From Lachnospiraceae bacterium (GTDB lineage: Bacteria > Bacillota > Clostridia > Lachnospirales > Lachnospiraceae), in NCBI GenBank assembly GCA_017938315.1, contig JAGBBV010000020.1, forward strand, positions 62,001-126,000: a stretch of 64,000 nt of DNA. Direction: 5' to 3'. This document shows, in pieces, positions 1 through 64,000 of the stretch. Both the position numbers and the translations under genes were made by a program. Below the pieces are notes generated by a model. It saw nothing but the letters and a program-made list of their open reading frames with translations. It made no database searches and had not been told where the DNA came from. How positions within the stretch are numbered: position 1 is the stretch's first letter; the number at the start of each line of letters is the position of its first letter.

Positions 1-736
1 AAATGAAGCCGGCGGTGTTTACGCTGTTATGAAACAACTTGCCGATATTAATCTTCTTTATACAGATTGTATGACCGTAAACGGAAAAACAATTGGAGAA
101 TGTATTGCTAATGCAACAAATAAGGATCCGGAAGTAATCAGACCCCTTGATAATCCTTATTCAAAAACAGGTGGTCTGGCTGTACTTAAGGGAAATCTTG
201 CACCTGATGGCAGTGTTGTGAAGCGCTCTGCTGTTGTGGAAGAAATGATGGTACATGAAGGACCTGCAAGAGTATTTGATTGTGAAGAAGATGCAATTGC
301 AGCTATAAAATGCGGTAAAATTGTTGCCGGTGATGTTGTAGTAATCCGCTATGAAGGTCCTAAAGGAGGACCGGGTATGCGTGAAATGCTAAATCCCACC
401 TCTGCAATAGCAGGTATGGGCCTTGGTTCAAGTGTTGCATTAATTACGGATGGCCGTTTTTCCGGCGCTTCAAGAGGTGCATCCATTGGACATGTATCAC
501 CGGAAGCCGCTGTGTGTGGTCCAATAGCGCTTGTAGAAGAAGGAGATATTATCAGCATTAATATTCCGGAAATGAAACTTAATGTAAATGTTTCTGATGA
601 AGAAATGGCAAAAAGAAAAGAAAAATGGCAACCAAGAGAACCTAAAGTAACTTCCGGCTATCTTGCAAGATACAGAGAAATGGTAACAAGCGGTAACAGA
701 GGGGCAATTTTAGAAATCCCCGGCCAGAACAAATAA
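1..736 (+). CDS. ilvD: Dihydroxy-acid dehydratase, 3' part
   Basis: C-terminal part of dihydroxy-acid dehydratase, the [Fe-S] enzyme that dehydrates 2,3-dihydroxy-acids to the 2-keto precursors of valine, leucine and isoleucine. The frame is open from base 2, before the first ATG at 29, so the gene starts upstream of the window. About 245 residues are visible of a family usually near 550. The IlvD/Edd C-terminal domain is recognisable from the [20 protein letters not shown] stretch, the [12 protein letters not shown] loop and the [13 protein letters not shown] segment. The stop lies 16 bases before the acetolactate synthase gene, so the two probably form one ilvD-ilvB operon. Cofactor-binding cysteines of the N-terminal half lie outside the window. 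Confidence 0.96.
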
Positions 737-752
737 AAGGGAGGATGTACAG

Positions 753-2432
753 ATGCAGCTTACAGGTGCTGAAATTGTAGTTGAATGCTTAAAAGAACAG
801 GGAGTAGATACGATATTTGGATATCCCGGCGGAACGATTTTAAATGTATATGATGCATTATATAAACATAGTGATGAAATTAAACATATTTTAACATCCC
901 ATGAACAGGGGGCCGCACATGCAGCCGACGGATATGCGCGTGCCACAGGAAAAGTGGGCGTATGTCTTGCAACCAGTGGACCGGGTGCAACTAATTTAGT
1001 TACTGGTATAGCCACTGCATATATGGATTCTGTTCCTATGGTGGCAATTACATGTAATGTGAATTTACCTTCCCTTGGAAAGGACTCTTTTCAGGAGGTT
1101 GATATTGCCGGTGTGACAATGCCAATTACAAAGCATGGTTATATTGTAAAAGATGTTAATATTCTTGCAGATACACTCAGAAAAGCGTTTGCAATTGCAA
1201 GAAGTGGAAGACCGGGTCCTGTTCTTGTAGATATTACAAAAGATGTTACTGCTAATAAGTGTGAATTTGAAAATGCAAAAGTGGAAGTCATTGATATTCC
1301 TTGCAAATATACACAGGATGATATTGAAAAAGCTGTTTCACTTATGAAAAAGGCTAAAAAACCTTACATTTATGTGGGTGGTGGTGCGGTTATTTCAGGA
1401 GCAGCACAGGAAGTAAGAACTTTAGCAGAACTTTTAGATGCACCTGTTTGTGATACTCTTATGGGAAAAGGGGTTATGGATGGACATAGTGATGCATATA
1501 CCGGCATGATTGGTATGCATGGAACAAAAGCGTCTAATTTAGGTGTCAGCAATTGTGATCTCTTAATTGCCCTTGGTGCGCGTTTCTCTGACCGTGTAAT
1601 TGGAAATGCCAGTAAGTTTGCCAAAGGAGCAAAGATTTTACATATTGATATTGATGCTGCTGAAATCAACAAAAATATCAGAACAGATGCGTTCGTAGTA
1701 GGCGATTTAAAAGAAATTTTACAGAAGATTAATAAAGAACTGCCAAAACAGGAACATTCTGAATGGATGGAAGAGATAAAAGCACTGAAAGAGAAGTATC
1801 CTTTAAATTATGACAAGAATGTTTTGACTTGTCCTTATGTGATTGAAGAAATTGACAGAGTAACAGAAGGAAAAGCCGTGATTACAACAGATGTAGGACA
1901 ACATCAGATGTGGGCTGCGCAGTATTATAAATATTCAGAACCCAGAACCTTCTTATCATCCGGTGGACTTGGAACTATGGGATATGGTCTTGGTGCTTGC
2001 ATCGGTGCAAAAATGGGTAAACCTGAAAAGATTTGTATCAATATAGCAGGTGATGGCTGCTTCCGTATGAATATGAATGAACTGGCCACGGCCAGCAGAT
2101 ACCAGATACCTATCATTCAGGTGGTTATCAATAATCATGTTCTTGGAATGGTAAGACAATGGCAGACCCTTTTCTATGAAAAGAGATATTCACAGACAGT
2201 ATTAAATGACTATGTTGACTTCTGTATGGTTGCAAAAGGTCTTGGGTGTGAAGCGATTAAGGTGACGAAGAAAGAAGAAGTTGCAACTGCCATTGAAAAA
2301 GCAATTGCCTTAAAGAAACCTGTATTGATTGAATGTGTGATTCAGGAAGATGATAAGGTATTCCCTATGGTTCCGGCAGGGGCACCTATCAGTGATGTGT
2401 TTGATGCACAGGATTTGGAGAATAAAAAATAA
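753..2432 (+). CDS. ilvB: Acetolactate synthase large subunit (copy 1)
   Basis: Thiamine-diphosphate enzyme condensing pyruvate with pyruvate or 2-ketobutyrate, the first common step of valine and isoleucine synthesis. At 559 aa it is full length. Visible are the N-terminal GYPGGTI start, the catalytic glutamate in HEQGAAHAADGYAR (Glu51), the central FAD-binding-type domain, and the C-terminal ThDP motif starting GDGCFRMNMNEL and closing with NNHVLGMVRQWQ. The start is the ATG preceded by GGGAGG at 741-746. It follows ilvD by 16 bases, but no small regulatory subunit is next to it. A second large subunit with two small subunits lies at 28357-31072 and may supply the regulatory partner. Which copy is anabolic cannot be settled from sequence alone. 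Confidence 0.96.
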   Translation: MQLTGAEIVVECLKEQGVDTIFGYPGGTILNVYDALYKHSDEIKHILTSHEQGAAHAADGYARATGKVGVCLATSGPGATNLVTGIATAYMDSVPMVAITCNVNLPSLGKDSFQEVDIAGVTMPITKHGYIVKDVNILADTLRKAFAIARSGRPGPVLVDITKDVTANKCEFENAKVEVIDIPCKYTQDDIEKAVSLMKKAKKPYIYVGGGAVISGAAQEVRTLAELLDAPVCDTLMGKGVMDGHSDAYTGMIGMHGTKASNLGVSNCDLLIALGARFSDRVIGNASKFAKGAKILHIDIDAAEINKNIRTDAFVVGDLKEILQKINKELPKQEHSEWMEEIKALKEKYPLNYDKNVLTCPYVIEEIDRVTEGKAVITTDVGQHQMWAAQYYKYSEPRTFLSSGGLGTMGYGLGACIGAKMGKPEKICINIAGDGCFRMNMNELATASRYQIPIIQVVINNHVLGMVRQWQTLFYEKRYSQTVLNDYVDFCMVAKGLGCEAIKVTKKEEVATAIEKAIALKKPVLIECVIQEDDKVFPMVPAGAPISDVFDAQDLENKK

Positions 2433-2440
2433 TAAATAAC

Positions 2441-2474
2441 GATTTAACAAAGCAGTTGACTAAAGTGTTAAATC
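2441..2474. repeat. Inverted repeat over the serC promoter
   Basis: A perfect 9-bp inverted repeat, GATTTAACA at 2441-2449 and TGTTAAATC at 2466-2474, separated by 16 bases. The right arm lies inside the -35/-10 spacer of the serC promoter and the -35 hexamer sits between the arms. No T-run follows, so it does not look like a terminator. An operator for a dimeric regulator is the most likely reading; this is inference. Confidence 0.5.
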
Positions 2475-2484
2475 GGTATACAAT
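2456..2484 (+). promoter_or_regulatory. Promoter of serC-serA
   Basis: TTGACT at 2456-2461, a 17-base spacer and TACAAT at 2479-2484, a near-consensus housekeeping promoter. It lies 43 bases upstream of the serC start and separates the serine operon from ilvD-ilvB. Confidence 0.8.
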
Positions 2485-2527
2485 ATAAAAAGTTTATGTT
2501 AATTTTCCACAATGGGAGGAGAAAAAA

Positions 2528-3610
2528 GTGTCCAGAATTTACAACTTTTCAGCAGGTCCCGCAGTTTTACCTGAAGAAGTTTTAAAAGAAGCTGCAGATG
2601 AAATGTTAGATTATAGAGGAACAGGAATGTCAGTAATGGAAATGAGCCACCGTTCTAAGGCTTATGATACCATTATCAAAGAAGCTGAAGCTGATTTGAG
2701 AGATCTTCTTAACATTCCCGACAACTATAAAGTTTTATTTTTACAGGGCGGTGCAAGCCAGCAATTTGCTATGGTTCCCATGAACCTTATGAAAAACAAA
2801 AAAGCGGCATACATCGTAACAGGCCAGTGGGCTAAGAAAGCTTATCAGGAAGCGAAAATTTATGGTGAAGCAGTAGAAGTTGCTTCTTCAGCTGATCAGA
2901 CATTCTCTTATATTCCGGATTGCTCAGATTTAGATATTCCGGAAGATGCTGATTATGTTTACATATGTGAAAATAATACAATTTATGGAACCAAGTTTAA
3001 AGAACTTCCTAATACGAAAGGACATATTTTAGTATCTGATGTTTCATCCTGTTTCCTTTCAGAACCTATGGATGTAACAAAATATGGTTTGATCTATGGT
3101 GGTGTGCAGAAGAACATTGGTCCTGCAGGTGTAGTAATTGCTATTATCAGAGAAGATTTAATTACTGAAGATACCTTGCCGGGAACGCCTACCATGTTGA
3201 AATATAAGATTCATGCTGATAATGAGTCACTTTATAATACACCTCCTGCTTATGGAATTTATATCTGCGGTAAGGTATTTAAGTGGATTAAAAAGCAGGG
3301 TGGTCTTGCAGCAATGAAAGAATATAATGAAAAGAAAGCAAAAATTCTTTATGATTTCTTAGATGAAAGCAAACTCTTTAAGGGAACTGTAAGAAAGGAA
3401 GACCGTTCACTTATGAATGTTCCTTTTGTGACAGGCAATGAAGAATTAGACGCTAAATTTGTAAAAGAAGCAAAAGCAGCGGGATTTGAAAACTTAAAGG
3501 GACACAGAAGTGTAGGAGGTATGCGTGCAAGTATTTATAACGCTATGCCTATCGAAGGTGTTGAAAAATTAGTTGAATTTATGAAGAAATTTGAAGAGGA
3601 GAACGCATAA
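2528..3610 (+). CDS. serC: Phosphoserine aminotransferase
   Basis: Class V PLP aminotransferase converting 3-phosphohydroxypyruvate and glutamate to phosphoserine and 2-oxoglutarate, step two of serine synthesis. At 360 aa it is the usual SerC length. It opens with the family hallmark YNFSAGPA, and the PLP-binding lysine is Lys195 in YGGVQKNIGPAG. The start is GTG with GGGAGGA at 2514-2520; no ATG upstream fits. The stop is one base before serA, so the two are translationally linked. The promoter and an inverted repeat immediately upstream suggest control separate from ilvB. Confidence 0.97.
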   Translation: MSRIYNFSAGPAVLPEEVLKEAADEMLDYRGTGMSVMEMSHRSKAYDTIIKEAEADLRDLLNIPDNYKVLFLQGGASQQFAMVPMNLMKNKKAAYIVTGQWAKKAYQEAKIYGEAVEVASSADQTFSYIPDCSDLDIPEDADYVYICENNTIYGTKFKELPNTKGHILVSDVSSCFLSEPMDVTKYGLIYGGVQKNIGPAGVVIAIIREDLITEDTLPGTPTMLKYKIHADNESLYNTPPAYGIYICGKVFKWIKKQGGLAAMKEYNEKKAKILYDFLDESKLFKGTVRKEDRSLMNVPFVTGNEELDAKFVKEAKAAGFENLKGHRSVGGMRASIYNAMPIEGVEKLVEFMKKFEEENA

Positions 3611-3611
3611 G

Positions 3612-4775
3612 ATGTTTAAATATCATTGCTTAAATCCGATTGCTCATATCGGGCTTAAAAGATTTGATGAAAATTACACAAGAACAGATGATGTAAATGA
3701 AGCAGAAGGTATTTTAGTACGTAGTGCCTCAATGCATGAAATGGAACTAAGTGATAACTTACTGGCTGTTGCAAGAGCAGGTGCCGGTGTTAATAATATT
3801 CCCTTAGAGAAATGTGCTGAAAAAGGTATTGTCGTATTTAACACTCCGGGTGCAAATGCTAATGGTGTAAAAGAACTTGTGATTGCAGGTATGCTACTTG
3901 CATCCCGTGACGTGATTGGTGGCGTGGAATGGGTTAAATCTGCAAAAGATGATGAAAACATTGCCAAAGCTGCCGAGAAAGAAAAAAAGAAATTTGCAGG
4001 AACTGAAATTGAAGGAAAAAAATTAGGTATTATTGGACTGGGTGCTATCGGTGGTAAAGTGGCAAATGCGGCTGTTAATTTGGGAATGGAAGTATACGGA
4101 TATGACCCATATGTTTCTGTTGATGCTGCGTGGAGCTTAAGCCGTGCTGTCAAACATGTACTTCATGTGGAAGAGATTTATGAGCAGTGTGATTTTATTA
4201 CCATTCATGTTCCGGCACTTCCTCAAACAAAAGGAACAATTAATGCGGATGCTATTTCCTTAATGAAGGATGGCGTTATTATCTTAAACTTTGCCCGTGA
4301 TGTGCTTTGTAATGAAGAAGATATCTTAGATGGTATTGCTTCCGGCAAAATCCGTAAGTATGTTACAGATTTCCCGAATACAACAACTGCCGGCAAAGAA
4401 GGATGTATTGTAATTCCTCATCTTGGTGCTTCCACAGAAGAATCAGAAGACAACTGTGCAGTAATGGCAGTAAAGGAATTAAAAAATTATTTGGAAAATG
4501 GTAATATCATTAATTCTGTAAATTTCCCCAATTGTGACATGGGCGTTTGCAGTCAGGCTGGCCGTGTAGCAATTTTCCATAAAAACATTGCTAATATGAT
4601 TACTAAATTTACAGCATGCTTTGGTGATGAAGGAATCAATATTACTGATTTGATGAATAAATCCAGAGGCGAATATGCTTATACAATGATGGATTTAGAA
4701 CAGCCTGCACAAAAAGCAATGATAGAAAAGCTTGAAGCAATTGAAGGCGTATTCAGAGTAAGAGTAGTAAAATAA
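3612..4775 (+). CDS. serA: D-3-phosphoglycerate dehydrogenase
   Basis: NAD-dependent oxidation of 3-phosphoglycerate, the entry step of serine synthesis. The start is the ATG at 3612, giving MFKYHCLNPIAHIGL, because AGAGGAG at 3596-3602 is well spaced to it; a longer reading from 3591 would overlap serC without a site. The 387-aa protein has a D-isomer 2-hydroxyacid dehydrogenase catalytic domain, a Rossmann motif GLGAIGGKVANAA near residues 144-156, and a C-terminal ACT-like domain from about residue 318. It is a short SerA without the extra domain of 520-aa forms. The ACT domain is the usual seat of serine feedback in this family. Confidence 0.95.
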   Translation: MFKYHCLNPIAHIGLKRFDENYTRTDDVNEAEGILVRSASMHEMELSDNLLAVARAGAGVNNIPLEKCAEKGIVVFNTPGANANGVKELVIAGMLLASRDVIGGVEWVKSAKDDENIAKAAEKEKKKFAGTEIEGKKLGIIGLGAIGGKVANAAVNLGMEVYGYDPYVSVDAAWSLSRAVKHVLHVEEIYEQCDFITIHVPALPQTKGTINADAISLMKDGVIILNFARDVLCNEEDILDGIASGKIRKYVTDFPNTTTAGKEGCIVIPHLGASTEESEDNCAVMAVKELKNYLENGNIINSVNFPNCDMGVCSQAGRVAIFHKNIANMITKFTACFGDEGINITDLMNKSRGEYAYTMMDLEQPAQKAMIEKLEAIEGVFRVRVVK

Positions 4776-4790
4776 GCAGATATTAAAGAA

Positions 4791-4817
4791 GGACCGCTTT
4801 GCGAAGCGGTCCTTTTT
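4791..4817 (+). terminator. Rho-independent terminator after serA
   Basis: GGACCGCTT at 4791-4799 pairs with AAGCGGTCC at 4804-4812 around a 4-base loop, followed by TTTTT. It also lies just beyond the stop of the converging minus-strand gene and may serve both directions. Confidence 0.92.
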
Positions 4818-4823
4818 ATGGTC

Positions 4824-5114
4824 TTATAGAATGCCCAAATCAACCATGTCAGATTTGAACTTTTCATTTTTCTTTGCAGATACTACACTGGCAAGATCCA
4901 TGTATTTCATAAAGATATCTTCTATACTGCTACCACGTTCCTTGGCAAGTTCTTCCATAACGGGTTTTAATTTTTCAAGTTGCTCGGAGATACGTACCTT
5001 TTGTGGGTCAATGTCACCTAAAACTTTAGAAGAGTATGCAGTGATGCGACTTAATAATTCTTTGTCATCATCCTGTAAATCTTGAAAATCTTTGGGGTCT
5101 AATGCTTCATACAT
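4824..5114 (-). CDS. Unknown small helical protein
   Basis: I do not recognise this 96-aa protein. It starts MYEALDPKDFQDLQDDDKELL and is predicted helical, rich in Lys/Glu/Asp, with no membrane segment, cysteine pair or signal peptide. The start at 5114 was chosen because AAGGA lies 11 bases upstream on the minus strand; an in-frame ATG further up sits on top of that site. It converges on serA with a shared terminator region. A DNA-binding or regulatory role is possible but not shown. Confidence 0.7.
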   Translation of the reverse strand: MYEALDPKDFQDLQDDDKELLSRITAYSSKVLGDIDPQKVRISEQLEKLKPVMEELAKERGSSIEDIFMKYMDLASVVSAKKNEKFKSDMVDLGIL

Positions 5115-5162
5115 AATACAACACATCCTTTTCTTATAATGCATTATTCTACCACTTCACGC

Positions 5163-5191
5163 TTGTACTGTATAGAGTTCTTTGATAAAAT
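5163..5191 (+). promoter_or_regulatory. Probable promoter of glgB
   Basis: TTGTAC at 5163-5168, a 17-base spacer and TAAAAT at 5186-5191, 38 bases before the glgB start. A fair match, not proven. Confidence 0.55.
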
Positions 5192-5229
5192 ATTTTTAAT
5201 AAATTATATCAATAGAAGAGAGGGATTTC

Positions 5230-7674
5230 ATGGATAATAAATTATATAAGTTAATGAATTGGCCCAGAATTGAAGGGATTATTTATTCTGAAGAAAGTAA
5301 TCCACATGAAATATTAGGTCCTCATATTGTAGGCAAAAGTGTGCTGTTTCAATCCTTTTTTCCGGGAGCGGAAAAAGTAAATATTTTAATAGATAATAAA
5401 AAGAAAAAAATGGAACCGGTGGATGAAGCCGGCTTTTTTGCATGTCTCTTGGGTGGCAAGGTTCCTGAAAGTTATGAATATGAAGTGTTTTATCCGGACA
5501 GTGAGCCTATATATCGCAAGGATGCATACCGTTATAATGTATGGATTGATGATAAAGATATTGAAAAATTAAATGCAGGTATTCATTATACGGCATATGA
5601 AAAGTTAGGTGCACATCCTATGACAATAGAAGGAACATCGGGGACTTTTTTTGCAGTATGGGCACCGAATGCAATCCGCGTCAGTGTAGTGGGGGACTTC
5701 AATCAGTGGGACGGAAGAATCCATCAAATGCATAAAAATGAAAAGAGCGGAATATTTGAAATCTTTATTCCTGATGTAGCAGATGGGGAATGCTATAAAT
5801 ATGAAATCAAGTCTAAAGGAGATCATATATGCTTAAAAGCAGACCCCTATGCTTTTGGACAACAGCTTCGTCCTGACACGGCATCTATTGTTAGAAATAT
5901 TTCTTATAAATGGAAAGACAATGCATGGATGCGTGAGAGAAAAATACGGCAGGGAGAAAATTCTCCTGTCAGTATATATGAAATATATTTAGGTTCTTTT
6001 ATGAGGAATGCTGATACCGGTGCATATGCTTCTTATAGGGAAATTGCACCTAAGCTGGTAGAGTATGTTAAAAAAATGGGATATACTCATGTAGAAATTA
6101 TGCCGGTTATGGAACATCCGCTAGATGCATCATGGGGATATCAAGTTATTGGATATTATGCGCCTACGGCAAGATATGGCACTGCAGAAGATTTTATGTT
6201 TTTAGTTGATTGCCTTCATCAAGCAAAAATCGGTGTGATTTTAGACTGGGTACCGGCACATTTCCCGAGGGACGAACATGGTCTTGCAAAATTTGATGGC
6301 ACCTGTTTGTATGAACACTTAGATCCACGAAAAGGTGCACATCCTCACTGGGGAACTTTAATCTATAATTACGGCAGACCACAGGTATCAAATTATTTGA
6401 TAGCCAATGCTTTATATTGGATAGAAGAATATCATATTGATGGTATCCGTATTGATGCAGTGGCATCTATGCTTTACTTGGATTATGGGAAGCAGGATGG
6501 TGAATGGGTTGCCAATATTTATGGGGGCAATGAAAATTTAGAAGCTGTAGAGTTCATAAAACATTTAAATTCAATTATGAAAAAAAGGAATCCGGACGTA
6601 TATATGATAGCCGAGGAATCCACAGCGTGGCCTAAAGTAACGGGAGCACTTGATGATGGTGGACTTGGGTTTGATTTCAAATGGAACATGGGATTTATGA
6701 ATGATTATCTTTCTTACATTGGCTATGATCCATATTTCCGTGCCCATCATCATAATGAACTTACATTTAGCATGATTTATCAGTACAGTGAAAATTTTGT
6801 CAACGTATTTTCTCATGATGAAGTAGTACACGGAAAATCTACTATGATTGGTAAAATGCCGGGTGTGATAAGTGACAAATTTGCTAATTTAAGATTATCG
6901 TTAGGATATATGATGACTCATCCCGGCAAAAAACTACTTTTTATGGGGCAAGACATTGCAGAATTTAAAGAGTTTGATGAAACCAGACAAACCCAATTTA
7001 ACCTTGTCCAGTATGATGAGCATAGGGGTATACAAAATTTAATGATGGATTTAAATACCCTTTATAAGGAAAAACCTGCTCTTTATGTCAAGGATACAAT
7101 ACCCGAAGGCTTTGAGTGGATTAACTGCATTTCAAACGAACAATGTATGCTTTCTTTTATCAGAAAAGGAATGAGAGAAGAAGATACACTTCTTGTGGTA
7201 GCTAATTTTGCAGGAATTGAACAAGAATTTTGTGTGGGCGTGCCATATGAAGGGAAATATAAAGTGATTTTAGATACCAATGATAAATTATATGGTGGTG
7301 CTGGAGAAAAAAAATCTGATATTTTAGATTCCATAGAAGAAGAAACTGATGGAAGACCATATTATATCCGCGTGAAAACAGCACCATTATCACTTACTAT
7401 TTATTCCTATGTGCCATATACTGAAGAGGAAAAGAAGGCTATTGCAGAGATGAAAGCCGAAATGGAAGCTGTAAAAGTGGCACAGGAAGCCAAAGAAACT
7501 GCCAAACGTGCAAAAGAAGAAGCAAAAGAAGCACAAAGACGGGCACAGGAAGCAGCAAAATTAGCAGAAATCGCCATGGAAAATGCAAAAGATGCCGAAA
7601 TAGACGCACTCAATAAGATGGAAAAGGTAAAAAAGGCAAAAAAAAGAACAAAAAATGATAAAAGGATTATATAA
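5230..7674 (+). CDS. glgB: 1,4-alpha-glucan branching enzyme with helical tail
   Basis: GH13 branching enzyme, which cuts alpha-1,4 glucan and re-attaches the piece by an alpha-1,6 bond in glycogen synthesis. Order: an N-terminal beta domain, a CBM48 domain (VSVVGDFNQWDGR near 150-165), and the GH13 barrel with nucleophile Asp409 (GIRIDAVASM), acid/base Glu462 (IAEEST) and stabiliser Asp530 (FSHDEVVHGKS). A C-terminal beta domain ends near residue 730. The catalytic set is complete. Residues 731-814 form an extra, strongly charged Ala/Lys/Glu helix that branching enzymes normally lack. No other glycogen gene is in the window. The stop directly abuts the MscS gene. Confidence 0.95.
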   Translation: MDNKLYKLMNWPRIEGIIYSEESNPHEILGPHIVGKSVLFQSFFPGAEKVNILIDNKKKKMEPVDEAGFFACLLGGKVPESYEYEVFYPDSEPIYRKDAYRYNVWIDDKDIEKLNAGIHYTAYEKLGAHPMTIEGTSGTFFAVWAPNAIRVSVVGDFNQWDGRIHQMHKNEKSGIFEIFIPDVADGECYKYEIKSKGDHICLKADPYAFGQQLRPDTASIVRNISYKWKDNAWMRERKIRQGENSPVSIYEIYLGSFMRNADTGAYASYREIAPKLVEYVKKMGYTHVEIMPVMEHPLDASWGYQVIGYYAPTARYGTAEDFMFLVDCLHQAKIGVILDWVPAHFPRDEHGLAKFDGTCLYEHLDPRKGAHPHWGTLIYNYGRPQVSNYLIANALYWIEEYHIDGIRIDAVASMLYLDYGKQDGEWVANIYGGNENLEAVEFIKHLNSIMKKRNPDVYMIAEESTAWPKVTGALDDGGLGFDFKWNMGFMNDYLSYIGYDPYFRAHHHNELTFSMIYQYSENFVNVFSHDEVVHGKSTMIGKMPGVISDKFANLRLSLGYMMTHPGKKLLFMGQDIAEFKEFDETRQTQFNLVQYDEHRGIQNLMMDLNTLYKEKPALYVKDTIPEGFEWINCISNEQCMLSFIRKGMREEDTLLVVANFAGIEQEFCVGVPYEGKYKVILDTNDKLYGGAGEKKSDILDSIEEETDGRPYYIRVKTAPLSLTIYSYVPYTEEEKKAIAEMKAEMEAVKVAQEAKETAKRAKEEAKEAQRRAQEAAKLAEIAMENAKDAEIDALNKMEKVKKAKKRTKNDKRII

Positions 7675-8529
7675 GTGATGAATTTGTTGATGAATGGAGA
7701 AAAAGTTACAGTGACAGTGTTAGAAAATTTTGCAGAACAGCTTCCCGATAAGCTATTTAATTTAGGTGTACGTATTGTTCTTGCCATTCTTGTTTTTTTA
7801 ATGGGAGTACAATTAATAAAGCTGGTTCGTAAAGTGATTAAGAAAGCACTCCAAAAAAGTAAAATTGATGAAGGAGCTGTTAAATTCATTGACTCATTTA
7901 TCAAATATGGGGCATATTTCTTACTTGTAATCTTAATTGCATCATGGCTTGGTGTAGACGCAGCCAGTATTCTTGCACTTCTTGGCTCTGCCAGTGTAGC
8001 AATTGGATTGGCTGTGCAGGGTAGTCTCAGTAATTTAGTGGGCGGTGTGCTTCTGTTGATTCTGAAACCGTTTTCGATGGGGGATTATATTAAAGACAGT
8101 CTTGGAAATGAAGGAACAGTTTGTTCCATCGATGTTTTTTATACACAGCTTCTTACACCGGATAATAAAACCATCGTTTTGCCTAACGGCACTTTGGCAA
8201 ATGGATGCATTACCAATTATACCCAATGCCATAGCAGGAGAATTGATATTCCTGTATCAATTTCTTATGATGAAGATATCAATCGGGTAAAAACTATTTT
8301 AACAGAAGTGTTAAAGAAAGATGACGGTGTAATAAAGGAACAGGATCATGTGGTTTTTGTTGATTCCCTTGCAGAAAGTGCCGTCATAATGAATATCAGA
8401 TGTTATGCGCAAAATGATGTATACTGGGAAGTGAAATGGCGATTAACAGAAAAAATAAAGTATGTTTTGGATGATGTGGACATCAAAATTCCTTATCCGC
8501 AGATGGATATACACATGAAACAGAACTAG
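7675..8529 (+). CDS. mscS: MscS-family mechanosensitive channel
   Basis: Small-conductance mechanosensitive channel of the inner membrane, which releases solutes under hypo-osmotic stress. At 284 aa it is the minimal MscS size. Three N-terminal membrane helices (about 25-125) include the pore helix with the small-residue pattern LLGSASVAIGLAVQGSLSN, followed by the PFSMGDYI beta-domain entry and a cytoplasmic alpha/beta domain. The GTG at 7675 follows the glgB stop with no gap and has AAGGA at 7662-7666; an ATG at 7678 is equally possible. Transcription with glgB is likely. Pairing a glycogen enzyme with an osmotic valve may reflect shared stress control, which is inference. Confidence 0.93.
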   Translation: MMNLLMNGEKVTVTVLENFAEQLPDKLFNLGVRIVLAILVFLMGVQLIKLVRKVIKKALQKSKIDEGAVKFIDSFIKYGAYFLLVILIASWLGVDAASILALLGSASVAIGLAVQGSLSNLVGGVLLLILKPFSMGDYIKDSLGNEGTVCSIDVFYTQLLTPDNKTIVLPNGTLANGCITNYTQCHSRRIDIPVSISYDEDINRVKTILTEVLKKDDGVIKEQDHVVFVDSLAESAVIMNIRCYAQNDVYWEVKWRLTEKIKYVLDDVDIKIPYPQMDIHMKQN

Positions 8530-8540
8530 TAAAATAACGC

Positions 8541-8569
8541 TTGCAAAACAGGTGCTCAAAAGGTATAAT
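8541..8569 (+). promoter_or_regulatory. Promoter of tRNA-Thr
   Basis: TTGCAA at 8541-8546, a 17-base spacer and a perfect TATAAT at 8564-8569, placing the start of transcription about ten bases before the mature tRNA. Confidence 0.85.
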
Positions 8570-8586
8570 TATTTTTGTTGCAATAA

Positions 8587-8659
8587 GCTGGAATGGCGCA
8601 GTTGGTAGCGCAACTGATTCGTAATCAGTAGGTCGAGGGTTCAAGTCCCTTTTCCAGCT
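8587..8659 (+). tRNA. tRNA-Thr (anticodon CGU)
   Basis: A 73-base cloverleaf. The acceptor arms GCTGGAA and TTCCAGC pair in all seven positions. The D arm is GCGC...GCGC with GTTGGTA in the loop. The anticodon stem ACTGA/TCAGT encloses TTCGTAA, giving anticodon CGT, which reads ACG. The T arm has GGTTCAAGT. CCA is not encoded. It is a single tRNA unit with its own promoter and terminator. Confidence 0.96.
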
Positions 8660-8660
8660 T

Positions 8661-8701
8661 AAAATCCGTATGTGGACATAAATCTCACATACGGATTTTT
8701 T
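8661..8701 (+). terminator. Terminator of tRNA-Thr
   Basis: A perfect 14-bp stem (8661-8674 with 8686-8699) and an 11-base loop, with T-run 8695-8701. It begins one base after the tRNA and is shared in position with the end of the converging permease gene. Confidence 0.93.
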
Positions 8702-8704
8702 ATT

Positions 8705-9526
8705 TTATTTGTGTTTTAAATACCAGTGTTCTAAAAAATGAATAGCTTGATAAAGACCCATAGCAATAATACAAAGAATAATAATGGATGTAATTACCAT
8801 ATTTAATTGAAAAACCTGGGATCCATAAATAATTAAATAGCCAAGTCCTTTTCTTGCTGCGAGAAATTCACCAATGATAACACCAACCAAGGCCAAACCA
8901 ATATTTACCTTCATATTACTGATAATCATTGGAATAGAAGAGGGAAGGACTACTTTTTTTAATGCAACAAAACGGTTACCACCCAAAGTAGTAATTAGTT
9001 TTATTTTTTCCTGATTTGCTTCTTTGAAACCGGTATATAAATTAATGATGGAACCAAAAACAGCAACAGAAATTCCGGCAACAATAATGGTATCTGTTCC
9101 CGTTCCAAGCCAAACAATAATAAGCGGTGCAAGAGCAGACTTTGGCAAACTGTTTAAAACTACAAGATATGGCTCAATAATATCTGCAAATGTTTTTGAG
9201 TACCATAAAAGAACAGAAAAAACAAGACTAATAACAGTAATCAGCATGAAACTGACAAGTGTTTCAAATAAAGTAATGCCTGTATGTTTAAAAAATGATC
9301 CATCAACTAACATACTGATAAAATAAGTGAACACATTACTGGGGCTGCTGAAAAAAAACGGGTCAATCCATTTCATTTGTGCAGCCACTTCCCATAATAT
9401 CAAAAAAGAAATAAGAACAAGAAGTCTCATCAATGTAACAAAATGATGGTGCTGTTTATGTCGTTTCATGTATAATTGCTGTGCAGTAGAAATATTGTTG
9501 TTATTGATTTGCTGTGGAGTATTCAT
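8705..9526 (-). CDS. ABC transporter permease, SsuC/TauC type
   Basis: Membrane subunit of an ABC importer of the nitrate/sulfonate/taurine/pyrimidine-precursor family. The 273-aa protein has about six membrane helices and the binding-protein-dependent permease (EAA) loop near LVGVIIGEFLAARKGLGY. The start at 9526 has AAGGAGG on the minus strand seven bases upstream; a longer frame lacks a site. It overlaps the ATPase gene by 26 bases, so the two are co-translated. Substrate cannot be assigned, because no substrate-binding protein is encoded beside it. The family includes importers of sulfonates, taurine, nitrate and thiamine precursors. Confidence 0.88.
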   Translation of the reverse strand: MNTPQQINNNNISTAQQLYMKRHKQHHHFVTLMRLLVLISFLILWEVAAQMKWIDPFFFSSPSNVFTYFISMLVDGSFFKHTGITLFETLVSFMLITVISLVFSVLLWYSKTFADIIEPYLVVLNSLPKSALAPLIIVWLGTGTDTIIVAGISVAVFGSIINLYTGFKEANQEKIKLITTLGGNRFVALKKVVLPSSIPMIISNMKVNIGLALVGVIIGEFLAARKGLGYLIIYGSQVFQLNMVITSIIILCIIAMGLYQAIHFLEHWYLKHK

Positions 9527-10274
9527 CAGAAACCTCCTTCCATAATATAGAGAAATATTTTTGAAATTCAGGTGCATTACGAGCTGCTAACGGATCATCG
9601 TTTAAAATAGTCAGGGACACGGGAATTTCTTTTTTTATGGTGGCAGGCCGTTTCGTCAAGACAATAATCCGGTCAGACAAAGAAATGGCTTCCGACAAGT
9701 CATGTGTGACTAAAATAGTGGAAATTCCGGATTGCCGGATGATATGTCCGATATCAGCAGATACCATAAGACGTGTTTGATAGTCAAGGGCACTAAAAGG
9801 TTCATCTAAGAGTAATAAATCCGGTTGCATCATCATGGTTCGTATAAGCGCGGCTCTCTGTTTCATACCGCCGGAAAGTTCCGCGGGTTTTTTGTCCTTA
9901 AAACGATATAACCCGTAATCCTTCAAAAGCCGAAGCGCCAATTCTTCTTTTTCTTTAGATAAAGAATTATTAATTTCAGGACCAAGAAGAACATTGCTAT
10001 AAATCGTTCTCCATTCAAGAAGATGATCCTGCTGTAACATATATCCAATTTTAGTTTCTGCAGGGTTCTCCAGGATGATTTCACCGGATTCAGGTGTATT
10101 TAATCCGGCAATTAAAGATAGCAGAGTAGATTTACCACATCCGCTTGGACCTACAATTGAGATGAACTCTCCCTTATGAACATTGAATGATATATCTGTT
10201 AAAGCATGGGTTTCACCAGTCAGACTGTGATAGGAGAAACAGACATTATTACATTGTAAGATTTTTTGACTCAT
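9501..10274 (-). CDS. ABC transporter ATPase, SsuB/TauB type
   Basis: ATP-hydrolysing partner of the permease. The 257-aa protein has Walker A GPSGCGKST near residue 43, a Q-loop at YMLQQDH, signature LSGGMKQRAAL, Walker B LLLLDEPFSALD and switch His in LVTHDLSEA. All motifs are intact. The ATG at 10274 has GAAGGAG just upstream on the minus strand. The pair is transcribed away from argH out of a shared 144-base intergenic region. No periplasmic-type binding protein gene lies on either side, which is unusual for an importer operon. Confidence 0.9.
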   Translation of the reverse strand: MSQKILQCNNVCFSYHSLTGETHALTDISFNVHKGEFISIVGPSGCGKSTLLSLIAGLNTPESGEIILENPAETKIGYMLQQDHLLEWRTIYSNVLLGPEINNSLSKEKEELALRLLKDYGLYRFKDKKPAELSGGMKQRAALIRTMMMQPDLLLLDEPFSALDYQTRLMVSADIGHIIRQSGISTILVTHDLSEAISLSDRIIVLTKRPATIKKEIPVSLTILNDDPLAARNAPEFQKYFSILWKEVSDEYSTANQ

Positions 10275-10355
10275 ATTTTGCTCCTTCCGATGATATATTA
10301 TAAGTTATGATAAAAAAAACTTTTTGTGTAAAAAATGACCTTTTCCATAAAAGGA

Positions 10356-10384
10356 TTGAAAATAGTGGAAAAATATGATAGTAT
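10356..10384 (+). promoter_or_regulatory. Promoter of argH
   Basis: TTGAAA at 10356-10361, a 17-base spacer and TAGTAT at 10379-10384, 34 bases before the argH start. Confidence 0.65.
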
Positions 10385-10418
10385 CAAATTCAGATTTAAT
10401 AATTGGAGGATACTTAAC

Positions 10419-11807
10419 ATGGCACAATTATGGGGCGGTCGTTTTACAAAAGAGACAGACCAACTGGTTTATGATTTTAATGCATCAATTTCTTTTGATA
10501 AAAGACTTTTTGCTCAGGATATAGAAGGCAGCATTGCACATGTTGTTATGCTTGAAAAACAAGGGATTCTCACATGTGAAGAAAAGGATGCAATTGTAAA
10601 AGGGCTTACAAGCATCCGGAGCGATGTTGAAGAAGGGAAACTAAATATTTCCCATGAGTATGAGGATATTCACAGTTTTGTAGAAGCAAATCTGATAGAC
10701 AGAATAGGAGATGCGGGCAAAAAACTACATACCGGACGTAGCCGTAACGATCAGGTTGCACTTGATATGAAGCTATATGTGAGAAATGAAGTGGTTGCAG
10801 TCACTGAAGAATTAATAGACTTATTGGAATCACTTCTTGCTGTCATGGAAAACAATTTAAACACATATATGCCGGGCTTTACCCATCTGCAGAAGGCCCA
10901 ACCGACCACACTTTCTCATCATATGGGAGCATATTTTGAAATGTTTAAAAGAGATGTTCTTAGGATGCAGGATGTTTATAAAAGGATGAACTACTGTCCC
11001 CTTGGTTCGGGAGCTTTTGCGGGAACTACATATCCCCTTGACAGGGCATATAGTGCCTCTCTTTTAGGTTTTGAAGGTCCTACACTTAACAGTATGGATT
11101 CTGTTGCCGATAGGGATTACGTAATTGAATTTTTATCGGCATTATCAATAGTTATGATGCATTTGAGCAGATTTTCAGAGGAAGTTATTATTTGGAACTC
11201 CAATGAATATCGCTTTGTGGAAATAGATGATGCTTTCTCTACCGGTAGTAGCATCATGCCACAGAAAAAAAATCCTGATATTGCTGAACTTGTTAGAGGT
11301 AAAACAGGACGTGTGTATGGTGCCCTGGTATCTATTCTCACAACTATGAAGGGAATTCCTTTGGCATATAACAAAGATATGCAGGAAGATAAAGAAGTTA
11401 CCTTTGATGCAATTGATACTGTAAAAGATTGCCTGCACTTGTTTAATGGTATGTTAAAAACTATGAAGTTCAATACGAACATCATGGAAACAAGCGCAAT
11501 GCGCGGTTTTACCAATGCAACAGATGCGGCAGACTATCTTGTTAATCGAGGTGTTCCGTTCCGGGATGCTCATGGAATTATCGGACAACTTGTTTTGTAT
11601 TGCATTGATAAGGGGAAAGCAATTGATGAATTGTCAATTGAAGAACTGCAAGCAATCAGTCCTGTATTTGAGAATGATGTTTACGAAGCAATCAGTCTTA
11701 AAACATGCGTGGAAAAGAGGCTTACCATAGGCGCTCCAGGACAAAAAGTGATGGAAGAAGTTATTAAAATGAATAAAGAATTTTTAAATAGTCTCGGTCA
11801 AATGTAA
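10419..11807 (+). CDS. argH: Argininosuccinate lyase
   Basis: Splits argininosuccinate into arginine and fumarate, the last step of arginine synthesis. The 462-aa protein is of normal length and starts [14 protein letters not shown]. The fumarase/aspartase-family signature [15 protein letters not shown] lies near residues 276-290 and contains the catalytic serine loop. [12 protein letters not shown] binds substrate in the family. The start at 10419 has TGGAGGA nine bases upstream; an open frame reaching back to 10335 crosses the promoter and was not used. argG is not adjacent. Confidence 0.97.
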
Positions 11808-11862
11808 TTATTGTAAAACAGGCATCAGCCTTAAATATATAAATAATGAGGAGAATGAAAAA

Positions 11863-12948
11863 ATGAGTGAAAAATTGAAAGTAGGAATTTTAGGCGGAAC
11901 CGGTATGGTTGGACAGAGATTTATCTCACTTCTTGAAAATCATCCCTGGTTTGAAGTGACAACAATTGCAGCAAGCCCCCGTTCAGCAGGAAAAACTTAC
12001 GAAGAGGCAGTGGGCGGAAGATGGAAAATGACAACACCTATGCCGGAAGCTGTTAAAAACATTGTCGTTATGAATGTTAATGAAGTAGAAAAAGTTGCTG
12101 CTGAGGTTGATTTTGTGTTCAGCGCCGTTGACATGACAAAAGATGAAATCAAAAAAATAGAAGAGGATTACGCAAAGACAGAAACACCTGTTGTTTCTAA
12201 CAATTCAGCACATCGTTGGACACCGGATGTTCCTATGGTTGTGCCTGAGATTAATCCTGAACACATGAAGGTAATTGATTTCCAGAAAAAGAGACTGGGT
12301 ACAACAAGAGGGTTTGTTGCAGTGAAGCCCAATTGCTCTATTCAGAGTTATGCACCTGTTTTAACTGCATGGAAAGAATTTGAGCCCTATGAAGTAGTTG
12401 CAACAACTTATCAGGCAATTTCCGGTGCCGGAAAAACATTTAAAGATTGGCCTGAAATGGTTGAAAACATTATTCCGTATATTGGCGGCGAAGAAGAAAA
12501 GAGTGAAAAAGAACCCCTCAGAATTTGGGGTGAAATTAAAAATGGGGTAATTGAACCTGCAACAAGTCCTGTTATTACATGCCAGTGTATCAGAGTACCT
12601 GTATTAAACGGACATACAGCTGCTGTATTTGTGAAATTCCGCAAACAGCCTACAAAAGAGCAGTTGATTGAAAAATTAGTAAACTTTAAAGGAGTGCCTC
12701 AGGAATTAGAACTTCCCAGTGCTCCTAAACAGTTTATCCAGTATCTGGAAGAAGATAACAGACCTCAGGTAGGGCTTGATGTTGATTATGAAAAAGGTAT
12801 GGGTGTAAGTGTTGGACGTATCCGTGAAGACAGCGTATATGATTGGAAATTTGTGGGATTGTCTCATAATACGGTACGTGGTGCTGCAGGCGGTGCTGTT
12901 CTCTGTGCCGAATTATTAAAAGCACAGGGATATATTACTAAAAAATAA
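11863..12948 (+). CDS. asd: Aspartate-semialdehyde dehydrogenase, archaeal/fungal type
   Basis: NADP-dependent reduction of aspartyl phosphate to the semialdehyde, the branch point to lysine, threonine and methionine. The 361-aa protein has the N-terminal Rossmann motif GILGGTGMVGQRF and catalytic Cys158 in VKPNCSIQ. The C-terminal half (RVPVLNGHTAAVFV, GMGVSVGRIRED, HNTVRGAAGGAV) matches the longer archaeal/fungal class rather than the shorter classical bacterial class. The ATG follows GAGGAG at 11849-11854. It lies 55 bases after argH and may be read from the same transcript. Confidence 0.93.
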   Translation: MSEKLKVGILGGTGMVGQRFISLLENHPWFEVTTIAASPRSAGKTYEEAVGGRWKMTTPMPEAVKNIVVMNVNEVEKVAAEVDFVFSAVDMTKDEIKKIEEDYAKTETPVVSNNSAHRWTPDVPMVVPEINPEHMKVIDFQKKRLGTTRGFVAVKPNCSIQSYAPVLTAWKEFEPYEVVATTYQAISGAGKTFKDWPEMVENIIPYIGGEEEKSEKEPLRIWGEIKNGVIEPATSPVITCQCIRVPVLNGHTAAVFVKFRKQPTKEQLIEKLVNFKGVPQELELPSAPKQFIQYLEEDNRPQVGLDVDYEKGMGVSVGRIREDSVYDWKFVGLSHNTVRGAAGGAVLCAELLKAQGYITKK

Positions 12949-12967
12949 AAAATATTTGGGGTTACAA

Positions 12968-12990
12968 GCGGCCGGCAATAAGCCGGCTGC
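12968..12990. other. GC-rich hairpin between asd and the EAL gene
   Basis: GCCGGC at 12971-12976 and again at 12982-12987 form a self-complementary stem around AATAA, extended by three outer pairs (one G-U). No T-run follows, so it is not a standard terminator. It ends just before the AAGGGG ribosome binding site of the EAL gene and could affect mRNA processing or initiation. Confidence 0.5.
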
Positions 12991-13006
12991 TAAAAAGGGG
13001 TATAAG

Positions 13007-14731
13007 ATGGATGAATTACGTTATCAGGTAGATTTACTGAACGCGATGAATCAAAAACTTACGAATGACGAGAGAATGCTGCGGATGATATGTGAAACAT
13101 CAAGCAGTGCTTTTTTGTATGTCAATTTTAAAAATGATGAAGTGAGAATGATTGCAAACTGGGATTTCTTTTTCCCAAATGTTGAAATAAAAAGTATAAA
13201 AGATATGCCCAAACTCTTTTCGCAGATAGAAGAAGAGTATGCAGTTCCTTTAAGAGATTTACTTTATCTGGAAAGAACCGGTATTTCAACAGATACGGCA
13301 ATAGTGAAATTAATTGATGGAAAAACCTGGGTAGAATGTGAAGTCTCTGTTGTGTATGACAATACACAAAAACCCACAGATAAAATTATTCGTTTTAAAA
13401 ACATATCAAAAATTAAAAATCAAAACGATGAGCTGACGTATATGGCATATTATGATATGCTTACAGGTCTATTTAACAGAAATTATTTTGTCCGTTTACT
13501 TGCCGATTTTATAAGAAAGGCAGATGAGGAAAACCGTATTGTTGCGGTTATGTTTGTGGACATTGATGATTTCAGAAAAATAAATGATGGTCTGGGACTT
13601 GTAGTCGGTGACGAGGTTGTTCAACAGTTCGGGCAATTTTTGTCTGATTTCAAAAGTGAAAATATAATTGTTTCCCATTTTAATGCAGATATTTATTGTA
13701 TTGCCATTTTTGATCCCTGTGGGAACAGAAGTGTGGAATACATTTATAAAAAAATATATGAAAGAATCCGTTCGCCATTCTTTTTAAGTAATGGAATGGA
13801 AATTATGATATCAGTTTGTGTTGGTGTTGCAGAATATCCGGAAGCAACAAAATCCACTTTAGAACTGATTAATTGTGCTGAAATTGTAATGTTTAAAGCA
13901 AAAGGTGCAGGAAAAGATACCATTGAATATTTTGATGCACCCATTCTAAATGATTTTATACAGAATGTAACTATTGAAAATAAACTAAAAGAAGCGGTAT
14001 TTAATCAAAATTTCACATTAAATTTTCAGCCTCAATATTATACACATAACAAAAAGTTAAGAGGTGTTGAAGCGCTAATCAGATGGCGTGATGCTGATGG
14101 CATGATGATTAGTCCGTCGTTGTTTATTCCCATTGCTGAAAAGAACGGAACGATTGTCCCTATCGGTTCATGGGTCATTGAGGAGAGTATCAAAACCTTT
14201 GCAGAATGGAAGAAAGATTATAGTGATGATATGATACTTTCACTTAATATCTCTGCAATTCAATATAAAAGACAGGAATTTGTCACATCTATTTTAAGTA
14301 TTATAGAGAAATATAAGGTAAAACCGGAAGAAATTGAACTGGAAATTACCGAAAGCGTTTTGATTGATAATTTCCGGGAAGTAGTGGAAAAATTGCATAT
14401 TCTCAGGGAACATGGTATTAGAATTGCACTGGATGATTTTGGAACAGGCTATTCATCGTTATCATATTTAAAAGGACTTCCGATTAATACACTGAAGATA
14501 GATAAAGCATTTATTGACACGATGTTACAAGATGATAATGCAAAAATTATTATTGAGTCTATTATTTACATGGTAAAGAAATTAGGTTTTGAAACAATTG
14601 CCGAGGGCGTTGAGAATATGCAACAATTTGAATACTTGAAATCTATTGAATGTGATTGTATTCAAGGCTTTTTGATGGGAAAACCCATGCCGGATAAAGA
14701 AATTATGAAATTGTTGGATGAGTTAATTTAA
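13007..14731 (+). CDS. EAL c-di-GMP phosphodiesterase with degenerate GGDEF
   Basis: 574-aa soluble signalling protein. An N-terminal PAS-like region (about 20-140) precedes a GGDEF-fold domain (about 150-315) in which the signature is N226-ADIY instead of GGDEF, so cyclase activity is unlikely. The C-terminal EAL domain (about 325-574) keeps E355-A-L, the NIS and ELEITES segments, D476-D-F-G and E533-GVE, the residues that bind metal and substrate in active phosphodiesterases. Expected role: cleaving c-di-GMP, with the degenerate domain perhaps sensing GTP. The start at 13007 has AAGGGG upstream; an earlier in-frame ATG at 12956 is inside the hairpin region and has no site. It precedes an ATPase gene by 15 bases. 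Confidence 0.9.
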   Translation: MDELRYQVDLLNAMNQKLTNDERMLRMICETSSSAFLYVNFKNDEVRMIANWDFFFPNVEIKSIKDMPKLFSQIEEEYAVPLRDLLYLERTGISTDTAIVKLIDGKTWVECEVSVVYDNTQKPTDKIIRFKNISKIKNQNDELTYMAYYDMLTGLFNRNYFVRLLADFIRKADEENRIVAVMFVDIDDFRKINDGLGLVVGDEVVQQFGQFLSDFKSENIIVSHFNADIYCIAIFDPCGNRSVEYIYKKIYERIRSPFFLSNGMEIMISVCVGVAEYPEATKSTLELINCAEIVMFKAKGAGKDTIEYFDAPILNDFIQNVTIENKLKEAVFNQNFTLNFQPQYYTHNKKLRGVEALIRWRDADGMMISPSLFIPIAEKNGTIVPIGSWVIEESIKTFAEWKKDYSDDMILSLNISAIQYKRQEFVTSILSIIEKYKVKPEEIELEITESVLIDNFREVVEKLHILREHGIRIALDDFGTGYSSLSYLKGLPINTLKIDKAFIDTMLQDDNAKIIIESIIYMVKKLGFETIAEGVENMQQFEYLKSIECDCIQGFLMGKPMPDKEIMKLLDELI

Positions 14732-14746
14732 GCGGTGGAATAAAGA

Positions 14747-16114
14747 ATGATTTTAGGACGAGCACAGGAATTAAAATATCTGAATACATATTATGACCGG
14801 GAAGGCAGCCAGATATTAGTGGTCTATGGTGAAAAAAATATTGGAAAAACTGCTTTGATGAAACAGTTTGTACAAGATAAACCATGCCATTATTACCATG
14901 CCCGTTCCGCATCTGAAAGAGAACAACTTTATCAATGGGGAAAAGAACTTTCGGAGGATGAAATCCGGACATTAAAATATCCATCTTTTGGAGAATTGTT
15001 AAACGCGGTAGTAAAAGATGGACAAAATGGAAAAAAAGTAATTATTATTGATGAATTTCAATATATTGTAAAGGCAAGCGATACCTTTATGAAGGAATTA
15101 ATCACTGTCGTACACGATAGTTGGCGCAATTCCGAAGTGATGGTGATTTTATGTAGTTCTTCCATTGGATGGGTGGAAAACAGCATGATTAGTAAAATTG
15201 GTGAGGCTGCCTATGAACTATCCGGATTTTTGAAAGTAAAAGAGCTTGAGTTTGAAAATATGATGGAATTTTTCCCGGGTTTTAATTTCGAAAAATGCGT
15301 AGAGGCTTATGCCGTTCTTGGTGGAGTTCCCGGACTTTGGAGACACTTTAGCGACAAACTGAGCATTAAAGAAAATATTTGCAGGAATATTTTAAATCCG
15401 GATAAATTTCTGTATTCACAAGGGCAGAAAATTGTAGAAGAAGAACTTCGTGAAACTGGTGTATATAATACGATTCTTGCATCTATTGCTGCAGGAAACC
15501 ATAAGCTGAACGATTTATATTTGCATACAGAATTTTCCAGAGCTAAAATTAGTGTTTATTTAAAAAATTTAATGGAACTTGAACTTGTAGAGAAAGTTTT
15601 TTCCTATGACACAGAAGGAAAAGCAAATGTGCAAAAAGGTATTTACCGGATTAAGAATCATTTTGTACATTTCTATTTTACTTTTATGTATCCTAATTTA
15701 AGCCGGCTGGAAAATATGACAGTATTTGAATTTTATGGGAAATATATTGCTCCATATTTAAAAAATTATGTGGGTGAATATTATAAAACTGTTTGCAAGC
15801 AACGGGTTATGCAATGGAATAAGTGGGGAAAACTTCCCTTTGAGGCCGTTGAATTCGGAGAATGGGTTGGTAAATTTGGCAATATTGATATTATTGCACG
15901 TAGTGAACAGGGCGAGACCATTATAGGGCTATGTAATTTCGAAAAACCCATGATGCGTTATGATGATTATGAGTGGCTCTTATTTTGTGCAGAAAAGGCA
16001 AAGCTTAATGTTGATTACGTATATCTGTTTTCATCAAGCAGATTTGATGAAAAACTAAATTTGGAAGCCAAAGTTAAGCATAATTTAAAATTGATTACTA
16101 TGGATGAAATGTAA
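14747..16114 (+). CDS. Archaeal-type ATPase with DUF234 C-terminus
   Basis: 455-aa P-loop ATPase resembling the archaeal ATPase family (STAND/AAA-like) with a DUF234-type C-terminal region. Walker A is GEKNIGKTA near residues 28-36 and Walker B is VIIIDEFQY near 98-106. The middle (KLNDLYLHTEFSRAKISVYLKNLMEL) reads like a winged helix. The end (EFGEWVGKFGNIDIIARS) resembles a nuclease-fold core with a D-x-D pattern, though activity is not shown. The function of this family is poorly known; DNA binding is plausible. Its stop overlaps the topB start by one base (TAATG), a strong sign of coupled translation with topoisomerase III. Confidence 0.8.
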   Translation: MILGRAQELKYLNTYYDREGSQILVVYGEKNIGKTALMKQFVQDKPCHYYHARSASEREQLYQWGKELSEDEIRTLKYPSFGELLNAVVKDGQNGKKVIIIDEFQYIVKASDTFMKELITVVHDSWRNSEVMVILCSSSIGWVENSMISKIGEAAYELSGFLKVKELEFENMMEFFPGFNFEKCVEAYAVLGGVPGLWRHFSDKLSIKENICRNILNPDKFLYSQGQKIVEEELRETGVYNTILASIAAGNHKLNDLYLHTEFSRAKISVYLKNLMELELVEKVFSYDTEGKANVQKGIYRIKNHFVHFYFTFMYPNLSRLENMTVFEFYGKYIAPYLKNYVGEYYKTVCKQRVMQWNKWGKLPFEAVEFGEWVGKFGNIDIIARSEQGETIIGLCNFEKPMMRYDDYEWLLFCAEKAKLNVDYVYLFSSSRFDEKLNLEAKVKHNLKLITMDEM

Positions 16115-18147
16115 TGGGAAAAAGTCTATTTATTGCGGAGAAACCCAGCGTTGCAAGAGAATTTGCCAGGGTATTACAATTAAATACATCCAATAAAGAC
16201 GGATACATGGAATCTGAAAACGCTATTGTAACATGGTGTGTAGGACATTTGGTAACCATGAGTTATCCGGAAGCTTATGATGAGAAATATAAAAGATGGT
16301 CTCTTGATACTATTCCCTTTATTCCGGAAACTTTTAAGTATGAAGTAATTGAAAATGTAAAAAAACAATTTCAAATTGTAAGCGGATTATTGAATCGGGA
16401 AGATGTAGAGACCATTTATGTTTGCACTGACTCAGGACGGGAAGGTGAATATATCTATAGGCTTGTAGAGCAACAGGCTAATGTAAGAGGAAAAAACAGG
16501 AAACGTGTCTGGATTGATTCGCAGACGGAGGACGAAATCAAACGTGGTATCCGGGAAGCAAAGGATTTGTCGGAGTATGACAGTTTGAGTTCTGCAGCAT
16601 ATCTTAGGGCAAAAGAAGATTACCTTATGGGAATTAATTTTTCCAGAGTGCTTACTTTAAAATATGGTAACGGTATTAAAAATTTTTTAAAGAGAGACCG
16701 TGCGGTAGTTTCTGTTGGCCGTGTAATGACTTGCGTACTTGGCATCGTAGTGAAAAGAGAACGGGAAATTCGGGAGTTTGTAAAAACTCCTTTTTATAGA
16801 GTTCTCTTACAAACTAATATTAATGAAAGCAGTTTTGATGCGGAGTGGAAAGCCGTGCCGGAGTCAAAGTATGACAATTCTCCACTTTTATACAAAGAAA
16901 ACGGATTTAAAGAACAGCAGAGTGCACAGGCATTAATTGATTATTTAAAAGCAGAACCGGTAGAACCGCTTCTTGTGGATTCCATCGAAAAGAAAAAGGA
17001 AACCAAAAACGCGCCGCTTCTATATAATTTGGCCGAATTACAGAATGATTGTTCCAAGTATTTTAAAATAAGTCCGGATGAAACCCTTAGAATTGTACAG
17101 GAATTGTATGAAAAGAAAATGACTACATATCCCAGAACCGATGCCAGAGTTCTTTCAACAGCAGTGGCAAAGGAAATATACAAAAATATAAAAGGACTTA
17201 CGGGATATGGACTTGTGAGTGAATTTGCCAGTCATATATTAGAAAGTGGTGCATATAAAACAATTGTAAAATCAAGATATGTGAACGACAAACAAATTAC
17301 AGATCATTATGCAATTATTCCCACAGGGCAAGGTCTTAATAATTTAAACAATTTAAATCCTACAGCACTAAAAGTGTATGAAATAATTGCACGGCGTTTT
17401 TTGAGTATCTTTTATCCACCTGCAATTTATAGAAAAGTCAGTCTTACTGTTGCATTAAAAGGCGAAAAATTCTTTTCGAATTTTAAGGTGCTTGAAGATG
17501 AAGGTTATTTAAAGGTGAGTGCGTATTCCTTTGCTAAGAAGAAAAACGAAAAAAACAAAGATGCAGATGGAACAGAGAATGAAAATGCCGATAATGATAG
17601 TGAAGAAAAAGACTTCGGCAAAGAATTTATGGACAAGATAAATGAACTAAAAAAAGATTCACAGCTATCTGTTGATGATTTTCTCATAAAGGAAGGGGAA
17701 ACATCACCACCGAAAAGATATAATTCGGGAACGATGATTTTGACCATGGAAAATGCCGGACAGTTTATAGAGGATGAAGAACTTCGTGCCCAAATAAAAG
17801 GCAGTGGAATCGGTACTTCAGCGACAAGAGCAGAAATATTAAAAAAATTAATTAATATCGGTTATCTTGCGCTGAACAAGAAAACGCAGATTATCACACC
17901 TACCTTAATGGGCGAAATGATATATGAAGTAGTTGATAATTCCATTAGACCACTTCTTGATCCTGCTCTTACAGCCAGTTGGGAAAAAGGATTGACTATG
18001 GTGGCTGAAGGAACTATTACGGAAGATGAGTATATGAAAAAACTTGATGACTTTGTATCCAGAAGAACCAATATTGTTAAACAATTAAATAATCAGGGAA
18101 TATTAAATCAACGTTTTCAATATGCTTCAAAATATAATAAAACTTAA
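16114..18147 (+). CDS. topB: DNA topoisomerase III
   Basis: Type IA topoisomerase that breaks one strand to unlink or decatenate DNA. The 677-aa protein has an N-terminal TOPRIM domain (SLFIAEKPSVAREF, then the acidic VCTDSGREGEYIYR) and catalytic Tyr339 in MTTYPRTDARVL. It ends without zinc ribbons, as TopB enzymes of this group do. Residues about 470-515 form a very acidic, lysine-rich insertion (KNEKNKDADGTENENADN) that is probably disordered. Translation appears coupled to the ATPase gene upstream by the one-base overlap. Confidence 0.95.
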   Translation: MGKSLFIAEKPSVAREFARVLQLNTSNKDGYMESENAIVTWCVGHLVTMSYPEAYDEKYKRWSLDTIPFIPETFKYEVIENVKKQFQIVSGLLNREDVETIYVCTDSGREGEYIYRLVEQQANVRGKNRKRVWIDSQTEDEIKRGIREAKDLSEYDSLSSAAYLRAKEDYLMGINFSRVLTLKYGNGIKNFLKRDRAVVSVGRVMTCVLGIVVKREREIREFVKTPFYRVLLQTNINESSFDAEWKAVPESKYDNSPLLYKENGFKEQQSAQALIDYLKAEPVEPLLVDSIEKKKETKNAPLLYNLAELQNDCSKYFKISPDETLRIVQELYEKKMTTYPRTDARVLSTAVAKEIYKNIKGLTGYGLVSEFASHILESGAYKTIVKSRYVNDKQITDHYAIIPTGQGLNNLNNLNPTALKVYEIIARRFLSIFYPPAIYRKVSLTVALKGEKFFSNFKVLEDEGYLKVSAYSFAKKKNEKNKDADGTENENADNDSEEKDFGKEFMDKINELKKDSQLSVDDFLIKEGETSPPKRYNSGTMILTMENAGQFIEDEELRAQIKGSGIGTSATRAEILKKLINIGYLALNKKTQIITPTLMGEMIYEVVDNSIRPLLDPALTASWEKGLTMVAEGTITEDEYMKKLDDFVSRRTNIVKQLNNQGILNQRFQYASKYNKT

Positions 18148-18171
18148 AACGACTGTGAAAGGATGACGGAA

Positions 18172-18849
18172 ATGGAACAGTGTAAAATTAAAAATCTATA
18201 CAACTTAGATGAAACAATTGCTGCAGAACTTATGCTGCAGGCAGAATATCCATGGGAATTACTTCCCAAAATCAGCAATTACATTAAAGAACTGGGCAAA
18301 AAGCTTCCTAAAGATAAATATAAAGAGGTTTCTGAAAATGTATGGGTAGCGGTATCTGCAAAGGTGGCACCAACCGCATGTATTAACGGCCCGGCAATTA
18401 TTGATGAAGAAGCAGAAATCAGGCATTGTGCTTTTATTAGGGGAAATGCAATTGTGGGAAAGGGTGCTGTTGTTGGTAATTCAACAGAACTTAAAAATGT
18501 AATTTTATTTAACAAGGTGCAAGTGCCTCATTATAATTATGTTGGAGACAGTATTCTTGGATATAAAGCTCACATGGGAGCAGGTTCTATTACATCAAAT
18601 GTTAAGAGTGATAAGACCCTTGTGGTTGTAAAAGAAACAAATGCAAAGTTAGAAACAGGACTCAAAAAATTTGGTGCCATGTTAGGCGATAATGTGGAAG
18701 TGGGATGTAACAGTGTATTAAATCCCGGTACTGTTATAGGGCGAAATTCCAATGTTTATCCGACCTCTATGGTGCGTGGTGTAATACCTGCCGGAAGCAT
18801 TTATAAAAAGCAGGGAGAAATCGCGGAAAAATACGAAAAAAGTATTTAG
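18172..18849 (+). CDS. Left-handed beta-helix acyl/nucleotidyl-transferase-like protein
   Basis: 225-aa protein. After a helical start, residues about 70-205 show hexapeptide repeats ([LIV]-G-x4 type, for example AIVGKGAVVGNSTEL and GDNVEVGCNSVLNPGTVIG), the mark of a left-handed beta helix as in the C-terminal half of GlmU. No nucleotidyltransferase domain is present, so a sugar or acyl transferase, or a binding protein, is more likely than a full UDP-GlcNAc pyrophosphorylase. The start at 18172 was preferred because GAAAGGA lies eight bases upstream; the ATG at 18163 sits directly on this site. Last gene of the EAL-ATPase-topB run. Confidence 0.8.
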   Translation: MEQCKIKNLYNLDETIAAELMLQAEYPWELLPKISNYIKELGKKLPKDKYKEVSENVWVAVSAKVAPTACINGPAIIDEEAEIRHCAFIRGNAIVGKGAVVGNSTELKNVILFNKVQVPHYNYVGDSILGYKAHMGAGSITSNVKSDKTLVVVKETNAKLETGLKKFGAMLGDNVEVGCNSVLNPGTVIGRNSNVYPTSMVRGVIPAGSIYKKQGEIAEKYEKSI

Positions 18850-18918
18850 TGAATTTTTTGTCAAAAAGACTGGATTTTTTGCGAGATATATGCGAAAATA
18901 TAAGTCGTTATAAAACAG

Positions 18919-18936
18919 TTAACAATTTTTTGTTAA
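18919..18936. repeat. Inverted repeat upstream of the NifU-like gene
   Basis: TTAACAA at 18919-18925 and TTGTTAA at 18930-18936, a perfect 7-bp dyad around TTTT. It overlaps a possible weak promoter (TTAACA at 18919-18924, 16-base spacer, TATTAT at 18941-18946). It could be an operator, or a weak hairpin without a following T-run. Confidence 0.4.
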
Positions 18937-18971
18937 TAAATATTATCTACACAATTGAAAGGAGTTTTCAC

Positions 18972-19676
18972 ATGATTTATTCAAAAGAAGTTGAAGAAAT
19001 GTGTACAGTTGCCCAGGGTGTAAACCATGGTTGTGCACCTATCCCTGAAGAAGCAAAATGGGTAAAAGCAAAAGACGTTAAAGACATCTCCGGTCTTACA
19101 CATGGTATCGGTTGGTGTGCTCCTCAGCAGGGTGCCTGCAAACTGACATTAAATGTGAAAGAAGGTATCATTCAGGAAGCTTTGGTTGAAACCATTGGAT
19201 GTTCCGGTATGACTCATTCAGCTGCTATGGCATCTGAAATTTTACCTGGTAGAACTGTACTTGAAGCATTAAATACTGACCTTGTATGTGATGCTATCAA
19301 CACAGCAATGAGAGAATTATTCTTACAGATTGTTTACGGACGTACTCAGAGTGCTTTTTCTGAAGACGGACTTCCCGTAGGTGCAGGTCTTGAAGACTTA
19401 GGAAAGGGACTTCGTTCTCAGGTTGGTACTATGTACGGTACATTAAAGAAAGGTCCCCGTTACCTTGAAATGGCAGAAGGTTATGTAACAGGTATTGCAC
19501 TTGATGCTGATGACCAGATTATTGGTTACAAATTCGTAAGCCTTGGCAAGATGACAGACTTCATCAAGAAGGGTGATGATCCTACCACAGCTTGGGAAAA
19601 AGCAAGCGGACAGTACGGTAGAGTAGCAGACGCTGTTAAGATTATCGACCCCAGAACAGATGCAGAAGTTAAATAA
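18972..19676 (+). CDS. NifU/IscU-like scaffold protein paired with GGGtGRT protein
   Basis: 234-aa protein. Residues about 45-110 resemble the IscU/NifU N-terminal fold: KLTLNVKEGIIQEALVETIGC mirrors the IscU core and keeps the Cys of the GC motif (Cys77). The usual first ligand and its Asp are not aligned; nearby Cys49 and Cys56 flank the spot, and the canonical late HCS cysteine is absent. Further cysteines are 11, 21 and 106. It therefore looks like a divergent Fe-S or metal scaffold rather than a housekeeping IscU. The ATG at 18972 has AAAGGAG; the open frame back to 18849 was rejected. NNC codons (AAC, TAC, TTC, ATC) are frequent, as in highly expressed genes. It is followed after 23 bases by the GGGtGRT gene. 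Confidence 0.82.
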   Translation: MIYSKEVEEMCTVAQGVNHGCAPIPEEAKWVKAKDVKDISGLTHGIGWCAPQQGACKLTLNVKEGIIQEALVETIGCSGMTHSAAMASEILPGRTVLEALNTDLVCDAINTAMRELFLQIVYGRTQSAFSEDGLPVGAGLEDLGKGLRSQVGTMYGTLKKGPRYLEMAEGYVTGIALDADDQIIGYKFVSLGKMTDFIKKGDDPTTAWEKASGQYGRVADAVKIIDPRTDAEVK

Positions 19677-19699
19677 TAGAGAAGCGGAGGTAAAATATA

Positions 19700-20710
19700 A
19701 TGGCATTATTTGAATCTTATGAAAGACGAATTGAAAAAATCAATTCAGTATTAAATAGCTATGGTATCGCTTCTCTTGAAGAAGCTGAAAAAATTACAAA
19801 AGATGCAGGCTTAAATGTATACGATATGGTAAAAGGCATTCAGCCCATCTGTTTTGAGAACGCTTGCTGGGCATACATCACAGGTGCAGCAATCGCTATT
19901 AAGAAAGAATGTAGAAGAGCAGCTGACGCTGCTGCAGCAATCGGTGAAGGTCTTCAGGCTTTCTGTATTCCCGGTTCCGTTGCTGATACACGTAAGGTTG
20001 GTTTAGGACATGGTAACCTTGGCAAGATGCTCCTTGAAGAAGAAACAGAATGTTTCGCATTCTTAGCAGGTCATGAATCCTTTGCAGCTGCTGAAGGTGC
20101 TATTGGTATCGCAGAAAAGGCTAACAAGGTTCGTCAGAAACCCTTAAGAGTTATTTTGAACGGTCTTGGAAAAGATGCAGCTCAGATTATCGCAAGAATC
20201 AACGGCTTTACATTCGTCGAAACAGAATATGATCCTTACACAAATACTGTTAAGGAAGTATTCCGTAAATCTTATTCTGAAGGTCTTCGTGCAAAGGTTA
20301 ACTGCTACGGTGCAAACGACGTTTGTGAAGGTGTAGCTATCATGCACAAAGAAGGTGTAGACGTTTCCATCACAGGTAACTCCACCAACCCCACAAGATT
20401 CCAGCATCCTGTTGCAGGTACTTACAAGAAAGAATGTATAGAACAGGGCAAGAAGTACTTCTCCGTAGCATCCGGTGGTGGTACAGGCCGTACACTTCAT
20501 CCCGATAACATGGCTGCAGGTCCTGCTTCTTATGGTATGACAGATACTATGGGACGTATGCACTCTGATGCACAGTTTGCAGGTTCTTCATCTGTGCCCG
20601 CTCACGTAGAAATGATGGGACTTATAGGTGCAGGTAACAACCCTATGGTTGGTATGACTGTTGCAGTTGCAGTTGCTATCCAGGAAGCATCTGATTCCGG
20701 AAAGTTCTAA
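19700..20710 (+). CDS. GGGtGRT family protein
   Basis: 336-aa protein of the GGGtGRT family, named for a conserved motif seen here at residues 259-265 (S-GGGTGRT-LHPDN). The family has no established function that I know. Several cysteines are spread along it (PICFENACWAY, FCIPG, NCYGANDVCEG). The C-terminus is Gly/Ala/Met-rich (MMGLIGAGNNPMVGM) but not clearly membrane-spanning. The N-terminal half contains small-residue helices (AADAAAAIGEG). SD GCGGAGG lies at 19684-19690. Codon use is biased like that of abundant proteins. Close spacing with the NifU-like gene and a terminator right after mark a two-gene unit. Confidence 0.85.
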   Translation: MALFESYERRIEKINSVLNSYGIASLEEAEKITKDAGLNVYDMVKGIQPICFENACWAYITGAAIAIKKECRRAADAAAAIGEGLQAFCIPGSVADTRKVGLGHGNLGKMLLEEETECFAFLAGHESFAAAEGAIGIAEKANKVRQKPLRVILNGLGKDAAQIIARINGFTFVETEYDPYTNTVKEVFRKSYSEGLRAKVNCYGANDVCEGVAIMHKEGVDVSITGNSTNPTRFQHPVAGTYKKECIEQGKKYFSVASGGGTGRTLHPDNMAAGPASYGMTDTMGRMHSDAQFAGSSSVPAHVEMMGLIGAGNNPMVGMTVAVAVAIQEASDSGKF

Positions 20711-20732
20711 GACAATATTGATTAAATTGCCA

Positions 20733-20770
20733 AAAAGGGGAACGCTTTTGCATTCCCCTTTTAAAATTTT
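20733..20770 (+). terminator. Terminator after GGGtGRT gene
   Basis: AAAAGGGGAA at 20733-20742 pairs with TTCCCCTTTT at 20753-20762 around a 10-base loop, followed by AAAATTTTTT. It closes the NifU-like/GGGtGRT unit. Confidence 0.88.
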
Positions 20771-20786
20771 TTAGGAGCAGGAAAAC

Positions 20787-21731
20787 ATGAAAAAAGTAGT
20801 AGTATTCGGTGGTGGAACAGGTTTATCATGTCTTTTATCAGGCTTAAAACTCTTTCCCATAGATGTAACAACTATTATTACAGTAAGTGATAACGGAAGC
20901 AGTACGGGTGTACTTAAAGAAGAATTAGATATTCCGGCGGTTGGAGACGTTGGCAAGGTACTTCTTGCCATGGCAAATGGTGATGATGATTTGATAAAAT
21001 TACTTCGATACCGTTTTAATAAAACAGGAACCTTATATAATCATCCTGTACGAAATATTATTTTAGCAGCATTAATTGATTTGAAAGGAAATCTGACCGA
21101 AGCTACCAAATACATGTGCCAGTTATTAAACATAAAAGGAACTGTACTGCCTCTTACAGAGGAAAAAGTTGATCTTATAGGCAAAAGCAATGATAAAGAC
21201 TATTTTGGTGAAGAAGAAGTGAGTTTAAATATTAGAAATATTCGTAAACTTGCGTATGACCATGATATTCAAATAAGTGATGAAATAAAGAAAAAAATAG
21301 ATGAAGCCGATTTGATTATATTTAGTCCGGGAAGTTTATATACAAGCATTTTGCCTCATCTGATTTCCGGGGATATTTTAAACGCGATAGAGAATACATC
21401 TGCACCACTTATGTATATATCAAATTTAGTTACACAACCCGGTGAAACAGATGACTATAATGTCAGTGATCATATTAAAGTATTAAACCAGTATTTAAGA
21501 AATCGGAAAATTGATGTTGTTGTCGCAAACAATGCCGATATAGATAAACATGTCATTGATAAATATCTTACAACAGAAAACAAAAAGATAGTGTCCATTG
21601 ATAAGGATAAGCTGGAAAAACAAAATGTACGCGTTATTGAAGGAGATATTTTCTGCTTGGATAACGATGTGATAAGGCATGATGCACTAAAAACAGCATT
21701 TATTATATTTTCATATTTAATGGAGGGGTAA
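20787..21731 (+). CDS. yvcK: YvcK/GlmR family, UDP-sugar-binding regulator
   Basis: 314-aa CofD-like protein needed in Bacillus for growth on gluconeogenic carbon and normal cell shape, where YvcK binds UDP-GlcNAc and stimulates GlmS. Seen: the N-terminal KVVVFGGGTGLSCLLSGLK, the VSDNGSSTG loop, NHPVRN, and FSPGSLYTSILPHLI. In many Firmicutes it sits between rapZ and whiA; here neither neighbour is present. AGGAG lies at 20772-20776. It begins immediately beyond a terminator, so a promoter must lie in that terminator region or upstream; I could not identify one. Confidence 0.92.
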   Translation: MKKVVVFGGGTGLSCLLSGLKLFPIDVTTIITVSDNGSSTGVLKEELDIPAVGDVGKVLLAMANGDDDLIKLLRYRFNKTGTLYNHPVRNIILAALIDLKGNLTEATKYMCQLLNIKGTVLPLTEEKVDLIGKSNDKDYFGEEEVSLNIRNIRKLAYDHDIQISDEIKKKIDEADLIIFSPGSLYTSILPHLISGDILNAIENTSAPLMYISNLVTQPGETDDYNVSDHIKVLNQYLRNRKIDVVVANNADIDKHVIDKYLTTENKKIVSIDKDKLEKQNVRVIEGDIFCLDNDVIRHDALKTAFIIFSYLMEG

Positions 21732-21786
21732 TAGTCTGACAATTGCAACAATTCCACGGATTGCAGACGAAATGCTTGAAAATTAC

Positions 21787-21815
21787 TTGCGTATTTTCTC
21801 ACATCATGATATAGT
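21787..21815 (+). promoter_or_regulatory. Promoter of a leader upstream of the HD-GYP gene
   Basis: TTGCGT at 21787-21792, a 17-base spacer and TATAGT at 21810-21815. Transcription would start near 21822, giving a leader of about 130 bases before the ATG at 21951. Confidence 0.65.
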
Positions 21816-21892
21816 ATTATTATCAAATATCAAAAAAATGTGAACAAAAATGTGATTGGAAAGCGGACATTCCGTTTGATATTGATGTTTGG

Positions 21893-21926
21893 ACGGTAAA
21901 GGAAAATGATCCCTTTGCCGTTTTTT
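21893..21926 (+). terminator. Terminator-like hairpin in the leader of the HD-GYP gene
   Basis: ACGGTAAAGG at 21893-21902 pairs with CCTTTGCCGT at 21912-21921 (one G-U), followed by TTTTTT. A smaller hairpin precedes it (AAGCGGA at 21861-21867 with TCCGTTT at 21871-21877). It lies between a promoter and the gene, so it may be a regulated attenuator, or the end of a short RNA. I do not recognise a known riboswitch here. Confidence 0.75.
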
Positions 21927-21950
21927 GTTGTAAAAAATGAGGGTATTAGT

Positions 21951-23999
21951 ATGGCAAATGAAGAAAGAAAAAAAATTCTTGTAGTCGATGACGACCGATT
22001 GAGTTTGGTTGTTGCAGAGGAATTTTTAAAAGATGATTATGACGTTGATTGTGTTGATTCAGGAGAGGCAGCTCTTTTGTATCTGCAAAGCAATTATCCT
22101 GATGTAATATTATTAGATTTACATATGCCCGGAATGGGAGGTAGGGAGACATTGAATGTTATTATGTCTTCCAGCTTATTAAAGCATATACCTGTCATTT
22201 GCATCACAGCAGATTCCAAATCGGAAACAGAAATAGAGTGTCTTTCAATCGGCGCATTGGATTATATAACAAAACCTTTTGTGCCTCAGGTTGCTAAAAG
22301 CAGAATCAGCAGAATTGTTGAATTGAATGAACTTAAAAATAATTTAGCAGAACAGCTTGATAAAAAGACAAGGTTATTAGAAAAAGTTACGCTTAATTTT
22401 ATTATGGCAATTGCGAATACCATTGATGCAAAGGATGCTTATACATCAGGTCATTCTATAAGAGTAGCAAAATGTGCAGAGGCAATTGCTACGGAACTTG
22501 GATGGGATGATGAAGAAGTACAAAACATTAAGTACATAGCACTGCTTCATGATATAGGTAAGATTGGTATTCCTGATGCCATATTAAACAAACCGTATCA
22601 TTTATCTGTGGAAGAGTTTAATATTGTAAAAAAACATCCGATTATTGGTCGTGAAATATTAAAAGATATTCATATGATTGACAGTGTAACGGATGGTGCA
22701 TTGTATCACCATGAAAGATATGACGGGAATGGTTATCCCTTTGGTTTAAAAGGGAAAGAAATTCCACTTTGTGCCAGAATTGTTGGAATTGCAGATTCCT
22801 ATGATGCGATGACATCGAATCGTGTTTATCGTTCTAAATTAAAAAAAGAAGATGTGATATCGGAGTTTGAAAGATGTAAAGGTACGCAATTCGATCCTGA
22901 GCTTACTGAGCTATTCTTGAAAATGCTTAAGAGAGGTTTCTATGTACCTGAAGCAGATTATGAAGACAATCATGTTTTAGAAGAAGAAAATGGTTTAAAG
23001 GGTGAAGTTAACAGTTTACTTAGTAAAGTTTTGTCTGAATACACCGAAGAAGCAAAGAGAATTGCTATGAAAGATGCCCTTACGGGTCTATATAACAGAA
23101 GCTATGCTGAAACCACCTTGCCGGGAGTCCTAAAAGAAAATAATGTTTCAACACTTTTTATGATTGATATTAATAATTTTAGTGAAATTAATGAAATGTA
23201 TGGACATATTGCCGGTGACTTTGCATTGACAAGTTTTGCTGATAATGTAAAACAATGTATTAAAGAGGATGATATCCTGTGCCGTGTAGGAAAAGACCGG
23301 TTTGTTTTACTTGTAAAAGGTCTTCATAATAAGGATGAAATCAGGGGATTGGCGCAGAATATTTTGACAAAAACAACTGCCGGATTACGGGGCAATGTTT
23401 TTGGAAATATGGTTTTTGTCACAATCGGTATTGCAATTTATCCTGAAAATGGAAGCACCTATGAACTTTTATATGAAAATGCCGACAAAGCCAGTTATCA
23501 TTTAAAACGCAATGATAAAAGTGCATTTGAATTTTTTGAAGACGGTAAAGTGGAAATTGCCAATGTAACCATGACAGATATTAATCATATCCGTTCTATG
23601 ATAGAAGGGAAAGATTATAATTTCAATGGTGTATTCCATGTGGAATATGATGAATTTAAACGTATGTATAATTATATTGCACGTGGTGTTGTCAGAAATC
23701 ATCAAAGTGTTCAAACAGTACTTTTTACACTTGAAATTAACGATACTGCTTTGTATAGAAAAATGATTCCGGACGAGGCAATGAACGTTTTGGAAGCAGC
23801 CGTAGCATCTTCCCTTCGAATGGTGGATGTAGGAACCAGATACAGTAGTGTGCAATATATTGTAATTCTTTTAGATGCAGATTTTGAAAATGGTAAGAAA
23901 GTAGCACAAAGGGTTATGAATAAATTCTATAAGATGTATGCCAGAGGTGATGTTGATCTTTCCTATGACATTCAAACAATGTGTCCGAAAACGGTATAG
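21951..23999 (+). CDS. Response regulator with HD-GYP and two GGDEF-like domains
   Basis: 682-aa protein: REC domain (about 5-125; ILVVDDD and phospho-acceptor in ILLDLHMPGMGG), linker helix, HD-GYP phosphodiesterase domain (about 145-330; H200-D201 in LLHDIGKIG, H253-H-E-RYDGNGYP with G261-Y-P), then a GGDEF-fold domain (about 365-525) whose motif is G447-KDRF and so is degenerate. Residues about 555-682 read as a further cyclase-like fold (VLFTLEIN, then RYSSVQYIVILL in the GGDEF position) with no catalytic residues. Expected activity: phosphorylation-controlled c-di-GMP breakdown. The start at 21951 begins MANEERKK; an upstream in-frame ATG at 21906 lies in the terminator hairpin. No cognate histidine kinase is adjacent. 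Confidence 0.9.
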   Translation: MANEERKKILVVDDDRLSLVVAEEFLKDDYDVDCVDSGEAALLYLQSNYPDVILLDLHMPGMGGRETLNVIMSSSLLKHIPVICITADSKSETEIECLSIGALDYITKPFVPQVAKSRISRIVELNELKNNLAEQLDKKTRLLEKVTLNFIMAIANTIDAKDAYTSGHSIRVAKCAEAIATELGWDDEEVQNIKYIALLHDIGKIGIPDAILNKPYHLSVEEFNIVKKHPIIGREILKDIHMIDSVTDGALYHHERYDGNGYPFGLKGKEIPLCARIVGIADSYDAMTSNRVYRSKLKKEDVISEFERCKGTQFDPELTELFLKMLKRGFYVPEADYEDNHVLEEENGLKGEVNSLLSKVLSEYTEEAKRIAMKDALTGLYNRSYAETTLPGVLKENNVSTLFMIDINNFSEINEMYGHIAGDFALTSFADNVKQCIKEDDILCRVGKDRFVLLVKGLHNKDEIRGLAQNILTKTTAGLRGNVFGNMVFVTIGIAIYPENGSTYELLYENADKASYHLKRNDKSAFEFFEDGKVEIANVTMTDINHIRSMIEGKDYNFNGVFHVEYDEFKRMYNYIARGVVRNHQSVQTVLFTLEINDTALYRKMIPDEAMNVLEAAVASSLRMVDVGTRYSSVQYIVILLDADFENGKKVAQRVMNKFYKMYARGDVDLSYDIQTMCPKTV

Positions 24000-24060
24000 A
24001 CATTTATTTCTTTTTCCGTTAAAATATTTCGTGAATATATAGAATAAAAGAGGATATAAA

Positions 24061-24657
24061 ATGGACCAAATGAAATATTGCACTTCCTGTGGTGCTGAAA
24101 ATAAAATTGATTCAAAATTCTGTAGCAGCTGTGGTACTAAAATGGAGGAACCGTCCTTTGAGGATGAACTAGATATTCATTATGAAGATGAAACGGTGTA
24201 CAATAATGCAGAATTATTTGATGATTATTACGCATCAGCTTATACCGAAGTTGCCGAGGATTTCCAAAAGAGTGAACCGGAAAATAATTATGAGGTGACC
24301 GGCGTTTCTTTTGAAGAACCATATAAACAGCCTGTAGTAGCATCTGCTCCTAATTATTCAACGTATACATCAAACACGGCGACTGCTCCGGCAAAGACAA
24401 ATAATGGTGGAAATATAGGTTTTTCCATTGCATCTATGATATGCGGTATCTTTTCAATTATTTGTTGCTGTAGTGTATTTGGTTTTGTCACCGGTATTGT
24501 TGCGTTAATATTTGGTATCGTTACAGTGAAGTCTAATTTTGCAGGGAAAGGTATGGCAATTGCCGGTATTATAACAGGTGGAATTGGCATTTTCCTTTGG
24601 ATTGTATTTATGGTTATTGGTAGCTTTGGACTATTTTTAGAACTCCTTGAGTATTAA
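24061..24657 (+). CDS. Zinc-ribbon DUF4190-like membrane protein
   Basis: 198-aa protein. An N-terminal zinc ribbon uses Cys7, Cys10, Cys21 and Cys24 (CTSCG...CSSCG), then an acidic, Asn/Tyr-rich disordered stretch to about residue 115. Two C-terminal membrane segments (SIASMICGIFSIICCC..., and GMAIAGIITGGIGIFLWIVF) match the DUF4190 type. Function unknown; such proteins probably sense or tether at the membrane. SD AGAGG lies at 24049-24053. It is 61 bases after the response regulator and is closed by its own terminator. Confidence 0.85.
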   Translation: MDQMKYCTSCGAENKIDSKFCSSCGTKMEEPSFEDELDIHYEDETVYNNAELFDDYYASAYTEVAEDFQKSEPENNYEVTGVSFEEPYKQPVVASAPNYSTYTSNTATAPAKTNNGGNIGFSIASMICGIFSIICCCSVFGFVTGIVALIFGIVTVKSNFAGKGMAIAGIITGGIGIFLWIVFMVIGSFGLFLELLEY

Positions 24658-24662
24658 ATTCA

Positions 24663-24702
24663 AAACCCGTTTAAGAAAAAAACTTAAACGGGTTTATTTT
24701 TT
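24663..24702 (+). terminator. Bidirectional terminator
   Basis: AAACCCGTTTAAG at 24663-24675 pairs perfectly with CTTAAACGGGTTT at 24683-24695, followed by ATTTTTTT. It lies between converging genes and probably serves both. Confidence 0.92.
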
Positions 24703-24705
24703 TAT

Positions 24706-25236
24706 TTATTCAGTTTCCGAATCAACATCTGAACTTTCAGAGTCGTCTTCATAAGTATAAATTTCTTCAGGAATATCACCATGAAGTATCGAAACAATAT
24801 ATTGAATTCTTAAATTGGCACGATCATAATTTTGTTTAGCTACATCAGCTAAATTTGCGTCATAGGATTCAGAACCGAATGCCTGGTGGTAATAATACAC
24901 AGCTTCTGTCATATAGGAACTTGCTTCATCCGCTAATTCCTCGACACCAGGGAAACCTTCCGGCACGGTAAGAGATGCCATTTGTTCGAAAGTAGTATTC
25001 ATAGTATCTAATATAGTAAGCAAATCAGTAACTGCCGTTTCGGAATTAGGATCAATTGCATTAATAGAATCATCGAAGGTCTTAATATTTTCAAAGAACT
25101 GATTCATATTTGTTTTATAAGCTTCCAATTCAGGGTCTGTTTTGCATCCGGAAAATAATAAAGAACAAACGGAAACGGTTGTCAAGAGTAACGCCCTGAT
25201 TTTGCCGATAGATTTTCTTTCTGACTGTATATTCAA
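24706..25236 (-). CDS. Lipoprotein of unknown function
   Basis: 176-aa predicted lipoprotein. The N-terminus has basic residues, a hydrophobic stretch and lipobox LLFSGC, so the mature protein would start at Cys31, anchored outside the membrane. The rest is helical with many Thr/Asp/Glu and an acidic tail. I recognise no catalytic motif. The start is TTG (25234-25236 on the plus strand), chosen because AGGAGG stands seven bases upstream on the minus strand and the signal peptide then fits. It is divergent from metH and convergent with the zinc-ribbon gene. Confidence 0.8.
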   Translation of the reverse strand: MNIQSERKSIGKIRALLLTTVSVCSLLFSGCKTDPELEAYKTNMNQFFENIKTFDDSINAIDPNSETAVTDLLTILDTMNTTFEQMASLTVPEGFPGVEELADEASSYMTEAVYYYHQAFGSESYDANLADVAKQNYDRANLRIQYIVSILHGDIPEEIYTYEDDSESSDVDSETE

Positions 25237-25278
25237 AGTTATTCCTCCTAAAAAACCTTTTTTAAACCATATGTATAT

Positions 25279-25307
25279 AAATTATCATAGTTGCGAGATG
25301 AAATCAA
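25279..25307 (-). promoter_or_regulatory. Probable promoter of the lipoprotein gene
   Basis: On the minus strand, TTGATT (25302-25307), a 17-base spacer and TAATTT (25279-25284), about 42 bases before the TTG start. Confidence 0.5.
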
Positions 25308-25340
25308 GAAACAGATGTCGAAAAAGATATGATAGTTCAA

Positions 25341-25369
25341 TTGTAGTTTTGTTAAAATTATGTTAACAT
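25341..25369 (+). promoter_or_regulatory. Promoter of metH
   Basis: TTGTAG at 25341-25346, a 17-base spacer and TAACAT at 25364-25369. TGTTAA occurs at 25350-25355 and 25361-25366, eleven bases apart within this promoter. Confidence 0.6.
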
Positions 25370-25402
25370 GAAAAAATAGGTGAGTATATAGGTGGTATTG
25401 TT

Positions 25403-27895
25403 ATGAAACTTTATGATTTTCAAAAATTGACGGAAGATAACTTAATTTTTTTAGATGGTGCAACAGGTTCCAACTTAATTAAGCGCGGAATGCCTGCCGG
25501 TGTCTGTCCCGAAAAATGGATTTTAGAAAATAAAGATATCTTTGTAGAACTGCAAAAAGAGTATGTGGAGGCAGGAAGTAATATTATATATGCCCCCACC
25601 TTTACTGCTAACCGCATTAAATTAAAGGAATATGATCTTCATAAAGAACTTATAGAAATTAATACAGAGCTTGTTAAATTGTCCAAGATAGCGGCAGGTA
25701 AGTCAGCATATGTAGCCGCTGACATCACAATGACAGGTGAACAGCTTGCCCCTATGGGGAAAATGGATTTTGAAGAACTGATTTCTGTTTACAAAGAACA
25801 GATAGATGCTACATGCAAAGCCGGTGCAGATTTGATTATTGTAGAAACCATGATGAGTTTACAAGAAAGTAGAGCAGCACTGATTGCGGCAAAGGAAGTG
25901 TGTGATTTACCTGTAATGGTAACACTTACCTTTGAAAAAGACGGAAAAACTCTTTATGGTACAGATGCAGTAACTGCAGCAGTAACATTAGAAAAACTGG
26001 GAGCAGCTGCGGTTGGTGCCAATTGTTCTACCGGTCCGGATAAAATGGTAAATATAATTCGCAGCATTGCAGAGGCTGTTTCCATTCCGGTCATTGCAAA
26101 GCCCAATGCCGGACTTCCCTCGTTAAGCGAAGCAGGTGAAACTATTTATGATATGGACGAAACTACATTCGCAAAAGAAATGTTATGCATTGCAGAGGCC
26201 GGTGCAACAATATTAGGTGGCTGTTGCGGTACCGCACCGTCATATATTAAAGCGTTAACGGATATTTTCAATGGAAAAGAGAAAACATTTGTCAAAAAAA
26301 GAATGACGCAAATTGAAAAAGTTATCCATTCAGGTTATCGTTATCTTTGCAGTGAAAGAAAGACTGTCCGCTTTGGATTAAATGATCCTTTTATGATTGT
26401 AGGAGAGCGGATTAATCCTACAGGAAAAAAGAAATTACAGGAACAGCTCCGCCTGGGTAATTTGGAAATGATAATGGATTTTGCACAAGAACAAGAAGAA
26501 TGTGGGGCAAGCCTTCTTGATATCAATGTGGGAATGAGCGGTATTGATGAAAAAGAAATGATGCTTAAAGTGCTTGAAGAAGTTACATTGACATCATCCT
26601 TGCCATTAGTCCTTGATTCCAGTCATATTGATGTAATGGAGGCTGCATTACGGAGATATCCGGGCCGTGCTCTAATCAATTCTGTTTCTGCGGAGAAGGA
26701 AAAAATTGAAAAGATGCTTCCTCTTGCAAAAAAATATGGAGCAATGGTCATTTTACTTCCTTTATCTGATAAAGGATTGCCTGAAAATATAGAAGAAAAA
26801 ATTGATATTATAAACTATTTGTCTGAAAAAGCATTTTCGATAGGCCTTTCAAAAGAAGATTTGATAGTAGATGGCCTTGTTGCCACTGTAGGAGCTAATC
26901 CTGAAGCTGCAAAAGAAGTTCTTGCAGCAATTGCATACTGTAAAGAAAATGATTATGCCACAATATGCGGTCTGTCAAATATTTCATTTGGTTTACCGGA
27001 AAGAAGTTTTGTAAATACCGCTTTTTTAACTATGGCGATACAGACAGGACTGACTATGGCGATTGCAAATCCTTCACAGGATATGCTGGTCAATACGGCT
27101 TTTGCTGCTGATTTGCTCTTGAATAAAGAAGACGCGGATATCCGATATATTGAGCACATCCAAAACTATCAGGAACGCAAACCGTCAGTTACTTTGGCAA
27201 CTGCCGGCCTGGAAAAAAAGGATATAAAAAAAGAAGTATACCAAGATACACATCACAACAGTAAAAAACAAATATATATTGATGTTCTAAAAGGAAATAG
27301 AAAGCAAATAACAGAGCACACCAAGGCAGAACTTGATAGGGGAACAGATGCTTCTGAAATTTTAAATGAAATGTTAATGCCGGCCATTGATGAAGTGGGC
27401 AAGTTGTTTGACAGTGGAAAATATTTTTTACCCCAATTAATTGCAAGTGCCGAGAGTATGAAGCTATCCATTGAATATTTAGAGCCATATCTTGCCACTG
27501 GAAAAGAGCAGGACGAGATGCCTACAGTAGTTATTGCAACTGTAGAAGGTGATATTCATGATATTGGTAAAAATCTGGTTGCTATGATGATGAAAAACTA
27601 TGGTTTTAAAGTTATTGACCTTGGAAAAGATGTTTCCAGAGATGTTATTGTACAGACTGCAAAAGAAAATAACGCGTCCATCATCGCATTATCTGCATTA
27701 ATGACCACGACCATGCAGGAAATGAAACATGTGATTGAACATGCAAGAAAAGCAGGTGTGACATCCAAAGTAATGATAGGCGGTGCTGTTATTACAAATG
27801 ATTATGCGGAAGAAATCGGTGCAGATGGTTATTCAAGAGATGCAGCGGACGCTGTTAAAGTTGCCATGAAATTAGCAGGAATCACAGAAGAATAA
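25403..27895 (+). CDS. metH: Cobalamin-dependent methionine synthase without reactivation domain
   Basis: Transfers a methyl group from methyltetrahydrofolate to homocysteine through cobalamin. The 830-aa order is: homocysteine S-methyltransferase domain with zinc ligands Cys208, Cys274 and Cys275 (GANCSTGP, GGCCGT), pterin-binding domain (GERINPTGKKKL, about 330-600), cobalamin cap helices, and a B12-binding Rossmann domain with His719 in EGDIHDIGKN. The C-terminal S-adenosylmethionine reactivation domain of about 330 residues present in E. coli MetH is missing, as in several Clostridia. A separate reactivator may exist elsewhere. No cobalamin or SAM riboswitch is visible in the 166 bases upstream. 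Confidence 0.94.
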   Translation: MKLYDFQKLTEDNLIFLDGATGSNLIKRGMPAGVCPEKWILENKDIFVELQKEYVEAGSNIIYAPTFTANRIKLKEYDLHKELIEINTELVKLSKIAAGKSAYVAADITMTGEQLAPMGKMDFEELISVYKEQIDATCKAGADLIIVETMMSLQESRAALIAAKEVCDLPVMVTLTFEKDGKTLYGTDAVTAAVTLEKLGAAAVGANCSTGPDKMVNIIRSIAEAVSIPVIAKPNAGLPSLSEAGETIYDMDETTFAKEMLCIAEAGATILGGCCGTAPSYIKALTDIFNGKEKTFVKKRMTQIEKVIHSGYRYLCSERKTVRFGLNDPFMIVGERINPTGKKKLQEQLRLGNLEMIMDFAQEQEECGASLLDINVGMSGIDEKEMMLKVLEEVTLTSSLPLVLDSSHIDVMEAALRRYPGRALINSVSAEKEKIEKMLPLAKKYGAMVILLPLSDKGLPENIEEKIDIINYLSEKAFSIGLSKEDLIVDGLVATVGANPEAAKEVLAAIAYCKENDYATICGLSNISFGLPERSFVNTAFLTMAIQTGLTMAIANPSQDMLVNTAFAADLLLNKEDADIRYIEHIQNYQERKPSVTLATAGLEKKDIKKEVYQDTHHNSKKQIYIDVLKGNRKQITEHTKAELDRGTDASEILNEMLMPAIDEVGKLFDSGKYFLPQLIASAESMKLSIEYLEPYLATGKEQDEMPTVVIATVEGDIHDIGKNLVAMMMKNYGFKVIDLGKDVSRDVIVQTAKENNASIIALSALMTTTMQEMKHVIEHARKAGVTSKVMIGGAVITNDYAEEIGADGYSRDAADAVKVAMKLAGITEE

Positions 27896-27918
27896 ATAAA
27901 TACGAAAGGCGGTACAGG

Positions 27919-28332
27919 ATGGAAGAAAAAAATGAATTATTAGAAAAAATTGTTAAAAATTCGGCAAAACAGCTTGCTTATACACGAGTCAGCACATTAT
28001 CTATGCTTGTTTTAACAAGTTCTATTATTATTTGTCTTGTACTGCTTGTTCCGAAGGTCATTGTGACGATAGACGGAATAAACGATACCATAACGGATAT
28101 CTCTGAAACAATTACACTTGCAGATACAACACTGGAAAGTGTTACCGAAATGAGCACATCCATTTCCACCATGGGAACCAATATGGATACATTTATCACT
28201 GATAATTCTGAAACAGTAACAGCAGTTATGACTAAATTAGAAGAAATTGATTTTGAAGGTCTTAATGATGCAATTGAAGACTTGGGTGATGTTGTTGAAC
28301 CCTTGGCAAACTTTTTCGGTATATTTAATTAA
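27919..28332 (+). CDS. Unknown single-pass membrane protein with Thr-rich helical ectodomain
   Basis: I do not recognise this 137-aa protein. One membrane segment (about 33-55, TLSMLVLTSSIIICLVLLV) is followed by a Thr/Ser/Asp-rich amphipathic region with repeating DGINDTITDISETITLAD-like units, suggestive of a coiled coil outside the cell. No cysteine pair or enzyme motif. SD AAAGGCGG lies upstream. It lies between metH (23 bases) and ilvB copy 2 (24 bases), so it is probably in one transcript. A scaffold role is a guess. Confidence 0.75.
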   Translation: MEEKNELLEKIVKNSAKQLAYTRVSTLSMLVLTSSIIICLVLLVPKVIVTIDGINDTITDISETITLADTTLESVTEMSTSISTMGTNMDTFITDNSETVTAVMTKLEEIDFEGLNDAIEDLGDVVEPLANFFGIFN

Positions 28333-28356
28333 ATTAGTAGAAAGGTAGGATAAAAA

Positions 28357-29970
28357 ATGTTAGGTGCAGATGCAATTGTTAAATGTCTGGAAGAAGAAGG
28401 AGTTGAGTATGTATTCGGTTATCCGGGTGTGGCAATTTGTCCTTTTTATAATAGTATTTTAGAATCATCCATTAAAACAATTTTAATAAGAACAGAGCAG
28501 AATGCTGCCCATGCAGCAAGTGGACTTGCAAGAGTGTCGGGAAAAGTAGGAGTTTGTGCTGTTACATCAGGACCGGGAGCGACCAATGTCATTACCGGTA
28601 TTGCAACTGCCTTTGCAGACAGTATTCCCATGGTGTGTATTACGGGACAAGTTAATTCTGCACTTCTCGGAAGCGATGTGTTTCAAGAAGCAGATATTAC
28701 AGGTGCTGTAGAATCTTTTGTTAAATATAGTTATTTGGTAAAAAATGTTGCCGATATTCCAAGGATTTTTAAAGAAGCTTTTCATATTGCAAATACAGGT
28801 AGAAAAGGTCCGGTCCTTATAGATATTCCTATAGACATTCAAAATGCGGAAATCAAAAGATTTGTATATCCGGAAACTGTTTCCATGCGTACCTATAAAC
28901 CGACTGTACGCGGAAATATGGCACAGATAAAAAAAGTTGTTGCGGAACTTGAAAAAGCAAAAAAACCGATTATTTGTGCCGGCGGTGGTGTACTTTTATC
29001 TGATGCGGAAAAAGAACTTCGTGAGTTTTCTCAAAAATATAAAATTCCTGTTGTTTCAACCATGATGGGAATCAGTGCAATGCCAACCAAAGATCCTTTT
29101 TATTTTGGAATGGTTGGTAACAATGGTAAACCTTATGCAAATCGTGCCATGAATGAATCCGACCTGCTTATCATGGTAGGTGCAAGAGTTGCAGACCGTG
29201 CTGTGAGCCAACCGGATTTAATTACGGAAAATAAAGTTCTGGTACATATTGATGTTGATCCTGCCGAAATTGGAAAAAATGTTGGGCCAACCATACCTCT
29301 TGTAGGGGATGCAAAACATATTTTTGAAGACTTATCATCGCAGGAATTTACCTGCAATCATGATGAATGGTTAGATACACTTTCCGAATATCGCAAAAAT
29401 ATGGAGCCGAAGAGAAATCCCAATCCTGCTTACGTTGATCCTGCAGCTTTTATTACAATGCTTTCAGAAAAAATGCAAAATGACGGAGTTTATGTTGCAG
29501 ATGTGGGACAAAATCAAATTTGGTCTTGCGCATATCACATTGTAAAAGATGGACGTTTTTTAACCAGCGGTGGTATGGGAACAATGGGATATTCCATACC
29601 GGCAGCCATGGGTGCCAAGATTTCAGATAAATCCAAACAGGTAATAGCAGTTTGTGGTGACGGTTCATTCCAGATGTCAATGATGGAACTGGCAACCATG
29701 AATCAGCATGATATTCCGGTAAAAATTGTCGTTCTTAAAAACAACTATTTGGGAATGGTACGACAGTATCAGCATTTTACTTATAAGGATAATTATTCTG
29801 TTGTTGACTTGTCAGGCAGTCCCGACCTCGAAAAGCTGGCAGCGGCATATGATATGGGATTTATCCGACTAAAAGACATGAAGAATGCAGAAGATGCAAT
29901 CAATAAATTTTTAGAAAAAGATGAATCGATGATTATGGAATGTCTGATTGATCCAATGGATTTAGTATAA
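28357..29970 (+). CDS. ilvB: Acetolactate synthase large subunit (copy 2)
   Basis: Second ThDP-dependent acetolactate synthase, 537 aa. Catalytic Glu47 lies in RTEQNAAHAASG, the ThDP site is GDGSFQMSMMEL...NNYLGMVRQYQ, and the FAD-type middle domain is present. It lacks the short N- and C-terminal extensions of copy 1. It is followed by two small regulatory subunits, ilvC, leuC and leuD, so it is the better candidate for the regulated biosynthetic enzyme. AGGTAGGA at 28342-28349 is the likely binding site. Similarity to pyruvate oxidase-like enzymes is possible, but context favours acetolactate synthase. Confidence 0.95.
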   Translation: MLGADAIVKCLEEEGVEYVFGYPGVAICPFYNSILESSIKTILIRTEQNAAHAASGLARVSGKVGVCAVTSGPGATNVITGIATAFADSIPMVCITGQVNSALLGSDVFQEADITGAVESFVKYSYLVKNVADIPRIFKEAFHIANTGRKGPVLIDIPIDIQNAEIKRFVYPETVSMRTYKPTVRGNMAQIKKVVAELEKAKKPIICAGGGVLLSDAEKELREFSQKYKIPVVSTMMGISAMPTKDPFYFGMVGNNGKPYANRAMNESDLLIMVGARVADRAVSQPDLITENKVLVHIDVDPAEIGKNVGPTIPLVGDAKHIFEDLSSQEFTCNHDEWLDTLSEYRKNMEPKRNPNPAYVDPAAFITMLSEKMQNDGVYVADVGQNQIWSCAYHIVKDGRFLTSGGMGTMGYSIPAAMGAKISDKSKQVIAVCGDGSFQMSMMELATMNQHDIPVKIVVLKNNYLGMVRQYQHFTYKDNYSVVDLSGSPDLEKLAAAYDMGFIRLKDMKNAEDAINKFLEKDESMIMECLIDPMDLV

Positions 29971-29989
29971 TAGAAGGGAGTATAAAAGT

Positions 29990-30475
29990 ATGAAAAAAAT
30001 ATATTCCGTATTAGTTGAAAACCGTTCCGGCGTGTTATTTAAAGTAGCCGGGCTGTTTTCCAGAAGATGCTTTAATATTGATTCACTGGCTGTTGGTGAG
30101 ACAGATGATCAGGATGTTTCCTGCATGACTATTGTTAGTAGCGGTGATCAAAAAACGTTTGAACAAATTGAAAAACAACTAAACAAAAAGCTGGATGTTA
30201 TTAAAGTAAAAACGTTCAGCGAAGCTAATAGCATCAGCAGAGAATTAATGCTTATTAAGGTAAAATACAATAAATCTAACCGCCGTGATATTATGGAAAT
30301 TTGTGATATCATGAAAGCTGAAATTGTTGATATGTCTAAAAATATGATGCTGATTCAAATGTGTGATTTGCCGGAGCGTACACAGCTTTTAATAGACATG
30401 TTTGCATCCGTAAGTATTGTTGAAGTTGCCAGAACCGGAACCTTGGCGCTTCAAAAATGTAAAGAAACAGAATAA
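29990..30475 (+). CDS. ilvN: Acetolactate synthase small subunit (copy A)
   Basis: 161-aa regulatory subunit with an N-terminal ACT domain (YSVLVENRSGVLFKVAGLFSRR) and a C-terminal small-subunit domain. It raises activity of the large subunit and carries valine feedback control in this family. The Asn/Gly pair of the valine loop is kept (ENRSG), but the later FSRRGYNI is FSRRCFNI here, a change next to the effector site. AGAAGGGAG lies at 29971-29979. It is 99 bases before a second, different small subunit. Confidence 0.9.
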   Translation: MKKIYSVLVENRSGVLFKVAGLFSRRCFNIDSLAVGETDDQDVSCMTIVSSGDQKTFEQIEKQLNKKLDVIKVKTFSEANSISRELMLIKVKYNKSNRRDIMEICDIMKAEIVDMSKNMMLIQMCDLPERTQLLIDMFASVSIVEVARTGTLALQKCKETE

Positions 30476-30516
30476 AATGACAAAAAACATCAATAAAATT
30501 GGATAAAATGATGCAA

Positions 30517-30545
30517 TTGACTTTTACACATTAAGTTGATAAAAT
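30517..30545 (+). promoter_or_regulatory. Internal promoter before the second small subunit
   Basis: TTGACT at 30517-30522, a 17-base spacer and TAAAAT at 30540-30545, 29 bases before the GTG start. An imperfect dyad (ACATTAAG at 30528-30535, CTTAAATGT at 30550-30558) brackets the -10. Confidence 0.7.
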
Positions 30546-30574
30546 AATGCTTAAATGTTAAGGAGGATTATTTC

Positions 30575-31072
30575 GTGCGTAAAAAAGTATTTCAGCTTTT
30601 AGTAGATAATACATCCGGTGTACTCAGCCGTATTTCAGGTCTTTTTTCAAGGCGTGGTTATAATATCGAAAGTATTACAGCCGGTGTGACTGCAGATCCC
30701 CGTTATACCAGAATAACGATTGTGGCATCCGGTGACGATGAAATTCTCGATCAGATAGAAAAGCAAGTTGCGAAGCTTGTAGATGTCCGCGATATTAAAG
30801 AACTCGAACCGGATAATAGCGTATATAGAGAACTTGCACTTGTAAAGGTTCGGACAAACAGTGAACAAAGACAGGGAGTTATTTCTGTTGCTGATATTTT
30901 CAGAGCAAAGATTATTGATGTTGCTTCTGACAGTTTGATTGTAGAACTTACTGGTAATCAGGCAAAAATAGATGCTTTCCTTAATTTGCTTGAAGGATAC
31001 GAAATACTAGAGCTTGCAAGAACCGGCATTGCCGGTCTTGGTAGAGGAACGGAGAACGTTACCTACTTATAA
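30575..31072 (+). CDS. ilvH: Acetolactate synthase small subunit (copy B)
   Basis: 165-aa regulatory subunit with ACT domain (FQLLVDNTSGVLSRISGLFSRRGYNIESITAG), matching classic IlvH/IlvN more closely than copy A at the valine-binding loop. The C-terminal domain ends in ELARTGIAGLGRG. Start GTG with AAGGAGG at 30560-30566. It has its own promoter and lies 45 bases before ilvC, so copy B-ilvC-leuCD may be expressed independently of ilvB-copy A. Regulatory difference between the copies is inference. Confidence 0.93.
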   Translation: MRKKVFQLLVDNTSGVLSRISGLFSRRGYNIESITAGVTADPRYTRITIVASGDDEILDQIEKQVAKLVDVRDIKELEPDNSVYRELALVKVRTNSEQRQGVISVADIFRAKIIDVASDSLIVELTGNQAKIDAFLNLLEGYEILELARTGIAGLGRGTENVTYL

Positions 31073-32137
<1,065 letters not shown>

Positions 32138-32150
32138 TAATGGCTAGTCT

Positions 32151-32183
32151 AAAGTCCCTGCTGTAAGTGGCAGGGGCTTTATT
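32151..32183 (+). terminator. Hairpin between ilvC and leuC, weak terminator
   Basis: AAAGTCCCTGC at 32151-32161 pairs with GCAGGGGCTTT at 32170-32180 (one G-U) around an 8-base loop. Only TTTATT follows, so termination is probably partial. It could lower leuCD relative to ilvC. Confidence 0.6.
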
Positions 32184-32208
32184 ACATTAAAAACAGGAGG
32201 TTTCGGTC

Positions 32209-33474
32209 ATGGGAATGACAATGACTCAGAAAATATTAGCTGCACATGCAGGGCTTGACAGTGTGGAAGCAGGTCAATTAATAGAGGCAGATTTGGATTT
32301 GGTATTAGGAAATGATATCACAAGTCCTGTTGCTATCAAAGAAATGGAAAAAATGAACGTCGATGGTGTTTTTCATAAAGATAAAATTGCGCTGGTTCCC
32401 GATCATTTTGTGCCAAACAAGGATATTAAGTCTGCGGAACATTGTAAGTGTGTAAGAGAATTTGCATATAGAAATGAAATCACCAATTATTTTGAAGTCG
32501 GTGAAATGGGCATTGAACATGCACTCTTGCCGGAAAAAGGACTTACTGTTGCCGGTGATGTAATTATCGGTGCCGATTCACATACATGTACGTATGGAGC
32601 ATTAGGAGCATTTTCAACAGGTGTGGGAAGTACTGATATGGCTGCCGGTATGGCCACCGGAAAAGCATGGTTCAAAGTTCCTTCCGCAATCAAATTTAAT
32701 TTAATCGGAAAGCCTTCCAAATGGGTAAGTGGTAAAGATGTTATTTTACACATTATTGGTATGATAGGTGTGGATGGCGCTCTATATAAATCTATGGAAT
32801 TTGTAGGCGAGGGGATTAAAAATCTTACAATGGACGATCGCTTTACAATTGCAAATATGGCAATTGAAGCGGGCGGCAAAAACGGTATTTTCCCTGTGGA
32901 TGATCTTGCAATTGCATATATGAAAGAGCATTCCAAACGAAACTTTACGGTATATGAAGCGGATGAAGATGCTGTTTATGACGAGGAATATACCATTGAT
33001 TTAAGCACACTCCGTCCTACAATTGCATTCCCTCATTTGCCGGAAAACACAAAAACAATTGATGAAATTAAAGAAGAAATCAAAATCGACCAGGTAGTAA
33101 TCGGTTCCTGTACAAACGGACGAATTGATGATATGCGTATTGCAGCAGAGGTGTTAAAAGGACGTCATGTTGCAAAAGGGATGCGTTGTATCATTATTCC
33201 GGCTACACAGGCAATCTATATGCAGGCAATGGAAGAAGGGCTGCTTAAAATCTTTATTGAAGCCGGTGCAGTAGTCAGCACACCTACATGTGGTCCTTGC
33301 CTCGGAGGCTATATGGGAATTTTAGCAGAAGGTGAAAGATGTGTTTCTACGACCAACCGTAACTTTGTAGGACGTATGGGACATGTGAAATCCGAGATAT
33401 ATCTGGCTAGTCCGGCAGTTGCAGCAGCAAGTGCAATTACAGGAATGATTTCCTGTCCCTGCCAGTTATCATAA
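32209..33474 (+). CDS. leuC: 3-isopropylmalate dehydratase large subunit
   Basis: [4Fe-4S] aconitase-family subunit that isomerises 2- to 3-isopropylmalate in leucine synthesis. The 421-aa form is the shorter bacterial/archaeal LeuC type. Cluster cysteines appear in GSCTNGR and in [10 protein letters not shown] near the C-terminus. [25 protein letters not shown] is the substrate loop. The ATG has AGGAGG at 32195-32200. leuD follows after 18 bases. leuA and leuB are not in the window. Confidence 0.96.
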
Positions 33475-33492
33475 CAGAAAGGAATTAAAGAT

Positions 33493-33981
33493 ATGAAAGC
33501 AGCTAAAGGTATTGTTTTTAAATATGGTGATAATGTAGATACAGACGTTATTATTCCCGCAAGATACTTAAATTCATCGGATCCGGCGGAACTTGCGACT
33601 CATTGCATGGAAGATATTGATAAAGATTTTGTAAAAAACGTAAAAAAGGGCGACATCATTGTTGCTGACAAAAATTTTGGTTGCGGTTCTTCTCGTGAAC
33701 ATGCTCCTATAGCGATTAAAGCAGCCGGTGTAAGCTGTGTAATTGCAGAAACTTTTGCAAGAATATTTTACAGAAATGCTATTAATATCGGACTTCCTAT
33801 CATTGAATGTCCGGATGCATCAAAAGGAATTGAAGCCGGTGATGAGGTGGAAGTTGATTTTGACTCCGGTATTATTAAAAATTTGACCAAAGGAACACAG
33901 TTTAAAGGTCAGGCATTTCCGGAATTTATGCAGAAAATTATTGCAGCGGAAGGGCTTGTGAATTATATTAATCAAAAATAA
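33493..33981 (+). CDS. leuD: 3-isopropylmalate dehydratase small subunit
   Basis: 162-aa swivel subunit that completes the isopropylmalate dehydratase with LeuC. Seen: [18 protein letters not shown] at the start, the active-site [11 protein letters not shown] loop, and [12 protein letters not shown]. Short length matches the archaeal/clostridial LeuD class. SD GAAAGGA lies at 33477-33483. The gene ends the leucine part of the cluster; the next gene starts after 23 bases. Confidence 0.96.
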
Positions 33982-34004
33982 CTAAAGTCGGGAGGAAATT
34001 TACA

Positions 34005-35207
34005 ATGGCAAAGAATAATGCGCCTGAAGTAAAAGAAGAACAAAAAGTTCTGACAAAATATGATCGCAAAATGGCAGCAAGAAAAGAAAAAGAAATCATG
34101 GACAAAAAATCAGAAAAAAAGTTTAAAGTCATATCCGGTATTTCTATTTTTGTTGTTGTTTTATTTATTGTTGCAGCAATTGCCACACCTATTTATCTGA
34201 AACAAAAAAATATGAAAGATATTTACGTGGTAGTAGGCGACAGGGAAGTAAGCGGATTGGAATACGACTATTACTATAATGCAGTCGTTAATTCTTTCTT
34301 AACCTCCTACGGTTCTTATCTGCCTTATCTGGGATTAGATACAAGTGTTGATTATTCAGAACAGGCTTTTTCAGAATCCATGACATGGGAAGATGAGTTT
34401 AACAGAATGGCAGTAGAACAAATGCGTCAGATTTTTGCATTATCTGCGGATGCAAAAAAGAACGGGTTTGAATATGATGTTGAACCTCAATTTCAAGAAC
34501 ACCAGGAACGAATGAAAGAAGCAGCATCAGCAAGTGAAGTATCTTTGTCAGAATATTACAAAACTTCATTTGGTGAAAATGCAACAGTATCCAACATGGA
34601 ACCGATCATTAAAGAAGGAATTATGGTTTCTGCCTATCAGGATTCTTTGATTCAGAAAAATTTGCCTTCTGATGAAGAAGTATCTGCTTATTATAATGAA
34701 AATATAAGCGACTATGATCATGTTGATTACAGAAGTTTTGTTTTTACAGCATCAGCAACAGCTACATCTTCAGCGGAAGAAGTCGAAAATGCAATGAACG
34801 AATTAAAAACAAGTGCCGACGCATTTGTATCTGAAAGAGCAGGCGGTGCTGATTTTGAAGAGCTTTGTATTAAGTATGCATCTGAAAATGCAAAGGCTAA
34901 TTATGAGAATGAAACCACTGAATATTCATTAAGCACACAGAAATATAAGTCAGATGTTCCTTCTGACATTGCAGAATGGCTATTTGATTCAGCCCGAAAA
35001 GAGGGTGATATCACTGTAATTAAAAGTGCAACCTATAATCAGTATTATGTTGTAGAATTTTCAAAGAGATATAAAGCAGAAGATGCTGATGAAAATATTT
35101 CAAATTATCTTTCTTCTGTAATTGTTTCTGAACAAATCGCTGCATTGACAGAAGAGTTTCCTATAAATGATATTCATGGTAATTTTAAATACTTAACAGC
35201 AGAATAA
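34005..35207 (+). CDS. Membrane-anchored PpiC/SurA-like foldase
   Basis: 400-aa protein. A lysine-rich cytoplasmic tail (about 1-43) is followed by one membrane helix (about 44-65, VISGISIFVVVLFIVAAIA) and a large outside part. Residues about 75-235 look like a SurA/PrsA N-terminal chaperone domain. About 235-375 resembles a parvulin-type PpiC domain, though the usual strong FA..YS motif is only partly seen (FEELCIKYAS). A prolyl isomerase or secretion foldase is likely; catalytic activity is uncertain. GGAGG lies at 33991-33995. It is unrelated in function to the leu genes, so the shared transcript may be incidental. Confidence 0.78.
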   Translation: MAKNNAPEVKEEQKVLTKYDRKMAARKEKEIMDKKSEKKFKVISGISIFVVVLFIVAAIATPIYLKQKNMKDIYVVVGDREVSGLEYDYYYNAVVNSFLTSYGSYLPYLGLDTSVDYSEQAFSESMTWEDEFNRMAVEQMRQIFALSADAKKNGFEYDVEPQFQEHQERMKEAASASEVSLSEYYKTSFGENATVSNMEPIIKEGIMVSAYQDSLIQKNLPSDEEVSAYYNENISDYDHVDYRSFVFTASATATSSAEEVENAMNELKTSADAFVSERAGGADFEELCIKYASENAKANYENETTEYSLSTQKYKSDVPSDIAEWLFDSARKEGDITVIKSATYNQYYVVEFSKRYKAEDADENISNYLSSVIVSEQIAALTEEFPINDIHGNFKYLTAE

Positions 35208-35213
35208 ATAAAG

Positions 35214-35260
35214 AATAAACGCCATATGTCTTAAAAAAGACAACATGGCGTTTATTTTAT
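35214..35260 (+). terminator. Terminator after the foldase gene
   Basis: AATAAACGCCAT at 35214-35225 pairs with ATGGCGTTTATT at 35245-35256, with an inner GTCTT/AAGAC stem, followed by TTTAT. A strong hairpin; the A-rich left side may let it work on both strands. Confidence 0.87.
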
Positions 35261-35262
35261 TC

Positions 35263-35291
35263 TTGAAACATATGTTCGATTGTGTTATTAT
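35263..35291 (+). promoter_or_regulatory. Promoter of the NusG-II/Gx unit
   Basis: TTGAAA at 35263-35268, a 17-base spacer and TATTAT at 35286-35291, immediately after the terminator and 32 bases before the ATG. Confidence 0.75.
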
Positions 35292-35323
35292 ATTATACAA
35301 ATATACAAAGGAAAACTTCTGAC

Positions 35324-35701
35324 ATGTTACAAAAAATAAAATATGATTTATTGATTATAATTTGTATTTGTTTTATTGCTATTTTATTTATATTATATCC
35401 GATATTATTTTCTCCAAAAGGAACTGCTTATGTAACGGTATATCAAAATGGTGCGGTTTATTGTAAATATCCATTGGCAGATGATAGAACCATTAGTGTA
35501 ACAGATGAAAGGGGATATTATAATTTATTATTAATTAATAATGCTACCGTAAAAATGTCTGATGCGGAATGTCCTGACAAGTTATGTATTAAGCAAGGTG
35601 CCATTTCAAAAAATGGTGAAAGTATTATTTGTCTTCCCCACAAGGTGGTTGTTCAGATTTCATCAGAGGAGGAAAGTGATTTAGACGCGATCACTAATTA
35701 A
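35324..35701 (+). CDS. NusG domain II-like exported protein
   Basis: 125-aa protein with one N-terminal membrane helix (about 8-29) and an outside domain of the NusG-II family. The conserved core is ECPDKLCIKQGAISKNGES followed by IICLPHKVVV, giving Cys83, Cys88, Cys103 and His106, a set that could bind metal or form a disulfide. Its role is unknown; relatives occur beside Gx transporters, as here. The ATG at 35324 has AAAGGA at 35307-35312; an upstream in-frame start overlaps the promoter. It is two bases from the next gene. Confidence 0.85.
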   Translation: MLQKIKYDLLIIICICFIAILFILYPILFSPKGTAYVTVYQNGAVYCKYPLADDRTISVTDERGYYNLLLINNATVKMSDAECPDKLCIKQGAISKNGESIICLPHKVVVQISSEEESDLDAITN

Positions 35702-35703
35702 TT

Positions 35704-36210
35704 ATGAAAAATAAATCGATATATCTGGGACTGATGCTCGCTGTTGCATTAATATTATCCTATATAGAAACCTTAATTCCGATATCTGTGGCAATACCCG
35801 GAATAAAACTCGGTCTGGCTAATCTTGCTGTAGTTTTATGTTTATATTTTTTTGGCTTTAAGGAATCGTTAATTCTTGCGGTCATAAAAGCACTTTTGAC
35901 TGGATTACTGTTTGGAAATTTTTATATGATTATTTATAGCCTTTGCGGAGCTGTTTTAAGTTGCATTATAATGGCGCTGATGATAAAAGTTAAAGTATTT
36001 CATATACCGGTCGTTAGTGCCGCAGGTGGCGTTGCACATAATATTGGGCAGTTAATCATCGCATATTTTACAATTAAAACCTATGGAATTATTTACTATG
36101 TACCAATATTAATAATTTCCGGTTTCTTAACAGGTATATTTATTGGAATCATTGTTTCTTTAGTATTACCATATATGAAAAAAATATTAAAACGGAGTGA
36201 GAACTTATGA
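35704..36210 (+). CDS. Gx transporter family (heptaprenyl diphosphate synthase component I-like)
   Basis: 168-aa membrane protein with about five helices. The start ETLIPISVAIPGIKLGLANL and the family Gx repeats (GLLFGNFYM) match Pfam Hpre_diP_synt_I, now often called Gx transporter and similar to small ECF substrate-binding subunits. The old synthase label is probably inherited and a transporter role is more likely. It is tightly paired with the NusG-II protein and overlaps ruvA by four bases (ATGA), which couples it to the repair genes. No ECF energising subunits are adjacent. Confidence 0.85.
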   Translation: MKNKSIYLGLMLAVALILSYIETLIPISVAIPGIKLGLANLAVVLCLYFFGFKESLILAVIKALLTGLLFGNFYMIIYSLCGAVLSCIIMALMIKVKVFHIPVVSAAGGVAHNIGQLIIAYFTIKTYGIIYYVPILIISGFLTGIFIGIIVSLVLPYMKKILKRSENL

Positions 36211-36815
36211 TAGCATTTATAAACGGAACCATTGTTGATATTACAGAAGATAACGTAATACTTGAAGTTAACGGAATCGGTTATAATGTCAAGATATCGG
36301 AACAAACATCGCAAAACTTACCGGGGACCGGCAAATCTGTCAAATTATATACCTATACCTGTGTACGGGAAGATGCTTTTTTGTTATATGGATTTTTAAA
36401 TCGTGATGAACTTGATTTATTCAAGAAAATTATTACAGTAAATGGAATAGGTCCCAAAGGCGGATTGGCAATACTGTCTGTCATGTCAGCCGATGATCTA
36501 AGAATGGCCATTATTTCAGGTGACGCCAAGAAAATATCCAAAGCTCCCGGAATTGGTGCAAAAACCGCAAGTAGAGTTATTTTAGATTTAAAAGATAAAA
36601 TTTCTTTGGAAGAAACTTTGTTTATGAGAGACATCAATAATTATGATATAAAGGAAACATCCCATGATCTTACTGCTGAAAGCGAAGCAATAGAGGCTCT
36701 GGTAGCGTTAGGGTATAGTCCTTCCGATGCACTGAAAGCAGTAAAAGCAATTTCTGCACCCTCAGATGCTGATGCAGAAATGATATTAAAATTAGCATTA
36801 AAACATCTGTTTTGA
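36207..36815 (+). CDS. ruvA: Holliday junction DNA helicase subunit RuvA
   Basis: 202-aa junction-recognition subunit that tetramerises on Holliday junctions and loads RuvB. The N-terminal OB-fold (MIAFINGTIVDITEDNVILEV) is followed by helix-hairpin-helix repeats (VNGIGPKGGLAIL, APGIGAKTASRVI) and a C-terminal domain that contacts RuvB (EAIEALVALGYSPSDALKAV). Length is normal. The ATG overlaps the transporter stop. ruvB follows after 34 bases. Confidence 0.97.
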   Translation: MIAFINGTIVDITEDNVILEVNGIGYNVKISEQTSQNLPGTGKSVKLYTYTCVREDAFLLYGFLNRDELDLFKKIITVNGIGPKGGLAILSVMSADDLRMAIISGDAKKISKAPGIGAKTASRVILDLKDKISLEETLFMRDINNYDIKETSHDLTAESEAIEALVALGYSPSDALKAVKAISAPSDADAEMILKLALKHLF

Positions 36816-36849
36816 TATATAAAATATTATTTTAAAGGTGAATGTATTC

Positions 36850-37848
36850 ATGGCAAAGCGTTTAATTGAAACAAATTTAATTGAAGAAGATACAAAAATT
36901 GAAGGCTCATTACGTCCTAAATGTTTGAATGATTATATCGGTCAATCGAAAATTAAAGATAGTATTAAAATATATATTGAAGCAGCAAAAGGAAGAGGAG
37001 ACTGCTTAGATCATGTGCTTTTTTATGGACCTCCGGGACTAGGCAAAACAACTCTTGCCGGTATTATTGCCAATGAAATGGGTGTTAATATGAAAGTAAC
37101 AAGCGGTCCGGCGATAGAAAAACCAGGAGAGATGGCAGCTATTCTTAACAACCTTCAGGATGGCGATATTTTATTTGTTGATGAAATTCACCGGCTTAAT
37201 AGGCAGGTTGAGGAAGTACTTTATCCGGCTATGGAAGATTATGCGATTGATATCATGATTGGAAAGGGCCAAAGTTCGCGGTCCATTCGGTTGGATTTAC
37301 CTAAATTCACATTAGTAGGTGCGACAACACGTGCCGGTTTGCTATCCGCACCTCTCAGGGACCGTTTTGGAATTATACACCGCTTGGAATTTTATTCAAA
37401 AGAAGAACTACAGCTTATTATTATGCACTCTGCTAAAGTATTACATGCTCCAATAGAGCCGGAAGGTGCACTGGAAATGGCGAGAAGAAGCAGGGGTACG
37501 CCAAGACTTGCCAATCGTATTTTAAAGAGAGTACGTGATTTTGCACAAGTTAAATATGATGGAATTATCACAGAAGACATTGCCATGACAGCACTTAATT
37601 TAATGGATGTTGATCCAATGGGACTGGATCATATTGATAGAAATATCCTTTTAACAATGATTCACAAATTTTCAGGAGGTCCGGTAGGACTTGATACACT
37701 GGCTGCTGCAATTGGCGAAGATTCAGGAACCATTGAAGATGTTTATGAACCATATCTCATAAAAAACGGATTTATTAATCGAACACCCAGAGGCAGAGTG
37801 GTGACAGAACTTGCCTATCGGCATTTAGGACTTGAAATTCCTCAATAA
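36850..37848 (+). CDS. ruvB: Holliday junction DNA helicase subunit RuvB
   Basis: 332-aa hexameric AAA+ motor that drives branch migration with RuvA. Walker [15 protein letters not shown], Walker [17 protein letters not shown], sensor 1 [11 protein letters not shown] and arginine finger LRDRFG are present, then a winged helix ([20 protein letters not shown]). The ATG at 36850 gives MAKRLIETN and has AAAGGTG at 36834-36840; the longer GTG frame at 36838 lies on that site. ruvC is not next to it, as is common in Firmicutes. Confidence 0.97.
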
Positions 37849-37860
37849 TCTGCTTATAAT
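37832..37860 (+). promoter_or_regulatory. Promoter of zapA
   Basis: TTGAAA at 37832-37837 inside the end of ruvB, a 17-base spacer and a perfect TATAAT at 37855-37860. Confidence 0.8.
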
Positions 37861-37911
37861 AGAAGTGGTATATTTTTGGGGTATGACGATTAAAAAAAAG
37901 GGGTGAGTCTG

Positions 37912-38313
37912 ATGTCAGCAAAGACAGATACTGAAGTAATTATTGGTGGAAAAGTTTTTACTTTAAGTGGATATGAAAGTGAAGAATATTTACAAAAAGT
38001 AGCTTCTTACATAAACAATAAAATGGCTGAATATAATAGAGTTGATTCATTCCGACGTCAGCCGGTAGATACACAGAATGTATTGTTACAGCTTAATATT
38101 GCAGATGATTATTTTAAAGCAAAAAAACAAATAGATCTTTTGGAAGAAGAAATTGCCGGCAAAGAAAAAGAATTATATCATCTGAAACATGAACTGATTG
38201 CTTCACAAATCAAACTTGAAAACACAGAAAAAAATGTCAAAAATCTGCAGGCAGAATTAAACGATAATGCCAAGAAAATTGTCAGATTAGAAACCGAATT
38301 AAAAAAGTTTTAA
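37912..38313 (+). CDS. zapA: Cell division protein ZapA
   Basis: 133-aa FtsZ-ring-associated protein. The N-terminal ZapA globular part (TEVIIGGKVFTLSGYESEEYLQKVASYIN) is followed by a long coiled coil (about 70-133) that dimerises and bundles FtsZ filaments. The family is usually 85-110 aa, so the coil is on the long side. Start at 37912: GGGG at 37899-37902 is spaced for it, and the GTG at 37903 sits on that site. It has its own promoter and terminator. Confidence 0.88.
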   Translation: MSAKTDTEVIIGGKVFTLSGYESEEYLQKVASYINNKMAEYNRVDSFRRQPVDTQNVLLQLNIADDYFKAKKQIDLLEEEIAGKEKELYHLKHELIASQIKLENTEKNVKNLQAELNDNAKKIVRLETELKKF

Positions 38314-38318
38314 ATAGA

Positions 38319-38345
38319 AAAGCTGTCCTATAAAGACAGCTTTTT
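38319..38345 (+). terminator. Terminator after zapA
   Basis: AAAGCTGTC at 38319-38327 pairs with GACAGCTTT at 38335-38343 around a 7-base loop; a T-run runs through 38345. Confidence 0.87.
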
Positions 38346-38401
38346 ATGGTATTTATAGAGAGTGTTGATTATTAAAGAATTAAGAAAGGCATGATTATAG
38401 A

Positions 38402-40555
38402 ATGAAAAAAGTTGAGTTGCTTGCACCGGCAGGAAATTTTGAAGCATTAATAGGAGCGTTAAATGCCGGCGCAGATGCTATTTATCTTGGCGGAAATGCA
38501 TTTGGTGCCAGAGCATATGCAGATAATTTTTCTGAAGAAGAAATTATTAAAGGGATTCAACTGGCGCATCTTTTAAATAAAAAAATATATCTTACCGTCA
38601 ATACCCTTGTAAAAGAAAAAGAATTTAAAAAATTATATGATTTTTTATTGCCTTTTTATAAAAAAGGACTTGATGGGGTAATTATTCAAGATTTAGGTGT
38701 TTTTCAATTTATTAAGAATAATTTCCCCGAATTAGAACTACATGTGAGTACACAAATGACAATTACCGGAACTTACGGCGTCCGTATGCTAAAAGAAGCG
38801 GGTGCTGTCCGCATTGTTCCCGCAAGAGAGTTATCTTTGCAAGAAATAAAAGAAATCAAAGAAAACGTAGACATTGAGATTGAAACATTTATTCATGGAG
38901 CCATGTGCTATTGTTATTCAGGACAATGCCTTTTTAGCAGTATTCTTGGTGGCAGAAGCGGAAACAGGGGCAGATGTGCACAGCCTTGCCGCCTACCATA
39001 TAAAAGTCAGAGCGGAAGTGAAGAATATCCGCTGAGTATGAAAGATATGTGTACGCTATCTATTTTGCCCGAACTGATTGAAGCAGGTATCGATTCATTT
39101 AAAATAGAAGGGCGTATGAAAAAACCGGAATATGCAGCTGGTGTCACAGCTCTATATAGGAAATATATTGACATGTATTATAGTTCCCCGTCAGCTTATA
39201 CTGTAGACGACAAGGATTTAGAATACCTACGCAAATTATATATCAGAAGTGATATTCAGGAAGGGTATTATCACATGCACAATGGCAGGGAAATGATTAC
39301 CCTTTCTTCGCCTGCATATGAAGGCAGTGATGATGTTTTATTATCAGAAATCAGAGAAAAATATTTATCATTAATGCCGGAAGTAAATGTTTACGCACAG
39401 GCATATCTCTATAAAGATAATCCCGCACGTTTAGAACTCACATGTAAAGGAAAACATATTTGCAAAGAAGGTGGCTTTGCTCAGCAAGCAAAAAATCAAC
39501 CTTTGTCAAAAGAGAAGATATGTGAGCAATTATCTAAAAGTGGTAATACATCTTTCCATATTCATGAAGTAGAAATATTTGGAGATAATGATATTTTTAT
39601 GCCCATTGGAGAGTTGAATCAACTTAGACGAGACGCTTTATGTGAACTTGAGAATGTGCTGTCTTTCAATAGGGAAATTGATGATAATCATCTCCCACGT
39701 TATAATAATAAAACTTATAATGTAATGTCAGATACATATCATGTGTACGCTATTCATGTTGTAGCAAAGACTATAGAGCAGATAACAGAAGCTGCAAAAG
39801 AAAACGTATCCAGAATTTATGTGAATATATCAAATATTACAACACAAGAATTAGAGACTTTAGATTATCTGCAAAAAAAATATAATTGCAGATATTATAT
39901 TGTATTTCCTTACATTGTAAGAAACAAAGACATTCCTTGTCTGGATAAAATATATAAATACCTGGAAAATGACTTATTTGATGGGGCTTTGGTAAGAAAT
40001 TTGGAAACAATTTCTTATTTATTACATCATAATATTTCAAAGCCAATCGTATGTGATTATAATTTATATGCTTTTAACAAAGAAGCAGCCGCTTTTTTTG
40101 GCGATTTCTCCGATGAACTATATCTTCCGGCAGAACTAAATAGTCATGAGTGGATGGAATTATTAAAAAATAGTATCCAACCATTTTCAGCTATGGTATA
40201 TGGTCGTTTACCTATGATGATATCAGCTAACTGCATTAAAAAAACATCCGGAAAATGCGATAAAAAAGAGGGATATACAATATTAAAAGATCGATATGGT
40301 AAAGTTTTCCCTATTTATACTGATTGTACATACTGTTATAATATTATATACAACAGTGTTCCATTATCCTTGCATAAAATGTGGGAAAACCCTAAAATAC
40401 TTTCTAATCTTTATGCTTGCAGGCTTGATTTTACTGACGAAAATGCACAGAACACAAGGGAAATAATCAAATATTTCAAAGGATTATATAAAGGATATCA
40501 TCAACCTGTTTATCATGAATTTACGACCGGACATTATAAAAGGGGAGTAGAATAA
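38402..40555 (+). CDS. U32 peptidase-family protein (RNA hydroxylation type) with DUF3656-like C-terminus
   Basis: 717-aa protein of the U32 family, whose studied members (RlhA, TrhP) hydroxylate 23S rRNA or tRNA rather than cutting collagen. The N-terminal ELLAPAGNFEALIGALNAGADAIYLGG is typical. Likely Fe-S cysteines are Cys169/171 and Cys176 (MCYCYSGQC), then Cys192 and Cys196 (GRCAQPCR). The C-terminal 300 residues hold a further cysteine group (KTSGKCDKK, TDCTYCYN) as in DUF3656 proteins. RNA modification is the better guess; protease activity is doubtful. It abuts the SEDS gene, and GAAAGG lies at 38386-38391. Confidence 0.87.
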   Translation: MKKVELLAPAGNFEALIGALNAGADAIYLGGNAFGARAYADNFSEEEIIKGIQLAHLLNKKIYLTVNTLVKEKEFKKLYDFLLPFYKKGLDGVIIQDLGVFQFIKNNFPELELHVSTQMTITGTYGVRMLKEAGAVRIVPARELSLQEIKEIKENVDIEIETFIHGAMCYCYSGQCLFSSILGGRSGNRGRCAQPCRLPYKSQSGSEEYPLSMKDMCTLSILPELIEAGIDSFKIEGRMKKPEYAAGVTALYRKYIDMYYSSPSAYTVDDKDLEYLRKLYIRSDIQEGYYHMHNGREMITLSSPAYEGSDDVLLSEIREKYLSLMPEVNVYAQAYLYKDNPARLELTCKGKHICKEGGFAQQAKNQPLSKEKICEQLSKSGNTSFHIHEVEIFGDNDIFMPIGELNQLRRDALCELENVLSFNREIDDNHLPRYNNKTYNVMSDTYHVYAIHVVAKTIEQITEAAKENVSRIYVNISNITTQELETLDYLQKKYNCRYYIVFPYIVRNKDIPCLDKIYKYLENDLFDGALVRNLETISYLLHHNISKPIVCDYNLYAFNKEAAAFFGDFSDELYLPAELNSHEWMELLKNSIQPFSAMVYGRLPMMISANCIKKTSGKCDKKEGYTILKDRYGKVFPIYTDCTYCYNIIYNSVPLSLHKMWENPKILSNLYACRLDFTDENAQNTREIIKYFKGLYKGYHQPVYHEFTTGHYKRGVE

Positions 40556-41986
40556 ATGGAATTATATGTCAGCGAATTTTCAAAATATGTAATTGCTTTG
40601 CTGATTGCACTATATACGTATGAAAGTTTTGCTGTTTTCCGCTTTAAAGAGGAGGACAGAAGAAGAGGAATTTATACAAGGCAAGCCATATTAATGTTTG
40701 CATTGCATTTTAGTTGTTTTATTGTAATTTGTTTTGAAACCGGAGATATTTTATACTTGTTTTTTTACGCATTTCAACAAATTGTATTATATGCAGCTGC
40801 CACATTGTATCGATTACTCTATAGTAAAAGCAACCGTCTTTTGGTAAATAATATGTGTATGCTTTTAAGTATTGGCTTCATTATACTTACCAGATTGTCT
40901 TACGAAAAAGCAATTAAACAATTTATTATTGCAACGGGTTCGCTTGTGATTGCACTTGTAATTCCGTTTTTTGTCCATCACTTTAAATTTCTTAAAAATT
41001 TAAAGTGGATTTATGCTGTTGTCGGGTTGTTGGCTCTTGGAATAGTTTTAATATTGGGACAGACAACATACGGAAGTAAATTGTCGTATTCTATTGCAGG
41101 TATTACCTTTCAACCATCCGAATTTGTAAAAATTATTTTTGTATTTTTTATAGCAAGTGCATTATATGCCGCGGCGGATTTTTTTGAAATATTTACAACA
41201 GCTGTTATAGCGGCCGGGCATGTAATCATACTTGTCTGTTCAAAAGACTTAGGTAGTGCACTGATTTTTTTTGTTGTTTATATTTTAATGGTATATATAG
41301 CTTCCGGCAAAATAAGATATATGTTTTTAGGTATTTGTGGCGGCGGTGTTGCAGCAATTGTTGCATATCAGGTTTTTACACATGTGCAGGTAAGAGTGCA
41401 GGCCTTTAAGGATCCCTGGAGTGTTATTGACGCAGCAGGTTATCAGATTACACAATCATTGTTTGCCATTTCCAGCGGTGGTTGGTTTGGGCTTGGTCTC
41501 TATAACGGGACACCACAGTCGATTCCTTTTGTTGAAGCAGATTTTATTTTTTCAGCCATAGCTGAAGAACTTGGAATTATTTTTGCAGTTTGTATTATTT
41601 TAATTTGTGTCAGTAGTTTTATTATGATTATGAATATTTCCATTCAATTAAAAGACAGATTTTATCAACTTACAGCATTTGGTCTTGGAATTACATATAT
41701 TTTTCAAATTTTTCTGACCATTGGTGGTGGTACAAAGTTTATACCGTTAACAGGTGTCACGTTACCATTAATCAGTTATGGCGGAAGTTCAATCCTCACA
41801 ACATTAATTTTGTTTGCAATTACAGAAGGATTGTATATGATTCGCGAAGAAGAAGTGCTTCTTGAACAAAAAAGGAAAAAGAGCAAACGAAGACGACGTA
41901 TGATTACGCAACGAACAGCAGTTACAGAAATTATGGACCTGGATGAAGGAGAAACGCTTGATAACGAAACAGAAATCATTGACTGA
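40556..41986 (+). CDS. SEDS peptidoglycan glycosyltransferase (FtsW/RodA/SpoVE family)
   Basis: 476-aa multi-pass membrane protein that polymerises lipid II. About ten helices. The SEDS active-site Asp is Asp329 in EADFIFSAIAEELG, and the C-terminal PLISYGGSSILTTL is diagnostic. The N-terminus (about 1-120) is more divergent than in RodA, and a Lys/Arg-rich tail ends the protein. Which of FtsW, RodA or SpoVE it corresponds to cannot be decided from the sequence. The class B PBP gene begins inside its 3' end, the usual SEDS-bPBP pairing, so the two act as a complex. The ATG is adjacent to the U32 stop. Confidence 0.93.
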   Translation: MELYVSEFSKYVIALLIALYTYESFAVFRFKEEDRRRGIYTRQAILMFALHFSCFIVICFETGDILYLFFYAFQQIVLYAAATLYRLLYSKSNRLLVNNMCMLLSIGFIILTRLSYEKAIKQFIIATGSLVIALVIPFFVHHFKFLKNLKWIYAVVGLLALGIVLILGQTTYGSKLSYSIAGITFQPSEFVKIIFVFFIASALYAAADFFEIFTTAVIAAGHVIILVCSKDLGSALIFFVVYILMVYIASGKIRYMFLGICGGGVAAIVAYQVFTHVQVRVQAFKDPWSVIDAAGYQITQSLFAISSGGWFGLGLYNGTPQSIPFVEADFIFSAIAEELGIIFAVCIILICVSSFIMIMNISIQLKDRFYQLTAFGLGITYIFQIFLTIGGGTKFIPLTGVTLPLISYGGSSILTTLILFAITEGLYMIREEEVLLEQKRKKSKRRRRMITQRTAVTEIMDLDEGETLDNETEIID

Positions 41987-43406
41987 AAAGAAAAAAAAGA
42001 ATAAAACATCAAAACAGATTACCGGAATCACCATTTTTTTTACCTGCCTGTTTCTTTTTTTATGTGGATATATTACCCATTATTCAGTCACACATAAACA
42101 AGAACTTATCAATAACAGTTATAATGGCAGGCAACAGATGCTACTTGCCCAAAATAGAAGAGGAAGCATTTTATCTGCAAATGGTGAAATACTGGCACAA
42201 ACAGTTTTAAACGATGAAGGTGATGAGATTCGGGACTATCCATATGGAAATTTATTTTCTCATGTAATTGGTTATTCAACTAATGGACGTCTCGGTGTAG
42301 AAGCACAGGCAAATTATTATCTGATTAATTCCAATGCACCTCTCTCAGAAAAAGCAGCATTGGATATAAAGGGAGAGAAATATCCGGGAGACACTGTCAT
42401 TACAACACTTGATGCAAATTTACAACAGGTAGCGTCCACAGCACTTGGTGTATATAAGGGTGCTGTAATTGTAACAAATCCTACAACCGGCGAAATTCTT
42501 GCCATGGTTTCTAAACCGGATTTTAATCCGGAAGAAATAGAATCAATTTGGGATGAACTTGTTTCTGATAAAGATAGCAGTATTTTGCTAAACAGGGTGA
42601 CACAAGGACTTTATCCTCCAGGGTCAACCTTTAAAATCATTACCGCTTTAGAATATATCAGACAAAATCCTGAATCATATTCTAACTATAATTATCAGTG
42701 TACGGGTACAATTGTGAAGGGAGAAGATAGGATACAATGTTATCATGGCTCTGTTCATAATGGAGTTGACTTTCGTAAATCCTTTGCCAAATCATGCAAT
42801 ACATCCTTTGCAAATATAGGGTTATCGTTAGATAAAAATCAGTTTTCTGATTCATTAAAAGATCTTATGTTTGGCGAAGAACTACCATTAACAGTTCCAT
42901 ATAGTAAAAGTAGCGTTAATGTTTCTGAAGATATATCAACTGCTGATATGATGCAGGTATCCATCGGGCAAGGAACAACTTCTATTACTCCGATTCATTT
43001 AAATATGATTACATCTGCAATTGCCAACAAAGGAATGCTTATGAAGCCTTATGTTGTTTCGAAGGTAAAAAACAGCGTAGGAAATGTAATCAAAACATTT
43101 GAAGCATCTTCCTATAAAAGGTTATTAACCGAAGAAGAGGCTATGGCTTTATCCAATTTAATGAGCTCTGTTGTCACTGACGGAACCGCATCAAGATTAA
43201 ACGGTCTTGCATATACTGCTGCAGGAAAAACCGGGTCTGCTGAATACGGAACAATCAAAGGTGATAGTCATGCATGGTTTACCGGCTATGCACCTGTAGA
43301 AAATCCCGAAATTTGTGTTACAATTATTATCGAAGGAGCAGGCGCAGGTGGTGACTATGCAGTGCCAATTGCAAAAAGAATATTTGATGCATACTTTGGT
43401 GTTTAG
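41958..43406 (+). CDS. Class B penicillin-binding protein
   Basis: Membrane-anchored transpeptidase that cross-links peptidoglycan. A short basic cytoplasmic N-terminus and one membrane helix are followed by a dimerisation/linker part and a transpeptidase domain with Ser223-T-F-Lys226 (PPGSTFK), Ser279-Cys-Asn281 and Lys424-Thr-Gly426 (KTGSAEY). All three catalytic motifs are intact. Start: TTG at 41958 is preferred because AAGGAG lies six bases upstream, giving 482 aa; an ATG at 41943 lacks a site. It overlaps the SEDS gene by 29 bases. It resembles PbpA-type partners of SEDS enzymes. Confidence 0.92.
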   Translation: MITKQKSLTEKKKKNKTSKQITGITIFFTCLFLFLCGYITHYSVTHKQELINNSYNGRQQMLLAQNRRGSILSANGEILAQTVLNDEGDEIRDYPYGNLFSHVIGYSTNGRLGVEAQANYYLINSNAPLSEKAALDIKGEKYPGDTVITTLDANLQQVASTALGVYKGAVIVTNPTTGEILAMVSKPDFNPEEIESIWDELVSDKDSSILLNRVTQGLYPPGSTFKIITALEYIRQNPESYSNYNYQCTGTIVKGEDRIQCYHGSVHNGVDFRKSFAKSCNTSFANIGLSLDKNQFSDSLKDLMFGEELPLTVPYSKSSVNVSEDISTADMMQVSIGQGTTSITPIHLNMITSAIANKGMLMKPYVVSKVKNSVGNVIKTFEASSYKRLLTEEEAMALSNLMSSVVTDGTASRLNGLAYTAAGKTGSAEYGTIKGDSHAWFTGYAPVENPEICVTIIIEGAGAGGDYAVPIAKRIFDAYFGV

Positions 43407-43421
43407 TTATTTGGAGAAATT

Positions 43422-43742
43422 ATGAAATTTTATAAATATTTATATGTTGGCGATACTATAAAAGAGCCATCCAAAATAAAAAATAAGTTAAAGCGGCATA
43501 CAGCCCTTTCTGTTTATGTGATTTGCATTGCTTCCGGTGATGATCAACTGGAAATATATAAAAGTATTTTCTTGCGGCAGAAATATTACTGGGCAAACCC
43601 TCCAATTATAGTAGGCATTGCATCAAATTATGACGAAGCAGTGGGACTTGTTGTTCGGATTACGGAAGATTGTATTAGAGAAAGCGGAAATTGTAACCTA
43701 AAAGAGTATTTGAAAGGGAAGGCTAAAGGAATCCTGAAATGA
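43422..43742 (+). CDS. Unknown 106-aa protein in the SEDS/PBP operon
   Basis: I do not recognise this 106-aa protein. It opens MKFYKYLYVGDTIKEPSKIKNKL and is alpha/beta in appearance, with no membrane helix; PIIVGIASNYDEAVGLVVRI is its most regular stretch. Two cysteines (CIRESGNC) are in the C-terminal third. It starts 15 bases after the PBP stop with GGAGAA upstream and overlaps the next gene by four bases (ATGA). Context suggests an envelope or sporulation-linked role, which is inference. Confidence 0.78.
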   Translation: MKFYKYLYVGDTIKEPSKIKNKLKRHTALSVYVICIASGDDQLEIYKSIFLRQKYYWANPPIIVGIASNYDEAVGLVVRITEDCIRESGNCNLKEYLKGKAKGILK

Positions 43743-44662
43743 TATTATTATTAAATATTTTAAAAATATTGGGAATAATTCTTCTGTGTATTTTGGGATT
43801 TTTTTTGCTTCTTTTATTGTGTGTCTTATTTATTCCCATTAGATACCGGTTGAAAGCAAAAAGAAAATGTGGCGACAATATTCCTGTCTGTGCTGATATA
43901 AAAATAAGCTGGTTATTACATTTCATTACGTTAACATATTCATATCCCTTACAAAAATATATAAAACTAAAAGTTCTGGGTATAACACTCTATTCATCAG
44001 AAAAAAAATCAATGGATGAAAAAGAATCTGTCGAAAAAGATTCTACAGCAAAAGTTTCTACAGCAGAAGATTCTGCAGCAGAAGTTTCTACAGAACAAAA
44101 TTCTGATTTGTCTGATCGTGAAAGTCATATTTTACAAGAGCCATTAGAAGAAGAACTTGAAAAAAAGTATGAAGAAAATATAGAAGATCCGACTATCATT
44201 AAATTTATCAAGAAACTTTTTGAATTGCTACGAAATATTAAGTACACAATATTAAAAATATATGATAAGATAAAGAAAATAATAAATGAAATCCGTTATT
44301 ACATGGCAGTTATTCGCAGTGAATGCTTTAAAAGAGCTTTTTTGTTATGTAAAACGGAAGTTCTTGCATTATTAACACATATTTTGCCAAAGAAATTAAA
44401 TGGTAACTTTGTAATTGGGACAGGTGACCCGGCAAGCACTGCTCAGATTTTAGCAATTCATGGTATGTTGTACCCGCTTATTGGTAATCATATTAGTATT
44501 ATACCTGATTTTGATAATGCAATATTTAAAGGTGACTTATTTATAAAGGGTAGAATAACCGTATTTAAAATATTAAAAATTGCAATAAAAGTTTATTTTA
44601 ACAAAGATATCAGAAGAGTTATACATCTATTTAAAAAGGGAGGCAATATAAATGGCAGATAA
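43739..44662 (+). CDS. DUF2953 protein, YtfI-like
   Basis: 307-aa protein with a strong N-terminal membrane helix (about 2-33, LKILGIILLCILGFFLLLLLCVLFIPI) and a DUF2953-type body, followed by the GerW/YtfJ gene as in Bacillus ytfI-ytfJ. Residues about 100-120 carry a Ser/Thr/Ala/Asp/Glu-rich tandem repeat that makes a flexible linker between the membrane-proximal part and the C-terminal half. Function is not established; the Bacillus pair is sporulation-linked. It overlaps both neighbours (4 and 11 bases). Confidence 0.85.
   Translation: MILLLNILKILGIILLCILGFFLLLLLCVLFIPIRYRLKAKRKCGDNIPVCADIKISWLLHFITLTYSYPLQKYIKLKVLGITLYSSEKKSMDEKESVEKDSTAKVSTAEDSAAEVSTEQNSDLSDRESHILQEPLEEELEKKYEENIEDPTIIKFIKKLFELLRNIKYTILKIYDKIKKIINEIRYYMAVIRSECFKRAFLLCKTEVLALLTHILPKKLNGNFVIGTGDPASTAQILAIHGMLYPLIGNHISIIPDFDNAIFKGDLFIKGRITVFKILKIAIKVYFNKDIRRVIHLFKKGGNINGR
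44039..44098 (+). repeat. 30-base tandem repeat in the DUF2953 gene
   Basis: Two near-identical 30-base units, starting at 44039 and 44069, each encoding D-S-(T/A)-A-(K/E)-V-S-T with small variation, flanked by half units. Such in-frame repeats vary readily by slippage. Confidence 0.8.
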
Positions 44663-45056
44663 TAATTTTTCCGGAGTAATTGATTCATTAATGAAGGGCA
44701 TGAATACTGTTTTGTCAACAAAAACAGTTGTAGGCGAAGCTACTAAGATAGGAGATACCATTATATTGCCCCTTGTGGATGTTAGTTTCGGTGTTGGTGC
44801 AGGTGCCAGTGCCGGAGATAAAAAGAACGGCGGAGGCGGTGGTTTTAGTGGCAAACTAACGCCGAGTGCAGTTTTGGTTATTAAGAATGGCAGCACCAAA
44901 CTTGTAAACATTAAGAATCAGGATACAATGACAAAAGTGCTTGATTTAATTCCGGATCTTGTTGATAAGTTTACTACATCAAAAGAAGATATGATAAAGG
45001 ATGAAGATGCTGTTGATATTGCTTTTCCCACAGAAAAAAATGAGGACATGCAATAA
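44652..45056 (+). CDS. ytfJ: GerW/YtfJ-family sporulation protein
   Basis: 134-aa protein of the GerW (YtfJ) family, needed in Bacillus for normal spore germination. Seen: the N-terminal helix (FSGVIDSLMKGMNTVLSTKTVVGEATKIGDTIILPLVDVSFGVGAG in outline), a Gly-rich GDKKNGGGGGFSG loop, and SAVLVIKNGSTKLVNI. It is cytoplasmic and without a signal. SD AGGGAGG at 44637-44643. The partner upstream is the DUF2953 gene, matching ytfI-ytfJ order. Whether this organism sporulates cannot be concluded from one gene. Confidence 0.9.
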   Translation: MADNNFSGVIDSLMKGMNTVLSTKTVVGEATKIGDTIILPLVDVSFGVGAGASAGDKKNGGGGGFSGKLTPSAVLVIKNGSTKLVNIKNQDTMTKVLDLIPDLVDKFTTSKEDMIKDEDAVDIAFPTEKNEDMQ

Positions 45057-45107
45057 AATGTTAAAAAGTGCATAAGATGAATTAAGAAGCATAAGTAGGT
45101 TTGTAGC

Positions 45108-45251
45108 ATGAAAAAAATAATTGGATTTATTGCATTTTGGATTGCCGTTGGAATGTTACTTATGCTTTTTCTTGCACATCATTATTTCATCGGTTTGATT
45201 ATTATCGCACTACTTTTACTGATTGGATATAATTTTTATTTTTGCGATTGA
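45108..45251 (+). CDS. 47-aa predicted membrane peptide
   Basis: A small ORF of 48 codons. It starts MKKIIGFIAFWIAVGMLLML, has two hydrophobic stretches broken by AHHYF near the middle, and ends YNFYFCD. It is probably a membrane hairpin. AGTAGG at 45094-45099 is a fair ribosome site. It lies in a run of tightly spaced genes between the GerW gene and the J-domain gene and its stop overlaps the upstream region of the latter. Coding is likely because the frame and site fit, but no family is recognised. Confidence 0.65.
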   Translation: MKKIIGFIAFWIAVGMLLMLFLAHHYFIGLIIIALLLLIGYNFYFCD

Positions 45252-45271
45252 CGGTCCGGGGAGATGACCAC

Positions 45272-45841
45272 ATGGGAATTTACGATGAAACGAGAACAGG
45301 ACAAACTTTTGAAAAAATATTGGTTGATGGTTCAGCGGATGAATTGTCAGCTTTAAAAGCATGGCTATTTAAAGAAAATATCCGATTAGAAACTGAGCGT
45401 AATGAATTAAAGCGGATGGAAGAGAAGTATATCAAAGAAAGAAAACAATTCCAATCGGAGATGGATGAAATAAACAGACGCCTCGTTACGGAGCGGAAAC
45501 GTTTAAAACAAGATGAAATGTTCTTTGATAAAAAAATGGATATTCTAAAAAACGGATTTGTCCAATTAGATGAAGAACGGCGTAAATTTGAACGGGAAAA
45601 AATTGCATTTGAAGCCAAGCGTGATTTGCATCAAAGTTATCACAGGCAGGAGAAAAATCAGGATATTGCCGAACTTTTATTTCAAGGTGTACGGAGCCCG
45701 CTTGCGTTAAAGAAACGATATCGTGATTTGATAAAGATATTTCACCCTGATAATATAGCGGGAGATCATGATATGATTTTAACAATTAACGCTGTGTATG
45801 AAAAATTAAAGAAAGACTATGATATAGGAAGACAAGCCTAA
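45272..45841 (+). CDS. Coiled-coil protein with C-terminal J-like domain
   Basis: 189-aa protein. Residues about 30-125 are a long charged coiled coil (RNELKRMEEKYIKERKQF and similar). The last 60 residues (LKKRYRDLIKIFHPDNIAGD) contain His158-Pro-Asp160, the J-domain motif that stimulates DnaK ATPase, in a helical hairpin (RYRDLIKIF, then INAVYEKLKKDY) close to a truncated J domain. No Gly/Phe or zinc region, so it is not DnaJ itself. GGGGAG at 45258-45263 fits the ATG at 45272. It ends the SEDS-PBP-GerW run before a terminator. Confidence 0.8.
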   Translation: MGIYDETRTGQTFEKILVDGSADELSALKAWLFKENIRLETERNELKRMEEKYIKERKQFQSEMDEINRRLVTERKRLKQDEMFFDKKMDILKNGFVQLDEERRKFEREKIAFEAKRDLHQSYHRQEKNQDIAELLFQGVRSPLALKKRYRDLIKIFHPDNIAGDHDMILTINAVYEKLKKDYDIGRQA

Positions 45842-45846
45842 AAACA

Positions 45847-45874
45847 AAAAAACTGCTGAACACAGCAGTTTTTT
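45847..45874. terminator. Bidirectional terminator between the J-like gene and rpmB
   Basis: AAAAAACTGCTG at 45847-45858 pairs perfectly with CAGCAGTTTTTT at 45863-45874 around AACA. The A- and T-runs on both sides allow it to end both converging transcripts. Confidence 0.93.
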
Positions 45875-45884
45875 AGTAATCTAA

Positions 45885-46070
45885 TTAAGCTCTTTCAACT
45901 TTTCCGGATTTTAAGCAATTTGTGCAAACGTGCAATCTCTTAGCAGCGCCGTTTACTTTGCATTTAACTCTTTTAATATTAGAGTTCCAAATTCTGTTAG
46001 ATCTTCTATGAGAATGGCTTACGTTATTTCCGAAATGAACGCCTTTACCACAAACATCACATTTAGCCAT
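45885..46070 (-). CDS. rpmB: 50S ribosomal protein L28
   Basis: 61-aa ribosomal protein of the large subunit, zinc-binding form: Cys4 and Cys7 (AKCDVCGKG) with Cys49 and Cys52 (VCTNCLKSGK). GVHFGNNVSHSHRRSNRIWNSN is typical. Length and the strong AGGAGG site place the start at 46070; the open frame further upstream is not coding. It is divergent from yloU, as in Bacillus. Confidence 0.97.
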   Translation of the reverse strand: MAKCDVCGKGVHFGNNVSHSHRRSNRIWNSNIKRVKCKVNGAAKRLHVCTNCLKSGKVERA

Positions 46071-46108
46071 GGGTGCACCTCCTAACAATAAATATTCGCA
46101 ACAGTTGT

Positions 46109-46137
46109 ATAATAGCAGAAAAAAGATAAGATTGCAA
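46109..46137 (-). promoter_or_regulatory. Promoter of rpmB
   Basis: On the minus strand, TTGCAA (46132-46137), a 17-base spacer and TATTAT (46109-46114), 39 bases before the ATG. Confidence 0.75.
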
Positions 46138-46199
46138 GTAAAAAAATATATTTGATAAAAAAACATTCAGATTTCCTTTACAAATGTTGAAATTTATGG

Positions 46200-46228
46200 T
46201 TTCATTTTTATGGAATTAAGGTTATAAT
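46200..46228 (+). promoter_or_regulatory. Promoter of yloU-fakA
   Basis: TTTCAT at 46200-46205, a 17-base spacer and a perfect TATAAT at 46223-46228; the -35 match is weak. Confidence 0.6.
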
Positions 46229-46263
46229 CTAATATATATGTACAAATAATAAGGAGGCAGCCT

Positions 46264-46623
46264 ATGAAATCATCATCAATGAGTACTCATATGGGAAATA
46301 TTACGATTGAAAACGAAGTAATTGCTCAGTATGCAGGAAGTGTTGCCATGGAATGCTTTGGCATTGTCGGAATGGCAGGAATCAATGTCAAAGACGGACT
46401 TGTAAAACTTTTAAAAAAGGACAGCATGACCAGAGGCATTAACGTATCCATAAATAATAATAAACTTACACTAAACTTTCATGTAATTGTTGCATATGGC
46501 GTAAGTATTCTTGCTGTATCTGATAATTTAATCAGCAATGTAAAATATAAGGTAGAAGAATTTACCGGTATTGAAATAGAAAAAATAAACATCTTTGTTG
46601 AAGGTGTTAGAGTGATTGATTAA
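46264..46623 (+). CDS. yloU: Asp23/Gls24 family protein YloU
   Basis: 119-aa Asp23/Gls24 (DUF322) protein, a membrane-associated stress-linked family in Firmicutes. The N-terminal GNITIENEVIAQYAGSVAMECFGIVGMAG and the VNVSIN-like beta strands fit the alkaline-shock fold. It stands between rpmB and fakA, the conserved Bacillus order. AAGGAGG at 46250-46256. Exact role unknown; links to lipid or envelope homeostasis have been proposed for the family. Confidence 0.92.
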   Translation: MKSSSMSTHMGNITIENEVIAQYAGSVAMECFGIVGMAGINVKDGLVKLLKKDSMTRGINVSINNNKLTLNFHVIVAYGVSILAVSDNLISNVKYKVEEFTGIEIEKINIFVEGVRVID

Positions 46624-46637
46624 GAGGAGGATTTGTT

Positions 46638-48299
46638 GTGACTAATACAATCGACGCTAAGTTACTTTCGAAGATGTTCTTAGCCGGGGCAAAAAATTTG
46701 GAATCCAAAAAAGAATGGATTAATGATTTGAATGTATTTCCTGTGCCGGATGGAGACACAGGTACTAATATGACACTTACTATTATGGCAGCTGCAAAAG
46801 AAGTATCATCTGTTGATGAAAACGATATGCTTTCTTTGTGCAAAGCAATTTCCTCCGGTTCACTTCGTGGTGCAAGAGGAAACTCCGGTGTTATTTTATC
46901 CCAGTTATTTAGAGGCTTTACCAAAAGCATAAGAGAAAAAGAAAATTTAGCCGTTTCTGATTTGGCAGATGCCTGTGAAAAGGCAGTAGAAACTGCATAT
47001 AAAGCGGTTATGAAGCCCAAAGAAGGAACCATTTTAACCGTTGCAAAAGGTGCCAGCATACGTGCAAGAGAATTAGCAGAAGATGGTTGCGAAGATCTTT
47101 CTTATTTTTTGGATGAAGTAATTAAATATGCAGATGAAGTTTTAGAACAGACACCTGAAATGTTACCTGTTCTGAAACAGGCAGGAGTTGTTGATTCCGG
47201 TGGACAGGGACTGATGCAAGTTCTGAAAGGTGCTTACGATGCTTTCCTTGGTAAAGAAATTGATTTATCACTTCCTGAAGTAACACATGTAAAGCCTGCC
47301 ATGAACTTAGATTCACAAGCAGAAGCAGATATTAAGTTTGGATATTGTACGGAATTTATTATTCTACTTTCGAAAACCTTTAATATTAAGCATGAAATTG
47401 ACTTTAAAGAATATTTAGAATCAATAGGTGATTCCATAGTGGTTGTTGCAGACGATGACGTGGTTAAAGTACACGTACATACGAATGATCCCGGACTTGC
47501 AATTCAGAGAGCATTAAAGTATGGTGCGTTATCCAATATGAAAATTGACAATATGCGTCTGGAACATCAGGAAAAATTGTTTAAAGAAAATGAAACAAAA
47601 GCATCAGATGCCAATAATGAGGAACCCATGATGCCTCATAAGGATACCGGTTTTATAGCTGTTTCCGTAGGAGAAGGATTAAGCGAAATATTTAAGGGAC
47701 TGGGTGTTGATTATATTATCGAAGGTGGTCAGACCATGAATCCCAGCACCGATGATATGTTGACTGCTATCGAAAAAGTGAATGCAGATACAGTGTTTAT
47801 ATTACCGAATAATAAAAATATTATTCTTGCTGCAAACCAGGCACAATCACTTGTAAAGGATAAAAAAGTTGTGGTAATTCCCACTAAGACTGTGCCTCAG
47901 GGAATTACAGCTGTCATCAATTATGTTCCTGATTTAAGCATTGAAGACAATGAAGCGGCAATGACTGATGAAATTTCCAATGTAAAAACAGGTCAGGTGA
48001 CTTATGCGGTGAGAGATACCATGATTGATGATAAAGAAATCAAGGCCGGTGACTATATGGGAATCGGTGATGCAGGTATTTTATCTGTAGGCACAGATGT
48101 AGAAAACGTTACATTTGAAATGATTTCTGAGATGATGGATGATTCTCTTGAATTAATCAGTGTATATTATGGTGAAGATGTTTCAGAAGAAGATGCCGAA
48201 AAATTAAGAAACCGCATAGAAGAAGCTTTCCCTTCTTGTGACGTAGAGTTGCAGTTTGGTGGTCAGCCTATCTACTATTATATTATATCTGCAGAATAA
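46638..48299 (+). CDS. fakA: Fatty acid kinase FakA (YloV)
   Basis: 553-aa protein that phosphorylates fatty acids bound to FakB in host or exogenous fatty acid use. The N-terminal DAK2 kinase domain carries LNVFPVPDGDTGTNM and the GARGNSGVILSQLF and DSGGQGLMQVL glycine loops. A C-terminal domain completes FakA (YYYIISAE end). GTG start with AGAGGAGG at 46623-46630, within the conserved rpmB-yloU-yloV order. A DegV/FakB partner gene is at 50508. Confidence 0.92.
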   Translation: MTNTIDAKLLSKMFLAGAKNLESKKEWINDLNVFPVPDGDTGTNMTLTIMAAAKEVSSVDENDMLSLCKAISSGSLRGARGNSGVILSQLFRGFTKSIREKENLAVSDLADACEKAVETAYKAVMKPKEGTILTVAKGASIRARELAEDGCEDLSYFLDEVIKYADEVLEQTPEMLPVLKQAGVVDSGGQGLMQVLKGAYDAFLGKEIDLSLPEVTHVKPAMNLDSQAEADIKFGYCTEFIILLSKTFNIKHEIDFKEYLESIGDSIVVVADDDVVKVHVHTNDPGLAIQRALKYGALSNMKIDNMRLEHQEKLFKENETKASDANNEEPMMPHKDTGFIAVSVGEGLSEIFKGLGVDYIIEGGQTMNPSTDDMLTAIEKVNADTVFILPNNKNIILAANQAQSLVKDKKVVVIPTKTVPQGITAVINYVPDLSIEDNEAAMTDEISNVKTGQVTYAVRDTMIDDKEIKAGDYMGIGDAGILSVGTDVENVTFEMISEMMDDSLELISVYYGEDVSEEDAEKLRNRIEEAFPSCDVELQFGGQPIYYYIISAE

Positions 48300-48315
48300 T
48301 ACATTTTAACAATAA

Positions 48316-48345
48316 GGGACGGATATTTATCCGTCCTTTTTATTC
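48316..48345 (+). terminator. Terminator after fakA
   Basis: GGACGGAT at 48317-48324 pairs with ATCCGTCC at 48329-48336 around ATTT; TTTTTATTCT follows. Confidence 0.9.
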
Positions 48346-48367
48346 TTTTTTATAGGAAATAAAACAT

Positions 48368-50425
48368 ATGAATTATATGGATAATATCATTACACTTAAG
48401 GGAATCGGTGATAAAACCGCAAAATTATTTTACAAGTTAAACATCTATACGCTGCATGATTTGCTGTATCATTTTCCCCGTGATTATGAAGTATATGATA
48501 CACCTGTGAATCTTGCAATTGCACCTTTGGATGTTCCTGTGACATTAAGGCTTACTGTTACAGGAAATTTTGTATGGAAAAAAATACGAAGTTTGACAAT
48601 AGGTAGCGGTTTCGCACAAGATGATACCGGAAAAGTTTCCATTGTTTTCTTTAATGTTCCTTACATGAAAAATATTATAAAAGCCGGTGAAACATATTTG
48701 ATGAGAGGAAAATTAAAAAAAGAAAATAATCATTGGAAATTAGAACATCCTAAAATTTTTTCAGAGGAAGAATATTCCCAAAAAACAGGTACAATGCAAC
48801 CATGTTATAGCTTGACAGCAGGGCTAACCAACAATACTGTAATAAAAGCCATAAGGCAAGCCATATCCGCTATTTGTGAGGAGGAATATCTGCCTGCAGA
48901 ACTAATCGAAAAGTATCAATTAGTCAGCCGCTCATGTGCAATCAGGGATATGCATTTTCCTTCTGATTATGAGCATATGCTCTTAGCCAGAAGAAGATTA
49001 GTATTTGATGAGTTTTTTACCTTTATCATTTCTCTTCGTAAATTAAAAGAATATAATGAGGATGCAGTTAGTTCCTATCCTATGATTGAAACGGCAGAAA
49101 CACTTCGTTTGATAGAATCACTTCCATATAAACTTACAGATGCACAGATGCGAGTATATCATGAAGTGACAGATGATTTAACCAGTGGAAAATGCATGAA
49201 CCGGTTAATTCAGGGCGATGTTGGTTCCGGGAAAACAATTCTTGCTTTTTTGGCATTATTAACAGCCATTACCAACGGATATCAAAGTGCATTAATGGCG
49301 CCAACAGAAATTCTTGCAACGCAACATTATGAACAATTACGTATGTTAACAGCTAAATATAAGCTTCCTTTTAAGCCGGTTTTACTTACCGGTTCTGTTT
49401 CAACTGCAAATAAAAAGAAAATTTATACTGAAATTGAAGCCGGCACATATAATGTGATCATCGGAACACATGCTTTAATTCAAGAAAATGTAATATATAA
49501 TGATCTTGCACTGGTTGTCACCGATGAACAACACCGATTTGGTGTAATGCAACGGGAAATTTTTAGCAAAAAAGGAGATAAAGCACATGTTCTTGTAATG
49601 AGTGCTACACCAATCCCAAGAACATTAGCAATAATATTATATGGGGATTTAAATATTTCTGTTGTGGATGAATTGCCGGCTAACCGTCTGCCGATTAAAA
49701 ATTGTGTTGTAGGAACTGACTACCGTAAAAAAGCTTACGGTTTTATCATGAGTGAAGTTGCAAAAGGCCATCAGGTTTATATTATTTGTCCAATGGTTGA
49801 AGAGAGTGAACTTTCTGGCGGACTTGAAAACGTAATTGATTATACAGACAAACTAAAAGCAACACTTCCTGAATCAGTCAGAATATCCTATCTTCACGGC
49901 AAAATGCGTCCTGCGGAAAAAAATAGAATTATGACTGCTTTTTCAGACAGAGATATTGATATATTAGTATCTACAACTGTTATTGAAGTTGGTATTAACG
50001 TTCCAAACGCAACCGTTATGATGGTGGAAAATGCAGAACGTTTCGGACTTGCCCAGTTGCATCAGCTCCGCGGAAGAATCGGAAGAGGCGATGCGCAATC
50101 CTATTGTATTTTTGTCAGTGGAACTGATAATACTAAATCTATGGATCGTTTAAAAATTTTAAATCATTCCAATGATGGATTTTATATTGCTCAGGAAGAT
50201 TTAAAAATGCGTGGTCCCGGTGATTTATTTGGTATCAGGCAAAGTGGTGACATGAACTTTAAGCTTGCAGATATTTATTATGACAGTAAACTTTTACAAG
50301 AAATCAGTCAATCAGTTGACGATGTCTTGAAGGAAGACAGGGAACTGTGTACATCTAAATATAGTGGTTTAAAAGTGCATTTAGAACAAAATGCTGTAAA
50401 TTTTATTGACTTTAAGTCAATCTAA
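48368..50425 (+). CDS. recG: ATP-dependent DNA helicase RecG
   Basis: 685-aa superfamily 2 helicase that remodels stalled forks and Holliday junctions. The N-terminal wedge/OB part (ITLKGIGDKTAKLF, VTLRLTVTGNF) leads to a helicase core with Walker A GDVGSGKT, DEQH box and motifs III-VI (MSATPIPRTL, STTVIEVGINVPNA, QLHQLRGRIGR). Normal length. A terminator precedes it, so it may have a promoter I did not find. The stop codon lies next to a palindrome at the fakB-like promoter region. Confidence 0.96.
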   Translation: MNYMDNIITLKGIGDKTAKLFYKLNIYTLHDLLYHFPRDYEVYDTPVNLAIAPLDVPVTLRLTVTGNFVWKKIRSLTIGSGFAQDDTGKVSIVFFNVPYMKNIIKAGETYLMRGKLKKENNHWKLEHPKIFSEEEYSQKTGTMQPCYSLTAGLTNNTVIKAIRQAISAICEEEYLPAELIEKYQLVSRSCAIRDMHFPSDYEHMLLARRRLVFDEFFTFIISLRKLKEYNEDAVSSYPMIETAETLRLIESLPYKLTDAQMRVYHEVTDDLTSGKCMNRLIQGDVGSGKTILAFLALLTAITNGYQSALMAPTEILATQHYEQLRMLTAKYKLPFKPVLLTGSVSTANKKKIYTEIEAGTYNVIIGTHALIQENVIYNDLALVVTDEQHRFGVMQREIFSKKGDKAHVLVMSATPIPRTLAIILYGDLNISVVDELPANRLPIKNCVVGTDYRKKAYGFIMSEVAKGHQVYIICPMVEESELSGGLENVIDYTDKLKATLPESVRISYLHGKMRPAEKNRIMTAFSDRDIDILVSTTVIEVGINVPNATVMMVENAERFGLAQLHQLRGRIGRGDAQSYCIFVSGTDNTKSMDRLKILNHSNDGFYIAQEDLKMRGPGDLFGIRQSGDMNFKLADIYYDSKLLQEISQSVDDVLKEDRELCTSKYSGLKVHLEQNAVNFIDFKSI
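50405..50421. promoter_or_regulatory. Palindrome upstream of the degV/fakB gene
   Basis: ATTGACT at 50405-50411 and AGTCAAT at 50415-50421, a perfect 7-bp dyad around TTA that contains the end of recG. A TATAAT lies at 50434-50439, but the TTGACT is 22 bases from it and so is not a standard -35. It could be an operator for the fatty-acid-binding gene. Confidence 0.5.
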
Positions 50426-50507
50426 AAGTAAGATATAATTGTGTGGATTTTATCCAAATATATTATAAATTCAACGCTACAACAAATGTGAAAGGAACGA
50501 TAACTAT

Positions 50508-51377
50508 ATGTCAAAAGTAGCAATTGTGACTGACAGTAATAGCGGTATTACACAAATTCAGGCAAAAGAATTGGGAATATCTGTCATTCCTATGCCTTTT
50601 ATGATTGATGATAAATCTTATTTTGAAGATATCAACTTAACGCAAGAAGATTTTTACAAAAAATTAGCAGAAGGAGCAGATGTAATTACCAGCCAGCCTT
50701 CGCCGGAACAAGTAATTAATCTCTGGGATGAACTGTTAAAAGAATATGATGAAATTGTTCATATTCCTATGAGTAGCGGTCTTTCAGGTGCTTGTCAAAG
50801 TGCATTAATGCTTTCTGCCGACTATAATGGGAAAGTACAGGTTGTAAACAACCAAAGAATTTCAGTAACCCAACGGCAATCGGTTATTGATGCATTAAGA
50901 CTCGCAAAAGAAGGTACATCGGCAGTTAAAATAAAAGAAATACTTGAACAGGACAAGTTTAATTCAAGTATTTACATCATGCTTGATACATTATATTACT
51001 TAAAAAAAGGTGGACGGATTACTCCTGCAGCGGCCGCCATAGGAACACTTCTGAAATTGAAACCTGTTTTACAAATTCAAGGGGAAAAGTTAGATGCTTT
51101 CTCAAAAGCAAGAACTGTATCACAGGCAAAAAGCACTATGATAAATGCCTTGCGTAATGATATGGAAGTACGATTCGGTGGAGCTGATAAAGACAACATC
51201 TTACTTCAAATGGCCTATACCGATAATCGTGAAATGGCAGAACGGATTAAAGAAGAACTTGAGGCTGAATTTCCGGGATTTGATATTCATATGGACCCGC
51301 TGTCACTTAGTGTGTCCTGTCATATCGGGCCGGGGGCATTCGGAATTGCATGTTGTAAAAAATTGTGTATAGAATAA
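50508..51377 (+). CDS. DegV/FakB family fatty-acid-binding protein
   Basis: 289-aa DegV protein; the family binds a fatty acid in a pocket and, as FakB, presents it to FakA for phosphorylation. Seen: VAIVTDSNSGIT at the start, SQPSPEQV, IPMSSGLSGACQSA and DTLYYLKKGGRI, all DegV hallmarks. GAAAGGA lies at 50491-50497. Together with fakA and recG it forms a likely fatty-acid activation cluster. Other DegV paralogs probably exist elsewhere; the specific acid is unknown. Confidence 0.92.
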   Translation: MSKVAIVTDSNSGITQIQAKELGISVIPMPFMIDDKSYFEDINLTQEDFYKKLAEGADVITSQPSPEQVINLWDELLKEYDEIVHIPMSSGLSGACQSALMLSADYNGKVQVVNNQRISVTQRQSVIDALRLAKEGTSAVKIKEILEQDKFNSSIYIMLDTLYYLKKGGRITPAAAAIGTLLKLKPVLQIQGEKLDAFSKARTVSQAKSTMINALRNDMEVRFGGADKDNILLQMAYTDNREMAERIKEELEAEFPGFDIHMDPLSLSVSCHIGPGAFGIACCKKLCIE

Positions 51378-51418
51378 AAACAGATTCAAGTAGTCTGTAA
51401 GAAAGGCTTGGGGTTAAA

Positions 51419-53338
51419 ATGGCGAAAGCAGTGTATGATGCTTCCAGTATTACTGTTCTGGAAGGATTGGAAGCGGTAAGAAAAAGACCGGGTATGTACA
51501 TCGGTAGTGTTTCTACAAAGGGACTTAATCACTTGGTTTATGAAATTGTAGACAATGCTGTTGATGAACACTTAGCCGGCTATTGTGATCAAATTGTGGT
51601 GACATTAGAAGCGGACGGTTCTGCAACAATTGAAGATAATGGACGTGGTATTCCGGTGGGAATGCATGAAAAAGGCATCAGTGCAGAACGTCTTGTTTTT
51701 ACTACACTGCATGCCGGCGGTAAATTCGATAACGCCGCATACAAAACCAGCGGTGGACTTCATGGTGTAGGTTCCTCTGTCGTAAATGCATTATCTGACT
51801 ATTTAGTTGTACAGGTAAAACATGGCGGCAATCTTTATGAAGATAAATATGAACGGGGAATTCCTGTTGTCGAGTTAAAAAACGGACTATTACCTATTGT
51901 GGGCAAAGCAAAAGGAACGGGTACAAAAATTAATTTTTTACCGGATGCTACAATATTTGATAAAACACGTTTTAAAGAAGAAGATATTAAGAGCCGTCTT
52001 CACGAAACAGCATACCTTAATCCGGGTCTTACCATTATTTTCGAAGATATGCGCAAAGACGCACCTGAAAGGATTTCATTTCACGAACCGGACGGAATTA
52101 TCGGTTTTATTAAAGACATGAATAAATCCAAAGAAAACATTCATGATGTTATCTATTTTTCAGGTGAACTTGAAGGAATTACAGTGGAAGGCGCGCTTCA
52201 ATATGTAAATGAATTCCACGAAAATGTATTAGGTTTCTGTAATAATATTTATAATGCAGAGGGTGGAACCCATTTAACGGGATTTAAAACAGCCTTTACA
52301 AACATTATTAATACATACGCAAGAGAATTAAATATCCTGAAGGAAAAGGATATGAATTTTACCGGGGCAGATGTCCGCAATGGAATGACTGCCGTCATTA
52401 CCATCAAACATCCGGATCCCAGATTTGAGGGACAAACTAAAACAAAACTGGATAATCAAGATGCAGCCAAGGTAGTCAGCAAAATTACGTCGGATGAATT
52501 GGTCCGTTATTTTGACAGAAACCTGGAAACATTAAAAAATATTATCGGTTGCGCAGAGAAAGCTGCTAAAATCCGTAAAACAGAAGAGCGTGCAAAGACC
52601 AACATGCTCACCAAACAAAAATTCTCATTTGATTCTAACGGCAAACTTGCAAACTGCGAATCAAAAGATGCCTCCAAATGTGAAATATTTATTGTCGAAG
52701 GAGATTCTGCAGGTGGTAGTGCCAAGATGGCGAGAAATCGTGCTTACCAGGCAATTCTTCCTATCAGAGGTAAAATTTTAAATGTAGAAAAAGCAAGTAT
52801 AGATAAAGTTCTTGCTAATGCCGAAATTAAAACCATGATTAATGCATTTGGTTGTGGCTTTTCAGAAGGATATGGCAATGACTTTGATATTACAAAGCTT
52901 CGCTATGATAAAATTGTAATTATGACAGATGCAGATGTGGACGGTTCTCACATTTCTACATTGCTTCTAACATTATTTTATCGTTTTATGCCTGAACTCA
53001 TATATGAAGGTCATGTATATCTGGCAATGCCTCCTCTTTATAAAGCAATGCCTTCTAAAGGAGCAGAAGAGTATTTATATGACGATAAAGCTCTTGAAAA
53101 ATACAGAAAACAGCATAAAGGTCCATTTACCTTACAACGTTATAAAGGTCTGGGCGAAATGGATGCGGAACAATTGTGGGAAACCACGTTAAATCCTGCA
53201 ACAAGAATTTTAAAGTTAGTTGAAATAGAAGATGCCAGAATGGCATCTGAAGTAACGGAATTACTGATGGGAACAGACGTACCTCCCAGAAAAGCATTTA
53301 TTTATGAACATGCAAATGATGCAGAACTGGACATTTAA
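51419..53338 (+). CDS. Type IIA topoisomerase subunit B (GyrB/ParE)
   Basis: 639-aa ATPase subunit. The GHKL ATP site (EIVDNAVDEH, EDNGRGIPVGMHEKG, GGLHGVGSSVVNAL), a transducer domain, and a TOPRIM domain (VEGDSAGGSAKMARNR, ILPIRGKILNVEKA, DADVDGSHI) are all present. The protein is close to GyrB in the LNVEKA segment. The gene is not next to dnaA/recF, where the main gyrB of Firmicutes usually lies, so it may be the second (topoisomerase IV-like) pair. SD GAAAGG at 51400-51405; the A subunit follows after 18 bases. Confidence 0.9.
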   Translation: MAKAVYDASSITVLEGLEAVRKRPGMYIGSVSTKGLNHLVYEIVDNAVDEHLAGYCDQIVVTLEADGSATIEDNGRGIPVGMHEKGISAERLVFTTLHAGGKFDNAAYKTSGGLHGVGSSVVNALSDYLVVQVKHGGNLYEDKYERGIPVVELKNGLLPIVGKAKGTGTKINFLPDATIFDKTRFKEEDIKSRLHETAYLNPGLTIIFEDMRKDAPERISFHEPDGIIGFIKDMNKSKENIHDVIYFSGELEGITVEGALQYVNEFHENVLGFCNNIYNAEGGTHLTGFKTAFTNIINTYARELNILKEKDMNFTGADVRNGMTAVITIKHPDPRFEGQTKTKLDNQDAAKVVSKITSDELVRYFDRNLETLKNIIGCAEKAAKIRKTEERAKTNMLTKQKFSFDSNGKLANCESKDASKCEIFIVEGDSAGGSAKMARNRAYQAILPIRGKILNVEKASIDKVLANAEIKTMINAFGCGFSEGYGNDFDITKLRYDKIVIMTDADVDGSHISTLLLTLFYRFMPELIYEGHVYLAMPPLYKAMPSKGAEEYLYDDKALEKYRKQHKGPFTLQRYKGLGEMDAEQLWETTLNPATRILKLVEIEDARMASEVTELLMGTDVPPRKAFIYEHANDAELDI

Positions 53339-53356
53339 GAAAGGCACGGTTATACA

Positions 53357-55594
53357 ATGGAAGAGAAGATCATAAAAACAGAATATTCTGAGGTTATGCA
53401 GAAATCCTTTATCGATTATGCTATGAGTGTTATTATAGCCCGTGCACTTCCGGACGCAAGGGACGGACTTAAACCTGTTCAGCGTAGAACTTTATATGAT
53501 ATGCATGAATTGGGAATCAAATACGATAAACCTTATCGTAAAAGTGCACGTATTGTGGGTGATACTATGGGTAAATATCATCCGCATGGTGATAGTTCTA
53601 TTTATGAAGCCCTTGTAGTCATGACGCAGGACTTTAAAAAAGGATTGCCTTTAGTAGATGGTCACGGAAACTTCGGTAATATTGAAGGCGACGGTGCGGC
53701 CGCCATGCGTTATACGGAAGCAAGATTAGAACAGGTAACACAAGAAGCTTTTCTTGCCGATTTGGATAAAGATGTTGTAGATTTTATTCCCAACTTTGAC
53801 GAAACCGAAAAAGAACCTTCTGTTTTGCCTGCTAAATTTCCTAATCTTTTAGTAAACGGATCAGAGGGTATTGCGGTAGGTATGACAACAAGTATTCCTC
53901 CTCATAATTTAGGGGAAGTAATTGATGCCACCAAAGCCTACATGAAAGATGAAACCATCACCAATGAAGGTCTGATGAAATATGTAAAAGGACCGGATTT
54001 CCCTACCGGTGGTATTGTTATTAACAAAGACGAATTAGCTGAAATTTACGCAACCGGAACCGGAAAAATTAAAGTGCGCGGAAAAGTTGATATTGAAAAG
54101 GGAAAAGGCGGCAAAACAAATGTTGTTATCAGCGAAATCCCATATCCCATGATAGGTGCCAATATCTCAAAGTTTTTATCCGATGTCGCTGCACTTTCCG
54201 AATCAAAAAAGACCATGGATATTGTAGATATTTCCAACCAGTCATCCAAGGAAGGAATTCGTATTGTTATTGAATTAAAGCGAGAAGCAGATGTAGATAA
54301 TTTTGTAAATATGCTTTACAAAAAAACAAGGTTGGAAGATACTTTCGGTGTAAATATGCTTGCTATTGCAAACGGAAGACCGGAAACCATGAGTCTTAAA
54401 CAAATCATCAAATGTAATGTTGATTTTCAGTTCGAAGTGGCAACCAGAAAATATCAAACCTTGCTGGATAAAGAACTTGCCCGCAAAGAAATTCAGGAAG
54501 GGCTTATTAAGGCATGTAATGTAATTGACTTGATTATAGAAATTCTTCGTGGTTCTAAAGACCGTAACATGGCAAAAGCATGTCTTGTTGAAGGAAAAAC
54601 AGAAGGTATTCATTTCAAATATAAGGAATCTAAAGTGATGGCTGCACAGCTATGTTTTACAGAAAATCAGGCAAATGCCATTCTCGATATGCGTTTATAC
54701 AAATTAATTGGTTTAGAAGTGCAGGCACTGATTAAAGAGCATGAAGAAACTGTTGCCAATATTTATCGGTATGAAGATATTCTGGAACGACGTGATTCTA
54801 TGGCACAGGTTATCATGAATGAACTGGATGCTATTAAGAAATCCTTTGACAAACCAAGAAAAACAGTCATTGAAAATGCTGAAGAAGCTGTCTATGAAGA
54901 AAAGAAAGTAGAAGAGATGGATGTTGTGTTCTTAATGGACCGCTTTGGTTATGCCAAAACCATCGATGTTGCTACTTATGAGAGAAACAAAGAAGCCGCC
55001 GATGCTGAGAATAAGTATGTATTTACATGTAAAAACACAGGTAGAATCTGTATCTTTACAAACACGGGGCAATTACACACAGTGAAAGTCCTTGATATCC
55101 CTTACGGCAAATTCAGAGATAAAGGTACTCCAATTGACAATATCAGCAATTATAATTCTGAGAAAGAAATTATGATTCAGGTATGTAGTCAGACCAGTTT
55201 AAATCTATATAGAGTTATTTTTGTTACCAAGCAATCTATGATGAAAATTGTAGACGGTGGTGAATTTGATGTTGCTAAGCGTACCGTTGCAGCAACTAAA
55301 CTCCAAGATAATGATGAAGTTGTAAATGTAGAAATATACGATTCACAGAAGAACATTGTTCTCCAGACAAGTGATGGATATTTTTCTAAATTCCCTGTAG
55401 AAGAAATTCCTGAAAAGAAAAAAGGAGCTATCGGTGTGCGCGGCATGAAACTCACTGCTAAAGACACCGTGGAATCCGTTCATTATACCGGTGCCGGATA
55501 TGAACAAACAGTTATGTATAAAGAAAAACCTTTAGAGCTGGGACGTTTAAAACTCGGCAAACGGGACAGTAAGGGAACAAAGGTTAGAAGTTAG
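53357..55594 (+). CDS. Type IIA topoisomerase subunit A (GyrA/ParC)
   Basis: 745-aa breakage-reunion subunit. The N-terminal GyrA/ParC domain holds KPVQRRTLYDM, KYHPHGDSSIYEALV (the quinolone-resistance region) and MRYTEARLE with the catalytic Tyr. The C-terminal blades are fewer than in GyrA (usually 800+ aa), and the GyrA box QRRGGRG is replaced by a weak KKKGAIGVRG. A missing GyrA box suggests ParC-like decatenation, not gyrase-type negative supercoiling. Assignment to topoisomerase IV is therefore likely but not proven. Confidence 0.88.
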   Translation: MEEKIIKTEYSEVMQKSFIDYAMSVIIARALPDARDGLKPVQRRTLYDMHELGIKYDKPYRKSARIVGDTMGKYHPHGDSSIYEALVVMTQDFKKGLPLVDGHGNFGNIEGDGAAAMRYTEARLEQVTQEAFLADLDKDVVDFIPNFDETEKEPSVLPAKFPNLLVNGSEGIAVGMTTSIPPHNLGEVIDATKAYMKDETITNEGLMKYVKGPDFPTGGIVINKDELAEIYATGTGKIKVRGKVDIEKGKGGKTNVVISEIPYPMIGANISKFLSDVAALSESKKTMDIVDISNQSSKEGIRIVIELKREADVDNFVNMLYKKTRLEDTFGVNMLAIANGRPETMSLKQIIKCNVDFQFEVATRKYQTLLDKELARKEIQEGLIKACNVIDLIIEILRGSKDRNMAKACLVEGKTEGIHFKYKESKVMAAQLCFTENQANAILDMRLYKLIGLEVQALIKEHEETVANIYRYEDILERRDSMAQVIMNELDAIKKSFDKPRKTVIENAEEAVYEEKKVEEMDVVFLMDRFGYAKTIDVATYERNKEAADAENKYVFTCKNTGRICIFTNTGQLHTVKVLDIPYGKFRDKGTPIDNISNYNSEKEIMIQVCSQTSLNLYRVIFVTKQSMMKIVDGGEFDVAKRTVAATKLQDNDEVVNVEIYDSQKNIVLQTSDGYFSKFPVEEIPEKKKGAIGVRGMKLTAKDTVESVHYTGAGYEQTVMYKEKPLELGRLKLGKRDSKGTKVRS

Positions 55595-55603
55595 GAGATA
55601 ATT

Positions 55604-56152
55604 ATGCGCGTAATATCCGGAACTGCAAGAAGTTTGCCTCTCAAAACACCATCGGGTGCAGAAACCAGACCTACCACGGACAGGATTAAAGAAACTCTTT
55701 TTAATATGTTACAGGTTGATGTGCCCGGAAGTATTTTTGTTGATGTGTTTGCAGGCAGTGGAGGCATCGGAATAGAAGCAATCAGCCGTGGAGCAAAGCA
55801 TGCATATTTTATTGAAAACGGAAAGGATGCTATTTCCTGCATTCAAGATAATTTAGTATTTACAAAATTCACAGATAAGGCTACACTGTTAAAGCAGGAT
55901 GCAATCAGTGCATTATCTTTGATTTCCGAAAAACAAGTTGATATTGTTTTTATGGATCCGCCATATCAGTCCGGAATAGAAGATAGTATATTTGCTGTTT
56001 TGAGTAATCAAAATTATATTACAGACGGTACACTTATTATTGTAGAAGCAGATTTATCAAAGTCTTTTGTTTTTCTCGAAAAATATAATTTTAAAGTTAT
56101 AAAAGAAAAATTATATAAGACAAATAAACATGTTTTTATCAAAAAATCTTGA
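55604..56152 (+). CDS. rsmD: 16S rRNA (guanine(966)-N(2))-methyltransferase
   Basis: 182-aa SAM-dependent methyltransferase for G966 of 16S rRNA. MRVISGTARSLPLKTP at the start, SAM-binding VDVFAGSGGIGIEAISRG, and catalytic DPPY in IVFMDPPYQSG. Length is normal. It begins ten bases after the topoisomerase stop (GGAG at 55593-55596) and is followed by coaD, the conserved ylbH-coaD order. Confidence 0.95.
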   Translation: MRVISGTARSLPLKTPSGAETRPTTDRIKETLFNMLQVDVPGSIFVDVFAGSGGIGIEAISRGAKHAYFIENGKDAISCIQDNLVFTKFTDKATLLKQDAISALSLISEKQVDIVFMDPPYQSGIEDSIFAVLSNQNYITDGTLIIVEADLSKSFVFLEKYNFKVIKEKLYKTNKHVFIKKS

Positions 56153-56182
56153 CCAAATATAGGGTAGCAGAGGAGACATCAT

Positions 56183-56674
56183 ATGAAGAAAGCATTTTAT
56201 CCGGGAAGCTTTGACCCCATGACCTACGGACATCTTGATATTATCAGACGTGCCGCCAGCATTTTTGACGAATTGACGGTCAGTGTTTTAAACAATAAAC
56301 TAAAGACTCCATTGTTTTCTGTGGAAGAACGTGTTAATATATTAAAAGAAGCAACAAAAGATTTACCTAATGTAAAAGTGGAATCTTTTAGCGGTCTTTT
56401 AGTAGATTATGCACGTGAGAAGGAAACATACGTTGTAATCAGGGGGTTACGTGCGATTACAGATTTTGAATATGAATTACAAAACGCACAAACAAACGCA
56501 AAATTATCCGGTGGGTTAGTTGATACTGTATTTTTAACCACCAGTTTGGAATATGCTTATTTAAGTTCTTCGAGCGTGAAAGAAATTGCAAGTTTTCATG
56601 GTGATATTTCTATGTGTGTACCGGAATTTGTTGCAAAACTTGTATATGAAAAATATGGTTATGAAATGAAATAA
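56183..56674 (+). CDS. coaD: Phosphopantetheine adenylyltransferase
   Basis: 163-aa enzyme that adenylates 4'-phosphopantetheine to dephospho-CoA, step four of coenzyme A synthesis. The nucleotidyltransferase signature [20 protein letters not shown] (with T-Y-G-H as the HxGH-type motif) is at the N-terminus and [14 protein letters not shown] near the C-terminus. Normal length. It sits between rsmD and a coiled-coil gene; AGAGGAG lies at 56169-56175. Confidence 0.96.
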
Positions 56675-56687
56675 ATGGGGGTATCAG

Positions 56688-57314
56688 ATGAGCAGCAGAA
56701 TTGAACAGTTGATTGATGAAATCGAAGAATACATTGACAGTTGTAAATATCAGCCTTTGTCTAATTCTAAAATTATTGTTAATAAAGAAGAAATTGACGA
56801 ATTGCTTCGCGAACTGCGGATGAAAACACCTGATGAAATTAAACGTTATCAGAAAATTATCAGTAATAAGGAAGCCATATTAAACGATGCCCGTGCAAAA
56901 GCAGAAGCATTGATTAATGAAGCAACTATTCACACAAACGAATTAATTAATGAGCATGAAATCATGCAGCAGGCATACGCACAGGCAAATGAAGTTGTTA
57001 CTATGGCAACCCATCAGGCACAGGAAATTCTTGATAATGCTACTATGGAAGCAAATAATATGAGAATGGCTGCTATGCAATATACAGACGGAATTCTTGC
57101 CAATGTTGAAAACATTATGTCCCAGACTATGAAATCAACAAAAGAACATTATGAAAGCTTTATGAGTTCCATGAATCAATATAGTGATATTGTAAATGCA
57201 AATCGTGTGGAATTGAATCCTCCGGAAGCTGATAAATATGTGGGCGATTATACTGATGAACTGCCATCCCCGGAAGAAGTTGATAACGAGATTAATGTTG
57301 ATATGCTCCAATAG
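56688..57314 (+). CDS. Coiled-coil protein, DivIVA/SepIVA-like
   Basis: 208-aa protein made mainly of helix. Residues about 45-160 contain Lys/Glu/Ala heptads (EAILNDARAKAEALINEAT, HQAQEILDNATMEANN) like DivIVA or H+-ATPase-subunit-E type coiled coils. No membrane helix or active-site motif. SD GGGGG at 56675-56679. Conserved next to coaD in related Clostridia (from memory, not checked); a pole or septum scaffold is plausible but unproven. Confidence 0.78.
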   Translation: MSSRIEQLIDEIEEYIDSCKYQPLSNSKIIVNKEEIDELLRELRMKTPDEIKRYQKIISNKEAILNDARAKAEALINEATIHTNELINEHEIMQQAYAQANEVVTMATHQAQEILDNATMEANNMRMAAMQYTDGILANVENIMSQTMKSTKEHYESFMSSMNQYSDIVNANRVELNPPEADKYVGDYTDELPSPEEVDNEINVDMLQ

Positions 57315-57320
57315 AAAACG

Positions 57321-57352
57321 CCGGCTTACACCTCATGGTAAGCCGGTTTTTT
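57321..57352 (+). terminator. Terminator after the coiled-coil gene
   Basis: CCGGCTTAC at 57321-57329 pairs with GTAAGCCGG at 57338-57346 around an 8-base loop, followed by TTTTTT. Confidence 0.93.
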
Positions 57353-57401
57353 AATTTTATATCTTATTGTTATTCTGAAAGCAAAAGGAGACTTGACTTT
57401 C

Positions 57402-58676
57402 ATGAGCAAAAGAAATACTTTTATTATTTATCTATTATTTTTTTCTGTTATTTTATGGTTTAAGTCAGACATTGTTTGTTTTGCAAATGAGCCTGTTATT
57501 GTTGTAATTGATCCCGGCCATGGTGGCGAAAACTTAGGTGCCCAATATGAAAAATACACAGAAAAAGAATTAAATATGATTGTTGCTAAATACATGAAGG
57601 AAGAACTTGAAAAATACGAAAATATTATCGTATATTTAACCCACACAGATGATGTCGATATGTCATTAAAAGATCGGGCAGAATTTGCCAAAGAAAAAAA
57701 TGCTGATTTTCTATTTTGTCTTCATTTTAATGCTTCTGTCCATCAAAATTTATTTGGAACTGAAGTATGGATTCCTTCAAAAGGAGAATTATATGCAAAA
57801 GGATATCAATTTGCCGAAATACAAATGCAACAAATGCAGGATCTGGGACTATATTCCAGAGGTATAAAAACAAAGTTAAATGATAACGGACAAGATTACT
57901 ATGGTATATTAAGGCAATGTTCCAAACTAGATGTGCCCTCTGTATTAATTGAACATTGTCATTTGGATCATGATATGGATAAACCTTTTTATCAAAAAGG
58001 GGATGCACAATTGATGGAACTGGGGAAACGTGATGCGACCGCTGCAGCAAAATATTTCGGTTTAAAATCAGATGAATTAAATATTGACTATAGTAATTAT
58101 GAAAAAGTCCCTGTTATCGCTCCTGATGGTATTGTTAAACCTGACAAAACAGAACCGGAAATATCTCAAATTGAAATGCTTTCTTTAGATAACTCTACCG
58201 GTGAAATAACCGTGAAAATGAACGCTTTCGATAATGATAGTTATATTCTGTATTATATGTACAGTTTTGATGGTGGTAAAACCTATTCTGATTTGCAAAA
58301 GTGGCCACGTCCTGTATGGAATCAATCTTTTCCTGACCACACTTTTAAAGTTACAGTTCCTTTTGATCAAGAAATTGATTTTGTGGCATGTGCTTATAAC
58401 GGTTTTGATGTCTGGAAAGAGAGTAATCATATTCAAATCGATGCCATTTCTTCACCTCAAAATGAAGAATCTATTCCTACCGCCAAAGTCATATATGAAG
58501 AAATCAGTTATGAGCCTCTAAATGACTATGAAATATCCGGATTTTTTGATTCTGAAAAAAATCTATTGTTACTTGCTGTTTCTATTATTAGTATGATAAT
58601 AATTATCATTTTATGTGTAATGGTATCTATGATTATAAAACTACAAAAAAGTAATAAACAAATGAAAAAAAAGTAA
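57402..58676 (+). CDS. Secreted N-acetylmuramoyl-L-alanine amidase
   Basis: 424-aa Amidase_3 hydrolase that removes peptides from peptidoglycan. A signal-like segment (about 7-29, ending CFA) is followed by the catalytic domain (about 34-225) with zinc His in VIDPGHGGEN, FCLHFNAS, and Glu in VLIEHCHLDH. Then comes a beta-rich region (about 255-345) that may bind the wall, and a C-terminal membrane helix (LLLLAVSIISMIIIIILCVMV). So it is tethered at both ends or released by signal cleavage. The ATG at 57402 has AAAGGAG; the upstream TTG is too close to it. Confidence 0.9.
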   Translation: MSKRNTFIIYLLFFSVILWFKSDIVCFANEPVIVVIDPGHGGENLGAQYEKYTEKELNMIVAKYMKEELEKYENIIVYLTHTDDVDMSLKDRAEFAKEKNADFLFCLHFNASVHQNLFGTEVWIPSKGELYAKGYQFAEIQMQQMQDLGLYSRGIKTKLNDNGQDYYGILRQCSKLDVPSVLIEHCHLDHDMDKPFYQKGDAQLMELGKRDATAAAKYFGLKSDELNIDYSNYEKVPVIAPDGIVKPDKTEPEISQIEMLSLDNSTGEITVKMNAFDNDSYILYYMYSFDGGKTYSDLQKWPRPVWNQSFPDHTFKVTVPFDQEIDFVACAYNGFDVWKESNHIQIDAISSPQNEESIPTAKVIYEEISYEPLNDYEISGFFDSEKNLLLLAVSIISMIIIIILCVMVSMIIKLQKSNKQMKKK

Positions 58677-59541
58677 GAATTAATTTATGCAATATGTAAT
58701 GATATATAGATAAATTTGTGTCTTTTATCATTCCATAAGTTTGGGCAAGGCAGGATAATCCTCCAAATGTCAGCATAGAAAGAGAGAGTATTGGCAGTTC
58801 ATTTTTTAATATTTGAAGACCGCCTGTGATTTCAAATAAACATCCCAAAAAACAAGTGGCTCTATTTCCAAGAAGTAATTGTGGGAAAATATAAAGTAAA
58901 TTAAATATTATCATGTATCCGCCAAGCTTTGTAATTCCGCTTAACGCTGAAATAACAGATTCATCAAGTGCTTCAAGCAGGGATATTTCGGATAAATATT
59001 TATCCTTTTTACTTTCCTTCCCGGAAATTTTTCCGGCATATGAAGTGTATCGCAAAATAAGTCCATATAGTAGTGGTATTCCATACATCCCAAGCAAGGC
59101 TAATGGCGTATTTTTTATTCCCATTACAGGTAACGCAAAACTGACAAAATATACAGGTCCGATGTTATTACAAAAGGACAATAAATATTCCGCTTCATTT
59201 TTAGTTAACTGCTTTCTTTCATATAGTTGTGCCGTCACATGAGCGCCCATAGGAAATCCACATAAAAAACCGACAAAAATCACATAAATGCATGTACTTC
59301 TAATTCTAAATATAGGTTTTACGAACGGTGCAAGCAGTTGTGAGAATAAATCTGTCAGATTCATCCGGATCATGATTCCCGATATAACCATAAAAGGAAA
59401 TAACGAAGGAATCATTTTTTCAAACCAAAGCATAAGCCCGTTCAAAGAAAAAACCAGACATTTGGCCGGAAATAATAAAATCATTATTGTTAATGCAATT
59501 GTAAAGACTGCGGTGAGAAATATCATGAGATTTTTCTTCAA
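58633..59541 (-). CDS. YlbJ-like/nucleoside-recognition membrane protein
   Basis: 302-aa membrane protein with about eight helices and the gate-type sequences GLMLWFEKMIPSLFPFMVISGIM and CGFPMGAHVTAQLYE, close to the sporulation membrane protein YlbJ. The family is usually near 400 aa, so this is short. Start is uncertain: TTG at 59541 has little ribosome site, and ATG at 59526 is no better. Its 3' end overlaps the amidase by 44 bases on the other strand. Bacillus ylbJ also follows coaD closely, supporting the call. Confidence 0.75.
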   Translation of the reverse strand: MKKNLMIFLTAVFTIALTIMILLFPAKCLVFSLNGLMLWFEKMIPSLFPFMVISGIMIRMNLTDLFSQLLAPFVKPIFRIRSTCIYVIFVGFLCGFPMGAHVTAQLYERKQLTKNEAEYLLSFCNNIGPVYFVSFALPVMGIKNTPLALLGMYGIPLLYGLILRYTSYAGKISGKESKKDKYLSEISLLEALDESVISALSGITKLGGYMIIFNLLYIFPQLLLGNRATCFLGCLFEITGGLQILKNELPILSLSMLTFGGLSCLAQTYGMIKDTNLSIYHYILHKLILTFFSFVYYFFVVL

Positions 59542-59581
59542 AGTAGTGGTTCTTTTCTTATTTTATGTTATTATTATAGTT

Positions 59582-60310
59582 ATGAGAATTGATAAATTAT
59601 TATGCGAAATGAATATAGGTTCCCGCAGTGAGGTAAAAAACCTTCTTAAGAAAGGTCAAATTCTTGTAAATGGAACAAAAGTTGTAAAACCCGATACAAA
59701 AGTTGATGAAAAAACAGCTGTAATTTCATATAAGAATCATGATTATCAATTTAAGCCTTTCTTTTATTATATGTTGAATAAACCTGCCGGCACAGTCAGT
59801 GCTACAACGGATGAAAAAGAAACAACAGTAATTGACTTATTAAAAAACAGCCTCGCTTCCATAAACGAAAATGGACTGGTTGGTATTCCAATCCATGATA
59901 TTTTTCCTGTAGGAAGATTGGATAAGGATACTGTTGGCTTACTGATATTAACGAATGATGGACAACTGGCACATAATCTTTTATCGCCCAAAAAACATGT
60001 TCCAAAAAAATATTATGTAGAGTTAGATTCTTTTTTAACTGAAGAAAATATATATCTGTTGGAAAATGGTGTTGATATTGGGGAAAAAGAACTGACGGGA
60101 AAAGCTAATATAGAAAAAATTTCAGAGACTACCTGTTATATTACAATATCAGAAGGCAAATTTCACCAGGTAAAAAGAATGTTTGGGACCGTGGGACTTC
60201 ATGTTAATTATCTAAAACGGCTTTCCATGGGAAATCTTGTTCTTGACAGTAACTTAAAAGAAGGGGAAATCCGCCCCTTGACACAGGAAGAGGTTAATCA
60301 TTTATGTTAA
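59582..60310 (+). CDS. RsuA/RluB/E/F-family pseudouridine synthase
   Basis: 242-aa enzyme isomerising uridine in rRNA. An N-terminal S4 RNA-binding domain (MRIDKLLCEMNIGSRSEVKNLLKKGQILVNG) and a catalytic domain with Asp114 in VGRLDKDTVGLLILTNDG. RsuA-type by length. The ATG at 59582 has no purine-rich site; an AT-rich TATTAT at 59569-59574 sits eight bases before it, so leaderless or weakly initiated translation is possible. It is divergent from the YlbJ-like gene with a 40-base gap and overlaps the next gene by seven bases. An ORF reaching back to 59288 is antisense to YlbJ and was rejected. Confidence 0.92.
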   Translation: MRIDKLLCEMNIGSRSEVKNLLKKGQILVNGTKVVKPDTKVDEKTAVISYKNHDYQFKPFFYYMLNKPAGTVSATTDEKETTVIDLLKNSLASINENGLVGIPIHDIFPVGRLDKDTVGLLILTNDGQLAHNLLSPKKHVPKKYYVELDSFLTEENIYLLENGVDIGEKELTGKANIEKISETTCYITISEGKFHQVKRMFGTVGLHVNYLKRLSMGNLVLDSNLKEGEIRPLTQEEVNHLC

Positions 60311-60951
60311 AAGATATAGAAGCGGTTTTATTTGACTTAGACGGAACATTGGTTGATTCCATGTGGATTTGGAAAGATATCGATATTGAATATTTAGGTA
60401 GATTCGGAATTACACTTCCCGATGATTTACAATCCTGCATTGAAGGAATGAGCTTTACTGAAACAGCTGTTTACATGAAAGAACGCTTTGCAATTCCTGA
60501 TTCTATAGAGGTAATGAAAGAGCAATGGAATCAAATGGCATGGCAGAAGTATACGCAGGAAGTACCTCTAAAAAAGGGTGCTCTTGAATTTTTGGAATAT
60601 TGCCGTTCCCATCACATAAAACTTGGTATCGCAACCAGCAATTCCAAAGAATTGGTAACAGCTGTCCTTGATGCACTTCATATTCAAAACTATTTTGATT
60701 GTGTAGTAACCGGCTGTGAAGTAAATAAAGGAAAACCTGCACCGGACATCTATTTGAAAGCTGCATCAAAATGTAATGTGCTTCCCGAAAAATGTCTTGT
60801 ATTTGAAGATATTATAGCCGGAATTACCGCCGGAAAAACAGCCGGCATGAGAGTTTGTGCAGTGGAAGATGCTTATTCCATGTCTATGCAACACGAGAAA
60901 GAAGTTTTGGCAGATTATACAATTAAAAATTATTATGATATTCAGTATTAA
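60304..60951 (+). CDS. HAD-superfamily phosphatase, beta-phosphoglucomutase-like
   Basis: 215-aa haloacid-dehalogenase-like hydrolase. Motif [10 protein letters not shown] has nucleophile Asp11 and acid/base Asp13; motif [10 protein letters not shown]; motif III Lys in [10 protein letters not shown]; motif [13 protein letters not shown]. The helical cap lies between I and II, the beta-phosphoglucomutase/phosphatase subclass. Substrate cannot be predicted. It overlaps the pseudouridine synthase by seven bases and leads directly into the YgiQ gene. Confidence 0.88.
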
Positions 60952-60962
60952 TGGAGGTTCTT

Positions 60963-62885
60963 TTGACAAAAGGATTTTTACCTGTCTGCAGACAGGATAT
61001 GATAGACAGAAATATAAAACAATTTGATTTTGTATATGTAATCGGGGATGCTTATGTGGATCATCCCTCTTTTGGTCATGCTATTATCAGTCGTATTTTG
61101 GAAGCACATGGATACAGTGTTGGCATCATTTCCCAACCTGATTGGAAAAATGCGGACAGCATAGACATATTCGGTCGTCCAAGGCTTGGCTTTTTAATCT
61201 CAGGCGGAAATATGGACTCAATGGTAAATCATTATTATGTTTCCCAAAAAAAACGTCAGATGGATGCATATACACCCGGTGGTGTTATGGGAAAACGGCC
61301 CGATTATGCAACTATTGTATATGGCAATCTGATCAGGCGCAAATATAAAGATGTTCCCATCATAATTGGCGGAATCGAAGCAAGTCTTCGCAGACTTGCA
61401 CACTACGATTACTGGAGTAATTCCTTTAAACGTTCTATATTGCTTGACAGTCAGGCAGATCTTATTTCTTATGGGATGGGAGAGCGGTCTATTGTTGAAA
61501 TTGCCGATGCACTTGACAGCGGAATGAACATCAAAGATATTACTTATATTGCAGGTACTGTTTATAAAACAAAAGATATTTCCGGAATTACCGGACTTTC
61601 CGACACCAAATATAATGCAGTTGTTCTTCCCGATTATGTTTCTATGAAAGAAAAACCTGCTAATTATGCGGAAAGTTTTAAAGTACAATATGAAAATACA
61701 GATGCAATTACAGGTAAAACTTTAGCAGAACCTTATCCAAACGGTATCTATGTGGTGCAAAATCCTCCTGCGAAGCCATTATCAACAGAAGAAATGGATG
61801 ATGTCTATGCACTTCCTTATATGAGATCCTATCACCCCTCATATGAAGAAGCCGGAGGAGTTCCTGCTATTTCAGAAATCAAATTTTCCTTAATCAGCAA
61901 TAGAGGCTGTTTTGGAGGATGTAGTTTTTGTGCTCTAACATTTCATCAGGGCCGAACAATACAAGTAAGAAGCCATGAGTCACTTCTTACTGAGGCACAA
62001 GAGATTATTAAAGATCCTGATTTTAAAGGATACATTCACGATGTTGGCGGTCCTACCGCAAATTTCAGACATCCATCCTGCCAAAAGCAGTTAACTTGCG
62101 GAGTATGTAAAAATAGGCAATGTTTATTTCCAACTCCATGCAAAAATTTTAATGCAGACCACAGCGACTATTTATCACTCTTGCGGAAACTAAGAGCTTT
62201 GCCCGGAGTTAAGAAAGTTTTTGTCCGTTCCGGCATCCGCTTTGATTATTTACTGGCAGATGCAGATGATACCTTTTTTAATGAATTGGTTGAACATCAC
62301 ATAAGCGGCCAATTAAAAGTAGCTCCCGAACATATATCCGATGCAGTTTTGTCTAAAATGGGAAAACCGGAAAACAAAGTATATGAGCGTTTTGTCAAAA
62401 AATATTATCAGATAAACGAAAAACTTTCTAAAAAGCAATTTTTAGTGCCTTATCTGATGTCTTCACATCCGGGGTCAACACTTAAGGAAGCCATTGAACT
62501 TGCTGTATATTTAAGAGATTTAGGCTATATGCCGGAACAGGTGCAGGATTTTTATCCCACACCATCTACCATCTCTACCGTAATGTATTATACCGGAATT
62601 GATCCCAGGAACGGGGAACATGTATATGTATGTAAAAATCCTCATGAGAAAGCCATGCAAAGAGCATTAATTCAATATCGTAATCCAAAAAATTATGATT
62701 TAGTGTATGAAGCTTTGCAAAAAGCCGGCAGAGAGGATTTGATTGGCTTTGACAAGAAATGTCTGATCAAACCAAGAAAAACATCAAGTTCTTATTTGGG
62801 GAAATCCAAAAAGATATCAGTACAGTCATCAGGTAAAAAGCCGGTTAAGAAGAAAACCATACGCAATGTGCACAAGAAGAAATAA
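60963..62885 (+). CDS. YgiQ-family radical SAM protein
   Basis: 640-aa radical-SAM enzyme of the YgiQ (UPF0313) family. An N-terminal B12-fold-like region ([32 protein letters not shown]) is followed by the cluster motif Cys316-x3-Cys320-x2-Cys323 ([13 protein letters not shown]), a second Cys-rich stretch ([15 protein letters not shown]) and DUF3362-type C-terminus ending in basic residues. Function not established. Start: TTG at 60963 with GGAGG five bases upstream is preferred; the ATG at 60951 overlaps the HAD stop without a site. Related enzymes are widespread in Clostridia. Confidence 0.9.
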
Positions 62886-62914
62886 TTTTATTAAACAACA
62901 TAGGAGACGGAAAA

Positions 62915-63487
62915 ATGAAAATAAGCCTTGCTCATAAAGGAAATTTTGGTTACTTAAAGCAGAAGAGAAATCAAGTACTTATCATGACACTGATTATGTT
63001 TGCCATATCAGCAGCTCTTTTTATTGCCGGAATTGTCACCACTGGGGGAAAAGAAAATCTCTTAACGATTGTAGCAGTGCTCGGATGTCTCCCTGCTTGC
63101 AAAAGTACAGTAAGTCTCATCATGTATTGCAAAGCCTCCGGATGTTCAGAAGATGTAAAAAAACTTCTTGAATCCGAAGGGGAATGTCATATTAGTATGT
63201 ATGATTTATATTTTACTTCCTACAAAAAAAATTTTCCTGTCAGCCATATGGTAGTAGAAGGAAAAAATATTTGTGGTTATTCCGAAAAAAAAATTGAAAC
63301 AAACTTATGCGAAGAACATTTGAGAACCATTTTAAAACAAAGTGGATACAAAGATATTACAATCAAAATTTTTACAGATATTAACAAGTACAAAGACCGA
63401 CTGGGTCAACTTGCTAAAATAGACAGAGAACCCACTCCTGAAAAAGATGCAGAAATCAGAACCGTATTATATGACATATCATTATAA
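62915..63487 (+). CDS. Unknown membrane protein
   Basis: I do not recognise this 190-aa protein. Two hydrophobic segments (about 22-43, LIMTLIMFAISAALFIAGIV, and about 48-70, LLTIVAVLGCLPACKSTVSLIM) are followed by an acidic/basic cytoplasmic-looking part. The C-terminal part (residues about 80-190, e.g. CHISMYDLYFTSYKKNFPVSHMVVEGKNICGY) has alternating strands. ATAGGAGA lies 14-7 bases upstream. It lies between YgiQ and an RluD-family gene. Confidence 0.75.
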   Translation: MKISLAHKGNFGYLKQKRNQVLIMTLIMFAISAALFIAGIVTTGGKENLLTIVAVLGCLPACKSTVSLIMYCKASGCSEDVKKLLESEGECHISMYDLYFTSYKKNFPVSHMVVEGKNICGYSEKKIETNLCEEHLRTILKQSGYKDITIKIFTDINKYKDRLGQLAKIDREPTPEKDAEIRTVLYDISL

Positions 63488-63498
63488 GGACTATTATT

Positions 63499-64000
63499 AT
63501 GTATCAATTTGAAATTAAAGATAATGAAGCAGGACAACGCTTTGATAAATATTTGCACAAATTACTTCCCAAAGCTCCCACCTCTTTTTTTTATAAAATG
63601 CTTCGAAAAAAAAACATTGTATTAAACGGCAAAAAAGCAGAAGGCAAAGAAAAATTGTCGGTTGGTGATACTGTTTCCCTGTTTTTATCTGAAGAAACTT
63701 TTCAAGGATTCCTTGGGAATGCAGATACATCCATATATTTAGAAGCATATAAACGTTTTAAAAATATAACTGTACTGTATGAAAATGAACATATGTTGCT
63801 TGTAAGTAAGCCAAGTGGTGTTTTATCCCAAAAGGCCAAGGATACCGATTATTCGGTAAATGAATGGCTTATCGGCTATCTTTTAGATAAACATGTCATT
63901 GATGCTGCAAGTCTTTCTACATACAAGCCGTCCGTTTGTAACAGATTAGACAGAAATACAAGCGGAATCGTACTATGTGCAAAAACACTTGCAGGCAGCC
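63499..64000 (+). CDS. RluD/RluA-family pseudouridine synthase, 5' part
   Basis: N-terminal 167 residues of an rRNA or tRNA pseudouridine synthase; the gene continues beyond the window. S4-like RNA-binding domain (about 1-70, RFDKYLHKLLP, LRKKNIVLNGKKAEG) precedes the catalytic domain with Asp151 in NRLDRNTSGIVL. It differs from the RsuA-type enzyme at 59582. AAGGA lies at 63486-63490. Confidence 0.9.
   Translation, partial: MYQFEIKDNEAGQRFDKYLHKLLPKAPTSFFYKMLRKKNIVLNGKKAEGKEKLSVGDTVSLFLSEETFQGFLGNADTSIYLEAYKRFKNITVLYENEHMLLVSKPSGVLSQKAKDTDYSVNEWLIGYLLDKHVIDAASLSTYKPSVCNRLDRNTSGIVLCAKTLAGS

What the first reader, a model, noticed from the sequence alone, without database searches (positions are those of the whole stretch)
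18972..20710. NifU-like/GGGtGRT pair: an unexplained, probably highly expressed metal or Fe-S module
Two genes 23 bases apart, closed by a strong terminator. The first keeps an IscU-like core with the GC cysteine (Cys77), but the usual first ligand plus Asp and the late HCS cysteine are missing; Cys49, Cys56 and others stand in. The second is a GGGtGRT family protein of no known role. Both use NNC codons (AAC, TAC, TTC) far more than the surrounding genes, a mark of abundant proteins. Known: GGGtGRT is a family of unknown function. Inference: they form a dedicated scaffold and client, not a housekeeping Isc system. No cysteine desulfurase is adjacent.
Basis: partly seen in the sequence, partly recalled or inferred. 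Interest (0 to 1): 0.72.

Follow-up and report, generated by a model that had tools for sequence, protein, structure and literature searches.

The report
NifU-like/GGGtGRT pair, tied to fluoride
Two neighbouring bacterial genes of unknown function are almost always found side by side, look heavily used, and in some relatives sit behind a switch that senses fluoride, which gives a first concrete lead on what they do.

Summary
Gene 1 (18972-19676) encodes a 234-aa diverged IscU-like protein, here "NifUx". Gene 2 (19700-20710) is a full GGGtGRT protein (PF14057, 630 bits). A terminator follows, and the two genes have the highest NNC fractions of 50 window ORFs. In 249 genomes of the phylum, 16 carry GGGtGRT and the same 16 carry NifUx. 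In the first 113 loci NifUx lies upstream in 109; the other 4 are cut by contig ends. The host has its own NifS-NifU elsewhere, so this is not the housekeeping scaffold.

The new result lies in relatives. In 9 of 62 loci scanned a fluoride riboswitch stands upstream of the pair on its strand, often with fluoride exporters (Fluc or CLC-F) in line. They form two separate tree clades. Three papers report one or both genes as iron-induced or highly expressed in other anaerobes. Library searches found no paper linking GGGtGRT to fluoride; Baker et al. 2012 was not held.

Best reading: an iron-dependent two-protein enzyme module that some bacteria need more of under fluoride. The window's own copy has no riboswitch.

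The parts
18870..18899 (+). promoter-like stretch (CTGGAT, 18 bases ending in TGC, GAAAAT)
   Evidence: read by eye against upstream regions of relatives printed; the consensus scanner did not list it; inference
18908..18925 (+). Rex-like palindrome TTATAAAACAGTTAACAA, 2 mismatches to TTGTTAANNNNTTAACAA (a consensus recalled, from no call)
   Evidence: 24 of 76 upstream regions have a site with at most 3 mismatches, shuffles mean 4.0, largest 9 of 60 runs; but in the window alone such sites are not rarer than chance (4 found, 1.67 expected)
18958..18964 (+). ribosome binding site AAAGGAG of gene 1
   Evidence: sequence; inference
18972..19676 (+). gene 1, 'NifUx': diverged IscU-like protein, 234 aa; His44, Cys49, Cys77, Cys106 in 28 of 28 sequences; C-terminal part of about 105 residues without a family match
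19684..19690 (+). ribosome binding site GCGGAGG of gene 2
   Evidence: sequence; inference
19700..20710 (+). gene 2, GGGtGRT protein (PF14057), 336 aa
20733..20762 (+). intrinsic terminator stem, followed by a T-rich run
   Evidence: -17.2 kcal/mol, z -3.34

Best explanation
NifUx and GGGtGRT are the two parts of one iron-dependent enzyme module. NifUx is an IscU-like protein whose own ligand set (His44, Cys49, Cys77, Cys106) holds an iron or Fe-S centre; GGGtGRT is the larger, enzyme-like partner that works with that centre or holds iron through its invariant His/Glu/Asp. Some anaerobes make the pair in bulk when iron is plentiful. In at least two lineages the pair stands behind a fluoride riboswitch, often in line with fluoride exporters, so its reaction is one the cell needs more of when cytosolic fluoride rises: most likely an iron-dependent step that fluoride inhibits, or one that replaces a fluoride-blocked Mg-dependent step. 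Shown here: the pairing (about 0.97), the codon bias, the riboswitches of relatives (about 0.9 that their placement reflects function). From papers on other species: iron-dependent and high expression. Inferred: the metal in NifUx (about 0.6), a joint enzyme rather than general Fe-S assembly (about 0.5), the fluoride-sensitive or fluoride-bypass step (about 0.35), and that the window's own copy, which has no riboswitch, does the same chemistry (about 0.75).
For: Pairing: the same 16 of 249 genomes carry both, 17 copies of each; the weakest strong NifUx match is E 9e-122, the next match 2e-8. NifUx upstream on the same strand in 109 of 113 loci; the 4 misses have 0-46 bases upstream; 13 of 13 further loci, one of them decayed. 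IscU relation: profile matches ISCU and NifU structures at E 7e-5; NifU_N weakly in 25 of 25 members, best 7e-6. Separate housekeeping NifS-NifU. Fluoride: RF01734 above its gathering score upstream of the pair on its strand in 9 of 62 loci scanned: L013/L130, L015/L131, L014/L132, L107, L108, L110, L156/L165, L157/L166, L159/L170. Fluc (PF02537) in line with the pair in L130, L131, L132, L169, L170 and L171; a CLC in line in L108 matches the solved fluoride/proton antiporter at 3.6e-68. A hairpin that takes in the aptamer's 3' end is stronger than shuffles in 4 of 6 leaders folded, L013, L015, L108, L170. In the 249-genome sample, 3 of the 5 genomes with both pair and riboswitch have them within 2 kb, chance 1.6e-7, a test framed after the link was seen. 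Two separate clades, support 100 and 93. Iron: PMC10434189 table and passages, -12.8 to -11 fold under iron depletion; PMC5395762 section 11, GGGtGRT 7.1-fold higher in iron excess. Abundance.
Against: Having a fluoride riboswitch anywhere is not commoner in genomes with the pair: 5 of 16 against 93 of 233, Fisher p 0.60 (that scan used stricter filters). The window's genome has no RF01734 and no Fluc, and 53 of 62 loci scanned showed no aptamer in line, among them 10 of 10 genome-contig loci with more than 2 kb upstream. Within the Bacillota clade L167 and L168 showed none, and L171 only a 25-bit match below the gathering score. In L108 the CLC and NifUx are 466 bases apart, so one transcript is not certain. 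Leader hairpins were weak in L110 (z -2.5) and absent in L107 (z -0.7). GGGtGRT has no invariant cysteine and no relative among solved structures, so metal binding and enzyme activity are guesses. No fold could be computed. The iron data come from two other species.
Confidence: 0.45

Rival explanations
1. Dedicated Fe-S assembly: NifUx is a true scaffold that builds clusters for GGGtGRT or another client, and is raised under fluoride because fluoride stress damages Fe-S proteins.
For: IscU-like core with three invariant cysteines plus His44; iron-dependent expression; the Collinsella copy lies 1.9 kb from a SufD-SufS-SufU set, with a transposase gene between.
Against: CGD and HCS ligand motifs absent; GGGtGRT has no invariant Cys; no desulfurase recognised next to the pair in the window; the host has its own NifS-NifU.
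Confidence: 0.22
2. Iron or iron-sulfide storage: the pair is an abundant sink that fills when iron is plentiful, and buffers iron when fluoride disturbs metal balance.
For: Made more in iron excess; codon bias and reported high expression.
Against: GGGtGRT is strongly conserved for a simple sink: full-length copies share 58-96% identity with the window's protein, with long invariant blocks, which looks more like catalysis.
Confidence: 0.13
3. The pair itself binds or removes fluoride, for example as a metal-fluoride trap, and is a primary fluoride-defence protein.
For: Loci with riboswitch and exporters; probable abundance.
Against: 53 of 62 loci scanned showed no riboswitch in line, though flanks were short in many, and the reported expression follows iron.
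Confidence: 0.1
4. The fluoride link is a by-product of gene traffic: a fluoride island captured the pair by chance.
For: The tree mixes named phyla, so the pair seems to move horizontally; no genome-level enrichment.
Against: Two separate clades, several different gene orders, and in 6 of the 9 loci the aptamer stands directly before NifUx.
Confidence: 0.1

Closest known systems
IscU / NifU N-terminal domain (PF01592)
   Same: Core around GC-Cys77 and the following helix; profile matches ISCU and NifU structures at E 7e-5.
   Different: Below the family cut-off; CGD and HCS motifs absent; 234 aa with an extra C-terminal part; paired with GGGtGRT.
SufU (TIGR01994)
   Same: Weak match in the same stretch, 17.2 bits.
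   Different: Far below the cut-off of 92.5 bits.
GGGtGRT protein (PF14057)
   Same: Gene 2 is a full-length member.
   Different: No function is stated in the passages seen and no solved relative was found by sequence.
Fluoride-riboswitch operon ppaC-uspA-eno-gpmA-crcB of E. cloacae FRM (PMC5533749, passages seen)
   Same: Some relatives of the pair stand behind the same riboswitch class, with Fluc or CLC-F.
   Different: NifU and IscU do not occur in that main text, NifU not in PMC11139923, and neither gene is named in the crcB passages of PMC2864571.

Membership tests
IscU/NifU_N scaffold (PF01592) | profile score at or above curated cut-off | tested here: not met
   19.9 bits against 22; weak match in 25 of 25 relatives
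IscU/NifU_N scaffold (PF01592) | first ligand motif Cys-Gly-Asp | tested here: not met
   this place reads QQG in the window protein; the host's NifU has CGD
IscU/NifU_N scaffold (PF01592) | Gly-Cys in the core | tested here: met
   Cys77, 28 of 28
IscU/NifU_N scaffold (PF01592) | late His-Cys-Ser | tested here: not met
   absent; Cys106 stands earlier
IscU/NifU_N scaffold (PF01592) | assembles and transfers Fe-S clusters | not testable with these tools
   bench test
SufU (TIGR01994) | score above curated cut-off | tested here: not met
   17.2 bits against 92.5
GGGtGRT (PF14057) | score above curated cut-off over the whole model | tested here: met
   629.8 bits against 27, positions 1-327 of 327
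fluoride-riboswitch regulon | RF01734 aptamer upstream of the window's pair | tested here: not met
   none in L001 or in the genome
fluoride-riboswitch regulon | RF01734 aptamer upstream of the pair in relatives | tested here: met
   9 of 62 loci scanned
fluoride-riboswitch regulon | expression rises with fluoride | not testable with these tools
   bench test

The most novel reading that the evidence does not exclude
NifUx-GGGtGRT is a new iron-dependent two-subunit enzyme of anaerobic metabolism that lets cells keep a step running which fluoride would otherwise block, so that GGGtGRT is a fluoride-tolerance enzyme wherever it occurs, and the gut anaerobes that make it without a riboswitch use the same reaction in ordinary fermentation.
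Probability: 0.25. Interest if true: 0.9.

Novelty: new variant of a known kind. Interest (0 to 1): 0.72.

Why it matters
GGGtGRT is reported as highly expressed in several gut anaerobes, yet no role is stated in the passages I saw. The reciprocal pairing with a diverged IscU-like protein, the iron response reported in two other species and the riboswitches in two clades turn it into a question with a direct test: does fluoride or iron change what this pair does? A positive answer would add a new class to the list of things fluoride switches protect.

Tried and rejected
Structure prediction for both proteins: switched off, so no fold search was made. PDB and Pfam searches with GGGtGRT gave no match beyond chance other than its own family (best PDB E 0.7; weak Pfam matches in 1 or 2 of 24 members). 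Idea that the C-terminal part of NifUx is a second IscU copy: profile comparison probability 0.7 percent, E 0.078 over 23 columns, not supported. Idea that the inverted repeat TTAACAATTTTTTGTTAA before gene 1 is a conserved operator: not seen by eye in relatives; a Rex-like box that overlaps it is enriched in the set but not in the window alone, and the shuffles do not allow for shared ancestry. A natural fusion suspected in L149 turned out to be a deletion that joins the two broken genes; described only. Genome-level link between pair and riboswitch presence: tested, absent. GGGtGRT fragments without NifUx in L161, L162, L164 (3 of 12 loci) are left out of the pairing counts; they are among the 62 loci of the riboswitch count. 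The regex for the aptamer missed aptamers that Rfam found, such as those of L107, L108 and L132, so its silence on other loci is not counted. The control genome Bacteroides ihuae has both PF14057 and RF01734, but whether they lie together was not tested. PF14057 was found in 1 of 10, 11 of 82 and 1 of 4 genomes of the classes of G186, G089 and G125, so it is patchy.

Full report
What is there. Gene 1 runs from ATG 18972 to stop 19676 and gene 2 from ATG 19700 to stop 20710. Both have plausible ribosome binding sites, and a hairpin at 20733-20762 followed by a T-rich run closes the unit. The preceding genes (topoisomerase-like and acyltransferase-like, named by me from sequence, not tested) recur in 27 and 28 of the 102 loci used for a neighbour comparison, which looks like synteny by descent.

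Codon use. The share of C in five NNY codon boxes is 0.58 (19 of 33) and 0.54 (32 of 59), the two highest of 50 ORFs of at least 150 codons in the window; the other 48 pool to 774 of 3935 = 0.197. Reports on other species agree: passages of PMC11204068 call GGGtGRT highly expressed in vivo in Bacteroides, Megamonas, M. elsdenii, S. hippei and Blautia; passages of PMC7035244 list it in the rumen metaproteome.

Gene 1. Pfam NifU_N matches at 19.9 bits, under the cut-off of 22. A profile of 25 relatives matches ISCU and NifU structures at E about 7e-5, over residues 43-112. So kinship with IscU is credible but the family test is not met. The motifs Cys-Gly-Asp and His-Cys-Ser are absent, as alignment with the host's own NifU shows. 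In 28 diverse sequences Cys49, Cys77, Cys106 and His44 are invariant and Cys56 is kept in 25. The last 105 residues or so have no family match; a test for an internal IscU duplication was negative. The host's NifS-like and NifU genes stand together on another contig.

Gene 2. A full GGGtGRT protein. In 24 diverse sequences it has no invariant cysteine; invariant residues include His104, His125, Glu126, Lys158, Asp159, Asn227, Asn230, Arg233, His236, Arg264, Asp269, His302. It has no relative in the PDB by sequence.

The pair. In 249 genomes of the phylum, 16 have PF14057 (17 copies) and the NifUx profile finds 17 strong copies in the same 16; the weakest of these is E 9e-122 and the next match, 2e-8, is a short stretch in another protein. 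If independent, that coincidence has odds of about 1.6e-25. A larger draw found PF14057 in 29 of 398 genomes. In loci L001-L113, the window's copy included, NifUx lies upstream on the same strand in 109 of 113; the gap is mostly under 70 bases, at most 263, and the 4 misses have 0-46 bases of upstream sequence. Thirteen of 13 further loci agree, one of them, L149, with a deletion across the gene junction. In the class of G089, 9 of 12 loci have both genes and 3 are GGGtGRT fragments without NifUx. Named relatives include Parabacteroides, Bacteroides, Phocaeicola, Persicobacter, Collinsella, Subdoligranulum and Vibrio. The two gene trees agree (patristic correlation 0.86 for 57 loci) and the joint tree mixes named phyla, so the pair seems to move as a unit.

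Fluoride. Reading upstream regions suggested fluoride aptamers. Rfam confirms RF01734 above the gathering score, upstream of the pair and on its strand, in 9 of 62 loci scanned. In L013/L130, L015/L131, L107, L110, L156/L165 and L157/L166 the aptamer stands directly before NifUx; in L108 a CLC gene stands between, which ends 466 bases before NifUx; in L014/L132 a TauE-family gene; in L159/L170 Fluc, DUF190 and an MFS gene. The count is a floor: many loci had less than 1 kb of upstream flank, and two of the nine were seen only after longer stretches were fetched. Fluc (PF02537) follows GGGtGRT in L130, L131, L132 and, without a riboswitch, L169; it precedes NifUx in L170 and L171 (L171 has only a 25-bit aptamer, below the gathering score); in L166 Fluc and DUF190 lie on the other strand. 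The L108 CLC matches the solved CLC-type fluoride/proton antiporter at 3.6e-68, against 5e-8 for the best other CLC. L167 and L168, in the same clade, showed no aptamer. In 4 of 6 leaders folded (L013, L015, L108, L170; z -4.5 or lower) the conserved 3' end of the aptamer pairs into a strong hairpin, followed by a T run in L013 and L015; L110 is weaker (z -2.5) and L107 is not different from shuffles. A terminator that overlaps the aptamer is the layout that PMC2864571 reads as induction by the ligand (passage).

How sure is the link? In the 249-genome sample, 5 of 16 genomes with the pair have any fluoride riboswitch, no more than the 93 of 233 others (Fisher p 0.60); but in 3 of those 5 (G089, G125, G186) one lies within 2 kb of the pair, chance 1.6e-7, computed after the link had been seen. 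So placement is specific, while the pair is not confined to riboswitch carriers. The window's genome has no RF01734 and no Fluc, but its one CLC matches the fluoride antiporter structures best (E 1.3e-52).

Iron. PMC10434189 (table and passages) lists BT0173-BT0174, GGGtGRT and NifU, at -12.8 to -11 fold under iron depletion. PMC5395762 (section 11) reports GGGtGRT 7.1-fold (early) and 2.2-fold (late) higher in iron excess and the NifU spots 2.4 and 3.7 (early), 1.6 and 2.9 (late); the close locus tags F502_05012 and F502_05017 suggest adjacency there (inference).

Mechanism. Since GGGtGRT lacks invariant cysteines, I prefer a joint iron enzyme, with the metal site in NifUx or in His/Glu/Asp of GGGtGRT, over a scaffold that feeds clusters to a client. 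In G089, G125 and G186 (one PF14057 match each) the only pair found stands behind a riboswitch, so there it would serve fluoride conditions and is not a backup of a second copy. In other anaerobes the pair is reported as iron-driven or simply abundant. One reading covers both: the reaction is useful in anaerobic metabolism in general and becomes critical when fluoride blocks another route. This step is inference.

Novelty. Searches of the open library for GGGtGRT with fluoride, fluoride riboswitch with IscU, and fluoride riboswitch with NifU returned 0 papers each. Baker et al. 2012 is not held, so a mention there cannot be excluded. The GGGtGRT family and its NifU-like neighbour are known by name; the reciprocal pairing, the non-standard invariant ligand set and the riboswitches were not described in the passages I read.

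Noticed in passing
L111:5817-5981 and 8125-8286; L126:5001-5165 (recombinase-like ORF 5546-6763, named by eye); L121/L127; L025, L029, L037, L044, L048, L057, L084, L098, L101: The 3' end of the GGGtGRT gene looks like a recurrent attachment site of mobile elements: a second copy of its last ~55 codons in a Phocaeicola record, lone copies in viral contigs, and integrase genes 0.1-1.4 kb downstream in nine loci (tblastn relatives of the L101 one, which is PF00589 at 1.3e-13).
   Followed up: partly
L005:1391-1473: A GA-cis RNA (RF02987, 67.8 bits) fills the gap between NifUx and GGGtGRT.
   Followed up: no
L149:1080-1510: A decayed pair in G341: a deletion joins the middle of NifUx to the start of GGGtGRT.
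   Followed up: partly
L104:4800-4991: In Parabacteroides a 63-aa ORF annotated as hypothetical stands between the two genes, with TlpA, OsmC and a nitroreductase as neighbours.
   Followed up: no
window 18908-18925 and upstream regions of 76 loci, nearly all from genome contigs: A Rex-like palindrome after the presumed -10 is enriched in the set (24 of 76 at up to 3 mismatches, shuffles mean 4.0), hinting at redox control; the consensus is recalled.
   Followed up: partly
L130:5515-5576 (-): A second fluoride aptamer overlaps the end of the DUF190 gene that follows the Fluc genes.
   Followed up: no
L047:10596-10668: A RAGATH-18 RNA (RF03064, 69.9 bits) lies about 3.6 kb downstream of the pair.
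   Followed up: no
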